From positions 1 to 51,740 of IMG/VR virus record IMGVR_UViG_3300044940_000294: a DNA stretch of 51,740 bases; one strand, given 5' to 3'. The translations under genes and the position numbers were made by a program. How positions within the stretch are numbered: position 1 is the stretch's first letter; each line of letters begins with the position of its first letter. Positions 1-51,740 of this stretch are shown here, piece after piece. Source of the DNA: a virus. The notes below the pieces were generated by a model. That model was not told the DNA's origin. It did not search any database and saw only the letters and a program-made list of their open reading frames with translations.

Positions 1-65
1 GAGAGAAAGAAATCATAAAGTCGCTGGAGTTCGATTAATACAAAAAATAATGGAACATTATCCTT

Positions 66-188
66 ATGAAACTCTTGCGTGTCAAACAAATAGAGGACAA
101 CGAGGGCATGACATTAGTATCTGCGGGCGTAACAGCTAACTACCAAGACATTTTGAATTATGCAGTTTTTGCGTTAATAAAAAACTAG
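66..188 (+). CDS. Small protein of 40 residues, function unknown
   Basis: ATG to TAG, beginning MKLLRVKQIEDNEG and ending in a hydrophobic helix-like stretch (YAVFALIKN). Another frame is open from base 2 to 139 and a third reads EKEIIKSLEFD then stops at 36. I prefer the 36 stop as the end of the upstream gene followed by this ORF, because its composition looks protein-like, but the choice is not certain. It lies between the presumed end of the tape measure gene and the Acb2-like gene, so it could be a small tail protein. No family recognised. Confidence 0.4.
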   Translation: MKLLRVKQIEDNEGMTLVSAGVTANYQDILNYAVFALIKN

Positions 189-192
189 TAAA

Positions 193-242
193 ATATTGAT
201 TTTTTTGATAAAAAACATTACTTTTATCAAAAAAATCAATAT
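193..242 (+). promoter_or_regulatory. Perfect 21-bp hairpin ending in the start codon
   Basis: Arms 193-213 and 222-242 are exact reverse complements around an 8-base loop (AACATTAC). The right arm ends on the A and U of the AUG at 241-243. In RNA this would bury the start codon of the next gene. The A/T-only arms with seven-base T and A runs also resemble a bidirectional terminator, so transcription termination or translational control are both possible. Confidence 0.65.
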
Positions 243-672
243 GATTGACCAAATCAAAGCTCTTAGAGTAACCTTAGATAAAATTATTACTTTGTCTAAA
301 GAGTTACCACCCACCCAACATTTTGCCAATGCTGCTAAACATATAGCAGATGGTCGTTCTTTATTAGGAACTTGTTTAGGAGAATTAGGACAAAATAACC
401 CCTATACACCTGCCAAAAACATTGCAGATATTCCACCACCAACGGACAAAGCCAATGAAGATGAGCAAGGCTTTTCGCTATTGCCTACTTTAGATAAGGT
501 AAACCTACTGCGCGATATGTTGCAAATCAAAATAGAGCAACTAAAAAATTTAGTCAAAACCTGCGACTTAGGCACTATAAATTTTTGTTTGAAACAAGCT
601 ATTTCGCATTTGCATTTAGCAAAGTTTCAACTTGGTTATCACTTAAAAGACTTACGCAATGGAAAGCAGTAA
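241..672 (+). CDS. Acb2/Tad1-like hairpin protein, possible anti-CBASS/Thoeris sponge
   Basis: 143 residues from the ATG at 241; an upstream TTG at 196 lies inside the hairpin and is less likely. Residues 1-50 form a two-helix hairpin with the signature LPPTQHFANAAKHIADG followed by RSLLGTCLGELGQNNPY, then a PPPTDKAN turn. This resembles the Acb2/Tad1 proteins that sequester cyclic nucleotides or cADPR isomers made by host CBASS and Thoeris defences (family match from memory, not searched). Residues 80-140 look like a second copy (KVNLLRDML..., HLHLAKFQLGYHLKDL), so the protein may be an internal tandem of the hairpin. It sits in the tail module, overlapping the next gene by 14 bases. The alternative is a helical virion protein. 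Confidence 0.55.
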   Translation: MIDQIKALRVTLDKIITLSKELPPTQHFANAAKHIADGRSLLGTCLGELGQNNPYTPAKNIADIPPPTDKANEDEQGFSLLPTLDKVNLLRDMLQIKIEQLKNLVKTCDLGTINFCLKQAISHLHLAKFQLGYHLKDLRNGKQ

Positions 673-1111
673 CAACGGACAATACTACATTATTGATGTG
701 GATAACCCTAAAGAACAACTACAATTCCAATTCATACCTTTTGAAATAAAGCACAATTCAAGTGGTAAAAATTCAACGGTAGAAATAGTAGGACGTAGCC
801 ACCCGAAAAGACATTATTTATCAGGGGACGAGGGTTTATCCTTGCAATTAGACTTCCACGCAACAGGCGATGAAATAGGTACAGTTAAGGACAAAGTTTT
901 TTGGTTAGTTGCTTTGAAAGGGAAAGATATCAAACTTATCTACGGTAATTTATACCAAAATATCGTGTGGGTCATTGAAAGACTCGATATTACTTGGAGA
1001 GAACAAGACCTTGAAAGAGGCTTACCACAAATAGCAAGTGTCAATGTTTCATTAGCAATCAACGCACAAAGAAGTATTACTACGGAACAAATAAGAAATA
1101 ACCAATGGTAG
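659..1111 (+). CDS. Baseplate hub/tube-end protein (CIS-tube or gpU-like)
   Basis: 150 residues, rich in beta strands (LQFQFIPFEIKHN, GLSLQLDFHATGDE, WVIERLDITWREQD). The pattern of an N-terminal phrase on field of view of small residues followed by a strand-rich body and a late aromatic strand is that of contractile injection system tube-initiator or P2 gpU proteins, which cap the tail tube at the baseplate. The next gene encodes a LysM-like protein and the next but one a gpD-like hub, the usual neighbours of this family. It overlaps both neighbours by a few bases, indicating translational coupling. Assignment rests on context more than on motifs. Confidence 0.5.
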   Translation: MESSNNGQYYIIDVDNPKEQLQFQFIPFEIKHNSSGKNSTVEIVGRSHPKRHYLSGDEGLSLQLDFHATGDEIGTVKDKVFWLVALKGKDIKLIYGNLYQNIVWVIERLDITWREQDLERGLPQIASVNVSLAINAQRSITTEQIRNNQW

Positions 1112-1422
1112 AACTTAAAGATAATAACCGTTTTGCAGGTGGCACAATCAAAACCTTTGCAGACGGTACTCAAATATTGGTAGCCCCCGATATAGCTACA
1201 CCAATAGCAAAAATCAAAGACTTTAACCTTACTACGGTTAAAGCAAGGCAGGATATTACGGCTATTTCTTACGGGCAATACAACAAAACGGTTAGTGATG
1301 CCTCTAAATATTATTGGTTATTGTGCGAAGCTAACAATATAAAAAAGCCGTGGGAGTTGGAAAATTTAGAAGGGGAGGAATTAGTAGTCCCCGACATTAT
1401 ACAATTTAAACTGAATAGATAA
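1105..1422 (+). CDS. LysM-type tail protein (gpX / T4 gp53-like baseplate wedge)
   Basis: 105 residues. The C-terminal half carries the LysM-like signature: DASKYYWLLCEANNIKKPW followed by LEGEELVVPDI, which corresponds to the alpha-beta peptidoglycan-binding fold found in tail protein X of P2-like phages and in T4 gp53. Such proteins sit at the baseplate next to the hub. The N-terminal half (residues 1-50) is extra. The stop codon TAA shares its last base with the ATG of the next gene. Confidence 0.7.
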   Translation: MVELKDNNRFAGGTIKTFADGTQILVAPDIATPIAKIKDFNLTTVKARQDITAISYGQYNKTVSDASKYYWLLCEANNIKKPWELENLEGEELVVPDIIQFKLNR

Positions 1423-1691
1423 TGGTCGCATTAATATTTATCGTATTCCTTGCATTAACCTTAGGGAGTATTTCATTTTTAGCCCAAGAGATATTTGCAG
1501 ATACGTTGCAAATTGGTTTTTATTGGACTAAATCTGAATACCAAACTTATACAGTAGGGTTTCAGTTAGAACATGGCAAAAATGGGTTGCCTAATGTAGG
1601 TAGCTTTAAGGCTAAAAACTACCGATATTATACGGTTAGTTGGTTATTATTTGTAGGCAAAGCAAGCATAAAAATAAGAATATTTGAGTAA
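1422..1691 (+). CDS. Small protein with N-terminal membrane segment, unknown
   Basis: 89 residues. Residues 2-22 (VALIFIVFLALTLGSISFLA) form a signal anchor or signal peptide. The rest (LQIGFYWTKSEYQTYTVGF...) is strand-like with many aromatics. Start and stop both overlap the neighbours by one base, so it is co-translated with the hub genes. No family recognised. Position suggests a tail accessory protein or a protein acting on the host envelope. Confidence 0.6.
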   Translation: MVALIFIVFLALTLGSISFLAQEIFADTLQIGFYWTKSEYQTYTVGFQLEHGKNGLPNVGSFKAKNYRYYTVSWLLFVGKASIKIRIFE

Positions 1692-2878
1692 TGGCAAGAC
1701 AACCTTTTTATAGCGTATTAGTAGCCAAAGAAAACATTGATTTGGTAGAGAAATACGGCGTTGTTTCATTCACGTATGAGGAGAGCAACGGCAAAGATAA
1801 CTTATTGACTTTGCAGTTGAAAAACCAAAACCTTGAATTGCTTGATGAAAAATGGTTTGTTGAGGGTACGGAACTTACTTTTTTGTTTGGGTACAAAGGA
1901 GAAGAACAGAGTGAGCAGAAACAAGCTATTATAACAACCATAGAGCCGAGATACGGCTTAGATATATCTGTTACGATAAAAGCAACGGATAAGGGTAATT
2001 ACCTAAAAAAAGCTAATAATAACAAGGTTTGGAACGGGACAGCAACGGAAATAGCTAAGCAAATAGCAGGGCAGTATGATTTAGAGTTTGTTGGAGAAAT
2101 GACCACCAAAAAGTATGAAGAATACAGCCAAGGCAATTTGACAGATTTTGACTTTTTAAAAAAGTTAGCCACTGAAAATAATTTGCACTTTCACGTTTCC
2201 AACAACCAACTCTTTTTTAGAAAACGACAATTAGGGGCTAATTCAACAATTACCTATACATATAGGAACGGAAATGGGAAGCTAAAATCATTTGTGCCTA
2301 AAAGTAAGGGATTGCAAGACAACGGGTTAGGTGCAGGTGCTACATTTACAGCAATCAATCCTGACACCAATAAGGCAGAAACCGTAAAAGTTGATGGTAA
2401 TAAGGTAGATAATAACACCGCATTAGGTAATGTAAACAATTATTTTGACTTAAACGGTACTTTCAAGAACAAGGATAAAAACGAAACGACAAAGCAAGTA
2501 GTTGTACCTACGACTAATGACACCAATACGACTAAAAATAATTTGTCTAATAAGGTAGCTAATCAGCAGCTTTCCAACATGGAGGCAAGCATTAGTTTAG
2601 AAGGGGAGCCACAACTAAAAGAGGGCATGATTATTACGATTGCAGGGGTGGCTCAAAAACACGCAGGTAATTACTACGTGGAAACCGTAAGGCATACAAT
2701 TAGTAGCGGAGGATTTGAAACTACTGCAGAACTCAAAAAGAACGCAACTTTGAAACCAACTACTAACAATAGTAGTACCACAGGAACGGACAAAAATACA
2801 AGTACAGGAGGCAAAGAAGTGGCAGACAAAAAGTTAGTTAAAAATGTAAATTACAATAATGAGGGCAAAAAGGTATGA
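1691..2878 (+). CDS. Baseplate hub protein, gpD / T4 gp27-like
   Basis: 395 residues. The N-terminal part is strand-rich (FYSVLVAKENIDLVEKYGVV), followed by GTATEIAKQIAGQYDLEF and LTDFDFLKKLATENNLHFHV, the typical phrases of Phage_GPD / late control D proteins, whose ring links the tail tube to the central spike. The C-terminal 60 residues are Asn/Thr/Lys-rich and probably disordered. It overlaps the spike gene by four bases (ATGA). Length and gene order (hub then spike then gp25) agree with P2- and Mu-like baseplates. Confidence 0.8.
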   Translation: MARQPFYSVLVAKENIDLVEKYGVVSFTYEESNGKDNLLTLQLKNQNLELLDEKWFVEGTELTFLFGYKGEEQSEQKQAIITTIEPRYGLDISVTIKATDKGNYLKKANNNKVWNGTATEIAKQIAGQYDLEFVGEMTTKKYEEYSQGNLTDFDFLKKLATENNLHFHVSNNQLFFRKRQLGANSTITYTYRNGNGKLKSFVPKSKGLQDNGLGAGATFTAINPDTNKAETVKVDGNKVDNNTALGNVNNYFDLNGTFKNKDKNETTKQVVVPTTNDTNTTKNNLSNKVANQQLSNMEASISLEGEPQLKEGMIITIAGVAQKHAGNYYVETVRHTISSGGFETTAELKKNATLKPTTNNSSTTGTDKNTSTGGKEVADKKLVKNVNYNNEGKKV

Positions 2879-3435
2879 CGGAAAGAGAATTGATAGAACA
2901 TTTACGGAACGGACTTTTGGAAAAGGCAGGGCTTTATTATTCACATTACACAGCAAAGGTGCTTGACAACAACGACCCTCAAAAGAGGGGTAGAATAAAG
3001 GTTGATTGTCCTACGATTTACAAGACCCCACCTAATAAGTGGATTTCCCAACGCAATAGCTTTGCTGGCAAAGGCATAGGATTTTTTGCAGTGCCTAATG
3101 TTGGTGATACGGTTGAATTGACATTTAGGAATGGTGATGTCAATTATCCTTTGTGGGAGTACAAAAGTTGGATTGAGGGCGAAGAAATTACAGAGGCAAC
3201 GGAAAACTACCCTGATTTAATAGTCATCAAAAAGGGTAATGTAGTCATAGAGTTGGACAGCAAAGAAGATAAGTTTTTGATTAGGGCAGGGTCGTACTCC
3301 TTGAATGATTTTATCAAGGAATTAATGCAAGCGTTGGTGAATGTCAAAACGGCTACCATGTTGGGACCGCAACCGTTTTTAAATTTGCCTGAATTTCAAG
3401 TAGTCAAACAAAAGATAGAACAAATTTTAAAATAA
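2875..3435 (+). CDS. Baseplate central spike protein, gpV / gp5 OB-fold
   Basis: 186 residues. Residues 17-100 match the Phage_base_V OB-fold: YTAKVLDNNDPQKRGRIKV, then GIGFFAVPNVGDTVELTF and GDVNYPLWEYKSW. The following strands (VVIELDSKEDKFLIRAG) would start the beta-helix needle, which is short here; no lysozyme domain is present. A helical C-terminal tail follows. Trimeric spikes of this kind puncture the outer membrane. Starts inside the hub stop codon. Confidence 0.82.
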   Translation: MTERELIEHLRNGLLEKAGLYYSHYTAKVLDNNDPQKRGRIKVDCPTIYKTPPNKWISQRNSFAGKGIGFFAVPNVGDTVELTFRNGDVNYPLWEYKSWIEGEEITEATENYPDLIVIKKGNVVIELDSKEDKFLIRAGSYSLNDFIKELMQALVNVKTATMLGPQPFLNLPEFQVVKQKIEQILK

Positions 3436-3439
3436 AAAT

Positions 3440-3679
3440 ATGCCATTAGATCCATTAATTTTAGGTATAAACCTAACAAATGCAAGGGTAAACGCCTATT
3501 ATCAACAGACCTCTGTTCCGCTTACCCCCGAACAGTACAATGTCATTCAATCAACAGCCTTTGCAGAGGCAAATGCTATTTATGCGTGGATTTTGACCGC
3601 GACGGTAAATTCTATTGTAACAGCAACTATTACAGCACCGCCAAATGTATCAGGAACAGCCGTAGGCGTAATCACATAA
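3440..3679 (+). CDS. Small tail-module protein, unknown
   Basis: 79 residues (MPLDPLILGINLTNARVNAY...). The second half is Thr/Ala/Val-rich (TATVNSIVTATITAPPNVSG). Four bases after the spike gene and four before the gp25-like gene, so surely in the same operon. A PAAR tip would be expected near here, but the His/Cys pattern of PAAR is missing, so I do not assign that function. Confidence 0.6.
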   Translation: MPLDPLILGINLTNARVNAYYQQTSVPLTPEQYNVIQSTAFAEANAIYAWILTATVNSIVTATITAPPNVSGTAVGVIT

Positions 3680-3683
3680 GACT

Positions 3684-4064
3684 ATGATAGACATTTTAGG
3701 AACAAATTTAGCATTCCCTTTGGTGCTTGATGACAAAGGAGAATTGGAATTGGTAAGTGGTGCAGAAGGCATCAAGCAAGACATTATAGACATCTTGACC
3801 ACTAAATTAGGAACACGACCCTTTTTAGGACAATATGGTTCACGCATACATGAATTGCGAAACATTTTGAACGCAAATATTTTACGTTCAATAGCGACCT
3901 CGTATATTTACGAGGCTTTGCTACAAGAAAAACGCATACGGTTTAATAGTGTGGAGATAGAACAGCAAGATAGTAGGTTTTCGGCAGTTGTCTATTACAC
4001 CATTATAGCAAGTACCAAGACGGACAGCGTAATTGTTCCGTTTTACAACGAAATACCTGCGTAG
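3684..4064 (+). CDS. Baseplate wedge protein, gp25 / gpW-like
   Basis: 126 residues. Shows the gp25-like signature: a leading LVLDDKGELELVSGAEGIKQ, then ILTTKLGTRPFLGQYGSRIH with the conserved R-P-F-L-x-x-YGS turn, then helices and a strand-rich end (VYYTIIASTKTDSVIVPF). gp25 joins wedges to the hub and sheath in contractile tails. Last gene of the module, followed by a terminator at 4188-4221. Confidence 0.85.
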   Translation: MIDILGTNLAFPLVLDDKGELELVSGAEGIKQDIIDILTTKLGTRPFLGQYGSRIHELRNILNANILRSIATSYIYEALLQEKRIRFNSVEIEQQDSRFSAVVYYTIIASTKTDSVIVPFYNEIPA

Positions 4065-4070
4065 TACATT

Positions 4071-4290
4071 TTGTTGCAAATTTGTAACATTATGCGTTTT
4101 AAACCTACTTAAGTAATTAGTAATCAAATAATTAGAAAATACTGTTACATTTTCACGAACAATGTAAGATTATTATTCAGTACCTCAAAAAAGCCTTTAT
4201 ATTGTTAAATAAAGGCTTTTTACATTTAAAATACCTTTAAATGCTTGCTTTTTTTTGTTGCAAATTGCTACTTTGTTACAAATTTGTAGC
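4071..4290. repeat. Three related 18-bp repeats flanking the integrase terminator
   Basis: TTGTTGCAAATTTGTAAC (4071-4088), TTGTTGCAAATTGCTAC (4255-4271) and TTGTTACAAATTTGTAGC (4273-4290). The last two together form an inverted repeat TTGCTAC/GTAGCAA ending at the integrase start codon. Likely binding sites for integrase arms, an excision factor or a repressor of int; possibly part of attP. Confidence 0.5.
4188..4221. terminator. Intrinsic terminator, baseplate operon
   Basis: A perfect 13-bp stem (4188-4200 with 4209-4221, core AAGCCTTTAT) around an eight-base loop, with A and T runs on both sides so it can work in both directions. It separates the baseplate genes from int. Confidence 0.85.
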
Positions 4291-4295
4291 AAATA

Positions 4296-5411
4296 ATGAG
4301 TACAAAAACAATCACGATTAGAGAACGTAAAGGCAAAAAAGGAGTAACCCTTGTATTGGATATTTACGAAGATGGGCAAAGGTATTTTGAAACTTTGAAA
4401 GATGACCAAGGACAAACCTTGAAAATCTTTGAAAACCCTAAAAGTACAGAAGAACGGCAACATAATAAACTTATCCGCCAATATGCACAAACTATTAAAG
4501 CCAAAAGAGAGGCAGAACTCTTGACAGGCAATTACAGTGTAAAGGCAAAGGAGAACTTCAATAAGGCAGACTTTTTGGCTTTTATTTTGTTGGTGGCAGA
4601 ACAGAAAAACAGTAAGGAACTCTACCATCAATTACATATTTTCCTCAAAAAAAGGCAACCTATTATTACTTTTCAAGACATCAATAAGGTAGAGTTCTTA
4701 GAAAAGGTTAAAAGTTGGCTATTAGCCGACTTAAAACAGAGTAGTGCAAAGACTTATTACAACTTGCTTTGCCACGTATTAAGAATAGCACACAAAAAAG
4801 GCATTATCAACACCAATAACATAGAGAAAGTAGAGAGCATAAAAAGCCCTCCAAAGGTGTTAAAGTATTTGGAATTAGATGAACTAAAGCAACTTTTTAG
4901 CACACCACCGCCCAAATCAAAGTATGATGTAAAGACAATTTGCTTGTTTGCTTTTTATACCTTGTTGCGTGTATCGGATATTTACAGCCTTAAATGGAAA
5001 AATATTGTTAAGATAGGTGGTAGTTGGTACATTCAAAAGAACATTCAGAAAATCCAATCTGAAAAAATTATAGCCTTGAACGAACAAGCTGTTAGTTTAT
5101 TACCCGAAAGAGGGCAAGATGATGATTATGTATTTAATCTATTTCAACACAAGTTTAAAAAAGTACATAACTTTGGCATTACGATGGATGGACTAATTCG
5201 TAAGTGGGCTAAAAGTGCAGGGCTTACGAAAAAGGTAAGTATGCACACTTTTCGGCATAGTGGGGCTACGGCAATGGTTACGGCAGGTGTGGACATTTAC
5301 ACTATAAGCAAACAACTCACGCATAGTTCTATTGCGACTTCGCAAATCTACGCACAAGTTGTTCTGGATAAACAGAAAGAGGCGGCCAACAAAATGCCAA
5401 AGGTTTTTTAA
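4296..5411 (+). CDS. int: Tyrosine integrase
   Basis: 371 residues, the usual length. An N-terminal arm-binding region (1-95), a SAM-like core-binding domain (about 95-185) and a C-terminal catalytic domain. Catalytic residues are visible: Arg225 in [12 protein letters not shown], His317-x-x-Arg320 in [12 protein letters not shown], His343 in [10 protein letters not shown] and the nucleophile Tyr352 in SQIYAQ. This mediates site-specific integration into the host chromosome, making the phage temperate. The start is fixed by the repeat cluster immediately upstream. Its end overlaps that of thyA tail to tail by four bases. Confidence 0.92.
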
Positions 5412-6202
5412 ACAGCTACTTTTGCTTTAATAGCGGGGTGTGGTCCGTAATTCAAAAACTGAATGTCCTCGTAAGTAAAGGCGAAAATGTCTTTTACTGC
5501 GGGGTTCAGTTGTAATGTAGGCAATGGCTTTGGCTCTCTACTTAACTGCAAATGAGCTTGTTCTAAGTGGTTCAAGTATAAATGAGCATCTCCCAACGTA
5601 TGCACAAATTCGCCAACTTGTAAGCTACAAACCTGTGCTACCATGTGGGTAAGCAAGGCGTAACTTGCTATGTTAAAGGGTACACCCAAAAATACATCTG
5701 CACTTCGTTGGTACAGCATACAAGACAATTTGCCTTCTGCCACGTAGAATTGGAACAAGACATGACACGGGGGCAAAGCCATTGTATTGATGTCTGCCAC
5801 ATTCCACGCTGACACTATCAAACGTCTTGAATCGGGGTTGCTTTTGATTTGGTTAATGACTTGACTAATCTGGTCTATGCTTTGTCCGTTAGGTGTTTCC
5901 CAACTCCGCCACTGATAACCGTACACTTTGCCCAAGTTGCCGTTTGCGTCTGCCCACTTGTCCCAAATAGAAACACCGTTGTCTTTCAAGTATTTAATAT
6001 TGGTTTCACCTTGCAAGAACCAAAGCAACTCGTGAACAATAGATTTAGTATGCAGCTTTTTTGTAGTAACCAACGGAAACCCTTGAGCCAAGTCAAAACG
6101 CATTTGGTAGCCAAAAATGCTTTTTGTGCCTGTGCCTGTACGGTCTGTTTTGGGTACTCCTTCATTTAATATTTTTTGGAGTAATTCGTGGTATTGGTGC
6201 AT
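5408..6202 (-). CDS. thyA: Thymidylate synthase
   Basis: 264 residues, the same length as E. coli ThyA. Contains the catalytic Cys146 in [14 protein letters not shown], the dUMP-binding [13 protein letters not shown] (126-138), the [19 protein letters not shown] stretch and [12 protein letters not shown]. Makes dTMP from dUMP with methylene-tetrahydrofolate. In phages it raises dTTP supply for an AT-rich genome. Nothing in the active site suggests the dUMP-hydroxymethylase variant used for base hypermodification. Convergent with int. Confidence 0.93.
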
Positions 6203-6272
6203 AAATTTATTTTATTGACAATATAAAAAGTACGAAAAAACTTTCGCAAATAGAAGCCCGAACCGCTAACAA

Positions 6273-6476
6273 TTATTTTTCCCCAAAACTCAAAAACTCT
6301 ATTACAGACATCCCAAAAATGTCTGCAATCTTGTAAAGGTTAGCCACACTGAAAGAGACCAATCCCGCCTCCCAATTACCGTAAGTATTGGTAGATACTT
6401 TCAGTTTTTCAGATACTTCCTTTTGTGACATCTTTCGCATCGCCCTAAGAACCCTTAGTTTTTCGTGTACTTTCAT
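6273..6476 (-). CDS. Cro/CI-family helix-turn-helix regulator, 67 residues
   Basis: A stand-alone HTH_3 domain: RVLRAMRKMSQKEVSEKLKV, then STNTYGNWEAGL recognition helix and the closing NLYKIADIFGMSVIEFL. Small Cro-like DNA-binding protein, candidate regulator of the dispersed operators in this genome. Lies downstream of the SSB operon, beyond a hairpin, and before thyA. Confidence 0.8.
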   Translation of the reverse strand: MKVHEKLRVLRAMRKMSQKEVSEKLKVSTNTYGNWEAGLVSFSVANLYKIADIFGMSVIEFLSFGEK

Positions 6477-6526
6477 ACGTCTTTAAAATTTTTTTAGTGT
6501 ACCTATGTGCTTGCATATACGTAGCA

Positions 6527-6552
6527 ATAAGGCGTAATTGCTTACGCCTTAT
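6527..6552. terminator. Hairpin after the SSB operon
   Basis: 11-bp perfect stem ATAAGGCGTAA / TTACGCCTTAT with a TTGC loop. The side facing the minus-strand transcript lacks a clear T run, so termination strength is uncertain. Confidence 0.6.
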
Positions 6553-6568
6553 ATTTTATATTTTAGTT

Positions 6569-7027
6569 TTAGAAAGGTAAATCCTCGTCTGCTATTGGTG
6601 GCGGTGTATCATTGGCAGGAGCATTGTTCGTTATATTACCATAAGATTTATCCTTTGCCATTGGCGGTTCTGTAGGCGGAGGCACATGATTACCACCACC
6701 TTCGGGTCTATTCAACATTTTCATTTCATCTACAACAACTTCTGTTATGTACTTTGTCGTGCCGTCTTGTGCCTGATACGACCTTGTTTGTAGTTTGCCT
6801 TCTATATATATCAAAGACCCTTTTTTAAGGTATTTTTCAGCCACTTCTGCCAAGCCCCGCCAAATCACAATATTATGCCATTCGGTTTTGTCTTGCACAT
6901 TTCCTTCTTTGTCTTTGTATCTCTCATTAGTGGCTATAGAGAAAGTAGCTACAGGAATACCTGCCTCTGTTCTACGGACAACAGGGTCTTTGCCCAAATA
7001 TCCCATTAATATTACTTTGTTTACCAT
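6569..7027 (-). CDS. ssb: Single-stranded DNA-binding protein
   Basis: 152 residues. OB fold in residues 1-110 (MVNKVILMGYLGKDP, TEWHNIVIWRGLAEVAEKYL, GSLIYIEGKLQTRSY), a proline/asparagine-rich linker and the acidic partner-binding tip DEDLPF at the C-terminus. Coats ssDNA during phage replication and recombination. It is the last gene of a separate transcript with its own operator-promoter at 7051-7087; the Sak4-like gene just upstream is its known functional partner in other phages. Confidence 0.95.
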   Translation of the reverse strand: MVNKVILMGYLGKDPVVRRTEAGIPVATFSIATNERYKDKEGNVQDKTEWHNIVIWRGLAEVAEKYLKKGSLIYIEGKLQTRSYQAQDGTTKYITEVVVDEMKMLNRPEGGGNHVPPPTEPPMAKDKSYGNITNNAPANDTPPPIADEDLPF

Positions 7028-7050
7028 TGTGTATATTGTTTAATAATTTG

Positions 7051-7087
7051 TAAAGGTATTAACTTTATTTGATATTTAAAAATAAAG
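7051..7087 (-). promoter_or_regulatory. Operator-promoter element for ssb
   Basis: Half-sites at 7063-7070 (CTTTATTT) and 7080-7087 (AAATAAAG) form the dispersed inverted repeat. Read on the minus strand it is followed by TACCTTTAC as a near -7 box (7051-7058) shortly before the ssb start. Confidence 0.6.
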
Positions 7088-7130
7088 ATAAAATATTAAT
7101 AAAATTAATATTCTATCTCGTACTGTTAAA

Positions 7131-8159
7131 TCAAACAATAACAGCTCTTTGTTGGGCTGCAATAGCCTCGTTAATACTTTGTAGTTGTGATTCAGTCAAA
7201 ATGTAACGTGGCAATGACTTTTTCACGACTTCCACCTTACCTTGTTCAATAAAACTTTTCATGTTTATTAAAGTTTCATTACTCATTGGTGTGCGCATAT
7301 CTTCAAATTTTCTGTTGTAAACAGCCAAAACTTCTGCTGTTTTACAGCTGTCGTTTATGTTTTTCCAAACACTTGCCAACTCATTGTGGTTTGTTGCAAG
7401 ATTTAGCTCGTTAATAGCTACCTCAATAGGATTTTGCCCTTTGTTAGCCCAATCAACAAGCATCTTGCCAACCTCTTCGGTCAAAAGAAACCCATCTTGT
7501 CCATCAAATAAACCACTACGGTCTTTTGAGGCTTTCGCAATATGGTTTTCCAAGTAAATTTCAAAGTTTATAGTTAGTTCGTATTCGTACCCCTCCCTTG
7601 TAATCTCTTTTGTCCCTACTTTTTGTGGTTTACTTTTCCCTGTGTTTTCATCTTTTATTAGTTCATAATCCTGCTTACGCCTTGACGTCGTAATGACGTG
7701 GCATTTAGATTGCAAGATTTTTTGAATAAATTTATTGTGTCTTGGCGTAACTTTCGCCCAAGCCGTATAAGAGTTTTTACCAGCCTCTTTTTCAGCTTGT
7801 TCTTTGTGTATCTCTAATACACCGCCTTCGCCCTCCCATTCATGAGATATGCTGTCTATTATAATGACCTCCATTCCTGCGTCTTCACACACCTTAATAG
7901 CCTGTATATACCTTTCAGGCGTAAAAGGTGGTTGTAAACAGAGAACTTTGTAATCTCCTAATTTTTCGCAGTACAACGCCGCACTTTCGTTTTCTGTATC
8001 TATTACTGCAATCTTGTCCCAATCATTGCAGATACCATTTGCAACTCGCAAAGCCGAATAGGTTTTTCCAAACCCTGAAGCCCCAGATATTCCTATCCGT
8101 AGCTTAACTTGCTTCCTCGCTTCGGTTGCTTTTTTTAAAATTAATCCGTTGTTACTCAT
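7131..8159 (-). CDS. RecA-fold ATPase, Sak4-like recombination protein
   Basis: 342 residues. Walker A GASGFGKT at 26-33, acidic VIDTEN at 52-57, Walker B VIIIDS at 98-103, and the following SHEWEGEGG resembling the AAA_24 / Sak4 family. These phage RecA paralogs promote single-strand annealing or exchange together with SSB. C-terminal 100 residues are helical and may bind a partner. Overlaps the upstream gene by 8 bases, so they are co-translated. Confidence 0.75.
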   Translation of the reverse strand: MSNNGLILKKATEARKQVKLRIGISGASGFGKTYSALRVANGICNDWDKIAVIDTENESAALYCEKLGDYKVLCLQPPFTPERYIQAIKVCEDAGMEVIIIDSISHEWEGEGGVLEIHKEQAEKEAGKNSYTAWAKVTPRHNKFIQKILQSKCHVITTSRRKQDYELIKDENTGKSKPQKVGTKEITREGYEYELTINFEIYLENHIAKASKDRSGLFDGQDGFLLTEEVGKMLVDWANKGQNPIEVAINELNLATNHNELASVWKNINDSCKTAEVLAVYNRKFEDMRTPMSNETLINMKSFIEQGKVEVVKKSLPRYILTESQLQSINEAIAAQQRAVIV

Positions 8160-8643
8160 TTTTCCAAGAAATTTTAATTGTGTCTTTTGTGTAAGGAATT
8201 GCTGGCGTAACAGTGTACGTTTCGCCTGTTGTTGTGTCTATTTCTACCATGCCCTCAACACCTTTGAGGCTGTTTGGTGCGAATTTTAGTATCTTCTCTC
8301 TGTTCTTTCGCAGAGTCGCAATGTCCGTTTCTCTCTGTTTTAAGCCCTGCCAAATACTGTCGTGGCTGTAGTCGTAAGTAGTGCTTACGCCTTTATCAAC
8401 TTTTGCAAATGCAAAATGATAGTTAGCGGGATTTCCGTATTTGTCTAACTCCCTAAGTGCCAATTCCTCCAACTGTTCGGGGGGCGATATTTGTCCGAAC
8501 ATTCGCAATGCTGCAAACACTTTTAGTGGGTCTTCGTGTCCGTCCTCGCAATCTTGTGTAATCTCCGCCAAAATTGCCTCAAAGTCTTTACGACTTGTTT
8601 GTAACAAGTCGTAAAGTGTTTTTAAGAGTGTTTCCTTAGTCAT
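8152..8643 (-). CDS. Early-operon protein, unknown (163 residues)
   Basis: Start taken as the ATG at 8643 (MTKETLLKTLYDLL), which overlaps the upstream stop by only a few bases. N-terminal half is helical and acidic (RKDFEAILAEITQDCEDG); the C-terminal half is mixed and ends in a lysine/tryptophan tail. Lies between an unknown gene and the Sak4-like ATPase, so a recombination or replication accessory role is likely. No family recognised. Confidence 0.6.
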   Translation of the reverse strand: MTKETLLKTLYDLLQTSRKDFEAILAEITQDCEDGHEDPLKVFAALRMFGQISPPEQLEELALRELDKYGNPANYHFAFAKVDKGVSTTYDYSHDSIWQGLKQRETDIATLRKNREKILKFAPNSLKGVEGMVEIDTTTGETYTVTPAIPYTKDTIKISWKNE

Positions 8644-9091
8644 TTGAAAGAACAATAAAACGGTTAATACAATGCGTGTAACTCTCTCTTATTTTACCAT
8701 TGTCATTTTTAAACTTCATACAATAGTAATCTTGTTTTTCGTTTACCGTTTTCACGTATTCCAGCGACTCGTTTGTTGTTTTGTGAAAGAATTTGAAACC
8801 CAAACTAAGTAATTGGTTTACAATTTCGTTTATACAATCCATGTCAGCATTTTCAATCATTTCATACGCCTCTGCTACTGTAATTGTAAGTTGTTTAGGT
8901 TCTTTTTGCTTTGCTTTTTGGTTTTTAAAAGCTAAATCAAATTGACATTCGAAGCCCTCTGCTGTTCCTTTCCAAGTTTTCAAGGCTGTTTCTTTAACCT
9001 CCCCCAAAGCCTCAACAATAGGCGTGTTATTCTTTACAAGGTCTCTAAAGTGTTTTTGCCACACTTTTCTTAATTCTTTCGATTTGTTCAT
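8636..9091 (-). CDS. Early-operon protein, unknown (151 residues)
   Basis: Begins MNKSKELRKVWQKHFRDL at the ATG at 9091, which is preceded by the conserved AT-rich leader and by a good promoter (-33 TTTG at 9180-9183, -7 TATATTTG at 9153-9160, 19-bp spacer, minus strand). A start further upstream would lie in the leader. Residues 65-110 are helical; the C-terminus contains several Cys and Tyr (DYYCMKFKND). No family recognised. Confidence 0.6.
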   Translation of the reverse strand: MNKSKELRKVWQKHFRDLVKNNTPIVEALGEVKETALKTWKGTAEGFECQFDLAFKNQKAKQKEPKQLTITVAEAYEMIENADMDCINEIVNQLLSLGFKFFHKTTNESLEYVKTVNEKQDYYCMKFKNDNGKIRESYTHCINRFIVLSND

Positions 9092-9152
9092 AAAAAGTAG
9101 TAAGTTATTATTGTTATTAATGTTATTAATTGTCATTGCCTTAATGACACTA

Positions 9153-9189
9153 CAAATATACACTTATATTTTTAATATGCAAAATAAAG
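9153..9189 (-). promoter_or_regulatory. Minus-strand early promoter with operator half-site
   Basis: Minus strand reads CTTTATTTTG, 19 bases, TATATTTG. The -33 box is the end of the CTTTATTT half-site (9182-9189). Confidence 0.75.
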
Positions 9190-9230
9190 CTATAAATATT
9201 TTAAATATTTTTTATCAAAAAAACTAATAG

Positions 9231-9267
9231 CTTTATTTGTAAATTCAAAAATAAGTACGTATGTTTG
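9231..9267 (+). promoter_or_regulatory. Plus-strand early promoter with operator half-site
   Basis: CTTTATTTG at 9231-9239, 20-base spacer, TATGTTTG at 9260-9267. Together with 9153-9189 it forms a divergent pair sharing an outward inverted repeat (AAATAAAGCTAT at 9182-9193, ATAGCTTTATTT at 9227-9238). Confidence 0.7.
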
Positions 9268-9305
9268 TATTGTCAATAACGACAATAACAATAATACTTA
9301 CTAAC

Positions 9306-9842
9306 ATGAATAATCAAATTGAAAAGTACCAAGAGAACCATATAGGTGTATGGTACAAATTAGTAGGAAACGAAAAGGTTTTTTGCTTACCACACGACTG
9401 TTTAGAACACAATATTTGTCATCAAGAATTAGTTTACAAAGGTTCAGGTAAGCAAATAGGCAAAGCAAGGCATGATGACGACATCTATTATGATGAGGAC
9501 GAATATGAAGACGGAGAACGCAAAGAATGGGACGAATTGGAAGTTGAGGAACAAATTGAAGTAATACTACAAAATCATTATGGAGACAGCGAATACGCAG
9601 ACGAGAACAGTGCTTACAATCCATTCAAAAGTGAATATTCCCTTTGGGTTCTCAAATTTACTTGGGAACAAGGAACAGAAACACAGACGGTAAACGCCAA
9701 AACTTTAAGTGAGGCAAAAGACATAGTAAGGGCTAAATACGGTGAGATTTGGAATATATACGATATGACAAACGAACCGACAGAAGATTGGGCTTTTGAA
9801 GTTGCAATGAATAGAGAAAAAGAAATGCAGCATTGCGAATAA
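9306..9842 (+). CDS. Acidic early protein, unknown (178 residues)
   Basis: Start at ATG 9306 just after the conserved leader; starts upstream lie in the promoter. Residues 70-100 are extremely acidic (HDDDIYYDEDEYEDGERKEW), and the protein stays acidic throughout. The C-terminus looks like an alpha-beta unit (VNAKTLSEAKDIVRAKYGEI). First gene after a divergent early promoter. Acidic early proteins of phages are sometimes DNA mimics that inhibit restriction enzymes, but no motif proves this here. Confidence 0.65.
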   Translation: MNNQIEKYQENHIGVWYKLVGNEKVFCLPHDCLEHNICHQELVYKGSGKQIGKARHDDDIYYDEDEYEDGERKEWDELEVEEQIEVILQNHYGDSEYADENSAYNPFKSEYSLWVLKFTWEQGTETQTVNAKTLSEAKDIVRAKYGEIWNIYDMTNEPTEDWAFEVAMNREKEMQHCE

Positions 9843-9857
9843 AAAAAAATTTAAAAT

Positions 9858-9901
9858 AGTAGTAACTTTATTTTGTAATTTAAAATAAAGTTACTACATT
9901 T
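9858..9901 (+). promoter_or_regulatory. Operator-promoter, 16-bp perfect palindrome
   Basis: Arms 9858-9873 and 9881-9896 (GTAGTAACTTTATTTT and its complement) around a 7-base loop. The -33 TTTG is 9871-9874 and the -7 TACATTTG is 9894-9901, exactly 19 bases apart, so the right arm lies in the spacer. Clearest example of the module. Confidence 0.85.
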
Positions 9902-9931
9902 GTAAATCAAATAACAATAACACTTACTACA

Positions 9932-10375
9932 ATGGAATTTACAACATCACAAGCAGACGTATTTCAGGAAATAGCCGAACAAGAAACGCAAGGAGATAAT
10001 GCTGTCCCTACAAAAAATGCCCCCGAACCGTTGGAAAAAGAAAATAGCATAGAGCTATTTAGCAACTTTTTCTTTTGTTTCTTTCAAAAAGTAAAAGAAC
10101 ACAATGCGTTGGTAGGTAGTAGAGCAGAATTAGAGCCAATACAATTCAAACAAGTAGCTAACTTTATTGTCGGAGAAAAGCTAACGATTGAATTAGTTAA
10201 AGTAATAGGTGGGGAAAAGGTTATTCTATTCATTTATACAAAAACTATAAGGTATTGCACAGCAAATACACCAAAAAGATTATTCGATTTGGTGTATATG
10301 TTATCACAAGGGGAAGAACTCTTTGAGTTTGAAAAAGATAAGATACCAACATGGCAAGACACGCAGGAACAGTAA
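9932..10375 (+). CDS. Early protein, unknown (147 residues)
   Basis: MEFTTSQADVFQEIAEQETQ start, a polar N-terminal 40 residues, then SIELFSNFFFCFFQKVKEHN and an alpha-beta body. First gene of an early operon with its own operator-promoter and conserved leader. Its end overlaps the next gene by 25 bases. No family recognised. Confidence 0.65.
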   Translation: MEFTTSQADVFQEIAEQETQGDNAVPTKNAPEPLEKENSIELFSNFFFCFFQKVKEHNALVGSRAELEPIQFKQVANFIVGEKLTIELVKVIGGEKVILFIYTKTIRYCTANTPKRLFDLVYMLSQGEELFEFEKDKIPTWQDTQEQ

Positions 10376-10719
10376 AAAATAACCGTTTCGTTCCTGACGA
10401 CCCTGATTTGTTTAGAAAAGACTTTCAGGAACGAAACGATAAAAAAGTGTGCGTAATCGTAAAATATGAACACGAAACACCAACAGAAATAAAATACTTC
10501 TATGGTGCTATTATTGAGCCTATAAGTAGATATATGAAAAAACAACCACACGAAACCGTTGCTTTTTTTCAGGGCTTATTTTTACCAACCGTAGAAGTGT
10601 ACGGGAATTGGATAGTGCCAAGCGTAAGGCAAATATCCGAACTAAAAAAGCAAGAAATGGCGGAGTTCATAAATCAAATAAAGGACTTTGTAAGAAAATT
10701 AAACTTAATTATAGACTAA
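10351..10719 (+). CDS. NinB-like recombination accessory protein (tentative)
   Basis: 122 residues. YFYGAIIEPISRYM, later HETVAFFQGLFLPT, then VPSVRQISELKKQEMAEFIN and a helical end. This order (nuclease-fold strand, conserved HE, a short serine-leading strand, then a helix of the EMxEFI type) is seen in phage NinB-like ssDNA-binding recombination proteins. The similarity is only by pattern. Located in the early operon next to other unknown genes. Confidence 0.4.
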   Translation: MARHAGTVKNNRFVPDDPDLFRKDFQERNDKKVCVIVKYEHETPTEIKYFYGAIIEPISRYMKKQPHETVAFFQGLFLPTVEVYGNWIVPSVRQISELKKQEMAEFINQIKDFVRKLNLIID

Positions 10720-10925
10720 TGTACCATAAAGAGGGTAAAAAATTAAAAGATAGGGCTTTACGGTACTTGAACACGTACCAGCCTTATGATAGGCATGAAG
10801 TATATTACCATACCTACAAATGTGAGATAAGTTTGAAGATAGAAACGTCTTGTAACAAAGAAAGCCTATTGCAAGACTTAAAAAGATATTTAGGCTTTCA
10901 AAAAATCCATTTAGTAAACCTTTAA
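10719..10925 (+). CDS. Small basic protein, unknown (68 residues)
   Basis: Starts at MYHKEGKKLKDRALRYL, the ATG sharing a base with the stop of the preceding gene (TAATG), which decides the start. Highly basic with several Tyr and two Cys. Followed 17 bases later by an intrinsic terminator, so it is the last gene of the operon. Confidence 0.6.
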   Translation: MYHKEGKKLKDRALRYLNTYQPYDRHEVYYHTYKCEISLKIETSCNKESLLQDLKRYLGFQKIHLVNL

Positions 10926-10942
10926 ATTATTGTTATTTAAAT

Positions 10943-10976
10943 AGAGATGGGTAGCTTTGCTATTCATCTCTTTTTC
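10943..10976 (+). terminator. Intrinsic terminator of the early operon
   Basis: AGAGATG...CATCTCT stem of 13 pairs including two G-U pairs, TTT loop, followed by TTTTTCTT. Confidence 0.85.
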
Positions 10977-10987
10977 TTATTTAAGCT

Positions 10988-11503
10988 ATGGAAAAAAATA
11001 CGCAATTAAGTCTATTGACACTACCTAAATTCAAGGTAGAAGTATCAAAAAATCCAGTTCATGCCGAACACTTTTCACCCGAAGAAAATGGTGCGGAATA
11101 TGAAATCGTGAGCCAACGTAGGTACTTTGAAATCATGCGTGAAAAGATACCAGATTTCAAAATGAGTAACATTAGTTATGCGATTACCTCGAATCGCATA
11201 CATAGCATTGATGTTCACGGAGAGAAACTAATCATACTAAGCCCTAAGAGTTTAGGCTATAAAAAACTCAAAAAGGGCAATACAGGGAATTGGAAAACCG
11301 TTGCTAATGCCCGATACAAAAGTGAACCCGAACCATTTAGAAGGATTGTTCTGCGAAACAGGGGCGATATAGATGCCCTCAACAACCAAGACTTTCACGA
11401 AAGTTATTCGGGTAAGTCGTACATCTTAGTTGATAAGACAAGACCCGATAATTGGGTGGTTGTGCAACTTATCAAAAAGACGAACATTAAGGAGTTAGTT
11501 TAA
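10988..11503 (+). CDS. Unknown protein (171 residues)
   Basis: MEKNTQLSLLTLPKFKVEV start directly after the terminator. The middle contains basic stretches (KSLGYKKLKKGNTGNWKT) and the end is strand-like (NWVVVQLIKKTNIKELV). Overlaps the gpG-like gene tail to tail by nine bases. I saw no promoter in the 11 bases before it, so it may be read through the terminator. No family recognised. Confidence 0.55.
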   Translation: MEKNTQLSLLTLPKFKVEVSKNPVHAEHFSPEENGAEYEIVSQRRYFEIMREKIPDFKMSNISYAITSNRIHSIDVHGEKLIILSPKSLGYKKLKKGNTGNWKTVANARYKSEPEPFRRIVLRNRGDIDALNNQDFHESYSGKSYILVDKTRPDNWVVVQLIKKTNIKELV

Positions 11504-11956
11504 CGCCTTTTTAGCAATTCTATTTATTTCATTGCGGGTAGCCTCCATTACCATACGCCACAGTGGTCGTGGAGGTATATTCTTTGAAGGGCTACCGTAT
11601 TCCAGCACCTTAGCGTATTTGTGTATTGGCTGACCTTTGCTGTTTTTGGCGTTAATGGGGATGCCAATATGAACGACCATCTTAGTCTTATCTACCCACG
11701 AACTAATACTTTGGAATAAAGAAGAACTCTTGACTAATATCTTTTCTGAAAAGCCCTTTTTGATTTTGTAAGCCAAGTATTTAGCCCTTAACGGTGTCCA
11801 ATTCATGGATTGCGTGCTGATTGTTTTTTTGGCTAAGGTTTCTCCGTACAAGCCTATTTTCTGCAAAGCCTCTACTTGTTTGGCTTCCATTTGGTTGCCC
11901 AAATCCTCAAATGCCTTACGTACACTATCAAAGTTGTTTAATTCAATTTTTATCAT
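11495..11956 (-). CDS. Neck / virion morphogenesis protein, Mu gpG or P2 gpS-like
   Basis: 153 residues: a helical N-terminus with a coiled EAKQVEALQKIGLYGETLAK, then NWTPLRAKYLAYK, the middle strands and the family ending VLEYGSPSKNIPPRPLWRMV. This is the tail completion/head-tail joining family (HK97 gp10, Mu gpG, P2 gpS). It belongs to the minus-strand head operon with the portal and terminase, from which it is now separated by the plus-strand cassette 11969-12755. Confidence 0.75.
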   Translation of the reverse strand: MIKIELNNFDSVRKAFEDLGNQMEAKQVEALQKIGLYGETLAKKTISTQSMNWTPLRAKYLAYKIKKGFSEKILVKSSSLFQSISSWVDKTKMVVHIGIPINAKNSKGQPIHKYAKVLEYGSPSKNIPPRPLWRMVMEATRNEINRIAKKALN

Positions 11957-11968
11957 AAAAATTAATAT

Positions 11969-12004
11969 CTTTATTTTTTTTTCAAAATAATGTTATTATA
12001 TTTG
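11969..12004 (+). promoter_or_regulatory. Promoter of the lipoprotein cassette
   Basis: CTTTATTT at 11969-11976, then a degenerate second half-site (AAAATAATG) and a -7 box TATATTTG at 11997-12004. Drives plus-strand genes inside the minus-strand head operon. Confidence 0.65.
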
Positions 12005-12023
12005 CTAATAAATATAAGCATTT

Positions 12024-12176
12024 ATGAAACACATAGCTATTCTACTGTCAATATTTTTATTGGCAGCTTGTAAGACTCTTACTCCTGCGGAAAAGGCACG
12101 TAGGGAGTATATTAAAACTGTATCACCTTACAAGCCTGTTACGGCAGAACCAATTAGAAAAGAAACAATAAAATAG
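12024..12176 (+). CDS. Small lipoprotein (50 residues)
   Basis: Signal peptide MKHIAILLSIFLLAAC with lipobox LAAC, followed by a short basic and proline-containing mature part (KTLTPAEKARREYI, SPYKP, AEPIRK). Exported and lipid-anchored. Size and composition fit an Rz1-type outer-membrane spanin or a superinfection-exclusion lipoprotein; its cassette position, away from the lysis genes at 35753-37085, favours exclusion, but neither is shown. Confidence 0.75.
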   Translation: MKHIAILLSIFLLAACKTLTPAEKARREYIKTVSPYKPVTAEPIRKETIK

Positions 12177-12182
12177 AGTAAC

Positions 12183-12266
12183 GGCACACACAAGGCAAGT
12201 CGGTGGCAATAAACCACCGTCCATGCGGAGCAATCTTAAATGGTGGGTTCGAGTCCCAGTGTGCCA
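12183..12266 (+). ncRNA. tRNA-like RNA
   Basis: GGCACAC (12183-12189) pairs with GTGTGCC (12259-12265) like an acceptor stem, with A as discriminator. A T-arm-like hairpin TGGG-TTCGAGT-CCCA occupies 12244-12258. A six-bp stem CGGTGG/CCACCG (12201-12219) encloses a seven-base loop CAATAAA in the anticodon-arm position. A canonical D-arm, U33 and a fifth T-stem pair are missing, so it is not a normal tRNA. CCACC could alternatively pair with GGTGG at 12242-12246. Lies between the lipoprotein and a broken ORF on the same transcript. Confidence 0.45.
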
Positions 12267-12282
12267 CTAAAATCTCACGATT

Positions 12283-12671
12283 ATGAAATTAAAAACATTC
12301 TTTTACATACAAACGACATTTATTATTCAAGCATATTTAGAAAACGACTTTGCTAATATATGCGAAATAAATAGAGTGAGGCTTTAACTGCTTTTGATAT
12401 TCTTATCACAAGTAAAAAAAATGCTTTTCGTAAATTCACGCACTCACGTACAACGCAAGGAGAGTTGTTAGGTAAATTCCAAGATGGTGAAATAAGTTTA
12501 GAACAATATACCCATGCCTCATTTGCCAAAGCAGTAACGGGGGAATTAGAAGAATTTGAGAATAATTTGTTTATGAACTTATTTTTTGGTGAAATGTCAT
12601 CACCTAATGAATTATCAATAGGTGTGCCGAAAGGGTTTAGTTCAGATGACATTACACCTATTAATCCTTAA
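12283..12671 (+). pseudogene. Frameshifted ORF, unknown
   Basis: The ATG at 12283 opens 34 codons (MKLKTFFYIQTTFIIQAY...ICEINRV) and stops at 12387. In another frame a protein-like stretch of 98 codons runs from 12375 to 12671 (SEALTAFDILITSKKNAF...). The two join naturally if four bases (one GTGA unit near 12376-12379) are restored, giving RVSEALTAFD. The joined protein would be about 132 residues. No family recognised. A downstream in-frame TTG at 12465 could still give a short product. Confidence 0.5.
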
Positions 12672-12715
12672 TCACCATGAAAAAAGACGTAAATAACATT
12701 TGATTTACCACAAAC

Positions 12716-12755
12716 AAAAAAACAGTTGTCAAGTATTTCTTGACAACTGTTTTTT
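12716..12755. terminator. Strong bidirectional terminator
   Basis: ACAGTTGTCAAG / CTTGACAACTGT stem around TATTT, flanked by an A run before and a T run after. Ends the plus-strand cassette and also lies downstream of the portal gene on the minus strand. Confidence 0.9.
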
Positions 12756-12783
12756 AATTCCACCGAATCGAGGTAATTAAAAA

Positions 12784-15021
12784 TTACACTATTGCACCCA
12801 AAACACCCCTGCAATGACAATGAAATGGTGGCTTACTAAAACCCCTATCCGCTAATTGTTCCTCTGTCAGGTTCCGAAAGTCATCTATGCCTACACTTGT
12901 CGCAAATGGTGGCAAATCATCTAAACCATTCTCCAATTCATTAATAAGGTTCGCAACAGACTTTTTCACGAAAAACTCCTTACCATTCATTACTTTACAA
13001 TGAGGGCAGGTAAGCCTATCATTAACTTCTATGATAGTGTACTTTTCTACCTTTGCTTGCTGCATATACAACAAATTTGCATTGGTACGAACCTTATTCA
13101 TGGTTGTATTGATGACCCTTGTTATTTTCCATTGTTCAAGCTGTAAAACATTTTGCAGGTCATTCGTTACTTCTTGCACCAAATCAGCAATGTCCGTGTC
13201 GCCTTCGTAATAAGCCCTCAAAAGTTGTGTAAGCCTTGTAACCATTTCAGGGTCAGTAATGATATTGCCCAAATACTGTATGTCCGCAGCAATCAAATAA
13301 TCTATAACCCTCTGGTCAAGGAAATTACTTGTAGGGTCTGGTGGCACGAAGTCAAAATTGAATTTCGTACCAAACACCCTTTTGTCTTTCCGAAAGTAAT
13401 CATAGCTATTGCTTACGTGCTTTGTGCAAATGTCTTTTAAATTGCCTATAAACGACTTTCCCCCTACATTGGCTAATTTATCAAGTATTGCCTTTTCAAG
13501 TGCCTCAAACGATTTGTATTCTTTTTTTAGCACACTTTTACAAGCCTTACCAAAGTCATCTATAAAGTCATTGTATAGTTTTTCAGCGGCATTGATGTAA
13601 TCCTTTGCAAATTGGTTCTGTTTACGGTCAGGGAACCCCGCGTACGCTAAACATTCTTTCGGAATGGAATAATCAAACTTCGCCTTAGTTGCTGTAAAAG
13701 AAAATTGTTGTGGCTCGTCTTGTATGTAAGGCTGACTATAACCTAATCTTTCTGCGTATTGTTGCTTGCTAATAATGCCGTCTGCAAACAACTTTTGCAT
13801 ATTGCTTATTTGCTTTTCCGTAATTTGTTCTGCCAATAACCTATCTTCGGGCATTGCCTCCTCAAATTCAATGGTTACGCTTCTTGGAGAATAGCCCGCC
13901 AATGTCAATTCTAACAAAATGGTTTCTTCTAACCATGTAGCTACTCTTTGCTGAAAAGCCCTGTATTGTTGTGCCATTTTTTTCAACACAACCTTGGTAA
14001 AAGCCTCACTAACAGTATAGCTCTCCCCCATCATGTTAGGGTCTTGTTTTAAACTTTGATAAGTAATCAAATTGATTATCTTGAAAAAAGACTCCACCCC
14101 ATTTGCATTAGAATTAGCATTTTCAATCTCCATTTCATATTGGTTTTTTAAACCAACCACAATGCCATTCGCACTGCTCCGTTGCACGGCTTTGTACGTG
14201 TCTTGTAAATATTTCTGAACTCTTTGCTCATACACATCGTCAGCCTCACCATCTTGCTGTTCTGGGGCATCTACCAACACTTTATACAACCCTGCAATAC
14301 CAACCTTACGCAATATTGTCTTAAAGGACTTCCACATTTCATTTTCAAAAGCAACGCTGTCTATCACAGACAACAAAAAAGGAACACCGTACAAAGAAGT
14401 ATCTGTAAGCTGCAAAGGAATGTAGCTATAAGTCTTTCCTAATGGTGTCCCCATAATACCAAAGTTATCTAAATTATTTAACTGCACCAAGTAAGGTTTT
14501 TCGTTCCCCTTACGAACCCAACGTATTGTATAAGGATTAATAAACTCTATTCTATCAATCCCTGATAGATTTTTGTTTATTATCCTATCAATGCTTATAC
14601 AGCCCTTTACAGCTAACTGGAAGAATATAGTGTCTAAAATCACATCATTCCCGCCTACGTACCATTCATTCATTTTTGCCTCAATGTGGCTACGCATTTG
14701 TCGCTGTTTTCGTGGGGCGATTGTTTCATCAAAGTAGATTTGATATTTAGTATTCGCTAATTTGATGTTACTTATAGCTAAACTCACCTTTGGGTGGTGA
14801 ACCGCCAAATTGCCTAACATCAACAAAATACTTGGTTCAAACTCATCCCTTTGGTACATAGGTATATCACCTATTACCGTACCGTAACTATCCGTAGGGG
14901 CAGCCGTATTACCAGGGAGTACCTCCAATTTCCTAACATTCTTTTCATCTGTTGTTAATTTAATCCTATGTCTTTGAAAAATAGGATTAAAATAATTATA
15001 TATTTTGTTAAATATTGACAT
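12784..15021 (-). CDS. Portal protein fused to gpF-like minor head protein
   Basis: 745 residues, longer than a portal alone. Residues 1-430 are a Mu gp29/DUF935-type portal (DEFEPSILLMLGNLAVHHPK, PNMMGESYTVSEAFTKVVLK, GIISKQQYAERLGYSQPY). The C-terminal part (about 560-745) is the Mu F / SPP1 gp7 head-morphogenesis domain with ITRVINTTMNKVRTNANLL, DRLTCPHCKVMNGKEF and the final PPFHCHCRGVL, whose Cys/His pairs may bind zinc. Elsewhere these are usually two adjacent genes; here there is one continuous ORF. Follows terL on the same strand after 31 bases. Confidence 0.85.
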   Translation of the reverse strand: MSIFNKIYNYFNPIFQRHRIKLTTDEKNVRKLEVLPGNTAAPTDSYGTVIGDIPMYQRDEFEPSILLMLGNLAVHHPKVSLAISNIKLANTKYQIYFDETIAPRKQRQMRSHIEAKMNEWYVGGNDVILDTIFFQLAVKGCISIDRIINKNLSGIDRIEFINPYTIRWVRKGNEKPYLVQLNNLDNFGIMGTPLGKTYSYIPLQLTDTSLYGVPFLLSVIDSVAFENEMWKSFKTILRKVGIAGLYKVLVDAPEQQDGEADDVYEQRVQKYLQDTYKAVQRSSANGIVVGLKNQYEMEIENANSNANGVESFFKIINLITYQSLKQDPNMMGESYTVSEAFTKVVLKKMAQQYRAFQQRVATWLEETILLELTLAGYSPRSVTIEFEEAMPEDRLLAEQITEKQISNMQKLFADGIISKQQYAERLGYSQPYIQDEPQQFSFTATKAKFDYSIPKECLAYAGFPDRKQNQFAKDYINAAEKLYNDFIDDFGKACKSVLKKEYKSFEALEKAILDKLANVGGKSFIGNLKDICTKHVSNSYDYFRKDKRVFGTKFNFDFVPPDPTSNFLDQRVIDYLIAADIQYLGNIITDPEMVTRLTQLLRAYYEGDTDIADLVQEVTNDLQNVLQLEQWKITRVINTTMNKVRTNANLLYMQQAKVEKYTIIEVNDRLTCPHCKVMNGKEFFVKKSVANLINELENGLDDLPPFATSVGIDDFRNLTEEQLADRGFSKPPFHCHCRGVLGAIV

Positions 15022-15052
15022 ATCAATAAAGTATTAAAAGTACATTATTTTT

Positions 15053-16387
15053 TTAATATGGCAGAGCTATTCCACTCGCAAAAATTCTTTTTTCGGGCTG
15101 CAAATCAAAGTAAGACCGCATCATTAGCATATCTGAAAAGTCAGGCGACCTACCTATCGCCTTTTTGATTTCGTCTTTTTTCAAGACGGCTAATTTCCCC
15201 TCTTTGTCAATTTTTGCATTTTTTATGAACCCTAACTCCTGATTCAAAAAGTTCTTATCTTCTAAGGATAATTTAGCCTCAATATAAACTTCGTTGTTGT
15301 TGATTTTATCTGCCAAATAGAAGTGGCATTGGTCTTTCAAACTAGCGTACTCTACTTTTTGCCCTTTGATAGCAATAGGTTTTGAGCCGTTGTGAAACGA
15401 AATAGCATTTTGCAAATAGCCTTTGAGGTAAGCCCCTATACCGTCTCCGTCATACACTATTCTACGGTGTGGTACGTTATGCCTATCGGCTGTCTTACGT
15501 ATGACTTCCTCTATTTCATTAGCCTTGCTTTTTTTCAGTACAATGACTTCTACCAATCTCCACCCATTCCAAACGCCTAAGACGAATTTATCCGAACCAT
15601 GCAAGGCTATATCGGCAGTAATGTACTTATTGCCACCCGCCACAAAAAAGTTTGTATAAAGGTCTGCAATAGCACTGTATTCAATTAGTTTCGCGGGGTC
15701 ATCGTCATAATCCCAGTTTCCCTTTAACAATCTCTCTATACTTGCTTCGTCCAAAGAAGCAAGGTTATCTATGTACCGTTTAGCAAGGTGTGGGTTGTCG
15801 GTAGCAAGAGCCTGTATAAATTGAATTCCTTTTGGGAGTAATCCCTTGCGGTATTTATCAAAGTAATTGTCGTAAACCCAATTTTTTGCAGGGTTACAAG
15901 ACATTAGTATTTTTTCAATGCCGTAAACGTCTAACCTGTGCCGACAACGTGATTTTACTACGTTCTTTGCCTTTTCTACTAATTGGTTTACTTCGTCCAA
16001 AAAAGCCCCTGTAATTTCCAAAGAACCTAAGTTGTCAAATTCGGGATCAGAAGGATAGTGAAACAAGTCTTTCAGGATAATTACTGAACCGTTTGAAAAC
16101 CGTATTTCATTGGCTTGCTGATTGAATACATAGTGCTTATTAGCTTTTATGTTTTGCATACTTGCCACTTTATAGAAAGACTGCAAAGTGGTTTGTTTCA
16201 AGATATTTAATTTTTTACGCCCCATTAGCCACCTTGTATCGGGGTAACGCATAGCACTTTTCAACAAGAAATAAACCCCCAAAATAGATTTACCTCCGCC
16301 TGCTGCACCACCGTACAGCACTTCAGAGGTTTCTCTATCTTGGATAAAATCCAATGCTTTAGTTTGTTTCTTGTTGAGGACTATCAT
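15053..16387 (-). CDS. terL: Terminase large subunit
   Basis: 444 residues. Packaging ATPase with Walker A GGAAGGGKS (26-34) and Walker B GAFLDEV (127-133), then an RNase H-like nuclease with acidic residues in YITADIAL (Asp259), VYDGDGIGAY (Asp313/315) and RSPDFSDMLMM (Asp416/419). Cuts and pumps phage DNA into the prohead through the portal. Overlaps the small subunit gene by 29 bases. Confidence 0.93.
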   Translation of the reverse strand: MIVLNKKQTKALDFIQDRETSEVLYGGAAGGGKSILGVYFLLKSAMRYPDTRWLMGRKKLNILKQTTLQSFYKVASMQNIKANKHYVFNQQANEIRFSNGSVIILKDLFHYPSDPEFDNLGSLEITGAFLDEVNQLVEKAKNVVKSRCRHRLDVYGIEKILMSCNPAKNWVYDNYFDKYRKGLLPKGIQFIQALATDNPHLAKRYIDNLASLDEASIERLLKGNWDYDDDPAKLIEYSAIADLYTNFFVAGGNKYITADIALHGSDKFVLGVWNGWRLVEVIVLKKSKANEIEEVIRKTADRHNVPHRRIVYDGDGIGAYLKGYLQNAISFHNGSKPIAIKGQKVEYASLKDQCHFYLADKINNNEVYIEAKLSLEDKNFLNQELGFIKNAKIDKEGKLAVLKKDEIKKAIGRSPDFSDMLMMRSYFDLQPEKRIFASGIALPY

Positions 16388-16976
16388 TTATTGTTTCAGG
16401 CTGTTCTTCTGTACTATCATCAAATAACTCTGGTGTTGCTGAGGTTTCATAGGTTTTAATTTCTTCCCAAATGATACTATCGTCTTGGGTTGTATCAATG
16501 TCCTTATCTAATCCTAAAAGTTTTGATTGCTGCAAAAGACTATCTACGGCTATTTTTAGTAGTCTTGCGTCTCCAACGGCTTCAATAGTTTTTATATAGG
16601 TTTCATCTATTGTGTTTGCGGTTTCATCAAACATATCAGAAGCACGCCCAGCTTGTTTTGGTCTTCCTCTGGGTGCTGTTCGTTTTTTGATATACTTTTC
16701 TTTTCTCTCTTGTTTAGAGATTTCATAGTCTTTGAGCGACAAATTATAGATGTATCTGTATTGCTCTAAGAGTCTTTTTTTTTCTTCCCCTATATTTATT
16801 TCAGGCACATTTAAATCCCTATAATACTGTACAATCCTTTTTATAGAGGAAATGGAATATACTTTATGGTTATTGTCAGCTAACCACTGTTGTATTTCTG
16901 CGTGTGTAAACCCTTCAAGTGATTTTTTATAGATAACAGGAGCTAATCTTTCTCTATTTTTATTACTTCTTGCCAT
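16359..16976 (-). CDS. terS: Terminase small subunit
   Basis: 205 residues. N-terminal helix-turn-helix (GFTHAEIQQWLADNN, YSISSIKRIVQYYRDL), a central oligomerising helical region with the basic PRGRPKQAGRASDMFDE, and an acidic C-terminal tail (DDSTEEQPETINDS) that would contact TerL. Recognises the packaging site. First gene of the minus-strand head operon; the candidate origin starts just upstream. Confidence 0.8.
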   Translation of the reverse strand: MARSNKNRERLAPVIYKKSLEGFTHAEIQQWLADNNHKVYSISSIKRIVQYYRDLNVPEINIGEEKKRLLEQYRYIYNLSLKDYEISKQERKEKYIKKRTAPRGRPKQAGRASDMFDETANTIDETYIKTIEAVGDARLLKIAVDSLLQQSKLLGLDKDIDTTQDDSIIWEEIKTYETSATPELFDDSTEEQPETINDSPQQETN

Positions 16977-16991
16977 AAAACTACATAATAA

Positions 16992-17016
16992 CTTTATTTG
17001 ATTTTGGCAAGTAAAG
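16992..17016 (-). promoter_or_regulatory. Operator-like inverted repeat upstream of terS
   Basis: CTTTATTT (16992-16999) with a one-mismatch partner AAGTAAAG (17009-17016), extended by GTAAC/GTTAC-type bases. The -7 box on the minus strand is poor, so it may be an operator more than a strong promoter. Confidence 0.5.
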
Positions 17017-17039
17017 TTACTATTTTTTTCAATAAATCA

Positions 17040-17490
17040 AATCGTGTAGAGATTATTTTTGTTTTTTGCCTCAAAAAAATAGGTTATGATTGATAATCAA
17101 TTAGTTAGCTAAAAAAACTTGTAGAGATTAATAGGACTTATCCAAGTCTAACAGAAACTATAACAAAACTCTACAATCTATAACTATCTTATTATCAATT
17201 ATATATATTATATATTATATATTACTGTAGAAATATATATAGTATATATAATAATAAAGTAATAATAGTAATAAGGTAGTAGGTATATAGGTATATAGTA
17301 AATAAAATACTATAGTAGATTACGAAGATGTTTTTTTGCGAAAAAAGTCTATATCTCTACAGTCCTATTTTTTTTTCTTGTAACTTATTGATAAATAATA
17401 AGTTGATAGTCAAAAAAGGCTGTATAGATTTGTTATAGGTGTTGTTAGACTTTAAATAATACTATTAATGTCTAACAGAAAGAAATATTA
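17040..17490. other. Candidate replication origin, AT-rich with iteron-like repeats
   Basis: No gene is visible. TGTAGAGATTA occurs at 17045-17055 and 17120-17130, with inverted CTCTACA cores at 17169-17175 and 17355-17361 (the latter as ATCTCTACA) and a variant TGTATAGATT at 17421-17430. A second repeat, GTCTAACAGAAA, occurs at 17146-17157 and 17470-17481, with an inverted TGTTAGAC at 17443-17450. Between them 17190-17320 is nearly pure A/T with many TATATA steps, as in a DNA-unwinding element. Lies between packaging and replication genes. Confidence 0.55.
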
Positions 17491-17503
17491 AAAAAACAAC
17501 TAT

Positions 17504-17540
17504 CTTTATTTATTATTTTAAAATAAAGGTATTAATTTTG
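17504..17540 (+). promoter_or_regulatory. Operator-promoter element
   Basis: CTTTATTT 17504-17511, AAATAAAG 17521-17528, -7 TAATTTTG 17533-17540. Points into the damaged ORF at 17557. Confidence 0.65.
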
Positions 17541-17556
17541 ACACTACAAAAAAATA

Positions 17557-17727
17557 ATGCCTATTTAGGCAAAATTTAGAAAACTATACCCGCAGGAAAT
17601 AAAAAATGGGGACAAAAACGGCAATCCTTACTACTCTAAGAGGGGAAGAAACATAGCTAATGAGCTAATCAGAACTCAAAAGCAAATTAACCAAAGACTT
17701 TTAGAGGAATGTACTAAAAGGCTGTAA
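17557..17727 (+). pseudogene. Small ORF with an in-frame TAG after three codons
   Basis: ATG at 17557 reads M-P-I then TAG, followed in the same frame by 52 protein-like codons (AKFRKLYPQEIKNGDKNG..., ending EECTKRL) to the TAA at 17727. No other start codon lies in that stretch. The bases around the TAG form a small palindrome GCCTATTTAGGC. It follows a good promoter, so it is either a nonsense-mutated gene or needs readthrough. TAG is a normal stop elsewhere in the genome. No family recognised. Confidence 0.4.
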
Positions 17728-17788
17728 TTGTGGTAGAAACACCCCTTTTGCGTGCCTATACGATTAATTTTTTTAATAATTTATTTAA

Positions 17789-17836
17789 AAAATTGCTAAC
17801 TTTATTTTGTTTTATCAAATAAAGTTAGCAATTTTG
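17789..17836 (+). promoter_or_regulatory. Operator-promoter, 19-bp perfect palindrome
   Basis: Arms 17789-17807 and 17817-17835 are exact complements (core TTGCTAACTTTATTT) around a nine-base loop. -33 TTTG at 17806-17809, -7-like CAATTTTG at 17829-17836, 19 bases apart. Followed at 17849 by AGGAGG, an unusually good Shine-Dalgarno for this genome, five bases before the ATG at 17859. Confidence 0.75.
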
Positions 17837-17858
17837 CTTTGTCTTTTAGGAGGTAATA

Positions 17859-17917
17859 ATGCCTTTACTCGTAATGTACCGCCTGCCGAATTAAAACACG
17901 CTGGGCAAAATGAATGA
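17859..17917 (+). pseudogene. Short damaged ORF after an AGGAGG site
   Basis: The ATG after AGGAGG opens only 11 codons (MPLLVMYRLPN). A neighbouring frame is protein-like to 17917 (FTRNVPPAELKHAGQNE), suggesting a one-base indel near 17860-17866. It overlaps the next small ORF (ATGAATGA). Function unknown. Confidence 0.3.
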
Positions 17918-18108
17918 ACTAAGTACGATAGCTTTATCGGACTTTCTGAAAAATCTCCAAGACTACTACCGTAGAAATACGGTAGTTTTTACATCTTGCT
18001 GAACAATATATTAACTTCTACGGTGAGTTGTTTGGGCAACAAATAGCTATTGAAAAAGTAGAGAGTATTGGGGTATGGAGTTTTATTAATTTTAAAGTTA
18101 ATGGATAA
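17910..18108 (+). pseudogene. Small ORF with a frameshift in a T5 run after a GAAA hairpin
   Basis: ATG at 17910 reads MNELSTIALSDFLKNLQDYY, then RRNTVV and stops at 18002. One T fewer in the T run 17986-17990 would join it to VLHLAEQYINFYGELFGQQI and onward to a TAA at 18106-18108, making a 65-residue helical protein that overlaps the HNH start. The T run follows a perfect stem CTACCGTA-GAAA-TACGGTAG (17966-17985), a terminator-like structure inside the gene. Either a damaged gene, a sequencing error or slippage control. Confidence 0.45.
17966..17990 (+). terminator. Terminator-like hairpin with GAAA tetraloop
   Basis: Eight-bp perfect stem, GAAA loop, five Ts. Within the coding part of the 17910 ORF. 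Confidence 0.65.
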
Positions 18109-18745
18109 AAGAAGAAAGTATTGGACTGCTGAGGAAATTTCTTTGTTAAAAGAGATATTCCCGCACAACCATACCAATAAGGTTTGCGAAAAAATTGGTA
18201 AGTCTTATTATGCAGTGGCTAACATGGCTAATATTTTAGGGTTAAAAAAAGACCCTGAATTTAAGGCTGCAATGCTTGAAAGGTTAGGCAGACAATTAGA
18301 GAATAAGGGTACACAATATCGGTTTAAAAAGGGCGTTCCACCGCATAATGCGGGTAAAAAGACACCAGAGCATATTTTAGAAAAATGTAGGCATACATTT
18401 TTCAAAAAAGGGAATATTCCGCCTAATGCCAAAAAAGAATGGACTGAAGTATATAGAACGGACAAATTAGGGAAAAAGTACACTATGATAAAATTACCTA
18501 ATGAAAGACGTTTACGGTACAAACATATATGGCTTTGGGAGCAACATAATGGGAAAGTTCCCGAAGGCTATAATGTAGTGTTTAAAGATAAGAACCCTTT
18601 GAATTGTACGATTGAAAATTTGGAGTGCATTAGTAAGGCGGAGTTAATGAAACGCAATACTATGCAGCGTTTCCCAAAAGAGTTGCAAACGGTAATGAGA
18701 TTAGTCAAAAAAATAAAACGGATAACCAATGAGAAACAAAATTGA
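18101..18745 (+). CDS. HNH endonuclease with N-terminal SANT/Myb-like DNA-binding region
   Basis: 214 residues from MDKRRKYWTAEEISLLKEIF. Residues 5-50 look like a SANT/Myb helix trio. The HNH_3 core is near 140-185: RYKHIWLWEQHNGKVPEGY, then VVFKDKNPLNCTIENLECIS with the catalytic H-N-N pattern. Free-standing homing endonuclease type. It abuts disrupted small ORFs, which suggests an invasive insertion. Overlaps the next gene by 17 bases. Confidence 0.8.
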   Translation: MDKRRKYWTAEEISLLKEIFPHNHTNKVCEKIGKSYYAVANMANILGLKKDPEFKAAMLERLGRQLENKGTQYRFKKGVPPHNAGKKTPEHILEKCRHTFFKKGNIPPNAKKEWTEVYRTDKLGKKYTMIKLPNERRLRYKHIWLWEQHNGKVPEGYNVVFKDKNPLNCTIENLECISKAELMKRNTMQRFPKELQTVMRLVKKIKRITNEKQN

Positions 18746-18962
18746 GGATTTAAGAAACCTATTGTTCGAAACTGTTGAAAGACTTTTGGACGAGGATAAC
18801 CCTATGGAAGTGTCAAGGGCAAAGGCAATAGCAGATGTCGCAGGTGTCATTGTAGATAGTGCCAAAGTAGAGGTTGATATGGCAAGAACAGTAAACGGCT
18901 TTACAGGTTCAGGATTTATACCTGTTGATAAGCCAAACGAAAACATAAAACTGCTCAAATAA
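18729..18962 (+). CDS. Small helical protein, unknown (77 residues)
   Basis: MRNKIEDLRNLLFETVERLL start, then NPMEVSRAKAIADVAGVIVD and AKVEVDMARTVNG. Two amphipathic helices likely oligomerise. Its stop overlaps the dnaN start by one base. I recall similar unnamed proteins in Bacteroidota phages, without known function. Confidence 0.65.
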   Translation: MRNKIEDLRNLLFETVERLLDEDNPMEVSRAKAIADVAGVIVDSAKVEVDMARTVNGFTGSGFIPVDKPNENIKLLK

Positions 18963-20092
18963 TGAATATTATTATCAATTCAGCCAGCTTATTGAAGCAA
19001 CTAAACGCCTTGAAAGGTGTTTTGTTAAGTAATCCTATCATGCCTATATTGGAGAATTTCTTATTTGATGTAAATGGGCAGAAATTGACCATTACGGCAT
19101 CAGATATGCAAAACACGATTACGGCAGAAGTAAATGTGGATAGTGATACAGATGGGCGTATTTGTATTCCTGCAAGAATGTTTATGGAAACCTTGCAGAA
19201 TTTGCCCGAACAGCCTATTACGATAAAAGCCAACTTAGAAACCTTTGCGGTGGAAATTGTGGCTAACAAAGGTCGTTACCGTTTGGCTGGGGAGGATTCA
19301 AGTGATTATCCTTTGCCGAGAACCACACAAAAAAGCACCAATTCTATTGAATTGCAGAGTGAAGTTTTGTCAAGTGCTATTGCCTATACATTGTTTGCAG
19401 TAAGTAAAGACGAAATGAAACCTGCTATGAATGGTATGTATGTCAATATTAAGCCTGACAAGGCAGATTTTGTAACGACAGACAGCTACCGTTTGGTAAG
19501 GTATCGTAGAACAGATGTAACGAGTGAGACCGAAATTTCGGTTATTTTGCCTAAAAAAGCCCTATCATTACTGAAAGGTGCTTTGCCCGACAACAGCATG
19601 GTAAAATTGGGGTTTACCAATTCCAATGCTTTTTTTGAGTTTGGCAATATGAAGTTAGTTTGCAGATTGATAGACGAGAGATTCCCTGATTACGAAAATG
19701 TCATTCCTTTGAACAATAGCAATGTCTTGACATTTGACAAAAAGGAAACCTTAGGGGCTTTGAAAAGAGTAGGCATTTACGCGAACAAAACAACTAATTT
19801 GCTCAAATTAAAATTAGATTTAGAGCATAGTTTTGTGGTATCTGCCGAAAATGCGGACTTTGAGAGTGAGGCGAGTGAAAATGTAGAGGCAGAGTATATG
19901 GGTGCAGAAATGTTGGTAGGCTTTCAATATTTCATGTTGGCGGAGATGTTATCGGCAATATTGACTGAAAACATCAAACTATCATTATCAGCCCCTAATC
20001 GTGCAGCTTTGATATTGCCACAATACCAAACGGCAAACGAAGAAGTTTTGATGTTGATTATGCCATTGAGTTTAGATGCATATAGGTACTAA
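18962..20092 (+). CDS. dnaN: DNA polymerase III beta clamp, phage copy
   Basis: 376 residues, the bacterial beta-clamp length, with three repeated clamp domains. Recognisable pieces: LKGVLLSNPIMPILENFLFD, GRYRLAGEDSSDYPLPRTT, DSYRLVRYRR, ERFPDYENVIP and the C-terminal MLIMPLSLDAYRY. The ring tethers polymerase to DNA. No polymerase gene is seen in the window, so this clamp presumably recruits host Pol III or competes with the host clamp. Followed by a terminator. Confidence 0.9.
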   Translation: MNIIINSASLLKQLNALKGVLLSNPIMPILENFLFDVNGQKLTITASDMQNTITAEVNVDSDTDGRICIPARMFMETLQNLPEQPITIKANLETFAVEIVANKGRYRLAGEDSSDYPLPRTTQKSTNSIELQSEVLSSAIAYTLFAVSKDEMKPAMNGMYVNIKPDKADFVTTDSYRLVRYRRTDVTSETEISVILPKKALSLLKGALPDNSMVKLGFTNSNAFFEFGNMKLVCRLIDERFPDYENVIPLNNSNVLTFDKKETLGALKRVGIYANKTTNLLKLKLDLEHSFVVSAENADFESEASENVEAEYMGAEMLVGFQYFMLAEMLSAILTENIKLSLSAPNRAALILPQYQTANEEVLMLIMPLSLDAYRY

Positions 20093-20118
20093 TTTTTCAT
20101 AAATTGATAGTAAGGAAC

Positions 20119-20147
20119 AGACCACTCTTTTAGAGTGGTTTTGTTTT
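20119..20147 (+). terminator. Terminator after dnaN
   Basis: ACCACTCT-TTT-AGAGTGGT stem followed by TTTGTTTTTC. Confidence 0.85.
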
Positions 20148-20166
20148 TCTTTATTTTCAAAAAAAT

Positions 20167-20229
20167 AAATAAAGTTATTAATAAAATTAGTATCTTTATT
20201 TTGATTTAACAAATTAATGTATATATTTG
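20167..20229 (+). promoter_or_regulatory. Promoter with operator half-sites for the membrane-protein operon
   Basis: AAATAAAG (20167-20174) and CTTTATTTTG (20194-20203), then -7 TATATTTG at 20222-20229, spacer 18. Confidence 0.7.
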
Positions 20230-20246
20230 CAACAAAATAAGATGTT

Positions 20247-20909
20247 ATGACGATTGGAAATAAGATAACCGTTACTTTTTTGAGCAGTATTGTAGGGTAC
20301 TTTCCTATCATATTGTTTTTAGTGTTGATTTGGATAGGCATGGGCTTATCAACTACCTTTTTGGTTGCAAGTAGTTTCAAGCAAAACATCTACTTGTATT
20401 TGTTGGCTAATCCTGAATACAAAGACGTAGCCCAAGAGTATGCCTCAAACATTGCCTTAGCATCGGGCGTGTCATTAGCTATTTTGTTAGAGGGGGGTGC
20501 GTTTTTATTCGTTATTCATAATTGGCGTATCATGTCTTGGGTGGCTGCTTTTATTTCAGGTAGCATTGCAGCGTTGGGGATGCTCAAAAACCTACCAACG
20601 GACATTTATATCTTTACCGATATAACTTCGTTTTCTAAGGTGGCAATTTTGCTTGTTTTTGCTTTGGCAGTCCCTACCTATTCAGTGAATTTCGCTGAGA
20701 TGTTGAATGAACAGTTAGATAGGGAGATTGCGGAATTAGGTAATAAGTCTGTAAAACAAGTCATGCAAGAGTATATTGCGATACAGTTAATAGCTGCATT
20801 AGGCATTGCGAAAACAACTAAAAAAGGTCGTTTTACAAGGCGAGATACGATACAAACACCACAAGCAGCAAGTACGGTTACACCTTATTTTTCAATTAAA
20901 ACAGCCTAA
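20247..20909 (+). CDS. Multi-pass membrane protein, unknown (220 residues)
   Basis: Four likely membrane segments: around 12-38 (YFPIILFLVLIWIGMGL), 68-92, 95-112 and 127-145 (VAILLVFALAVPTYSV). The basic Ser/Thr-rich C-terminus is cytoplasmic. Co-transcribed with the next gene, which also has membrane segments. Early promoter and no relation to the lysis cassette suggest a role at the host membrane such as superinfection exclusion or replication anchoring; not proven. Confidence 0.65.
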   Translation: MTIGNKITVTFLSSIVGYFPIILFLVLIWIGMGLSTTFLVASSFKQNIYLYLLANPEYKDVAQEYASNIALASGVSLAILLEGGAFLFVIHNWRIMSWVAAFISGSIAALGMLKNLPTDIYIFTDITSFSKVAILLVFALAVPTYSVNFAEMLNEQLDREIAELGNKSVKQVMQEYIAIQLIAALGIAKTTKKGRFTRRDTIQTPQAASTVTPYFSIKTA

Positions 20910-20912
20910 AAT

Positions 20913-21611
20913 ATGATACAGATACCTGAAAATAATAAAAGAGAGGTTAAAGAAAACTTCTTTGCAACACTATCCAATAATTGGTTCAATGTATTTAGCT
21001 TTATTTTGGTTTGGTGGCTATTCAGTTTAGCCCTTAAAAAGCTATTTCCAATAGACTATATTTATTGTGTTTTGATGGTCTTATTCATTTGCGTAGTAAC
21101 AACCTTGTTACGTATCTCCACTACCCTATCGTTAGACTACGAGGCTTTTGTAGATGAGTACGAGCAGGAATACCAAGATTTGGTAAAAAGCAATGAAATA
21201 TTGTTAGCGGATAACGAAATACTCAAAACGAACTTTGAAACAATCAGAACGGATTTAGAGAGTTACGTAGCGTGGTACAAAGAGCAAAAAGCCAATAACG
21301 AGCAACTGCAAACACAACTAAACGAAGTTCAAAGCAAGATTAGCGATATTGAAACGGGCTATGAAGATGTAATAGCGGATTTGCAGCAAGAACTGAAAGC
21401 CAAAAGCGAAGTTTTGTCGAAGTTACAGCAAGACAACTTAGCTAATCTACCGAAATTAAAGCAGTGGGAAAAATTAAAAGATTTCTACTTTTTAGTAGAA
21501 TGCGAAATAGAGCCAATTACGGTAATGAATTGGAAAAGTTTCCTGAATACAATCAACCCTAAAAAGCAAAGGTTATTGGATAGTGGGGTTGATTTGAGTT
21601 TTCTACCATAG
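20913..21611 (+). CDS. Membrane-anchored coiled-coil protein, unknown (232 residues)
   Basis: Two membrane segments (about 25-45 VFSFILVWWLFSLAL and 50-70 YCVLMVLFICVVTTLL), then a long coiled coil from about 80 to 185 with heptad-like Leu/Ile (NEILLADNEILKTNFETIR, NEQLQTQLNEVQSKISDIE), then a small C-terminal domain. Four bases after the preceding membrane gene, so the two are probably partners. Confidence 0.65.
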   Translation: MIQIPENNKREVKENFFATLSNNWFNVFSFILVWWLFSLALKKLFPIDYIYCVLMVLFICVVTTLLRISTTLSLDYEAFVDEYEQEYQDLVKSNEILLADNEILKTNFETIRTDLESYVAWYKEQKANNEQLQTQLNEVQSKISDIETGYEDVIADLQQELKAKSEVLSKLQQDNLANLPKLKQWEKLKDFYFLVECEIEPITVMNWKSFLNTINPKKQRLLDSGVDLSFLP

Positions 21612-21646
21612 GGTAAAATTAAGGACGCAAAAATAATTGAATAACA

Positions 21647-21856
21647 ATGGAACATACAACCTATACGATTGACTTGAAAGACAACGAAGTATTCGCAGAT
21701 GAATACTGTCGTAGCGAAAATATAACGCCTTTTGCGTTGTACTACCGATTAAAAAACGGTTTAATTTGGCGTTATGGAATACCTGAACGGCAATCAATCA
21801 TTATCATAGAAAAGGACACATGGACACGCAAAAAGAGTGGCAGAAAAAAGAAATAG
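21647..21856 (+). CDS. Small basic protein, unknown (69 residues)
   Basis: MEHTTYTIDLKDNEVFADEY start, an ALYYRLKNGLIWRYGIPERQ middle and a basic tail RKKSGRKKK. The middle could be a small helix-turn-helix reading DNA. Lies 35 bases after the membrane pair. Confidence 0.5.
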   Translation: MEHTTYTIDLKDNEVFADEYCRSENITPFALYYRLKNGLIWRYGIPERQSIIIIEKDTWTRKKSGRKKK

Positions 21857-22031
21857 TAGATACTAAAATGTATCATGTATTGAATTTATTTTAACAACAA
21901 ATAATGCGACAACTTTAAAAAGTTTAAAGAAATTTTTTTGCCCTAACCTATAAATATTTTAAATATTTTAAACAAATTTTATTAGTTTTTTCAATATCAA
22001 TTACTACATTTGCATAGTTAAATTTTTAGCT
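21857..22031. promoter_or_regulatory. Intergenic AT-rich region with promoter for the parB-like genes
   Basis: -7 box TACATTTG at 22005-22012 and start codon at 22032. The -33 box is not clear (TTAG at 21982-21985). No gene seen. Confidence 0.5.
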
Positions 22032-22700
22032 ATGCAAATTCCTTTTCACAACCCAAACAACTTAGCCCTGATAGATTACCGAAAGTTAGAGGGCATACAA
22101 GGCAATCTCAAATACCTTCCGATAGAAAACAGAGAAAAACTACTGAATAGCTTGCAAAAATTTGGTTTCTTTGAGCCTTTTCAAGTATGGAAAGACCAAG
22201 ATACTTACAAGTTGGTAGATGGACACGCAAGGCTCAAATTCTTTTTAGAGTACCAAGTTACGAACCAAAACAACGGCTACGAATTCCCTTATCTTATCGT
22301 GGAGGCAAAGAACTTGCAAGAGGCAAAAGAAAAGTTAGCCGTAATCAGTTCGCAATACCACACCATTACGCCTCACGGTTGGGAGGAATTTAGCCAAGAC
22401 ATGGACAAAGATTTTTTAGCAAACTCCGTACACTTTGATTTATTAGCAAAAGAATTGGCGGAGTTCGCCAAACAGCAAGAATATGTACCAACAAAAGCAG
22501 ATGACTTACCAATCATACCCATAGACAAAGACGACAACAGTTCTAAGGGGACATCTGTACCAATTATGAAGTTTGGCAAAACCACCATTAATATTACTGA
22601 AGAAGAATTAGACTTACTCAACCAAAAATTTACTGAATACACGCAGGAAACCAAAGTCCCTTACGGTTTCGTGCATTTCTTAATCAACCCTAACGACTAA
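22032..22700 (+). CDS. ParB/sulfiredoxin-fold protein
   Basis: 222 residues. Residues 25-110 show the ParB-N/Srx fold: LNSLQKFGFFEPFQVWKDQD, then YKLVDGHARLKFFLE with the GHAR motif (64-67) typical of ParB-type CTP/ATP-binding proteins. The C-terminal half is acidic and lacks the classical ParB HTH, so partition is unlikely. Overlaps the next gene by one base (TAATG). Phage ParB-fold proteins of this kind often work with methyltransferases or in nucleotide/DNA modification. Confidence 0.75.
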   Translation: MQIPFHNPNNLALIDYRKLEGIQGNLKYLPIENREKLLNSLQKFGFFEPFQVWKDQDTYKLVDGHARLKFFLEYQVTNQNNGYEFPYLIVEAKNLQEAKEKLAVISSQYHTITPHGWEEFSQDMDKDFLANSVHFDLLAKELAEFAKQQEYVPTKADDLPIIPIDKDDNSSKGTSVPIMKFGKTTINITEEELDLLNQKFTEYTQETKVPYGFVHFLINPND

Positions 22701-24097
22701 TGAATTTTATAGCTAATTATCCAATTAAAGACCTTACACCAGCCTCTTACAACCCTCGTGAAATTACGGAACAAGGCTTTACAAAATTGCAGGAAAGTAT
22801 AAAGAAATTCGGCATAGTAAAACCTGTAATTATCAACGGTGCAGACGGAACACTCACCGCAGGGCACCAGCGAACCAAAGCCCTTAAAGCAATAGGCATT
22901 ACCCACGTACCAGCTATGCGTTTACCCTCTATTGGTAGGCACGATGAGATTAACTTCAACTTGCAACACAATAGAATAGAAGAGAATAAGAGTGTGGTCA
23001 TGGTACAAAATGCAAAAGAGCTGCCTTGGGGCTTTTCCGTAATTTCCCACAAGGATTACAAAGTAGAAATAACCGACAATGCAGCTATTATACAAACCAT
23101 TGCCAAAATGATAGCCCGATACGGAGATTGGGGTAGTTGTGTGATAGACGAAAACGGCTTAGTCATTGAAAATGCAGAGTACGCCGTTGCAGCCAAAGCC
23201 ACACATAGGCAGCTATTAGTGTATAAAATGCAAAACAGCCTAATTCCTGAATTTAAGCAATACATGAGGCAGGATTACGGTGAGTATAAGTACGAAAAGT
23301 TAGGTATCAAGCCCTATAACCAAACACATTGCCAAATGCACAGACTAACAGGGGGTAGGCAAAATAGTAGTACAACGTATGAAAACTTGGTACTGCCTAA
23401 TTTGGAAAAAGGTAAAAGGTTAGTAGATTTTGGTGCAGGGGAACAGGCGTATGTGAAACTCTTGCAACAAAAGGGCTACAAAGCCTTTGCTTACGAACCA
23501 CACCCACGTATTCAAGGAAAAATTGCGTTTGACATTCCTTTGGTGGTCAAGATGATAAGGGAGTTAGCCAAAGACGTAAAAGCAAATGGTTTGTACGATT
23601 ACGTAGTGTTGGATAGTGTCATCAATTCTATTACCACGATTGAATTTCAGCACTTAGTTATGTTAGCTTGTAATGCCTTGTGTAAAAAGAATGGTATATT
23701 TTTCATTGGGACAAGGGCAATGGAAAAGATAACTAAGCAGGAAAACGTGAAAATAGCTACTTCAACGCACCGTTACGTTGAATACTTTGATAAGAACTTA
23801 TTTACAGCAACTTTCCGTATGGGTGTCTGGACATTACAAAAAATGCACACCAAAGAAAGTTTTATCGAAATGCTACAAACCTACTTTGAGGAGGTAACGG
23901 TTACGAAAAAGTACGGTTCATCTATGCACCACGCTATTTGTCGTAAACCAAAACAGTTTAGTAGCGAGGAGTACCGAAAGGCATTAGATATTGAATTTAA
24001 CATGGAGTACCCAAATGGTTATAGGCACAACCAACAAAAAGAATTAGTAAACGAATTATTGTATGCCTTACATCAAAGAAGCCAAGATAACAGCTAA
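22700..24097 (+). CDS. ParB-fold protein fused to SAM methyltransferase
   Basis: 465 residues. N-terminal ParB/Srx domain: DLTPASYNPREITEQGFTKL, FGIVKPVIINGADGTLTAGHQ with GHQR at 55-58. From about 235 a class I methyltransferase: motif I LVDFGAGEQAYVKLL (about 240-254), the acidic strand YKAFAYEPHPR, and motif IV-position VVLDSVINSIT (about 302-312). Motif IV is not the DPPY/NPPY of adenine or N4-cytosine methylases nor the PC of C5 methylases, so the target is unclear. Partner of the ParB-like gene upstream. Confidence 0.75.
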   Translation: MNFIANYPIKDLTPASYNPREITEQGFTKLQESIKKFGIVKPVIINGADGTLTAGHQRTKALKAIGITHVPAMRLPSIGRHDEINFNLQHNRIEENKSVVMVQNAKELPWGFSVISHKDYKVEITDNAAIIQTIAKMIARYGDWGSCVIDENGLVIENAEYAVAAKATHRQLLVYKMQNSLIPEFKQYMRQDYGEYKYEKLGIKPYNQTHCQMHRLTGGRQNSSTTYENLVLPNLEKGKRLVDFGAGEQAYVKLLQQKGYKAFAYEPHPRIQGKIAFDIPLVVKMIRELAKDVKANGLYDYVVLDSVINSITTIEFQHLVMLACNALCKKNGIFFIGTRAMEKITKQENVKIATSTHRYVEYFDKNLFTATFRMGVWTLQKMHTKESFIEMLQTYFEEVTVTKKYGSSMHHAICRKPKQFSSEEYRKALDIEFNMEYPNGYRHNQQKELVNELLYALHQRSQDNS

Positions 24098-24464
24098 TTT
24101 TAAATACTTGTGGTTGAAGTACGTAAAGGGCTTTGACATAACGGAACATTGTGCGAAGTGCTTGCTTGGAGAGTACGAAAAGCAAGTATCTCCAAAAGGC
24201 ATTTTTACAGGGGATTTGCCTATTGCACCCTATTATTACTTGTGTGGTGTATCTATGCCTTTTGTGTGGGCAAACAATTTTCATTTGGCATTTGAGGCGA
24301 AAGAGGGTAGTACGTTGGTTATTGAAAGAAACGGCATTGTCTTAGTGATAGACAATGCCGTTGAATTGGAAATTAAGCCTCCTACTATACAACTTACGCA
24401 CAAAAAAGAGTTTACCACTTGTCGTAATTGGCAGTTTGCGGTAAATAAGGTTTTAGAGCAATAA
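24063..24464 (+). CDS. Unknown protein after the methyltransferase (133 residues)
   Basis: MPYIKEAKITANFKYLWLKY start inside the methyltransferase gene (35-base overlap). Contains EHCAKCLLGEYEKQ with a Cys pair, GDLPIAPYYYLCGVSMPFVW, and strands (GSTLVIERNGIVLVIDNAVE). Strong translational coupling suggests it acts with the ParB-methyltransferase. Ends tail to tail with the next minus-strand gene by 12 bases. Confidence 0.55.
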   Translation: MPYIKEAKITANFKYLWLKYVKGFDITEHCAKCLLGEYEKQVSPKGIFTGDLPIAPYYYLCGVSMPFVWANNFHLAFEAKEGSTLVIERNGIVLVIDNAVELEIKPPTIQLTHKKEFTTCRNWQFAVNKVLEQ

Positions 24465-24869
24465 TCTTTGTTCTTTTACTTCTTCCGCCTTTACATCTAC
24501 AATATTCTTATCCACTAACAAATCAATAGTTTCTTGTAAATTATTGATTTGTTCCTGCATAGAATTGATAGTTCTCCTTTGCATGAATATTATAGCAGCC
24601 TGTTCTTTTAGTTTAATCTGCAAATTAAGGTTTTCTTGGTACTTTACTAAGGTGTTTACTTCGTAAAAAAAGAAGTTAGCATCTAACTCAAAGGTAGTAA
24701 TTAACTTTTGAATAGTATGCAAGGGGGCATCTTGTCTATCATTCAAGTATTTGCTGATATTACCAGCATCTTCTTGCAACTTGTTAGCAAAATCTTCTTG
24801 GCTTTTAACTGTACCATTAGAGAGCAGGTACTGAAAAGCCACTTTAAACTTATTTTTGTGTTCTATCAT
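24453..24869 (-). CDS. HTH regulator with C-terminal coiled coil (138 residues)
   Basis: N-terminal Cro/CI-like part: VAFQYLLSNGTVKSQEDFAN, then LQEDAGNISKYLNDRQDAPLH and HTIQKLITTFELDANFFF. From about 78 a coiled coil (LNLQIKLKEQAAIIFMQRRT, SMQEQINNLQETIDLLVDKN). Dimeric repressor type. Adjacent to a second regulator on the same strand. Confidence 0.65.
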   Translation of the reverse strand: MIEHKNKFKVAFQYLLSNGTVKSQEDFANKLQEDAGNISKYLNDRQDAPLHTIQKLITTFELDANFFFYEVNTLVKYQENLNLQIKLKEQAAIIFMQRRTINSMQEQINNLQETIDLLVDKNIVDVKAEEVKEQRLLL

Positions 24870-24901
24870 ATTTTATTAAAAAGGAGTGTAAATTTACATT
24901 T

Positions 24902-25381
24902 TTACCTTTTATTTAATTTATCTATTAACACCTTATATTTGTTTTCTAAGGTATTTTTTTCATTTTTAACATTCCTGTTCTCTATAATCATGTTTTTGAG
25001 GTCAATTAGTACCTCTCTAATGTCAAGATTTTTCAGATTGTCGTATTTATCCCTTGACATTTCCGACAAGACTTGTGCTGTTTCATTAGAGATAGGCAAA
25101 TCTTTGAAGTCCTCAATATCATTGATTTGGAATAGCATATTGTTGTACTTTTTCTCAAAATCTTCTTCTCTACCCCACAATAGGAAATCCACAGATACGT
25201 TGAATAGTTGGGCAATCTTGACAAAGTTTTGCAACTGCAAATTGTCGCCTTTTTCAAGGATAGAGTAGTTGGGTTGACTTACACCAATCTTTTCCGCAAC
25301 TTCTCCTTGCGACATTCCTGATTTTATGCGTAATAGTCGTATTCTATTTGCAATCTCCTTGTTATTAATTTCTTGAAACAT
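24902..25381 (-). CDS. Cro/CI-family repressor with coiled-coil tail (159 residues)
   Basis: Residues 10-68 are a clear HTH_3: IANRIRLLRIKSGMSQGEVA, EKIGVSQPNYSILEKGDNLQ, NFVKIAQLFNVSVDFLLWG. The rest is a helical dimerisation region ending in a coiled coil. No LexA-like protease domain, so it is not a RecA-cleaved CI. Divergent from the replication operon across an operator-rich gap, the classical place of the lysogeny switch. Best candidate for the protein that binds the dispersed AAATAAAG operators. Confidence 0.8.
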   Translation of the reverse strand: MFQEINNKEIANRIRLLRIKSGMSQGEVAEKIGVSQPNYSILEKGDNLQLQNFVKIAQLFNVSVDFLLWGREEDFEKKYNNMLFQINDIEDFKDLPISNETAQVLSEMSRDKYDNLKNLDIREVLIDLKNMIIENRNVKNEKNTLENKYKVLIDKLNKR

Positions 25382-25452
25382 AATTTAAGTAGGTTAAATA
25401 TTTGCGCCAAACGTACATATTTTATTTTTAAAAAACAAGTTAATTAAAAACA

Positions 25453-25586
25453 AAATAAAGTTATTTAAAATATTTATAGCTTTATTTTGAATTGTGAAAT
25501 AAAGTATTTTACTTTGTGCATACACTTTTGAACGGTGTATTTTTTTATACCAATGTTTATTAATATAATTAATATATATTGGTATA
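25453..25586 (+). promoter_or_regulatory. Switch region: operators and promoter before the replication operon
   Basis: AAATAAAG at 25453-25460, CTTTATTTTG at 25480-25489 and AAATAAAG at 25497-25504, with -7 TTACTTTG at 25509-25516 (19-base spacer from TTTG). Downstream TATACCAAT (25546-25554) and ATTGGTATA (25578-25586) make a second, unrelated inverted repeat with a TATATTTAC near -7 box. Two regulators may act here. Confidence 0.65.
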
Positions 25587-25615
25587 TTTACAACAAATAT
25601 TACTATATTCAATTT

Positions 25616-27100
25616 ATGATAACTTTAAGACCTTACCAACACGCAGCTATTAACGGAGTATATCAACTTTTTGCTGAAAAAGTGAAAAGTGTTTTGGTGT
25701 GTGTTCCTACGGGGGGTGGTAAGACGACCATAGCAGCAGAGATAGTAAAAAAGGCCGTTATGAAGTCTAAAAAGGTCTTGTTTGTGGCTCATAGAGAAGA
25801 ATTAATTTTACAAGCCCACGCAAGGTTAGCAAAGTTTGGCGTATTGGGAGGCGTGATGATGGGCAAGCATAACCAAATCTACAATGAAGTTATTGTAGGC
25901 AGTGTGCAGACATTAGTGCGTAGAGAGTTACCGCAAAACATAGACTTAATCATAATTGATGAGGCACATCACGCTACAAGTAATAGCTATGTAAATATCT
26001 TGAAAAACTACCCTAATGCTTATGTCATGGGCTTGACTGCAACGCCTGAAAGAATAGACGGAAAGAGTCTGCAAAACATCTTTCAAGAATTGATTTGCCC
26101 TATTTCAATCAATTCGTTGATTGAAGAGGGCTTTTTAGTGCCTACCAAAACATTTGCAGCCAAAGATGCCCTCAAAGAGCAAGACCTGAAAGACCTAAAG
26201 ACGACAATGGGAGATTATGACACTGCCCAACTCTATAAGAAATTTGACAAACCCAAACTCTATCAAGGGGTTGTCGATAACTACCTCAAATTATCTAACG
26301 GCAAAAAGGCTATTGTTTTCAATATCAACTGCGAACATTCAAGGAAAACCGCAGAAGAATTTACCAACAATGGTATCAAAGCTATGCACTTAGACGCCGA
26401 TGTGGACAGTAAAACACGCAAAGAAATATTAGCGGACTTTGCAGCCAATAAGTTCAACGTGCTTTGCAACGTAGGTATTCTCACAGAGGGCTACGATTTG
26501 CCCGATATTGAAACTGTAATCTTGAATAGGGCTACTAAATCTGTGTCTTTGTACTTTCAAATGATAGGGCGAGGCTTACGACCAAACGGCAATAAAGAAC
26601 ATTGCATAGTCATTGACCACGGCAATAATTGGCTAACGCATGGTTTCGTTACGCATGAAAGAGAGTGGCAGTGGAAGGGGCGAAAGAAAAAGAAAGTAGG
26701 GGCTTTCCCTGTCAAAGAGTGTCCTGAGTGCCACGAAATAATGCACACTGTCAAGTCAAGTTGTCCCTCTTGTGGGTATGTATTCCCGAAAGCTAAAAGA
26801 GAGGATTTGATTGATGACTTTGTAGAAGTGCAACAAACGCCAAAGGTAGTGCCTAAAACCATTTCTAATGAACTCAAAAACAAGCCAATAAGGGAAATGA
26901 GTATTGAGGAATTGGAGGAGTACAGGACTTACAAGAACTATAAAATAGGGTGGATTATCTACAAGTTGCAAGAAAAGAGTAAAGGCGACCTGCAAACAAT
27001 GAAAGAGTTTTTGCAGTCATACGCTACTATGAAGAACTATAAACCTACGTGGGTACATATCCAAATAAAAAAAATTAAATATGGCAGTAACGTATTATAA
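25616..27100 (+). CDS. Superfamily 2 DEAD/DEAH helicase with zinc-ribbon
   Basis: 494 residues from the ATG at 25616 (MITLRPYQHAAINGVYQLF). Q-motif-like start, Walker A PTGGGKT (31-37), DEAH (115-118) within LIIIDEAHHATSN, TATPERIDG (141-149), motif VI QMIGRGLRPNG (315-325). C-terminal CPEC (369-372) and CPSC (383-386) would bind one zinc. Resembles UvsW/SSL2-like phage helicases that remodel forks or recombination intermediates. Overlaps the primase-helicase gene by 20 bases. Confidence 0.88.
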   Translation: MITLRPYQHAAINGVYQLFAEKVKSVLVCVPTGGGKTTIAAEIVKKAVMKSKKVLFVAHREELILQAHARLAKFGVLGGVMMGKHNQIYNEVIVGSVQTLVRRELPQNIDLIIIDEAHHATSNSYVNILKNYPNAYVMGLTATPERIDGKSLQNIFQELICPISINSLIEEGFLVPTKTFAAKDALKEQDLKDLKTTMGDYDTAQLYKKFDKPKLYQGVVDNYLKLSNGKKAIVFNINCEHSRKTAEEFTNNGIKAMHLDADVDSKTRKEILADFAANKFNVLCNVGILTEGYDLPDIETVILNRATKSVSLYFQMIGRGLRPNGNKEHCIVIDHGNNWLTHGFVTHEREWQWKGRKKKKVGAFPVKECPECHEIMHTVKSSCPSCGYVFPKAKREDLIDDFVEVQQTPKVVPKTISNELKNKPIREMSIEELEEYRTYKNYKIGWIIYKLQEKSKGDLQTMKEFLQSYATMKNYKPTWVHIQIKKIKYGSNVL

Positions 27101-29426
27101 ATCACACGCAGAAGTTGTAAAAGGAGAGGTGATGACCTTAGACGACTTCATTAACAAGATACGTTTAGGTGTGTGGAAAGATGCTGTTTTAAAGGCACGA
27201 GCAGTACGGGTACATGATTACGAAAGGTATCAAAAAATAATTAAGCCAAGTATGCCTTGTGTGGCGTTTGGAGTATTCTCACGTAGAGAGGATAAATCTC
27301 TACAAGAGCATGCGGGCGTAATTTGCGTTGATTTTGACCCCAAAGACAACCCTGATTTATTGATACCTGAAAAGTTTGAGGCTATCAAACAGCAATTAGG
27401 CATTGATAAGTATTCAATGTATGTAGTCAATTCCTTATCAGGAGTTGGTTTGTTTGTCATTGTTAAAATCAACGGCAATAAGCACCGAGAAAGTTTTGAG
27501 GGCTTACGCAACTACTATTACAATGAATACGGCTTAATCATGGACAGTTCGGGGGGCAACGTATCAAAGCCAAGATGTGTAACTTACGATAATGCTATTT
27601 ATGCAAATGAAAATGCTGTTTTATTTAAAAACTACCTAAAGGTAGAAAAGATTAAGGTACAGCCAATTGTTTACAGTGGACATGATTTAGACTTTGTTTT
27701 AAGGCAAATTAGAGAAAAGGGGATTGATTTAACAGCTCCAACGGCTACCCAAAATGGGTATCAACGGTGGTTAAATATAGGCTTTGCATTTGCCCACAAA
27801 TACGGGGAGGGGGGTAGAGATTACTTTCATGCCGTTTCTTCAATGAGCCCGTTGTATGACTACGGGCAATGTCAACGACAATACAACTCTATTTTGAAGC
27901 ATAAAGGGAGTGGCAATCAAATAACCATAGCGACATTCTTTGCCTATTGTAAAGAGGCAGGTATTGAATTGACCACTGAAAAGACAGGCGAAATTAAAAC
28001 GGCAGCTATTCAGGCTAAGAAGTCTAAAAGAACAAAGGAAAGTGTTGTTGATATGCTTTTGGAGCTAAATGTCATATCAGAAGATGAAAGAAATTTAGCT
28101 GAAGACATTACTAATCAAGTGTATAGCTTGAATAATGAGCAATTAAAAGACGAGAGGTCTATGATTGCAAGGTTACAACACTACATTCGTGCTAATTGGA
28201 AAATACGTAGAAACGAAATTACCAATTATTACGAAATACAAGACCACAATGGGAAGTACAGACCATTGGAGAAAGAGGACTACAATAATATTTACATCAA
28301 TGCCAAAATAGTAGTTGATATTCAAGTAAAAAAAGAAGATGTAAAGAGTATTATAGAAAACAGTGATACTCCTTCGCACCACCCTATTCTGTCATTTATC
28401 AACTCCAATAAAACACTTAATCCAAAGGGCTACATTGACCAAGTAATTGACTGTTTAGGCTATGAAGAGCCTACACGTAAAATTAATGGCAAAGAGATGT
28501 CTTATAGGGAGTTTATGCGTTACTTTTTTGTGAAATGGTACGTTGGTATAATAAAAAGCATAGAAAAAGAACACAACCCTATGTTCTTAGTCTTTGCAGG
28601 ACCCATTAACATAGGTAAAACAAGATTTTTTAGGGGACTATTGCCAGAAGAATTGTCGGATTATTTTGCTGAGAGTGATTTCTCTGAAAAGAAAGATGAC
28701 AAAATATTGATGTCTAAGAAGTTGATTATTTATTGCGACGAAATGGACGGCATCAATGGAGATAGTGCGGAGTCACAAAGAAAATTTAAAGCCATGACTG
28801 AATACAAAAAGATTACCCAAAGGGTGGTTTATGGAGATAAATCTACTGATATGTTACGTTTGGCTACTTTGTGTGGGAGTTCTAATGATACAGACTTATT
28901 GAAAGACCCACATGGTAATAGACGTATATTACCGTTTAAGATAAAAAGTATTGATTTAGAAAGGTATGAAAAGATAGACAAAACAAATTTGTTTATGGAA
29001 ATATACCAACTTTCTAAGACCATGCCAAAGTGGTACATGACACCTGAAGACGTTGAATTATTGGCGAAGTGGACTAAGGAGTTCAAAGCCCCTGATAAGG
29101 CAGTAGATTTGATTGAACACTATTTTAGGATACCACAAGGGGATGAACCAAGGTTATATTTGAGCAGTACCATGATCCAAGCCTATATTGAAAAGTCATC
29201 GGGCATGAAATTGACATCAAAGAGTATTGGTTCAACCTTACAAAGAATGGGGTTTAAGTGTGGTACGATACGCATACAGCAAGAAACAGGCTTAGGTAGT
29301 TTCAAAGATTTGCAGAATTATTACCAAGTGGTAGAGAACCATAAAAACCCTCAAATCATACCAATTAAATGTTACAGAGATGAAAAAGGGGAGCCAATCA
29401 GCTATACATCAGACGACTTTAATTAG
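27081..29426 (+). CDS. Primase-helicase, BT4734/VirE-like
   Basis: 781 residues. N-terminal BT4734-like primase-polymerase region (residues 55-190: AGVICVDFDPKDNPD, NSLSGVGLFVIVKI, SKPRCVTYD), a PriCT-type linker helix bundle (about 215-300, YQRWLNIGFAFAHKYGEGG), then a VirE/D5-like P-loop helicase with Walker A GPINIGKT near 507-514 and LIIYCDEMDGINGDS as Walker B. This is the standard replicative primase-helicase of Bacteroidota phages and mobile elements. Overlaps the VRR nuclease start by 47 bases. Confidence 0.85.
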   Translation: MAVTYYKSHAEVVKGEVMTLDDFINKIRLGVWKDAVLKARAVRVHDYERYQKIIKPSMPCVAFGVFSRREDKSLQEHAGVICVDFDPKDNPDLLIPEKFEAIKQQLGIDKYSMYVVNSLSGVGLFVIVKINGNKHRESFEGLRNYYYNEYGLIMDSSGGNVSKPRCVTYDNAIYANENAVLFKNYLKVEKIKVQPIVYSGHDLDFVLRQIREKGIDLTAPTATQNGYQRWLNIGFAFAHKYGEGGRDYFHAVSSMSPLYDYGQCQRQYNSILKHKGSGNQITIATFFAYCKEAGIELTTEKTGEIKTAAIQAKKSKRTKESVVDMLLELNVISEDERNLAEDITNQVYSLNNEQLKDERSMIARLQHYIRANWKIRRNEITNYYEIQDHNGKYRPLEKEDYNNIYINAKIVVDIQVKKEDVKSIIENSDTPSHHPILSFINSNKTLNPKGYIDQVIDCLGYEEPTRKINGKEMSYREFMRYFFVKWYVGIIKSIEKEHNPMFLVFAGPINIGKTRFFRGLLPEELSDYFAESDFSEKKDDKILMSKKLIIYCDEMDGINGDSAESQRKFKAMTEYKKITQRVVYGDKSTDMLRLATLCGSSNDTDLLKDPHGNRRILPFKIKSIDLERYEKIDKTNLFMEIYQLSKTMPKWYMTPEDVELLAKWTKEFKAPDKAVDLIEHYFRIPQGDEPRLYLSSTMIQAYIEKSSGMKLTSKSIGSTLQRMGFKCGTIRIQQETGLGSFKDLQNYYQVVENHKNPQIIPIKCYRDEKGEPISYTSDDFN

Positions 29427-29865
29427 TGAGGATAGGCTGCAACAGGATTGTGCTATGTGGTTTAAGAACACCTACAAGCATTTTGCAAAGGCTTTTTACA
29501 TGATAAACAACGCAGGTACAAAGACCAAAGTAAGGGCAGCACAAGACAAGGCAATGGGTATTACAAGGGGAGTCCCCGACACGCATTTAGTTGTACCAAG
29601 AGGTGGTTATCATAGTTTGTTTGTAGAGTTCAAAGTAGGTAAGAATGTACTAAGCCCCGAACAGAAAGCAACAAAGGCATTTTTTGAGAGTTTGGGGCAT
29701 AAAGTAGTGGTTTGTTACAGTTTACAAGAGTTTCAGGAGGCAATCGTGAGTTATTTATTCCCTTATCACGAGGCGAGATTAGTAGTAAGACAAGGAGAAG
29801 ATGTTTGTTTTTTAAACCCTCAATTTGAAGTATGTACGAACAAATTAATTTTCAGGAGTTGGTAG
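29380..29865 (+). CDS. VRR-NUC nuclease
   Basis: 161 residues. Active site of the PD-(D/E)XK VRR-NUC family: NNAGTKTKVRAAQ, GITRGVPDTHLVV (Pro-Asp 66-67), FVEFKVGKNVLSPEQK (Glu83, Lys85), then GHKVVVCYSLQEF. Stand-alone VRR-NUC proteins of phages cut branched DNA (Holliday junction type). A later start near 29437 cannot be excluded. Follows the primase-helicase. Confidence 0.85.
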   Translation: MKKGSQSAIHQTTLISEDRLQQDCAMWFKNTYKHFAKAFYMINNAGTKTKVRAAQDKAMGITRGVPDTHLVVPRGGYHSLFVEFKVGKNVLSPEQKATKAFFESLGHKVVVCYSLQEFQEAIVSYLFPYHEARLVVRQGEDVCFLNPQFEVCTNKLIFRSW

Positions 29866-30446
29866 AACAGTGCCACAATGCAGCAAAGGCAAAAGGATTT
29901 TGGGAGGTAGAGAGAAATATTGGTGAGGCAAAGGCATTAATTATTAGCGAATTGTGCGAGGCATTAGAGGCTGCACGTAAGGGGAAGTACACGAATAAAA
30001 AAGTGTATGCAGATATAGTTTTTCTACATCTTAATAATGATGAAGAATTTGTAGCCTATTTTAAAGAACACATCAAAGACACCGTAGAGGACGAGTTGGC
30101 AGATACGATTATTAGGACTTTTGATTATATCGGTGGTTTCTTTGCGCCAACAAAAGAGTTGGCAATGCCTACTTGTAAAGGACTTGAGCCTAGTCAAGAG
30201 GAAATGAGTGTAAATTTTTGCAATATCTTAAAATATCACCAAAATAAGCCTAAAAAAGAAATAGAAAACATAGGTGAATCCATTTACGATGCAATAGCTA
30301 TGCTTATTCAGTTTGATGCCCCTATCTATTTTTTAACTAATGTTTTTATGTTGGCAAAAGAATTAGAAGTTCCTATTTTGTTTCACATACAAGCCAAGTT
30401 ACGGTACAATAGCACAAGACCACAAAAGCATGGTAAACAGTTCTAA
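29832..30446 (+). CDS. MazG-like nucleotide pyrophosphohydrolase
   Basis: 204 residues. LIISELCEALEAARKGKY (Glu40, Glu43, Glu46) and later VEDELADTIIRTFDYIGG provide the E-x-x-E ... E-x-x-D metal-binding set of the all-alpha NTP-PPase superfamily. Hydrolyses noncanonical or signalling nucleotides, or trims dNTPs. The last 90 residues look like a second, degenerate copy of the helical unit (IGESIYDAIAMLIQF). Overlaps the VRR gene by 34 bases and ends the operon before a terminator. Confidence 0.75.
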   Translation: MYEQINFQELVEQCHNAAKAKGFWEVERNIGEAKALIISELCEALEAARKGKYTNKKVYADIVFLHLNNDEEFVAYFKEHIKDTVEDELADTIIRTFDYIGGFFAPTKELAMPTCKGLEPSQEEMSVNFCNILKYHQNKPKKEIENIGESIYDAIAMLIQFDAPIYFLTNVFMLAKELEVPILFHIQAKLRYNSTRPQKHGKQF

Positions 30447-30515
30447 ACTTTAATTACAATAGGAACAAAAAAGAGTATTTACAAGATTTTAGTAGCCAAA
30501 ATATTAATGTAATCT

Positions 30516-30555
30516 AAGAACACACCACTTACAAATCCGTAAGTGGTATGTTCTT
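30516..30555. terminator. Bidirectional terminator between the replication operon and the sigma gene
   Basis: 17-bp stem with one mismatch (AAGAACACACCACTTAC with GTAAGTGGTATGTTCTT), six-base loop, T run after on the plus strand. Overlaps the last codons of the sigma gene. Confidence 0.9.
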
Positions 30556-31017
30556 TTTTAAAAAATATTCTTTTGCCTTAAAGACTAACCCTTTGATAGC
30601 TGGTACAGACTTATTTGTCAATTTACCAACTTCTTCATAGCTATATTCAAAAACATATAGCAATATGAATATCTTTTGTGTTTCGTTTGGTAATTCTTTG
30701 AGTGCCATTAGCCTATCACTAAGGGCTGTTTGTACGTCTGTAATACCTATTTTTTTAGCCTCTTTCAAGTCTATATGAGCTACTCTTAAATTTCGCTTTG
30801 CGTGGTAGTCATATACCAAGTTTTTAGCAATGGTCGTAAGCCACGCCCTTATAGGCGTACCGTTTTCTTTGTAAGTAGGTAAATGTCTTATAGCTCGCAC
30901 AAAAGTATCTTGTGTCAAGTCATTGGCTACATCAACGTCTCGCACCCTATTGTAACAATAAGTGTGTATGTAGTTGTATAAGCCTATTATCTCTTTCAAG
31001 TGTGGGTTTTCTACCAT
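30529..31017 (-). CDS. ECF-type sigma-70 family factor
   Basis: 162 residues. Region 2: YCYNRVRDVDVANDLTQDTF then VRAIRHLPTYKENGTPIRAW and LTTIAKNLVYDYHAKRN, the classic ECF sigma2 phrases. Region 4: LKELPNETQKIFILLYVFEY then SYEEVGKLTNKSVPAIKGLV, the sigma4 HTH. No region 1.1 or 3, as in ECF factors. It would direct host RNA polymerase to phage promoters, plausibly the late genes. Last gene of an operon starting at the operator-promoter near 31887. Confidence 0.88.
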   Translation of the reverse strand: MVENPHLKEIIGLYNYIHTYCYNRVRDVDVANDLTQDTFVRAIRHLPTYKENGTPIRAWLTTIAKNLVYDYHAKRNLRVAHIDLKEAKKIGITDVQTALSDRLMALKELPNETQKIFILLYVFEYSYEEVGKLTNKSVPAIKGLVFKAKEYFLKKNIPLTDL

Positions 31018-31019
31018 AG

Positions 31020-31121
31020 CTATTTGAGTTTGACTACATAAGTGGCTACATTAAAGGCTAAGTATGTTTGTTCTGTTATCGAAAGTGGTCTAAGTTCGTA
31101 TGTATGCGGTAATGCCTTCAT
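31020..31121 (-). CDS. Small protein before the sigma gene (33 residues)
   Basis: MKALPHTYELRPLSITEQTY then LAFNVATYVVKLK, stop three bases before the sigma start. Protein-like composition, and the spacing suggests translational coupling. Might be a small regulator of the sigma factor. Unknown. Confidence 0.45.
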   Translation of the reverse strand: MKALPHTYELRPLSITEQTYLAFNVATYVVKLK

Positions 31122-31136
31122 GTTAGCTATTTGACT

Positions 31137-31214
31137 TTATGTAACAGGCATAACTGATAGCCCGTCATAAGCTATACGGCTAATAAATTGGAGTTTTTTT
31201 GGGTGTTTTTTCAT
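31137..31214 (-). CDS. Very small protein (25 residues)
   Basis: MKKHPKKLQFISRIAYDGLS then VMPVT. Its ATG overlaps the stop of the gene at 31211 in an ATGA arrangement, typical of coupled translation. Unknown. Confidence 0.35.
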   Translation of the reverse strand: MKKHPKKLQFISRIAYDGLSVMPVT

Positions 31215-31864
31215 ATCCACAAGTCAATAATAGGTAATTTAGGGAATGTATGTTCAAAATAAGTAGCCTCCTCTAAGGGCATTTCAGGTAGGTTATTAGG
31301 TACCTCCAAACTTTCGCACACAAAGCCCAAATCATGCAAGTATTCCACTATTTCATTGGCTCTCCCTACAAAGTCAATGATTTGGTCATATCTTTTGTGC
31401 AAGATGTGGGCAAGGTGTAACCGTACACCGATAAATTCCTCCTCCCGATAACGGTATTCAATGGTATAGTCCGTAAAGTAATTATTTGCCACCAACAACT
31501 TTTCGTACAAAGCTGCATAGTCAAACGAACCACCATTAGCGAAGTCATCAAAATTATCAAAGGATTGTAAGGGCTTTTGCGTGTAAATGGTTTCACTACC
31601 GATAATTTGAGAATATTTGACTGTAAAAGTCTTTTCACAAATCGCCAAAATGATAGGTTTCCTACGTGGATAGGCTTTTTCTATGTGGGCAAATTTTCTG
31701 TTCTTAATTTTCACTTCTTTGTATTCAACCCATAAGGGGTCTTGGTAGTCGTGAAACCTTGTAGCTGTTTGAGCCACAGGAACATCTTTGTAAAGGATAG
31801 GCAGCTTTACGTTGTCATCTTTGACAATAAAGCCTTTTAAGGTAAATAATAAGGTCGCTAACAT
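31211..31864 (-). CDS. Unknown protein, first gene of the sigma operon (217 residues)
   Basis: Starts MLATLLFTLKGFIVKDDNVK after a leader resembling that of other early genes (ACAATAATACTACT). Alpha-beta protein with YTIEYRYREEEFIGVRLHLA and VEYLHDLGFVCESLEVPNNL. No motif I recognise. Because it is co-transcribed with the sigma factor it may take part in transcription takeover. Confidence 0.65.
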   Translation of the reverse strand: MLATLLFTLKGFIVKDDNVKLPILYKDVPVAQTATRFHDYQDPLWVEYKEVKIKNRKFAHIEKAYPRRKPIILAICEKTFTVKYSQIIGSETIYTQKPLQSFDNFDDFANGGSFDYAALYEKLLVANNYFTDYTIEYRYREEEFIGVRLHLAHILHKRYDQIIDFVGRANEIVEYLHDLGFVCESLEVPNNLPEMPLEEATYFEHTFPKLPIIDLWI

Positions 31865-31886
31865 AGTAGTATTATTGTTATGTCAG

Positions 31887-31915
31887 CAAAAATAAACTTT
31901 ATTTTTGAAATAAAA
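31887..31915 (-). promoter_or_regulatory. Operator-promoter of the sigma operon
   Basis: Minus strand -7 TATTTTTG (31887-31894) with half-site CTTTATTT (plus 31897-31904) and a degenerate partner at 31908-31915. Confidence 0.6.
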
Positions 31916-31996
31916 AATAAGTAATTTGTTTTTTCAATAAAATATTAGTATTTTTGATAATCCAAAACATATAAGGTTAAATATTCAGTCCCAAAG

Positions 31997-32017
31997 CTCA
32001 TTACTCTTAGTAGTGAG
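31997..32017. terminator. Hairpin after the tail chaperone
   Basis: Nine-bp stem CTCATTACT/AGTAGTGAG with CTT loop, T-rich only on the plus-strand side. It lies three bases beyond the frameshift product stop. Confidence 0.5.
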
Positions 32018-32019
32018 TT

Positions 32020-32190
32020 TTATTTTTTCTTTCTCAACTTCACGACTTCCTCCATTAACATAATCAATTCCTCAGCACGCATTAATTTTAGTTCGGTTAG
32101 ACTAACTAAAATGCCTTCTCCCATACCTGCGCCCCAAGCAATGTTTGACAATAACACCACTAACGGCGTGCAAGTGGGAAGAAAAAATTT
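32020..32190 (-). CDS. Tail chaperone -1 frameshift extension (GT product)
   Basis: The end of the upstream chaperone frame contains AAATTTT (32184-32190, minus strand), positioned as A-AAT-TTT relative to its codons, a canonical -1 slippery heptamer. Shifting there gives 56 further codons (KFFLPTCTPLVVLLSNIAWG, GMGEGILVSLTELKLMRAEE, LIMLMEEVVKLRKKK) to the TAA at 32020. There is no good independent start, and the extension is protein-like. This matches the conserved G-GT frameshift of phage tail chaperones (lambda G/GT, Mu, P2 E/E'). Confidence 0.75.
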   Translation of the reverse strand, partial: KFFLPTCTPLVVLLSNIAWGAGMGEGILVSLTELKLMRAEELIMLMEEVVKLRKKK

Positions 32191-32855
32191 GGCTCTTTCG
32201 CAAGGTCTATAAAGGCTGTTTCGCCTGTATCGGGATTAGTCAATTTAGCCCTTGTGTCAATACTGCCCTCTGCCCTTTGCAACAACTCTACTAAGTCCAA
32301 ATAGTCATCAGCAGTTAGTTTGTTGGTTTCCAAACTCACATAATTGCCGTCCTCTCTTTTGTACCTTAGTTTATACCGTTCTTGAATATCCTTACTTTTT
32401 TCACCAATGCTTGCCAAACAATACTCGACTTCTTTGCCCAAATCTTGTAAAAAAAACGTCTTGGCAGCCAATACTTCTTTGTAGCTTGTAACCGTTGCTT
32501 TGTCTTCGCTTGCACCATTCAAGTAAGTAATAGCAAAGCCTTTGGGGTCAATAGGTATCTCAAAGTTATACTCTTTCGTCCCCCACGAATAAGTCAAAGT
32601 TATGGTATTTCGCCTTGCAAATGACAAATTTCTCATAGCAATCATAATTGCCGTACAGTCCGTTTGGGTGAGTTGTTTGATGTGTTCCTTATTTACAGTA
32701 GTGTTTGTTCCTATTTTGACTACTCTTTTAGCCAAAATTTGCAGCATTTTTTCCTCATTGGTAATGCCACTGCTTTGTAGCAAATCAAAATCCTCGCCTA
32801 TAAATGGTGTAACCGTACAGGCTACACCACTTGGTAATACAAATTCTTTTTCCAT
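32160..32855 (-). CDS. Tail assembly chaperone (G product)
   Basis: 231 residues, between the tube gene and the frameshift extension, which is the usual site of the tail chaperone before the tape measure in contractile phages. Contains helical QLTQTDCTAIMIAMRNLSFA, AITYLNGASEDKATVTSYKE and TADDYLDLVELLQRAEGSID. The C-terminus EPNFFFPLARR covers the slippery site. It would coat the tape measure during tail assembly. The tape measure itself is far away on the map. Confidence 0.75.
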   Translation of the reverse strand: MEKEFVLPSGVACTVTPFIGEDFDLLQSSGITNEEKMLQILAKRVVKIGTNTTVNKEHIKQLTQTDCTAIMIAMRNLSFARRNTITLTYSWGTKEYNFEIPIDPKGFAITYLNGASEDKATVTSYKEVLAAKTFFLQDLGKEVEYCLASIGEKSKDIQERYKLRYKREDGNYVSLETNKLTADDYLDLVELLQRAEGSIDTRAKLTNPDTGETAFIDLAKEPNFFFPLARR

Positions 32856-32856
32856 T

Positions 32857-33279
32857 TTAGCCTAATGTTACGGTGTAATCTCGAACTTGTAAAGTAATAG
32901 TTTCCATTAAAAATTCTGTACCCTCGTCTTTATACACCAAATTGTCAATAGCTGTTTTGCTTACAAAACACTCTTGTAGTTCGTATTTGCGAGTTATTTT
33001 CCCTTCAAGGTCTGTTAATTCAAAGATAACTAATCTCTTATCGCCTTTGATGAGCCAATCGTGGAAAAAATTGTCTTTTAGCACTAATCCTTTGACTTCT
33101 GCCTCACCTACTTTTATTTTAGTGGGGACTTTTACATCTGGTAAAATACCTGCACCATACCTTGCTACACTTTTTTCTTTGTCAGGGATTTTGAACTCTT
33201 GACATTGACCTGCTTTCAATCCATCTATGCGGAGTTGCCAAGCATATTTTAATTGTGCGTTTAATGCCTCTTGTGCCAT
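32857..33279 (-). CDS. Tail tube protein
   Basis: 140 residues, one base after the sheath gene on the same strand. Beta-sandwich pattern: YAWQLRIDGLKAGQCQEFKI, AEVKGLVLKDNFFHDWLIKG then KRLVIFELTDLEGKITRKYE and TITLQVRDYTVTLG. Fits the P2 FII/T4 gp19-like inner tube family, the hexameric channel around which the sheath contracts. Confidence 0.8.
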   Translation of the reverse strand: MAQEALNAQLKYAWQLRIDGLKAGQCQEFKIPDKEKSVARYGAGILPDVKVPTKIKVGEAEVKGLVLKDNFFHDWLIKGDKRLVIFELTDLEGKITRKYELQECFVSKTAIDNLVYKDEGTEFLMETITLQVRDYTVTLG

Positions 33280-33280
33280 G

Positions 33281-34759
33281 TTATGAAATAGTTATATTGC
33301 CTGAAACATTGGTAATTGTAATGGTGATTTCTTCCGCAGCGGGGGTAGGTTGTACTACCACTTGCACCCTGTAAATGCCCGAAGTAATATCAGCTGCCGT
33401 ATTGTAAATCAAATCGGCTAAGGTTTGGGCATCTTGGTCGCCGTTCCACTTATAGGCGTAAATTGCCTCTCTTGCTAACAAGTCATCAAAGAACAATCTA
33501 CCCTCTTGGTACATAGGTTGCCACAAAGCCGTTTGCGTGTTCTGCCTACGTTTGTATTTGGCAGCCAACGTAAACAAGTATCTTTGCATAGCAATAATAT
33601 TGTCCGAAACATTTTCAAACTTCAAATTAGAAGTCCTGTCAAGGTGCAAACTATTATTACCGTCATACATAATTACTCCGTCTGTATTGGTAATAAGGTT
33701 TATACCCTCTCGGTTGATGTCGTTATAGTCATCACCTTCAAAGTTTTGCACGACATCAATTACATTCGAAAATGTACCGAAATTGACTTGTGCAGCCGAT
33801 AAAAATACGCCTACTCTATCTTTTGCCCCAATAGAACCCGCCACGTCGCCACCTGCTAAAAGTTGAATGGTTCTGTTCGCATTGTAAGGGTGTTTTACCT
33901 TAATACCACCACCTACTAACCTTGCTTGGTACGCATTGATTTTTGAGCCTGTGTAAGGGGCTGTTCTACGTCTATACGCCACAAAGTTAGCTTTGCCTTG
34001 TACGGAGTTTGGAATAAACAAATGCACTGTTTTATTTGTGTTCTTGACATATTGCACAAATGCGTCATCTAAACTTGGATTAGGGAACAACTGCAATAAA
34101 CGGGGTGCAAAAGATTTAACTTTGCTAAAATGCTGTACGCCGTCTATGTAGTCTTGGGCTACTACTGTAGTAATGTCTTTTTCGCCACCCACTAATGTAA
34201 CCGTTTCAACTTCCAAAGTTGTGCCGCTGCTAATGTCAAAATCTACCAACTCAAAAGTTTGGTTGAGTTCCTCTACTTTGTCATTATCTAATGTTGCTGG
34301 TACATCATACACCGTTTGCGGAGTTGCACCAGCCAAAGTAACCGTAATATCAAATACGTTGGGTGTTTCTGATAGTGGGCTTGTGATAGCTACGATTGTA
34401 CCATTGTAGCCACTCCCTACGGTTTTAGCTGTAACCTTTACGCCGCTTGTTAAATTAACCGTAGCCTTTGTACCTTGTAAGGTGTTAGGTGCTAAAAAGT
34501 GGTGAACAGGGAACACCGTAAACGTGCAATTATTGGTTTGTAACCCTCTGTATATCTCTATGCCTTGGTTACTAATGATTTTCCCTAACTTTCTTTCAAA
34601 GTCAAGTGGCGTGTTCACATCATACGGTTCGTTAATAATGCCTCTCTCCGTAATTGCTTGCACAATGAAACGAGTTTTGAGAGCATTACTACCTACCGTT
34701 ACACTTTGGTCATCTACGTTTACCGTAATGCCTTTATTACTTGTGGTCGATACTATCAT
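33281..34759 (-). CDS. Tail sheath protein
   Basis: 492 residues. Sheath features: N-terminal VTVGSNALKTRFIVQAITER, a protruding central domain (TKATVNLTSGVKVTAKTVGS-like strands), and the conserved C-terminal core RRRTAPYTGSKINAYQARLV, DGVIMYDGNNSLHLDRTSNL and VQVVVQPTPAAEEITITITN. Contracts to drive the tube through the envelope. Overlaps the tail terminator gene by four bases and precedes the tube gene. Confidence 0.9.
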   Translation of the reverse strand: MIVSTTSNKGITVNVDDQSVTVGSNALKTRFIVQAITERGIINEPYDVNTPLDFERKLGKIISNQGIEIYRGLQTNNCTFTVFPVHHFLAPNTLQGTKATVNLTSGVKVTAKTVGSGYNGTIVAITSPLSETPNVFDITVTLAGATPQTVYDVPATLDNDKVEELNQTFELVDFDISSGTTLEVETVTLVGGEKDITTVVAQDYIDGVQHFSKVKSFAPRLLQLFPNPSLDDAFVQYVKNTNKTVHLFIPNSVQGKANFVAYRRRTAPYTGSKINAYQARLVGGGIKVKHPYNANRTIQLLAGGDVAGSIGAKDRVGVFLSAAQVNFGTFSNVIDVVQNFEGDDYNDINREGINLITNTDGVIMYDGNNSLHLDRTSNLKFENVSDNIIAMQRYLFTLAAKYKRRQNTQTALWQPMYQEGRLFFDDLLAREAIYAYKWNGDQDAQTLADLIYNTAADITSGIYRVQVVVQPTPAAEEITITITNVSGNITIS

Positions 34760-35391
34760 GGTTTTTCAATAATAACGTCTGTGTATATTTCTTCTGCTAA
34801 TGGAATATCCGTTGCAACTACTTTCTGCGAAGTGATATAGACGTTAGGCACCAAGTAACGGACATATCTATCGATAAACTTGTCCTCATTGTTTTGTCCT
34901 TCGTCTTGCTTTACATAGTGAAAGGAGCTTGTCGTTGGTGTACCGTTGTTATCGTACCCTTTTGCGTGCCCTTTTGTATCAAAAGTTTCCAATACCAAAG
35001 TTTCTATCAAATTATTCACACTTTGCTCCTCGCACACCCAAGAGACTTGAAACAAAATGTTTTGTGGTGCATTAGGGTACTTCATTTGTGAATATTTGCC
35101 GTTGGGTTGTAATTGATAGGTGTAGGCTTGTGGCGTGCCTATACTCCCCCTTTCGGTGTTCAACCTATCAATCACAATCTTGTTATTTTTCGTTTCGCCC
35201 CTTGCTTTGTAGTTGCCCACACCATACAACATAATGACAGGCTTGTTAGCTGCTCTAATTGCCTCTATTTGAGCCTTAAAAGTTGCTTGCGAGGTGTAAA
35301 CGGTTACATCAGGCAAATAACCGCCTTGCACTAAGGCAATGCGTAAAGCCTCAAATAAGCCGTTTTCTATCTGGTCAAGGGTGAAAAACAT
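34756..35391 (-). CDS. Tail terminator-like protein
   Basis: 211 residues. MFFTLDQIENGLFEALRIAL start, an alpha-beta body (NKPVIMLYGVGNYKARGETK, NILFQVSWVCEEQSVNNLIE) and a long C-terminal part. Directly before the sheath gene, the usual place of the Mu gp37-type tail terminator that caps the tube at the neck. Function from position and fold pattern only. Confidence 0.6.
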   Translation of the reverse strand: MFFTLDQIENGLFEALRIALVQGGYLPDVTVYTSQATFKAQIEAIRAANKPVIMLYGVGNYKARGETKNNKIVIDRLNTERGSIGTPQAYTYQLQPNGKYSQMKYPNAPQNILFQVSWVCEEQSVNNLIETLVLETFDTKGHAKGYDNNGTPTTSSFHYVKQDEGQNNEDKFIDRYVRYLVPNVYITSQKVVATDIPLAEEIYTDVIIEKP

Positions 35392-35756
35392 TATTTTTTC
35401 AAAGATTTAAAGATTTTGCTCAACAAATGCGCTGAATAAAGCAAGTTCAACGTATGACTTGCAAATTCAGTAGCCACTGCTAATTTCTCTGTTTTTAGCC
35501 TGTAAGCAATATGATTGACTAATAGACTTTGTTCTTCGGGGTCAAGGTCTTTGATTTCCGCAGGAACAAATTTGATTGCTTGAATGATTGTCGGTAATTG
35601 TATCAAGGTACCAATGTACCCAACTGCCTCTAACAAAGTTACTTTGCTATCTTGCAAGTCTTTATTCAATTTACTTGCTAATTCAACGGCAAAATCTGCC
35701 ACTAATTGCAAGTTTTCAATACTTAATTTTTCGGTGTTTGGAGTTTGTTCTGTCAT
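35391..35756 (-). CDS. Small helical protein, unknown (121 residues)
   Basis: Helix-rich (LQLVADFAVELASKLNKDLQ, LEAVGYIGTLIQLPTIIQAI, AYRLKTEKLAVATEFASHTL), no membrane segment. One-base overlap with the terminator gene and four with the hydrolase gene. Possibly associated with lysis or with the neck. Confidence 0.6.
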   Translation of the reverse strand: MTEQTPNTEKLSIENLQLVADFAVELASKLNKDLQDSKVTLLEAVGYIGTLIQLPTIIQAIKFVPAEIKDLDPEEQSLLVNHIAYRLKTEKLAVATEFASHTLNLLYSAHLLSKIFKSLKK

Positions 35757-36340
35757 AGTTCTTTCCCGTTTAATAAGGTGTATGTAAATCTATTGCCGAA
35801 AATTCGTGCAGACCTTTTGCACAAATTCATAAATATTTCAAAATCAAAACTATTTGCAAATACTTGACACCCTGCCGACCACTTATCAACTTCTACAGTA
35901 TCTCCGTTAAGGGCTGCTTGGTGTATATTGATACCAAAATTTCTCCCTTGCTGTATGGTATTATCTATCATGTCAAGGGCTGTATCTTTATTCCTATCAC
36001 GATAGATACGCACTAACCCGCGTTGCACTAATGCCTCGTATCTGCCTTGATGTAAGCCTATTTGATAAACACCTCGATATTGTCCTTCTACCAAAATAGC
36101 TGTACCGTTGGGATTCGTAGGATTAAGTAGCCAATACTTGCCTGGGTCTGTGGTAATGTCAAATACAATCGTATTTAGCACGCCTTTATACCACCAAAAA
36201 ACATAGAGTTTGTCATCAAAGGAGTTACTTTGTGTGTTTTCAGAACGTACACCAACAATATTCAGGTTATAGGGTTTGTCATCTTGCTCAAAGACCACGT
36301 AGCCCTTTCCTTTCATTGCACTTACAATTTTATCTGTCAT
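35753..36340 (-). CDS. Candidate endolysin with YkuD-like S-x-G-C motif
   Basis: 195 residues. NFGINIHQAALNG (His140) and VDKWSAGCQVFAN (Ser155, Cys158) form the His...S-x-G-C pair characteristic of L,D-transpeptidase-type (YkuD) enzymes; TTDPGKYWLLNPTNPNGTAI is a second conserved stretch. I infer a murein-acting enzyme, as it lies just downstream of two membrane proteins of holin/spanin type. No signal peptide. It could also be a structural protein with this fold. Confidence 0.6.
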   Translation of the reverse strand: MTDKIVSAMKGKGYVVFEQDDKPYNLNIVGVRSENTQSNSFDDKLYVFWWYKGVLNTIVFDITTDPGKYWLLNPTNPNGTAILVEGQYRGVYQIGLHQGRYEALVQRGLVRIYRDRNKDTALDMIDNTIQQGRNFGINIHQAALNGDTVEVDKWSAGCQVFANSFDFEIFMNLCKRSARIFGNRFTYTLLNGKEL

Positions 36341-36618
36341 TTCTTTTCCTTAAATAAGTTGTTTGATACATGGACAAAAACAGTCAATATGACCCCTAAA
36401 ACCGTATTAATCATGCTATTACTATCACTGTTTAGGCTTTTAGGGTTAATAACTAAGCTAATGACTATAATACAGACTAATACTAAAATGCCTAACGCAT
36501 AGGCATAACGTAAAAAGTCTATCCTATTCAAGAACTCATAGAAATTCATAGGGGGCTTTTCACAACCTTCCCCCCTAATAGTTAGCTCTGTAGCCTCTGT
36601 TTCTATTTCTGCGTGCAT
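36337..36618 (-). CDS. Holin-like membrane protein (93 residues)
   Basis: Two membrane helices (about 37-58, RYAYALGILVLVCIIVISLV, and 68-86, MINTVLGVILTVFVHVSNNL) separated by a short polar loop, basic C-terminal tail. Size and topology fit a class II holin. Overlaps both neighbouring lysis genes by a few bases. Confidence 0.65.
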   Translation of the reverse strand: MHAEIETEATELTIRGEGCEKPPMNFYEFLNRIDFLRYAYALGILVLVCIIVISLVINPKSLNSDSNSMINTVLGVILTVFVHVSNNLFKEKK

Positions 36619-37085
36619 TACTTTTTTGGTCTTGGTTTTCTATTTGGCTTAGTCGTTTTAACCAAAATATTTGGCAAAATATCTTCGTGAATAGTATTAT
36701 ACACATTATCTATATTCCCTAACCACTGATAAACCGTTTGAGACAGGCTTTCAAATTTTGACTCTATCAACAATTCTTTCGCCTCAAATTTTTTTTGCAA
36801 CTCCTCCTGCTTATTTTCCAGCTTCTCAAACCTTGCATTGAAATTCTCAAAACCCTTTTCTAAGATGTGGTTCATTTCCGCCAAACTATCCCTTACCTCA
36901 AGTTGAAATTTTAAAAAATCATTGTCTATGCGGTTAGAATGGTTGTTAATCATTAGCTTGTTTTCAGCACGAATTTTCTTAGAAAATATCTGCATACTTG
37001 AAACCATAGCAAATGCACCAATTACCCCCGTGATAATTGCACCAACAATATTGTATTCTTTCAAAAAAGTGAATAATAACTCCAT
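36618..37085 (-). CDS. Spanin-like or tail-lysis membrane protein with coiled coil (155 residues)
   Basis: One N-terminal membrane helix (IVGAIITGVIGAFAMVSSM) followed by a long coiled coil (HSNRIDNDFLKFQLEVRDSL, FEKLENKQEELQKKFEAKEL) and a basic proline-rich C-terminus. Topology like Rz-type inner-membrane spanins; its outer-membrane partner is not evident next to it. Completes the holin/hydrolase cassette. Confidence 0.55.
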   Translation of the reverse strand: MELLFTFLKEYNIVGAIITGVIGAFAMVSSMQIFSKKIRAENKLMINNHSNRIDNDFLKFQLEVRDSLAEMNHILEKGFENFNARFEKLENKQEELQKKFEAKELLIESKFESLSQTVYQWLGNIDNVYNTIHEDILPNILVKTTKPNRKPRPKK

Positions 37086-37095
37086 CTCTATTATC

Positions 37096-37518
37096 TTAGT
37101 TTAAAACTTTTCTTACCATACATTGTACTAATACACTATTTGCCCTATCTCTGTCAGGTCCCACTTCAATCGCCGATAATAATTCAAACCTTTCGCCTTT
37201 GTACTTCAAATAGTCTTTATTTGGATTCATTAAGATAATGCCGTTGTTATTAATCAATCCAACGGCTAACAAGTCTTGTACGTGAAAATAAATGCTTACC
37301 TCACCGTAATCGTATTTCCCTTGTTGGGTAATGGTTACTTGGCTGTTAGAATTGGTCGTATCAAAGACAACTAAGCCTAAGACTTCAAACTCAACGTATC
37401 CCATTGTACTTTCGGACTTCCCCCACCTACCCAAATTTTCTTGGGCTTGTTGGTAAGTTATCGGGAATTTAAAAAACTTATCCGTAACTCTTTTAAGTCG
37501 GTCGGTTATTGTAGCCAT
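37096..37518 (-). CDS. Head-tail connector-like protein (140 residues)
   Basis: MATITDRLKRVTDKFFKFPI start, strand-rich middle (YGEVSIYFHVQDLLAVGLIN) and VLVQCMVRKVLN end. Between the capsid operon and lysis genes, with one-base overlap to the next connector gene, so it is probably a neck or head-closure protein. No specific family recognised. Confidence 0.5.
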   Translation of the reverse strand: MATITDRLKRVTDKFFKFPITYQQAQENLGRWGKSESTMGYVEFEVLGLVVFDTTNSNSQVTITQQGKYDYGEVSIYFHVQDLLAVGLINNNGIILMNPNKDYLKYKGERFELLSAIEVGPDRDRANSVLVQCMVRKVLN

Positions 37519-37997
37519 TACGAAGGGAAATACTTTACAGGAACAGGTTGTAATTTTTTACAAAATGCTCTGCACAAGAGCAGAGATATTTTTAGTTGTT
37601 GAGCAAGTGAACAAATCATTTCTCGTATTCCTGCCAAAACATCTGCCGTTTTCATGTTCAAATACGCACTATCATTTACCAAATCATACTCTATTTCTAC
37701 CACCGCAGCCTTTTCTTTGGTTACAAAAATACTCCCTAACAGTCCATCTGCATTAGTCGTGGATATATTTTTGAGGGCTTGCCACTGAATTATTTTGTAG
37801 GCAGTATAATAGCCAATTAAGATTTTTTCTTGATTATTGTATTTGGTTTCATCAAAAACGTCAGTATCACTCTTTTTAAGAGGTATTTGCAGCTCTACAA
37901 ATACCTCTTGTTTTTTTTGTTCTATCAGTGCAATATTGGCAGGGTTGGTAGCTACCAAAAACGGTAGCTGCCCGAATGCAATATCATTAATAATCAT
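37518..37997 (-). CDS. Head-tail connector-like protein (159 residues)
   Basis: Helical: NPANIALIEQKKQEVFVELQ, KYNNQEKILIGYYTAYKIIQ, LNMKTADVLAGIREMICSLA. Helical connectors of the gp6/gp15 type look like this. It lies directly after the small capsid-operon protein and before the other connector gene. Function by position. Confidence 0.5.
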   Translation of the reverse strand: MIINDIAFGQLPFLVATNPANIALIEQKKQEVFVELQIPLKKSDTDVFDETKYNNQEKILIGYYTAYKIIQWQALKNISTTNADGLLGSIFVTKEKAAVVEIEYDLVNDSAYLNMKTADVLAGIREMICSLAQQLKISLLLCRAFCKKLQPVPVKYFPS

Positions 37998-38188
37998 TAT
38001 GCGCCACCTCCGCCACCACTTGACACATTGGTTACTGTAATTCCGCCTGCGACTTTATACTTCAAGACTATCTTAGTTTCTTTCATAGTTACCGTTTGCC
38101 CTTTATAGACAATCTTGTTTGTCGGTTGTGTTGGGTCAAAAAACACACTTGCAGTTGTACCTGCCAGCGTAACATTAATATTTTTCAT
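37997..38188 (-). CDS. Small capsid-operon protein with Gly tail (63 residues)
   Basis: Beta-type protein (MKNINVTLAGTTASVFFDPT, KIVLKYKVAGGITVTNVSS) ending in GGGGGA. Next to the major capsid gene. Could be a capsid-binding or head fibre protein. Unknown. Confidence 0.55.
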   Translation of the reverse strand: MKNINVTLAGTTASVFFDPTQPTNKIVYKGQTVTMKETKIVLKYKVAGGITVTNVSSGGGGGA

Positions 38189-38195
38189 AATCTAT

Positions 38196-39458
38196 CTATT
38201 TTTTAAATTCTTGTGATAAATAAATTGCCAAATCCATAGAGTTAGGGAACTTGTTAGAAGCCCAAGCACGGTCTTTTGACAATAAAACAGCACCAGAACG
38301 CATTATCTTTGCGTACCCTACACTCGTTGAAACGTACAAATGGTTAGCTTGTTTTTGCGGGTTGCGGTGCATTTCAGTCATTACGCCACGATACACCAAT
38401 TCAATTAACCCGTTGTCTTTATTGACAAACAAGATATTATTGGGAGGCATTGCCTCATAAGTAGTTACTGCATTACCAAGATACTCTTGTATTGTTTTTC
38501 TCTCTCTACCTGAATAGTCTGCATTCAGGTCTTCAAATGCCAAATCTTCTACCATAATAGCCGAAGTAATAGGCTGATTTAAGGACGCAAAACGTGCCGT
38601 TACTCTATCAATATCGGTCATGGTATATTTACCTGTGGTATTAACACCAATTATAGGGGCAGACTCCGACAAGTCTTCTTGGTCGCCGTTAATCAATGTC
38701 AATAAAGCCCTCAAATCTTTGCCGATAGACAATTTCACACCAAAACGTCTAAGGAAAAGGGTAAATATATCAATCGTGCTTTCAGAAATCAACTCGTCTG
38801 TGATTTGCAAGCCTCTTGCTATTTTGCGAACTTGTACCGTTTTTTGCCCAAAAGAAGTTTCGCCTTCAGGAATATCCTCGCCTTCTTCAATCTCGATAGG
38901 CATTGAATCAACTTCTTTTACATAAGGAACGATAACTTTTCTGTTACGTACACTTTGGCGTTGTGCAATCCACTGATTAGACTTTGGCGAATAATTCAAG
39001 CCTAGTTGAATAGCTTGCAAGATGATTTCAGGCAACAAAAAACGCATATTAGGGTCAAAATCCCCTGTGTTTTGTGGTGTGCCAGCATAGGACATAGCTG
39101 AGTAGTTGTTGATAGTGCTAATAAACTTTGCTACGTTCATATTTGCACCATACCCTAAAATCTCACTTGCTTTTTCAAATGTGTTTTCAATAGACACCCC
39201 CATTGCTCTTAATAAAGTAGTGGCATCTGCATTGAAATATTCTTTTGAGAACTCGTTAATGCTAATATCTTTGGCAATGATATTTTTCTCCTCATCACCG
39301 TTACGCAAAGTTTGCAAGTCTTTGTAGAAGTCCTTAGAGAACGCCTCCAAACTTGCTCTTACACTTGCACTATCTATCTCCCCTCTACCGTCTTTTGAAA
39401 ATTTATCAAAGTGGTTTTTAAGGGCTGTTAAGTTTTGTTTATTTACAATTAAAGTCAT
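38196..39458 (-). CDS. Major capsid protein
   Basis: 420 residues from the ATG at 39458 (MTLIVNKQNLTALKNHFDKF), which sits nine bases after the decoration gene stop and has the typical major capsid N-terminus; an upstream in-frame start at 39554 would overlap that gene. HK97-type features: an N-terminal coiled region, EGEDIPEGETSFGQKTVQVR (E-loop), ARGLQITDELISESTIDIFT spine helix, and RGVMTEMHRNPQKQANHLYV. Follows protease/scaffold and decoration genes, the normal order. Confidence 0.85.
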   Translation of the reverse strand: MTLIVNKQNLTALKNHFDKFSKDGRGEIDSASVRASLEAFSKDFYKDLQTLRNGDEEKNIIAKDISINEFSKEYFNADATTLLRAMGVSIENTFEKASEILGYGANMNVAKFISTINNYSAMSYAGTPQNTGDFDPNMRFLLPEIILQAIQLGLNYSPKSNQWIAQRQSVRNRKVIVPYVKEVDSMPIEIEEGEDIPEGETSFGQKTVQVRKIARGLQITDELISESTIDIFTLFLRRFGVKLSIGKDLRALLTLINGDQEDLSESAPIIGVNTTGKYTMTDIDRVTARFASLNQPITSAIMVEDLAFEDLNADYSGRERKTIQEYLGNAVTTYEAMPPNNILFVNKDNGLIELVYRGVMTEMHRNPQKQANHLYVSTSVGYAKIMRSGAVLLSKDRAWASNKFPNSMDLAIYLSQEFKK

Positions 39459-39466
39459 AGCTGATT

Positions 39467-39925
39467 CTACGATTTTGTTGGTTGTGGTAATTCTAAAATA
39501 TAAATAAGGTCGCCTTCTCCCTCTGCCTCTGTTAATGCGTAACCTGTAATCCATTCGCCTGTGGTTGTTGATTTATCCACAACAAGTACCCCTTCGGCAT
39601 CTACAGTCTGATTAACAACAATGCCTGTTCCTACTGTAATAGCTTGTGCAGCTTTTGCTTGTAAAATAGCTCTTGCAAATAACCTTACAGTTACATTTTC
39701 ACCTACTTCCGCACTTTTAATTACTCTACCAATAGGAATACCGCTACCAATAATGCCAAATTCAATCAAACCTGCGTTGAAGAAGGCTAATTGCCCCGCA
39801 ACTACTTTTTCAATCCCCCCATTGGGTAAACTATAAAATACGCCTGTGTTATCTGTCCACACCGTTGTTGTAATCGGGGCATCTTGTAACATACCAGAGC
39901 CACCGCTAAGATTAATACTGCTCAT
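39467..39925 (-). CDS. Capsid decoration/cement-like protein
   Basis: 152 residues, Gly/Val/Thr-rich beta protein: VVAGQLAFFNAGLIEFGIIG, GRVIKSAEVGENVTVRLFAR, TVGTGIVVNQTVDAEGVLVV and EGDLIYILEL. Matches the DUF2190/gpD-like decoration type that lies between scaffold and capsid genes in Mu-like phages. Same strand, two bases from the scaffold gene. Confidence 0.7.
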   Translation of the reverse strand: MSSINLSGGSGMLQDAPITTTVWTDNTGVFYSLPNGGIEKVVAGQLAFFNAGLIEFGIIGSGIPIGRVIKSAEVGENVTVRLFARAILQAKAAQAITVGTGIVVNQTVDAEGVLVVDKSTTTGEWITGYALTEAEGEGDLIYILELPQPTKS

Positions 39926-39927
39926 AG

Positions 39928-41223
39928 CTATCTATTGAATTTTGTTAAATCTACATTAGGTTGATTAGTAGGCAAATCTTTAATTTGCTCTATTGACGTA
40001 GGTTCTGTTGAACGAAACTCCACTTCTTTGCTACCACACTTTTTACATACACCACTACCAAATTCTTCGCTTACAGCACCACCAAAGGTTTTAATGTACT
40101 CTTGCACTTCGTCAAGGTTGGCTTTTTCTATGTTAGCCAAAATCAACTCACTTGGCTTGTTTTTCATAAAAACAGTATAAAGGTTCTTAGCCTTTTCCCT
40201 TGCTGTTTTAGTCAAGTTGTTCAATGGTACTAATTGCTTAATCAAGTCCTCTTTTACAGCAGTAAGTTGTTGTACTTCTTTTACCAAATCCTCTTTTTCT
40301 TTTTTGAGGGCTGTTAGTGCTTTTTGGTCAGCTTGTAATTGCTCAAAAAGAGTTTTATCTACTGCCAAATAAGTTTCGTTCCACTTTTCTAATTCAACGG
40401 TTTCATTGACCCCGTTTTTGTGTAGTAATACTTTCATAGCTGTTTCTTTTGCTTTTTGGAATTGCAACGTGCCTTTAAATTCAGTGGCTACGCTATACGT
40501 ATGATTAGTTTCATAGGCTTGCTTTTCGTTGTCCGTTGCAGCATTGAAAGGCATAGTAGCTAACTTACCATCTTCGCCTAATTTGCGTGAATGCGGAGCA
40601 GCTCCTTCGTGGACAAAAGAAATTTCGCTAACTGCAATAATCTTTGTTACAATACGAGTTACCTCCTCTCCATTGATAGATTCGCCAACGTGGTATAAAA
40701 AATCGTTGGGGTTTTCAAAAGTGTGTGAGGGTTGGTATTCAAATTCAATAGCTACCGAACAACATTGAATAGGGCTGTCGGGGCTGTTTAGCATACGACA
40801 AAGTGCGGGGAATAAGACACTATCAATAACGAAAGGGACATCAATGCCCGCAGGAATAATAACACCGTTTTCGGCTACATAACTATTTGCCCACTTTGGG
40901 TTGCCTGAAACGCCTACAACTCTGCTTGCGTCTTGTGAGTGATTGAAGTAACAAGGTTTTTTAGCAAACATTGCCAATGCTTGCCTCAATACAGCTTCAT
41001 TGCGGAAGTCCGTACTTTTCCACGTCCCACTACCTACTAATTCAGCCGATAATACCCTAAAAGGGAATTCTAAAAAGTCTTTCGGTTTAGGAATAGGGCT
41101 TATATCTCCCATTCCCGTAGGCTCGTCAAGACCGAAATGTTGAATAATGTCTTTTTTAGCTGTATTGGAGTTAGGCTTTGCCAAATTGCTTTGTAGGCTC
41201 AAAATAATTTTATCTTTTGGCAT
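39928..41223 (-). CDS. Prohead protease-scaffold protein
   Basis: 431 residues. N-terminal protease-like region: EFPFRVLSAELVGSGTWKST, FAKKPCYFNHSQDASRVVGV (His95), SPIQCCSVAIEFEY (Ser156), ISFVHEGAAPHS. A central coiled coil from about 270 to 345 (LFEQLQADQKALTALKKEKE, VKEVQQLTAVKEDLIKQLVP) acts as scaffold. A C-terminal CKKCG resembles a zinc knuckle half. Starts the capsid operon; the divergent promoter region with the nuclease gene lies upstream. Confidence 0.72.
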   Translation of the reverse strand: MPKDKIILSLQSNLAKPNSNTAKKDIIQHFGLDEPTGMGDISPIPKPKDFLEFPFRVLSAELVGSGTWKSTDFRNEAVLRQALAMFAKKPCYFNHSQDASRVVGVSGNPKWANSYVAENGVIIPAGIDVPFVIDSVLFPALCRMLNSPDSPIQCCSVAIEFEYQPSHTFENPNDFLYHVGESINGEEVTRIVTKIIAVSEISFVHEGAAPHSRKLGEDGKLATMPFNAATDNEKQAYETNHTYSVATEFKGTLQFQKAKETAMKVLLHKNGVNETVELEKWNETYLAVDKTLFEQLQADQKALTALKKEKEDLVKEVQQLTAVKEDLIKQLVPLNNLTKTAREKAKNLYTVFMKNKPSELILANIEKANLDEVQEYIKTFGGAVSEEFGSGVCKKCGSKEVEFRSTEPTSIEQIKDLPTNQPNVDLTKFNR

Positions 41224-41232
41224 AGTAAATTC

Positions 41233-41255
41233 CTATATATTTTGGTAAATATATA
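41233..41255 (-). promoter_or_regulatory. Possible late promoter element
   Basis: Minus strand TATATATTTACC-AAAATATATAG. A similar TATATATTTAC...AAAATATA lies at 51135-51156 before the fibre gene. No -33 TTTG box. Candidate target of the phage sigma factor, but two sites are little evidence. Confidence 0.35.
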
Positions 41256-41309
41256 AATAATCTCTATTGCTTATTATTTTTTTGTATATTTTTTTTAAAA
41301 AATTGGTAG

Positions 41310-41346
41310 CTTTATTTTGTATTTTAAAATAAAGATATTACTTTTG
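41310..41346 (+). promoter_or_regulatory. Operator-promoter for the nuclease operon
   Basis: CTTTATTTTG 41310-41319, AAATAAAG 41327-41334, -7 TACTTTTG 41339-41346, spacer 19 from TTTG. The ATG at 41350 lies only four bases after the -7 box. Confidence 0.8.
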
Positions 41347-41349
41347 AGT

Positions 41350-42177
41350 ATGAATAAGGTTATAGAAACGATACTGAAAAAGAACTTTCAAATGGGTTTG
41401 TCTTTTGACGAACCAAGTCATACGTACTATTTGGGGGGGAATAAAATTAGTAGCACTTCTAAGGTATTAGGTTCTTTGCAAAAGGATTTTGACCCTATTA
41501 CAATGTCTATTAAGTGTTCCCAAAATCCTAACCATGAGCATTTTGGTAAGACTCCCGAAGAAATACAAAGTATTTGGGCAAACACAACAGATAATGCTTG
41601 TGATGTAGGTCATAATTTCCACTTGGTAGCTCAGAACTACTTATTACAAGTGGATAAAGATTATATAGAAAGTGGCAAAAACTTTTTTGAAAATAATGCT
41701 TTCAATGAGTATCACTATATACTTTTTGATAAGTTTTATAGAGAAAACTTTTTGAAGTACAAAGACGAGCAACTTTGTAGAGTCATACGAACCGTTGGCT
41801 TAGAAGTTCTCATAGCACACCCTTTATATGAAGTAGGGGGTACGTTTGATGCACTCTTAGAGTACATTCCTAACAAGTGGTTATTGGTGTTTGATTGGAA
41901 AACGAATAAGAAGTTTTCAGTGGCGGATACTTACAAGTTGATAGAGCCTTACCAACATTTTGACAAATCAAAACTTACGATTTATACTTTCCAAACGTAC
42001 ATCTACCGTTTTATCCTGGAAGCGATTTACGGCATTGAAGTAAAAGATTGTCGGATAGTTTGGTTTGACTTGGCTAACAATACGTACCAAATCCACAAGC
42101 CAAAGTTTGCCTACAATCACGAATTTATCAGGAGTGTTTTAGCAAGGTTTAACAACAATTTAAAAATAGCAACATGA
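41350..42177 (+). CDS. PD-(D/E)XK nuclease, RecB/Cas4-like
   Basis: 275 residues from the ATG at 41350; this is upstream of or at the expected transcription start, so a start at 41392 (MGLSFDEPSHTYYLGG) is also likely. Active-site pattern: LEVLIAHPLYEVGGTFDALL (Glu152, Asp167), LLVFDWKTNKKFS (Asp182, Lys184), then a Q-x-x-x-Y type helix (FQTYIYRFILEAIYGI). Exonuclease of the RecB-nuclease superfamily, likely a recombination or DNA-degradation enzyme. Overlaps the next small gene (ATGA). Confidence 0.8.
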   Translation: MNKVIETILKKNFQMGLSFDEPSHTYYLGGNKISSTSKVLGSLQKDFDPITMSIKCSQNPNHEHFGKTPEEIQSIWANTTDNACDVGHNFHLVAQNYLLQVDKDYIESGKNFFENNAFNEYHYILFDKFYRENFLKYKDEQLCRVIRTVGLEVLIAHPLYEVGGTFDALLEYIPNKWLLVFDWKTNKKFSVADTYKLIEPYQHFDKSKLTIYTFQTYIYRFILEAIYGIEVKDCRIVWFDLANNTYQIHKPKFAYNHEFIRSVLARFNNNLKIAT

Positions 42178-42308
42178 TACACTTTTTGAAAGAGTTACTC
42201 TTTTCCGTATTGGAAATATGTTTAGGGTTTGCAGTCATTACCCTATTGATGTATTGCACGCCTATTGTCATCAAAAAATGCTATGAATTATGGTATATAC
42301 TTTCGTAA
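42174..42308 (+). CDS. Small membrane protein (44 residues)
   Basis: MIHFLKELLFSVLEICLGFA then VITLLMYCTPIVIKKCYELW. One membrane helix. Its ATG overlaps the nuclease stop (ATGA) and its end overlaps the next ORF by 19 bases. Unknown. Confidence 0.5.
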   Translation: MIHFLKELLFSVLEICLGFAVITLLMYCTPIVIKKCYELWYILS

Positions 42309-42496
42309 CTATAAAAGAGCAGCAAGAACTCAAAACAGTAAAGTATAGACATAGTACAGACTTGGCAGACTTACAAAAATACTTAGAACTGTACGATTTA
42401 TGTCAAAACGCAAAGGAGAAAGATGTTTTGATAGGCTTAGTACGCAGGTTGATAGAAAAAAAACAACAAGAACTTGAAAATTTACACCCTTTTTAA
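42290..42496 (+). CDS. Small helical protein, unknown (68 residues)
   Basis: MVYTFVTIKEQQELKTVKYR then DLADLQKYLELYDLCQNAKE and LVRRLIEKKQQELENLHPF. Helical, charged. Two bases before the HU gene start, same operon. Confidence 0.5.
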   Translation: MVYTFVTIKEQQELKTVKYRHSTDLADLQKYLELYDLCQNAKEKDVLIGLVRRLIEKKQQELENLHPF

Positions 42497-42497
42497 C

Positions 42498-42764
42498 ATG
42501 AACACAAAAGATTTAGTAAAAGCAGTAGCAGAACAGACAGGATTAACTAAAACAGACGTAGCCAAAGTAATTGAGGCGACAAAGCAAACCATTACAGAAA
42601 GCCTTGCTAATGGTAATGAAGTTTTTTTGAGCAAGTTAGGCACTTTTAAAGTCAAAAAAAGGCAGTTCAAGGGCTTTGATTTCAAGACCAAAGAAAAAAG
42701 AACCTTTGATGTAGCCAACGTATCTTTTACGCCTTCAACAACCTTGAAAGAGGCAATTAAATAA
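42498..42764 (+). CDS. HU/IHF-family DNA-bending protein
   Basis: 88 residues from MNTKDLVKAVAEQTGLTKTD. Complete HU fold: VAKVIEATKQTITESLANGN, EVFLSKLGTFKVKKRQFKGF (the G-x-F turn) and the DNA-binding arm leading to VSFTPSTTLKEAIK. A phage copy of the nucleoid protein may help replication initiation, packaging or integrase complexes. Directly followed by the methyltransferase remnant. Confidence 0.88.
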   Translation: MNTKDLVKAVAEQTGLTKTDVAKVIEATKQTITESLANGNEVFLSKLGTFKVKKRQFKGFDFKTKEKRTFDVANVSFTPSTTLKEAIK

Positions 42765-42767
42765 GTA

Positions 42768-43254
42768 AAAAGCCTACCAAAAGGTGGAGTTGGGTAGTCA
42801 AGTATTTGAGCAACAACCCTAATACAGGGACTAATTCGGGTAAGTCGATTTTGCAACCTATTGACACCATTACGACTCAAAACCGTTTGGCATTGGCGAG
42901 TGTGGCTTTTATGGACAAATACTATGGTATTGCCAACGCACAACCCTTAGACAAACCTTGTGATACCATTACAACGGTAGATAGGTTTAGTTTGGTGCAA
43001 TGCGAACATGATACACCCTGTTACAAGGTACAAAGCAATGATAGTGAATACACCAAATTGATAAAGGAGTTTATGCAAGCAAACGGCATCAAAGATATTT
43101 ATATGCGTATGCTTACCGTGCAGGAGCTCAAAGAAATACAGGGCTTCCCGAAGGATTATGTCTTGTTAGGCAGTCAGCCCAACAAAAGAAGTTTATCGGA
43201 AACAGTGTAGTACCCCAACAAATGCAACATATCATTAAAAATTTGATAGCATGA
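42768..43254 (+). pseudogene. C5-cytosine methyltransferase remnant, truncated and frameshifted
   Basis: Only the C-terminal half of a Dcm-type enzyme is left, read in phase right after the HU stop: VVKYLSNNPNTGTNSGKSIL, QPIDTITTQNRLALASVAFM, DKYYGIANAQPLDKPCDTIT and the motif IX region IYMRMLTVQELKEIQGFP. At about 43184 the frame breaks; in another frame FIGNSVVPQQMQHIIKNLIA (motif X) runs to 43254. The N-terminal motifs (F-G-x-G and P-C) are missing, so it is inactive. Confidence 0.8.
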
Positions 43255-43281
43255 CAAACTTACACCGAATAACTTCAAATT

Positions 43282-43485
43282 ATGAAAGATACTATCAAAA
43301 AAATTGCAACTATTAACATAATTGCATTATTAACCTGTCTAATTGCTTTTGGCTTAGAGGCATTAATTAATAAGCATATTATAGCATTTTCAGCATTTTT
43401 AGCTGTAATTGTCATAGTAAATGCAGCAATATTAGTTACAAAATTTATCATCAATCCTATTTACGAATGGATTGAAAAACTGTAA
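43282..43485 (+). CDS. Small membrane protein (67 residues)
   Basis: MKDTIKKIATINIIALLTCL then IAFGLEALINK and IIAFSAFLAVIVIVNAAILV: two membrane helices with a short loop, charged C-terminus. Unknown; it might be a membrane toxin-like or exclusion protein. Four bases before the next ORF. Confidence 0.55.
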   Translation: MKDTIKKIATINIIALLTCLIAFGLEALINKHIIAFSAFLAVIVIVNAAILVTKFIINPIYEWIEKL

Positions 43486-43489
43486 AACC

Positions 43490-43723
43490 ATGACCCCACA
43501 ACAAGAAGAAACCCTACTAAAAAAACTCCTCAATATCGAGGAGTTCAACGAATTTTGCAAAACGCATAAAGTTGAGGTAGTATTAGATAGTTCCTTGAAT
43601 TATCTATGCTACATTGACTACAAAAAGGGAGATAGAGCCTACGGTGATAGCCTTTTTAATCCACTGCTTGCAATGGTTTTGGCTGTGAAAGAGTATAAAA
43701 AGCAAAGCCCTCCCATGAATTAG
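43490..43723 (+). CDS. Small protein, unknown (77 residues)
   Basis: MTPQQEETLLKKLLNIEEFN start, then FCKTHKVEVVLDSSLNYLCY and LLAMVLAVKEYKKQSPPMN. Alpha-beta. Its 3' end is inside a terminator hairpin. Confidence 0.55.
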   Translation: MTPQQEETLLKKLLNIEEFNEFCKTHKVEVVLDSSLNYLCYIDYKKGDRAYGDSLFNPLLAMVLAVKEYKKQSPPMN

Positions 43724-43841
43724 GAGGGCTTTCTTGCAGTGTTAAATCGGACAAAGTTAAACCTTGTTCAAGGGCTAATATGATAAGGTTTACGTTCCAC
43801 GAATTACGTTGTATATCCAAGATATTATTGATAGTTTCCAT
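43656..43841 (-). CDS. Possible small ORF with operator-promoter (61 residues)
   Basis: METINNILDIQRNSWNVNLI then ILALEQGLTLSDLTLQESPP. Has a good minus-strand promoter (-33 at 43887-43890, -7 TAGTTTTG at 43860-43867). Its C-terminal codons are the terminator hairpin 43704-43732, so the real product may be an RNA or a shorter protein. Confidence 0.3.
   Translation of the reverse strand: METINNILDIQRNSWNVNLIILALEQGLTLSDLTLQESPPNSWEGFAFYTLSQPKPLQAVD
43704..43732. terminator. Bidirectional terminator
   Basis: AAAGCCCTCC / GGAGGGCTTT stem with nine-base loop, flanked by A-rich and T-containing ends. Confidence 0.8.
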
Positions 43842-43859
43842 ATAGCTGTTATTTAAAAC

Positions 43860-43896
43860 CAAAACTACTAACATTATTTTAGAAATCAAAATAAAG
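43860..43896 (-). promoter_or_regulatory. Minus-strand operator-promoter
   Basis: Minus strand CTTTATTTTG (complement of 43887-43896), 19 bases, TAGTTTTG (43860-43867). The inverted partner half-site is AAAATAATGTTAG. Confidence 0.7.
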
Positions 43897-43916
43897 TTAG
43901 TAGTTTTTTAAATAAT

Positions 43917-44252
43917 TTATTTAGCCATTAATTGCCTTATCTTTTCATTCGCTGCAACCGTATCATTTATTGGGGGTGTATTGATTGTTTTGCAGTTTTC
44001 TAAGAAAAAATCAACTTCATTTCTCTTAAAATACCTTTTACCACTGCCAAATTGGTAAAAAGGCAATCCGTTAGCAACCCACTTATTCAACGTACTTTCG
44101 CTGATATCCAGATAATTATATACTTCGTCAGCACTAAGCCAAACCTTATTTTGTAATAGTAACCATTGCCTTGCCTGCGACATGGTTATTAATTCATGTT
44201 CAATTTTGCTTATCAACTCTTGTAATAAGCTAAAATAAGCCGTTTCAACCAT
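43917..44252 (-). CDS. Excisionase-type HTH_17 (MerR-like winged helix) protein
   Basis: 111 residues. C-terminal VWLSADEVYNYLDISESTLN, KWVANGLPFYQFGSGKRYFK and RNEVDFFLENCK form the HTH_17/excisionase winged helix. A -7-like TATGGTTG overlaps the ATG at 44252, with a -33 at 44273-44276, so translation may really begin at a later ATG (44183, MSQARQWLLLQN). Candidate recombination directionality factor or lysogeny regulator. Far from int on the linear map but closer if the genome is circular. Confidence 0.7.
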   Translation of the reverse strand: MVETAYFSLLQELISKIEHELITMSQARQWLLLQNKVWLSADEVYNYLDISESTLNKWVANGLPFYQFGSGKRYFKRNEVDFFLENCKTINTPPINDTVAANEKIRQLMAK

Positions 44253-44284
44253 AAAATACCGTTTTTATTCCACAAAATAATGTA
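44246..44284 (-). promoter_or_regulatory. Promoter-like sites between the excisionase-type and baseplate J genes
   Basis: Minus TTATTTTG, 19 bases, TATGGTTG (44246-44253). CAAAATAATGTA occurs twice, 44273-44284 and 44333-44344, a degenerate form of the operator half-site. Confidence 0.5.
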
Positions 44285-44370
44285 GTATTTATTAATAAAA
44301 CAAATATTTGATGTAAAATAAACAACTTTTATCAAAATAATGTATATTGCTGCATCAATATTTGGGCTGC

Positions 44371-46026
44371 ATGAATATTTGGGTAAAATATATAGATAGG
44401 TCTTACGAACAAATCAAAGAAAGCCTTATCAACCGACTCAAAACGGTTGATAGTCGCCTTACGAACTTCAATAGTAGCAATATATTGACTCGCATTATTG
44501 AAATGTACGCAGGGGTAGCCGACCAAATAAATTTCTATATTGACTTTTACGCAAGAGAGGGCTTTTTGATGACACTAAGGGAGTTTGCCTCTGCAATCCT
44601 ATTCGCAAAGGCATACAATTATCGTGTAAAAGGGGCTTTCCCTGCGGAGGCAAATCAACGGTTTTTCGTAGATATACCAACGCCTACTACAATCACAATT
44701 CCACAAGGGACGGTTGTTAGTACGGCAGCAAACATTGTATTTGAAACCATACAAGAGCTTCAAATTTTACCTGCACAAACGGAAGTATTTGGTGCGGTTA
44801 TTCAAAGACAACGAAAAAGCCTTACACCTATTCCAACAACTACAGGCTTACCCAACCAAACGGTTGTATTGGGGAACAACGTAGTGGATAATAGCATAGA
44901 ATTGTCTATCAACGGTGTGTACTATACCTCTGTTGAAACATTTGCGTATTCAACGGCAATAGATACGCACTTCGTAGCTTCTATCAACGAAGACGGACTA
45001 ATGACTATTACCTTTGGCGATGGTGTAAATGGAATTATTCCAACGGCTGGGAATAATATAATAGTCAATTACTTTGTAACGGAAGGCAGTAATGGCAACG
45101 TGAGTTCTTTGGCAATCAATAAGGTAGTTTCAACAGTAGCAATACCCTCGGGGTTGGTTCTCAAAACAATCAACAACGACTCTGCAAGTGGTGGTACAGA
45201 TAGCGAAAGCCTTGAAACTATACGCAAAAATCTACCCTTGTTTGTAAGGACATTAGAAAGAGCCGTTACTTTGTTGGACTTCAAAAACGTAGCAGAACAA
45301 GTTGTGGGTGTAGCAAAGGCTGGTGTTATTCACACTTGCGGAGAACCTGCCCGCATTTACATAGCCCCACAATCGGGTGGTATTGCACCGCCTACGCTTA
45401 TCAATAGCGTAATAAGTTGGTTAGACAAAAGAAAGACTATCAACGTAGATGTAAGAGTTGAAACAGTAGGCGTTGTATTGTTACGTTATAGTGTGAATGT
45501 AACCGCATTACCACAATTTGCCAATACAGACGTGGCGAATACAGTGCGAAACGCCTTATTAAACTTTCATAGTATCAATAACCAAGAAGTACAAGGTAGC
45601 TTGTTTGTGGGTGATTTATACCAAACGATTGAAAATAGCACAGGCGTAAACAAGTCCATTATCACAAACATTGACATAGTTCCGTATGCACGTAGTTTGA
45701 ATAATAATGTCCCGTTCAATTGGAGTAGAGTAGTACGAAATACCTCTACCACTACTCAACGGTGGCGTATCAAAATGTTAGCAGGGTCGCAATATGAGTT
45801 GTATAAAGGTGCTGCATTAGTCAATACGTACAACATCAATGCCCCTGTTTCTTTGCCTGAAATAGACTTTACGGTTTTTGGTACTTATACGGTTGGGCAT
45901 GAGTGGGAGTTTTACACCTACCCTTATTTGTCTAAATTTTCCGATATATTGGTACTTGCAGAACCAAGTGTACTATCAACTTACGCAGAAAATATTACAA
46001 TAACCGTAACAGGAGGGTATAACTAA
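44371..46026 (+). CDS. Baseplate J-like protein (wedge)
   Basis: 551 residues from ATG 44371; a TTG at 44347 is an alternative. Typical Baseplate_J order: N-terminal helices (LTRIIEMYAGVADQINFYID, FASAILFAKAYNYRVKGAFP), the strand-rich core, FVASINEDGLMTITFGDGVN, GSNGNVSSLAINKVVSTVAI, and the signature DSASGGTDSESLETIRKNLP followed by RAVTLLDFKNVAEQVVGVAK. gpJ/gp6-like wedge protein. First gene of the second baseplate operon. Confidence 0.87.
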   Translation: MNIWVKYIDRSYEQIKESLINRLKTVDSRLTNFNSSNILTRIIEMYAGVADQINFYIDFYAREGFLMTLREFASAILFAKAYNYRVKGAFPAEANQRFFVDIPTPTTITIPQGTVVSTAANIVFETIQELQILPAQTEVFGAVIQRQRKSLTPIPTTTGLPNQTVVLGNNVVDNSIELSINGVYYTSVETFAYSTAIDTHFVASINEDGLMTITFGDGVNGIIPTAGNNIIVNYFVTEGSNGNVSSLAINKVVSTVAIPSGLVLKTINNDSASGGTDSESLETIRKNLPLFVRTLERAVTLLDFKNVAEQVVGVAKAGVIHTCGEPARIYIAPQSGGIAPPTLINSVISWLDKRKTINVDVRVETVGVVLLRYSVNVTALPQFANTDVANTVRNALLNFHSINNQEVQGSLFVGDLYQTIENSTGVNKSIITNIDIVPYARSLNNNVPFNWSRVVRNTSTTTQRWRIKMLAGSQYELYKGAALVNTYNINAPVSLPEIDFTVFGTYTVGHEWEFYTYPYLSKFSDILVLAEPSVLSTYAENITITVTGGYN

Positions 46027-46097
46027 TGAACGAACAAGCAGCAGCAATAAAGGATAAACAAGCACAACCGCAACAAGCCAATGGGTTTTCAAGATAA
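46026..46097 (+). CDS. Possible leader peptide (23 residues)
   Basis: ATG overlaps the stop of baseplate J. MNEQAAAIKDKQAQPQQANG. May only serve to couple translation to the gene at 46081. Confidence 0.25.
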   Translation: MNEQAAAIKDKQAQPQQANGFSR

Positions 46098-48114
46098 TCT
46101 TTTCAAAAGGTGGTTCACACCGTACCATAAAGCCAACGATAGCTACAAAGATGCTAACGGTGTTGGGCTATTGGAACGTATCATACAAGCAATAGGTTGG
46201 GAGTTAGACACCAACGTAATGCCTTATATTGATAACCTTTTTAAAAATACCATTGACCCCAAAAACATACAAGAAAAATTAATTGCTTACCGAGAGCAAG
46301 AATTAGGCGTAAACTTGATGTATGATAATACTCTCCAAAAACGGAGGCAAATTTTGCAGTATTGGTTTCGTATCGTGCAAATAAAAGGCACAAAAAGAGG
46401 GTACGAAGTATGTATCCGCCTAATGAATTTTGAGGGGCTTATCATTTTTACCGTTGATGTTGAAACCTACTTTAACAACCCTATTCCAACGGCTGGGTGT
46501 AATGCGTGCTATGAGTATGATGTCGTGGTTACAGGCTCAAAGTTAATCATAGGCATAGACATTGTAGATGCCTTTTTCAATATTTGCGATTTTAACGAAC
46601 CGATTAACTGCAAATTAAGATACTTCATTTACAATGACACCTATATTCCACGTAAGTTAGTCAATTTCTTTTTCAAAGGCATTGACGACCCTAATTTGTA
46701 TGTGGACATCAAACGTAATCCTACTTTCCAAGCATTTTTTGACACCAATACAGACAATCAAGGTGATTTGTTGCTATTAGGGGACTTTGCAGAGTTTTAC
46801 GAATATGATGACAAATATTTTGCGAATCAAGGCTTTATGATGTATAGAGAGCCTACACCAGCAGCTTATTTGCCTTTTGTAAGCCTTACACCTACGGAAA
46901 TTACTACTACGTCTGCACGCATGAATTGGCAAGCTGCACCGGATGCAACGCATTACGTTGTCAATGTAGGCAGAAATTCAACGTATCAAGGCAATGAATT
47001 GGTTACTGAAAAAGTCATTGATAATTTGAATGTAGGCAATGTTTTGTTTTACAATATCACAGGGCTTATACCTAATACGCCTTACTATTGTCAAGTGTGG
47101 GCTGTAAGGGCAGACGGTAAGCAAGCACTGTCTAACATCAAATCTTTCATTACTTTAAGAGACATAGCTACACCAATAGCTTTAGAGGCTACTAACCTAA
47201 CACCTAACGGCTTTAAAGCTAATTGGCAGGAGGTAAATAATGCAACAAATTATGAAATAGAAATTGCATTAGATAGTGGGTTTACAAATATAGTCCAAAC
47301 TTTTATAGTGGGTAATATTACAAGTTTTGACATATTAATAAACCAAGAATGTTTCTACCGAGTGCGGGCTATTTACCAAAAAATGAGCCTACCAAGCTAC
47401 TCTTCATGGAGCAATACAATTTCAACAAGCATTATGGTAGTAGGAGGGTTAAAATTTGATGGATTGCTGCACCATGTCAATGTGCCGTATAATTCGTATT
47501 TTGACCCATGCGAAAGTATAAAACCATTCACCATCTTTATTGATTTTTATCAAACAGGTGGGCTTAAACTGATACACACCCAATTACCCTCAACAGATAC
47601 GTACAAAGGGTTCTACATCAACATCTATCCTTCAAGTGTTATTTTTGGACACAATATATTGACTACGAGCTGCACTGTTAGCTATTCTCCCCTACACAAT
47701 ACACGAAGAAAATTGGCAATCGTAGCCGATACAGCGAATATGCAGTGGCATTGTTACATTGATGGAGATTTGCAAGGTAGTTTTGCTTATGACTTCATAA
47801 GTCCACAAGCCACAGGTTCTTGGCAAATAGGTGGCTACTTCCGTGACCAAATACTGCAACAATTTAAAGGAGTAATATTCAGCGTGCAATACTTTAACAG
47901 AGCCTTACCATTAGGCGAAGTACAGACACTTACTAATGGAGGCAACGTAACAAGTGGTAAATTATTTGAATATAAATTAGATGAAAACGAGGGCTTTGTC
48001 GCGAAAGATAGTGTGAATAACGTAAATGCTACACTGCAAAATTACACCCTTACACAAGTATCTTTGGGTAGTCAAAACCATTGGGTAGATGAAAACAGAA
48101 ATCCAAAGACATAA
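46081..48114 (+). CDS. gpI-like baseplate protein with two Fn3 domains and LamG domain
   Basis: 677 residues. Residues 1-250 resemble P2 gpI-type tail proteins (GFQDNLFKRWFTPYHKANDS, LLERIIQAIGWELDTNVMPY). Two fibronectin type III repeats follow, about 270-360 (LTPTEITTTSARMNWQAAPD, ITGLIPNTPYYCQVWAVRAD) and 365-450 (LTPNGFKANWQEVNNATNYE). The C-terminus (about 455-650) is a LamG/concanavalin-like sandwich (GLKFDGLLHHVNVPYNSYFD, SWQIGGYFRDQILQQFKGVI), a probable sugar-binding adhesin module. Links the baseplate wedge to receptor binding. Confidence 0.75.
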   Translation: MGFQDNLFKRWFTPYHKANDSYKDANGVGLLERIIQAIGWELDTNVMPYIDNLFKNTIDPKNIQEKLIAYREQELGVNLMYDNTLQKRRQILQYWFRIVQIKGTKRGYEVCIRLMNFEGLIIFTVDVETYFNNPIPTAGCNACYEYDVVVTGSKLIIGIDIVDAFFNICDFNEPINCKLRYFIYNDTYIPRKLVNFFFKGIDDPNLYVDIKRNPTFQAFFDTNTDNQGDLLLLGDFAEFYEYDDKYFANQGFMMYREPTPAAYLPFVSLTPTEITTTSARMNWQAAPDATHYVVNVGRNSTYQGNELVTEKVIDNLNVGNVLFYNITGLIPNTPYYCQVWAVRADGKQALSNIKSFITLRDIATPIALEATNLTPNGFKANWQEVNNATNYEIEIALDSGFTNIVQTFIVGNITSFDILINQECFYRVRAIYQKMSLPSYSSWSNTISTSIMVVGGLKFDGLLHHVNVPYNSYFDPCESIKPFTIFIDFYQTGGLKLIHTQLPSTDTYKGFYINIYPSSVIFGHNILTTSCTVSYSPLHNTRRKLAIVADTANMQWHCYIDGDLQGSFAYDFISPQATGSWQIGGYFRDQILQQFKGVIFSVQYFNRALPLGEVQTLTNGGNVTSGKLFEYKLDENEGFVAKDSVNNVNATLQNYTLTQVSLGSQNHWVDENRNPKT

Positions 48115-48118
48115 AGAC

Positions 48119-48454
48119 ATGATAAACAAGTATTATTTAATTCCGTTGTCTTTTGAAACGGAATTACAAAAAGCAATAGAAGACTATAAAGTCATACACC
48201 CTAACGAAAAAGTAAATATAGTAGGGTATTATGTAGAAAGTAATACACCTATACGTGGAGAGAGTACAATACTTTCTGCACAAGGGGTGCCTATTTTATA
48301 CGGCTTTTTAGACGGTTTAAGCAACGTAGAAATGGCTTTGCAATACTTTATTTTGAATACAGACCTTCCTACGCAACTTTCATTTGAGTTTGAACAAAGA
48401 ATGTTAGCAAGAGGTGTAATAGGGTTTGAAAGTTCGGAACAATTACTAAACTAA
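48119..48454 (+). CDS. Small virion-associated protein, unknown (111 residues)
   Basis: Start taken at ATG 48119 (MINKYYLIPLSFETELQKAI), the first after the upstream stop; an overlapping start at 48089 is possible. Contains EKVNIVGYYVESNTPIRGES and VEMALQYFILNTDLPTQLSF. Between the gpI-like gene and another small protein gene, probably a fibre-attachment or chaperone protein. Confidence 0.55.
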   Translation: MINKYYLIPLSFETELQKAIEDYKVIHPNEKVNIVGYYVESNTPIRGESTILSAQGVPILYGFLDGLSNVEMALQYFILNTDLPTQLSFEFEQRMLARGVIGFESSEQLLN

Positions 48455-48461
48455 TAAGAAC

Positions 48462-48866
48462 ATGAGTACAACAGCTATTAATGTGGGACCTGCAAGGGCT
48501 ATTGTGTCAAGAGTTACAGCACCCGATGACAAAACTTTATTGTGGCATAGACAAAGTAACCCTACGGTTAATTCTGCTATTGGTATGTTATACTACTTTG
48601 ATTGGGAAGTGGGCGAATGGCTACAATTAAAGCCTGACTCCATCAGCACTCAAAAGAGAGATGTATTTACCGTAAGCACTAACGGACAAGTTGCCTTTAC
48701 ATTATCAGAAACGGCTGTAAGAGCTGATTTGTCTGTAGTCAATACAATACCGGGAGCTGTTTTGGCGTATGGTGAACATTACTCCATTGTAGGTAATACA
48801 CTGACATTAGACCTCCCCTATTCTTTAGAAATAGGCGAAAAGGTAATTATTAACTATTACTATTAA
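48462..48866 (+). CDS. Small beta-rich virion protein, unknown (134 residues)
   Basis: MSTTAINVGPARAIVSRVTA, DDKTLLWHRQSNPTVNSAIG, DWEVGEWLQLKPDS; strand-rich C-terminus (GNTLTLDLPYSLEIGEKVII). TLLWHRQ and EWLQL phrases occur in tail fibre N-terminal adaptors, so it could be a fibre-linked protein. Ends at a terminator. Confidence 0.55.
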   Translation: MSTTAINVGPARAIVSRVTAPDDKTLLWHRQSNPTVNSAIGMLYYFDWEVGEWLQLKPDSISTQKRDVFTVSTNGQVAFTLSETAVRADLSVVNTIPGAVLAYGEHYSIVGNTLTLDLPYSLEIGEKVIINYYY

Positions 48867-48874
48867 AAAATAAT

Positions 48875-48892
48875 CCCCTTAAAAATAAGGGG
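48875..48892. terminator. Bidirectional terminator between the convergent fibre genes
   Basis: CCCCTTA-AAAA-TAAGGGG, A run on the left and T-rich right. Confidence 0.8.
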
Positions 48893-48951
48893 CTTATTTC
48901 AATAACAATAATACTTACAACGTAAGTTGTGGCAAAGATAAGAATAAAAAA

Positions 48952-51120
48952 TTAAGAACCAACCCTACCCCTCAAATACAAATCTGTAATAGCAAAATTA
49001 CCATTCATCCCGACATACACCGACAATTTAGGGTTGTTGCTACCAAAAAAAGAAACCCCCCCATTCGGAAGCCATTGCGAAACCCAAATAGCAAACCAAT
49101 TAGCGTCATTAGGGTCATATTGCGTAGCATTGTAGCCCGCCTTTGGACGTATGATTGTTTGGTCGTAATTAGCTTCTGAGGCTTTCAAATGCAAAGCAAA
49201 TTTTTGATAGTCGCCGATGTAATAACCATATCCATTTGGGTTGAAAACACCTTTGTACTCAACCGCATATTGATTTGTAGGATATGCCGTATTTTTGTTT
49301 TTCTCAAACTTGATATATTGTGCAGCCACATTTGGCAAATCTGTAACAGTTAAATTTAAACCCGCAGGAGCAAGAGCCACAAATACCTCACCGTCTTCGC
49401 CTAAATCTTCGGCTAAGGTAGCTATATTTGCCTCTAAAAACGACAGCAAAGCTCCGTAGCTGTCATCTATCACAGATTTGGCAAACCAACTATCCGTAAA
49501 CTCAAAATAACACCAACCCGACCCGCCTGTCTTGCTTATGTCGGTTCGCCCATTGGCATTAATGCTTACTACCCAATCATTGATATCGCCTGTGCCTCCA
49601 TAAGGCAGAAACTGCGAGGGTGCCTTGTCCGTAAATCTGTCATAAGAGAAGTTCAAACCTATGATGTGATTACCACTTGTGCCGCTGTCTTCGTAGGTGA
49701 TTGTGTTAATTACTGATATATCATACTTACCGTACACACTCATGCCCCACGCACCCCCATAAACTTCTAACGTAATCGTTTCATTATCATTTATGGAATA
49801 CGACTCTAAACTAATAGGTACTTGTATGTTAGTATTTGTATTCATAAAATCAAAACCCTTCAAAATAAATGTGGCATATTGCCCAGAACCTACCTCTGGT
49901 CTTTGTACCGTAAGACCTGTTTGCTCCAAAAGTGCAGTAATCAGCGGCGCACCCGATACTATCAATTTGTTGTTGCCACTTGTACCGCTGTCAAAACTAT
50001 TCCCACCGTAGGCATTGATACACACCAAATTGTAAGCCCCACTCATTACCGTATTGTCGCAAGTAACCTCTATGACTACATTAAACCTATCAATGAAATT
50101 GAGCAATGAAATAGCAATGCCTGCGTTATTAGCTGCAAAGGCAGACAGCAACGCAAAACCCTCACCTGTTACCGTCATCTGAATAGTTTGCCCTCTTTTA
50201 GCAAAAGGCGTAACCGTATTTATAGACGCAGCCCCCAAAACCGTAACAGATTGTGCCCAATCATAAAAATTACTATACAAACTATTATTGCGAACCCTCA
50301 AAGGGTGCGTACCTATTAAATTACTTGCCGTAACATTCGCAAGAATAAGATTATGTTTCCTCTTAATATAAATAATACTTTGCAAAGCCTCGCAGATAAT
50401 CTGCACGGGGGCAGGTGTAGCAGTTCTGAAAACCCCCCCATACACAGCTAATATGCCGTTTGTATTTGCCAATAAGACAGCATCACTCCCACCAATGAAT
50501 ACATCATCTACATCTGGATTAGCAATATCCGTAATACTACCACCCCCGCCACCACTGCCCAAAGACACAGGGTCAAGCAACAAATAACCTGTCCCCGCCT
50601 CTTTTGTTAGGGCAGGGTGCGAATTAGGGCTAATCAGCAGTTGTAATTCATTGTTAGCATTCACTTGCAACAAATTAGCTGCATCAGCTGACAGATTCAC
50701 CGCCAAATTTTTGCCTGTAATCTTAATGCCTGTGCCTTGCTCCACATCTCGCCAATCATACACCCTACTAAATTGTTGCGTGTTTGTGCTGTATTCATAC
50801 ACCCCGTTTTCTTCTACGTTTGTTTGGGCAATTAGTAAAACCCTCTCTCTATCCTTTGGCGTGTACCCCGCATAGTTAGGGAAAGACGTATAAGTTTGGG
50901 TAATGTCTATTTCCGAAGTAAATAGTTTTAGCCCTATTGTGTCTAATAAGTCTCTAATTGTGGCTTGTATCGCCTCTTTTTGGTAGAAAAAGAACGATAC
51001 ATAATTGACCAAATGCCAATCCAATGGATGGTTATTTACCATTGGGTATCTCTTTAACTTTTCCCTTTCATCTATACTTTCAGGTTTAATAACCTTACCA
51101 TGTATTGGATAATCTCCCAT
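48952..51120 (-). CDS. Large fibre-like virion protein (722 residues)
   Basis: N-terminal region (GDYPIHGKVIKPESIDEREK, DWHLVNYVSFFFYQKEAIQA, LLDTIGLKLFTSEIDITQTY) is likely the baseplate-binding part. A flexible LGSGGGGGSITD linker at about 192 leads to strand-rich modules; INTVTPFAKRGQTIQMTVTG and repeated SGTSGNNKL/SGTSGNHII look like IPT/TIG-type repeats. The C-terminus GYYIGDYQKFALHLKASEAN ends in a globular domain. Probable receptor-binding fibre. It is on the opposite strand to the adjacent baseplate genes, as invertible or swapped fibre genes often are. Confidence 0.65.
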   Translation of the reverse strand: MGDYPIHGKVIKPESIDEREKLKRYPMVNNHPLDWHLVNYVSFFFYQKEAIQATIRDLLDTIGLKLFTSEIDITQTYTSFPNYAGYTPKDRERVLLIAQTNVEENGVYEYSTNTQQFSRVYDWRDVEQGTGIKITGKNLAVNLSADAANLLQVNANNELQLLISPNSHPALTKEAGTGYLLLDPVSLGSGGGGGSITDIANPDVDDVFIGGSDAVLLANTNGILAVYGGVFRTATPAPVQIICEALQSIIYIKRKHNLILANVTASNLIGTHPLRVRNNSLYSNFYDWAQSVTVLGAASINTVTPFAKRGQTIQMTVTGEGFALLSAFAANNAGIAISLLNFIDRFNVVIEVTCDNTVMSGAYNLVCINAYGGNSFDSGTSGNNKLIVSGAPLITALLEQTGLTVQRPEVGSGQYATFILKGFDFMNTNTNIQVPISLESYSINDNETITLEVYGGAWGMSVYGKYDISVINTITYEDSGTSGNHIIGLNFSYDRFTDKAPSQFLPYGGTGDINDWVVSINANGRTDISKTGGSGWCYFEFTDSWFAKSVIDDSYGALLSFLEANIATLAEDLGEDGEVFVALAPAGLNLTVTDLPNVAAQYIKFEKNKNTAYPTNQYAVEYKGVFNPNGYGYYIGDYQKFALHLKASEANYDQTIIRPKAGYNATQYDPNDANWFAIWVSQWLPNGGVSFFGSNNPKLSVYVGMNGNFAITDLYLRGRVGS

Positions 51121-51134
51121 ATATTGAAAAAATT

Positions 51135-51156
51135 TATATTTTATTGTAAATATATA
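51135..51156 (-). promoter_or_regulatory. Possible promoter element of the fibre gene
   Basis: Minus strand TATATATTTACAATAAAATATA, similar to the element before the scaffold gene (41233-41255). A half-site-like AATAAAG lies farther upstream. Confidence 0.35.
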
Positions 51157-51198
51157 GATATTTTAAATAACTTTATTGTTTGAAACAAAAAAATATTT

Positions 51199-51740
51199 AT
51201 GGAAGGATTAGGCTTTGGTTTTACCGTTTCCTTGAATGACTTATTTTCCAATCCTTTGGAAAATATGATTAATAAATTCAAGAAGTTAGAAGGTGTAAGT
51301 CAAGATGTTGTAAAGAAAGTTGAACGGCAATTTGACAATTTTAATATAGGGCAAAATTTAGCAATAGGTGGGACTTTGTTAGCATCTCCATTGGTAGTGG
51401 CTACGTCTGCTGCAATGGATTTTGAGGCTCAATTATCAAGCATAAAGGCGGTTGCAGGCGAAGGAATAGATATGTCAGCTATTCAAAAAACAGCCTTAGA
51501 CGCAGGTAGTCAAACGGCTTTTAGTGCGTTGGAAGCTGCAAAAGGTATGGAAGAGTTGATTAAAGCAGGTATTGATGCCACAACGGTTATTAATGGTGGT
51601 CTTGTCCCAGCATTGAACTTAGCAACGGCAGGGGAATTGAGTGTTGCCGAAGCTGCGGAAATAGCCTCAACAGGAGTCAATGCCTTTGGATTAGAAAAGA
51701 GTGCAGCAAGTATCGAGAGAGTCGGTAATGCCTTATCAGG
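51199..51740 (+). CDS. Tail tape measure protein, 5' part
   Basis: ATG at 51199 reads to the window edge (180 codons). MEGLGFGFTVSLNDLFSNPL start, then AIGGTLLASPLVVATSAAMD, EAQLSSIKAVAGEGIDMSAI, GSQTAFSALEAAKGMEELIK and ELSVAEAAEIASTGVNAFGL, the TIGR01760/TP901 core of tape measures. Determines tail length and passes into the host during ejection. The rest is beyond the window; its end may be near base 36. Confidence 0.88.
   Translation, partial: MEGLGFGFTVSLNDLFSNPLENMINKFKKLEGVSQDVVKKVERQFDNFNIGQNLAIGGTLLASPLVVATSAAMDFEAQLSSIKAVAGEGIDMSAIQKTALDAGSQTAFSALEAAKGMEELIKAGIDATTVINGGLVPALNLATAGELSVAEAAEIASTGVNAFGLEKSAASIERVGNALS

Follow-up and report, generated by a model that had tools for sequence, protein, structure and literature searches.

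A linked three-gene phage module built around a ParB–methyltransferase fusion

Fusions of ParB and methyltransferase domains are common in phages, and their role was left open in two papers from December 2025 (PMC12704722, PMC12783734). The closest described proteins join ParB_N to Methyltransf_23 (PF02195 + PF13489), and a recent survey of ParB folds already reports them as phage-enriched (Kaljevic et al. PNAS 2025, PMC12704722). The same survey describes ParB folds bound to CTP, ATP or GTP, with ATP bound in the bacterial SAM methyltransferase fusions, and a specificity that is not readable from sequence. In a second system, the phage DNA-modification carboxymethyltransferase CmoX carries an SPPC motif and often has a ParBc protein encoded nearby (PMC12783734). 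Here we compare these systems with a module of three linked genes, one of them such a fusion, in a virus record.

The module lies in a virus record of 51,740 bases (the window, that is, the whole stretch of DNA analysed) belonging to a temperate phage with an integrase at 4296-5411. The host is probably a member of the Bacteroidota, since the closest relatives of the window terminase belong to Flavobacterium, Cellulophaga and Bacteroides phages. This Terminase_3-type large terminase (15053-16387) and the portal protein (12784-15021) are encoded on the minus strand, and the module itself is flanked by the sliding-clamp gene (DnaN; 18962-20092, plus strand) and by two minus-strand genes for repressor-like HTH proteins. 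Thymidylate synthase (5408-6202, minus strand) and a pyrophosphatase-like protein (29832-30446, plus strand) are also encoded; together with DnaN they form a nucleotide and replication set, and unusual DNA precursors would be worth a look in this phage.

All three module genes are real and on the plus strand, and they overlap, the initial annotation having noted that they overlap or abut: ORF1 encodes a ParB-fold partner of 222 amino acids (22032-22700) with a Box II GHxR motif (VDGHAR) and a conserved C-terminal half; ORF2 (22700-24097) encodes a fusion of 465 amino acids with ParB, putative degenerate ParB-like and methyltransferase domains; and ORF3 encodes a protein of 133 amino acids (24063-24464), here called U. 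The overlaps are 1 nt between ORF1 and ORF2 (TAATG) and 35 nt between ORF2 and ORF3. Straddling the ORF1 start codon is an inverted repeat (22008-22039, no strand assigned) whose 10-bp arms, ATTTGCATAG and CTATGCAAAT, pair perfectly; it could be an operator. Repeats of at least 13 matched pairs were present near the start of the partner ParB gene in four other relatives, a length reached by 0 of 620 shuffles; such repeats may be terminators of the preceding gene. A promoter scan yielded matches at no more than the chance level.

ORF1 had no match in Pfam, nor did tblastn with ORF1 alone find a match in the phage collection. It does match ParB-type PHROG profiles, and its family profile aligned with ParB and Noc structures (E ~1e-9), with SerK among its structure matches, and with the ParB domain of ORF2 (E ~1e-20 to 1e-26). 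ORF2 scored above the Pfam cut-offs for both ParB_N (32 bits; cut-off 26.3) and Methyltransf_23 (31.1 bits; cut-off 27), and is covered nearly end to end by PHROG 5475 (residues 4-443 on profile positions 3-442 of 458, E 3.7e-86). Its structure was modelled with AlphaFold2 from 58 sequences (mean pLDDT 93.6). Pfam, structure and conservation together place a ParB-CTPase-type fold at residues 1-96 (22700-22987, plus strand), and the model of these residues superposed on CTP- and CDP-bound ParBs with an rmsd of 1.6-1.8 across 91-93 residues. The following residues, 99-201 (22994-23302, plus strand), show the strand and helix order of a ParB fold in the model, and their profile aligned by hhalign with that of 65 partner ParBs over 88 columns (E 2e-7, score 44.8; top score of 60 column-shuffled controls, 16.7). 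We read this segment as a second ParB-like domain, apparently degenerate because the GHxR motif is absent from it.

The pocket of the first ParB domain is strictly conserved. Among 76 ORF2 relatives, each representing one 80%-identity cluster, Y17-N18-P19-R20 (YNPR; 22748-22759, plus strand), A54-G55-H56-Q57-R58 (AGHQR; 22859-22873, plus strand), E83, N87, H90 and N91 were invariant (76/76). Residues N18 and H56 align to Q52 and E93 of Myxococcus xanthus ParB, and mutants of these two residues were described as defective in CTP hydrolysis (PMC9178275). The ORF2 pocket has thus retained the phosphate-binding arginine while both hydrolysis residues were replaced by a fixed Asn and a fixed His. 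Nucleotide binding by this fold is predicted, and the Box II arginine R58 is conserved in 76/76 relatives; we leave the nucleotide unnamed because sequence does not reveal specificity according to the survey (PMC12704722).

The remainder of ORF2 carries a Methyltransf_23-type Rossmann methyltransferase domain at about residues 222-420 (23363-23959, plus strand), with the features of class I SAM methyltransferases. In motif I (DFGAG; 23426-23440, plus strand), D243, G245 and G247 of the D-x-G-x-G pattern were conserved in 76/76 relatives, and the acidic residue after beta 2 (E266) in 74/76, the remaining two having Asp. The motif IV position reads LDSVINS (residues 304-310; 23609-23629, plus strand; family consensus DSVLNSV), as the initial annotation had correctly stated, with V307 and N309 in 76/76 relatives and D305 and S310 in 73/76. 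Neither NPPY/DPPY nor PC occurs at this position in any of the 76 relatives; that is, motif IV of ORF2 bears neither the (D/N/S)PP(Y/F/W) signature of DNA N6A/N4C methyltransferases nor the PC motif of DNA C5 methyltransferases. A sequencing error or a decayed motif is excluded by this conservation, and LDSVINS/DSVLNSV is instead characteristic of the family; it fits enzymes of the Methyltransf_23 type and differs from what DNA amino- and C5-methyltransferases have there.

In the model, residues 202-419 superposed on class I methyltransferases with Z of about 12-13.5; the Foldseek and VIA neighbours included toxoflavin N-methyltransferase, METTL6, Trm9 and glycine N-methyltransferase, and the methyltransferase profile matched UbiG (E about 9e-9). 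The closest solved folds act on small molecules or tRNA, and none of them on DNA. The earlier inference that the reaction may not be a standard base methylation remains a fair one, given these neighbours and the missing amino and C5 signatures, whereas the oddity of the motif holds only relative to DNA methyltransferases, since motif IV sequences of this kind are no surprise in Methyltransf_23-type enzymes.

Protein U appears to represent an undescribed protein family that is tied almost exclusively to the ParB–methyltransferase fusion. Its sequence had no match in Pfam, PHROGs, NCBIfam, PADLOC or the PDB, and tblastn with U alone found none in the phage collection. No known family was matched by more than 3 of 39 U family members, and two isolated weak matches, to DUF4796_C (3/39 members) and to PPIL2 (E 0.08), were judged to be chance. 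The model (mean pLDDT 96.8) is small and rich in beta strands, ending in a C-terminal helix, and nothing significant was found for this fold in the PDB (best Foldseek E 0.44, weak Z up to 4.2); a C2/CS-like beta-sandwich was considered and set aside, the corresponding hits, at Z up to 4.2, being uninformative. Fold matches in BFVD were limited to two uncharacterised phage proteins (E ~1e-10). Across 39 relatives, W17, C30, C61, N72, H74, C120-R121-N122 and F125 were invariant and H29 nearly so, and the invariant Cys3/His set hints at metal binding or thiol chemistry.

Conservation of the linkage was assessed in 80 viral and 48 genomic relatives. In the scan of viral contigs, a single fusion protein retrieved nothing and a 6-sequence alignment was too diverse, whereas a 4-sequence alignment worked. 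Judging by record titles, hosts of the genomic relatives included Actinomycetota, Bacillota, Bacteroidota, Pseudomonadota, Chlorobiota, Verrucomicrobiota, Chloroflexota, Planctomycetota and others. Of the 62 independent clusters in the viral and phage set that had 400 nt or more of upstream sequence, 60 had a ParB-family gene upstream of the methyltransferase gene, and in 56 it overlapped the methyltransferase gene or lay within 50 nt of it; overlaps were mostly 1-17 nt, with 4 or 8 nt the commonest. Homologues of U were detected in 50 loci and stood at the methyltransferase 3' end in 31 of the 64 clusters with enough downstream DNA, about half of the relatives having no detectable adjacent U. 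When the search started from U alone, the ParB–methyltransferase was present in the fetched flanks of 44/48 independent U clusters, and in 34/36 of those flanked by over 2 kb on each side. The four U clusters without it comprised two cut contigs, L172, which is on the same contig as L018 (which has it), and L202. The last, with both flanks present and no ParB–methyltransferase nearby or known elsewhere on the contig, is possibly a stand-alone U.

The orientation of U is less constant than its position: in five loci (L034, L039, L049, L057 and L065), U still occupies the methyltransferase 3' end but is encoded on the other strand, the two genes converging with a short overlap. Adjacent tandem paralogues of the fusion were seen in three loci (L080, L105, L122), two of them from Chloroflexota genomes and the third from a viral contig.

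Pairwise distances of the methyltransferase (n = 32) correlated with those of the partner ParB (r 0.64) and of U (r 0.57), and in the 24 loci with TerL the correlations were 0.67 with ParB and 0.68 with U, against 0.49 with TerL; these values are supporting evidence only, as phage kinship alone would give some correlation. Adjacency of the module genes across relatives was far above chance. Among the homologues the genes were not always apart, the outcome that would have refuted a unit, and the original proposal of one functional unit is well supported by the ParB pairing, the 3' position of U and the reciprocal search. Probably the three genes work as a unit in methylating some target, for which the DNA of the phage itself is the likeliest candidate.

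The neighbourhood of the module points towards packaging or late DNA. TerL was encoded within 4.5 kb downstream and on the same strand in 46/67 clusters and upstream in 1/51, and a terminase-like ORF was visible by eye in several of the remaining clusters. The window is an exception, with its terminase ~6 kb from the module and on the opposite strand. Terminase types near the module are diverse while the module is constant. Of 5,426 complete E. coli genomes, 71 also have near-identical fusion genes, almost always on plasmids (~48 kb among the matches listed) and mostly annotated as ParB N-terminal domain proteins. One of these plasmids, p142_C (L209, 5506-25171), is a 47.5-kb phage-plasmid with the ParB pair, a third ParB-family gene that a single gene separates from TerL, and a ParA gene about 13 kb from the pair; the E. 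coli phage-plasmids and 613R2 have such a third gene directly before the gene preceding TerL.

The best explanation of these observations, to which we assign a probability of about 0.42, is that the module encodes one phage enzyme complex for nucleotide-gated methylation of phage DNA around packaging. By analogy with other ParB folds, the ParB domains of ORF1 and ORF2 would form a nucleotide-binding assembly that docks on DNA and positions the Methyltransf_23-type SAM methyltransferase, which may then mark phage DNA elsewhere than at the classical sites, the exocyclic amines and C5, at about the time when the DNA passes to the terminase. U would be a small accessory protein, the Cys3/His set of which could bind metal or act chemically. 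The linkage counts (ParB pair 60/62, reciprocal U link 44/48, TerL downstream 46/67) and the distance correlations argue for this explanation, as do the motif I and ParB pocket residues fixed in 76/76 relatives, the superposition on CTP- and CDP-bound ParBs and, from the survey, the ATP-bound ParB–SAM methyltransferase fusions and the phage enrichment of Methyltransf_23 fusions (PMC12704722). Three features make phage DNA the likeliest target: the presence of ParB folds, the proximity to terminase in most relatives and the readiness with which phages fuse ParB to DNA methyltransferases (PMC12704722, PMC12783734). The DNA modification or counter-defence role proposed at the outset is plausible. 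A more specific form of the idea, in which DNA or nucleic-acid modification coupled to packaging would depend on a heteromeric ParB switch (Asn/His for Gln/Glu) gating the methyltransferase, with U as partner and a novel mark as product, is unlikely; its methyltransferase class has no known members with DNA as substrate. Against methylation of phage DNA in general, the nearest folds are small-molecule and tRNA enzymes, so that the class gives no direct support for DNA, the window module is not beside the terminase, adjacent U was undetected in about half of the relatives, and annotation covering parts of the genomes of two fusion-carrying phages, Bacteroides phage BS-TP3 and Gordonia phage Evaa, recognised no base-modification or hypermodification genes.

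The same fold neighbours and UbiG match, together with the missing DNA amino- and C5-methyltransferase motifs, would be consistent with a target other than DNA (tRNA, other RNA, protein or a small molecule), methylated in evading or shutting down host functions while the ParBs sense nucleotide; SerK and sulfiredoxin are ParB folds acting as small-molecule or protein enzymes (PMC12704722). Such neighbours are common to the whole class, however, and point to no particular substrate, and the ParB folds beside packaging genes, with the frequent phage ParB–DNA methyltransferase fusions (PMC12783734), favour DNA; we regard a non-DNA target as somewhat improbable. The strong one-sided TerL proximity might also indicate a role of the module in regulating or aiding the start of packaging: the ParBs would clamp the DNA at pac or cos, or offer terminase a platform for loading there, and a methyl mark on DNA or on a packaging protein would set the timing and not protect. 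The third ParB-family gene near TerL in the E. coli phage-plasmids and 613R2 and the known behaviour of ParB folds as DNA clamps (PMC12704722) would fit such a function; but other late and accessory genes share this place, proximity alone is weak, the window module stands apart from the terminase and terminase types vary around a constant module, and we consider it doubtful. That the ParB parts are anti-defence nucleases or nickases, with the methyltransferase protecting self DNA as in a miniature restriction-modification unit, is very unlikely: DNA nicking was reported for ParB proteins, among them the ParB–adenine methylase fusion Bce_0392 (PMC5512222), and a PADLOC Type II methyltransferase model matches ORF2 (E 8e-16), but only in its ParB part, and no nuclease domain was recognised in the three module proteins. 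Least probable is a partition system for maintenance of a plasmid-like prophage, despite the ParB homology and the E. coli relatives on phage-plasmids of about 48 kb. No match to ParA (PF13614) was found in the window record, which may be a fragment, with the control positive in 14/14 genomes; no HTH domain was found, the CTPase catalytic positions are replaced, the window phage has an integrase, and the ParA gene of p142_C is far from the pair. A partition role was rejected on the absent ParA match and the altered pocket.

Titles and abstracts searched, covering few subscription journals, contained no description of the three-gene unit, U, the second ParB-like fold or the order relative to terminase; what is known is the fusion type and a PHROG. 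The fusions of Kaljevic et al. share the ParB_N + Methyltransf_23 architecture of ORF2, which matches PHROG 5475 over its full length, whereas the available text of their survey (PMC12704722) makes no mention of a ParB partner gene, of protein U or of a second ParB-like domain; the word terminase is absent from that text, the terminase linkage being a feature of the module relatives analysed here. The ParB–N6/N4 DNA methyltransferase fusions of PHROG 498 (e.g., in Streptococcus Javan phages) are homologous in the ParB domain only, and the ORF2 methyltransferase lacks their PP-aromatic motif IV. CmoX differs in fusion architecture and in its SPPC motif, which is absent from ORF2. UbiG (by profile), Trm9, METTL6 and glycine N-methyltransferase resemble the ORF2 methyltransferase in fold (Z about 12-13), at 9-16% identity in structural alignments, but have no ParB domains. 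Canonical ParB/Spo0J/Noc CTPases share the N-terminal fold and the phosphate-binding arginine with ORF2, which has Asn and His in place of M. xanthus Q52 and E93, no HTH found, and no ParA match in the window; the TIGR00180 domain score, 25.1 bits, falls below the cut-off of 58.45. Set beside these systems, the phage fusion now becomes part of a defined three-gene unit with a fixed partner ParB, a new family U, named conserved residues and a mapped terminase link, for which the E. coli phage-plasmids offer a tractable home; if the module modifies DNA, phage anti-restriction or packaging control would gain a further chemistry and a mechanism gated by nucleotide.
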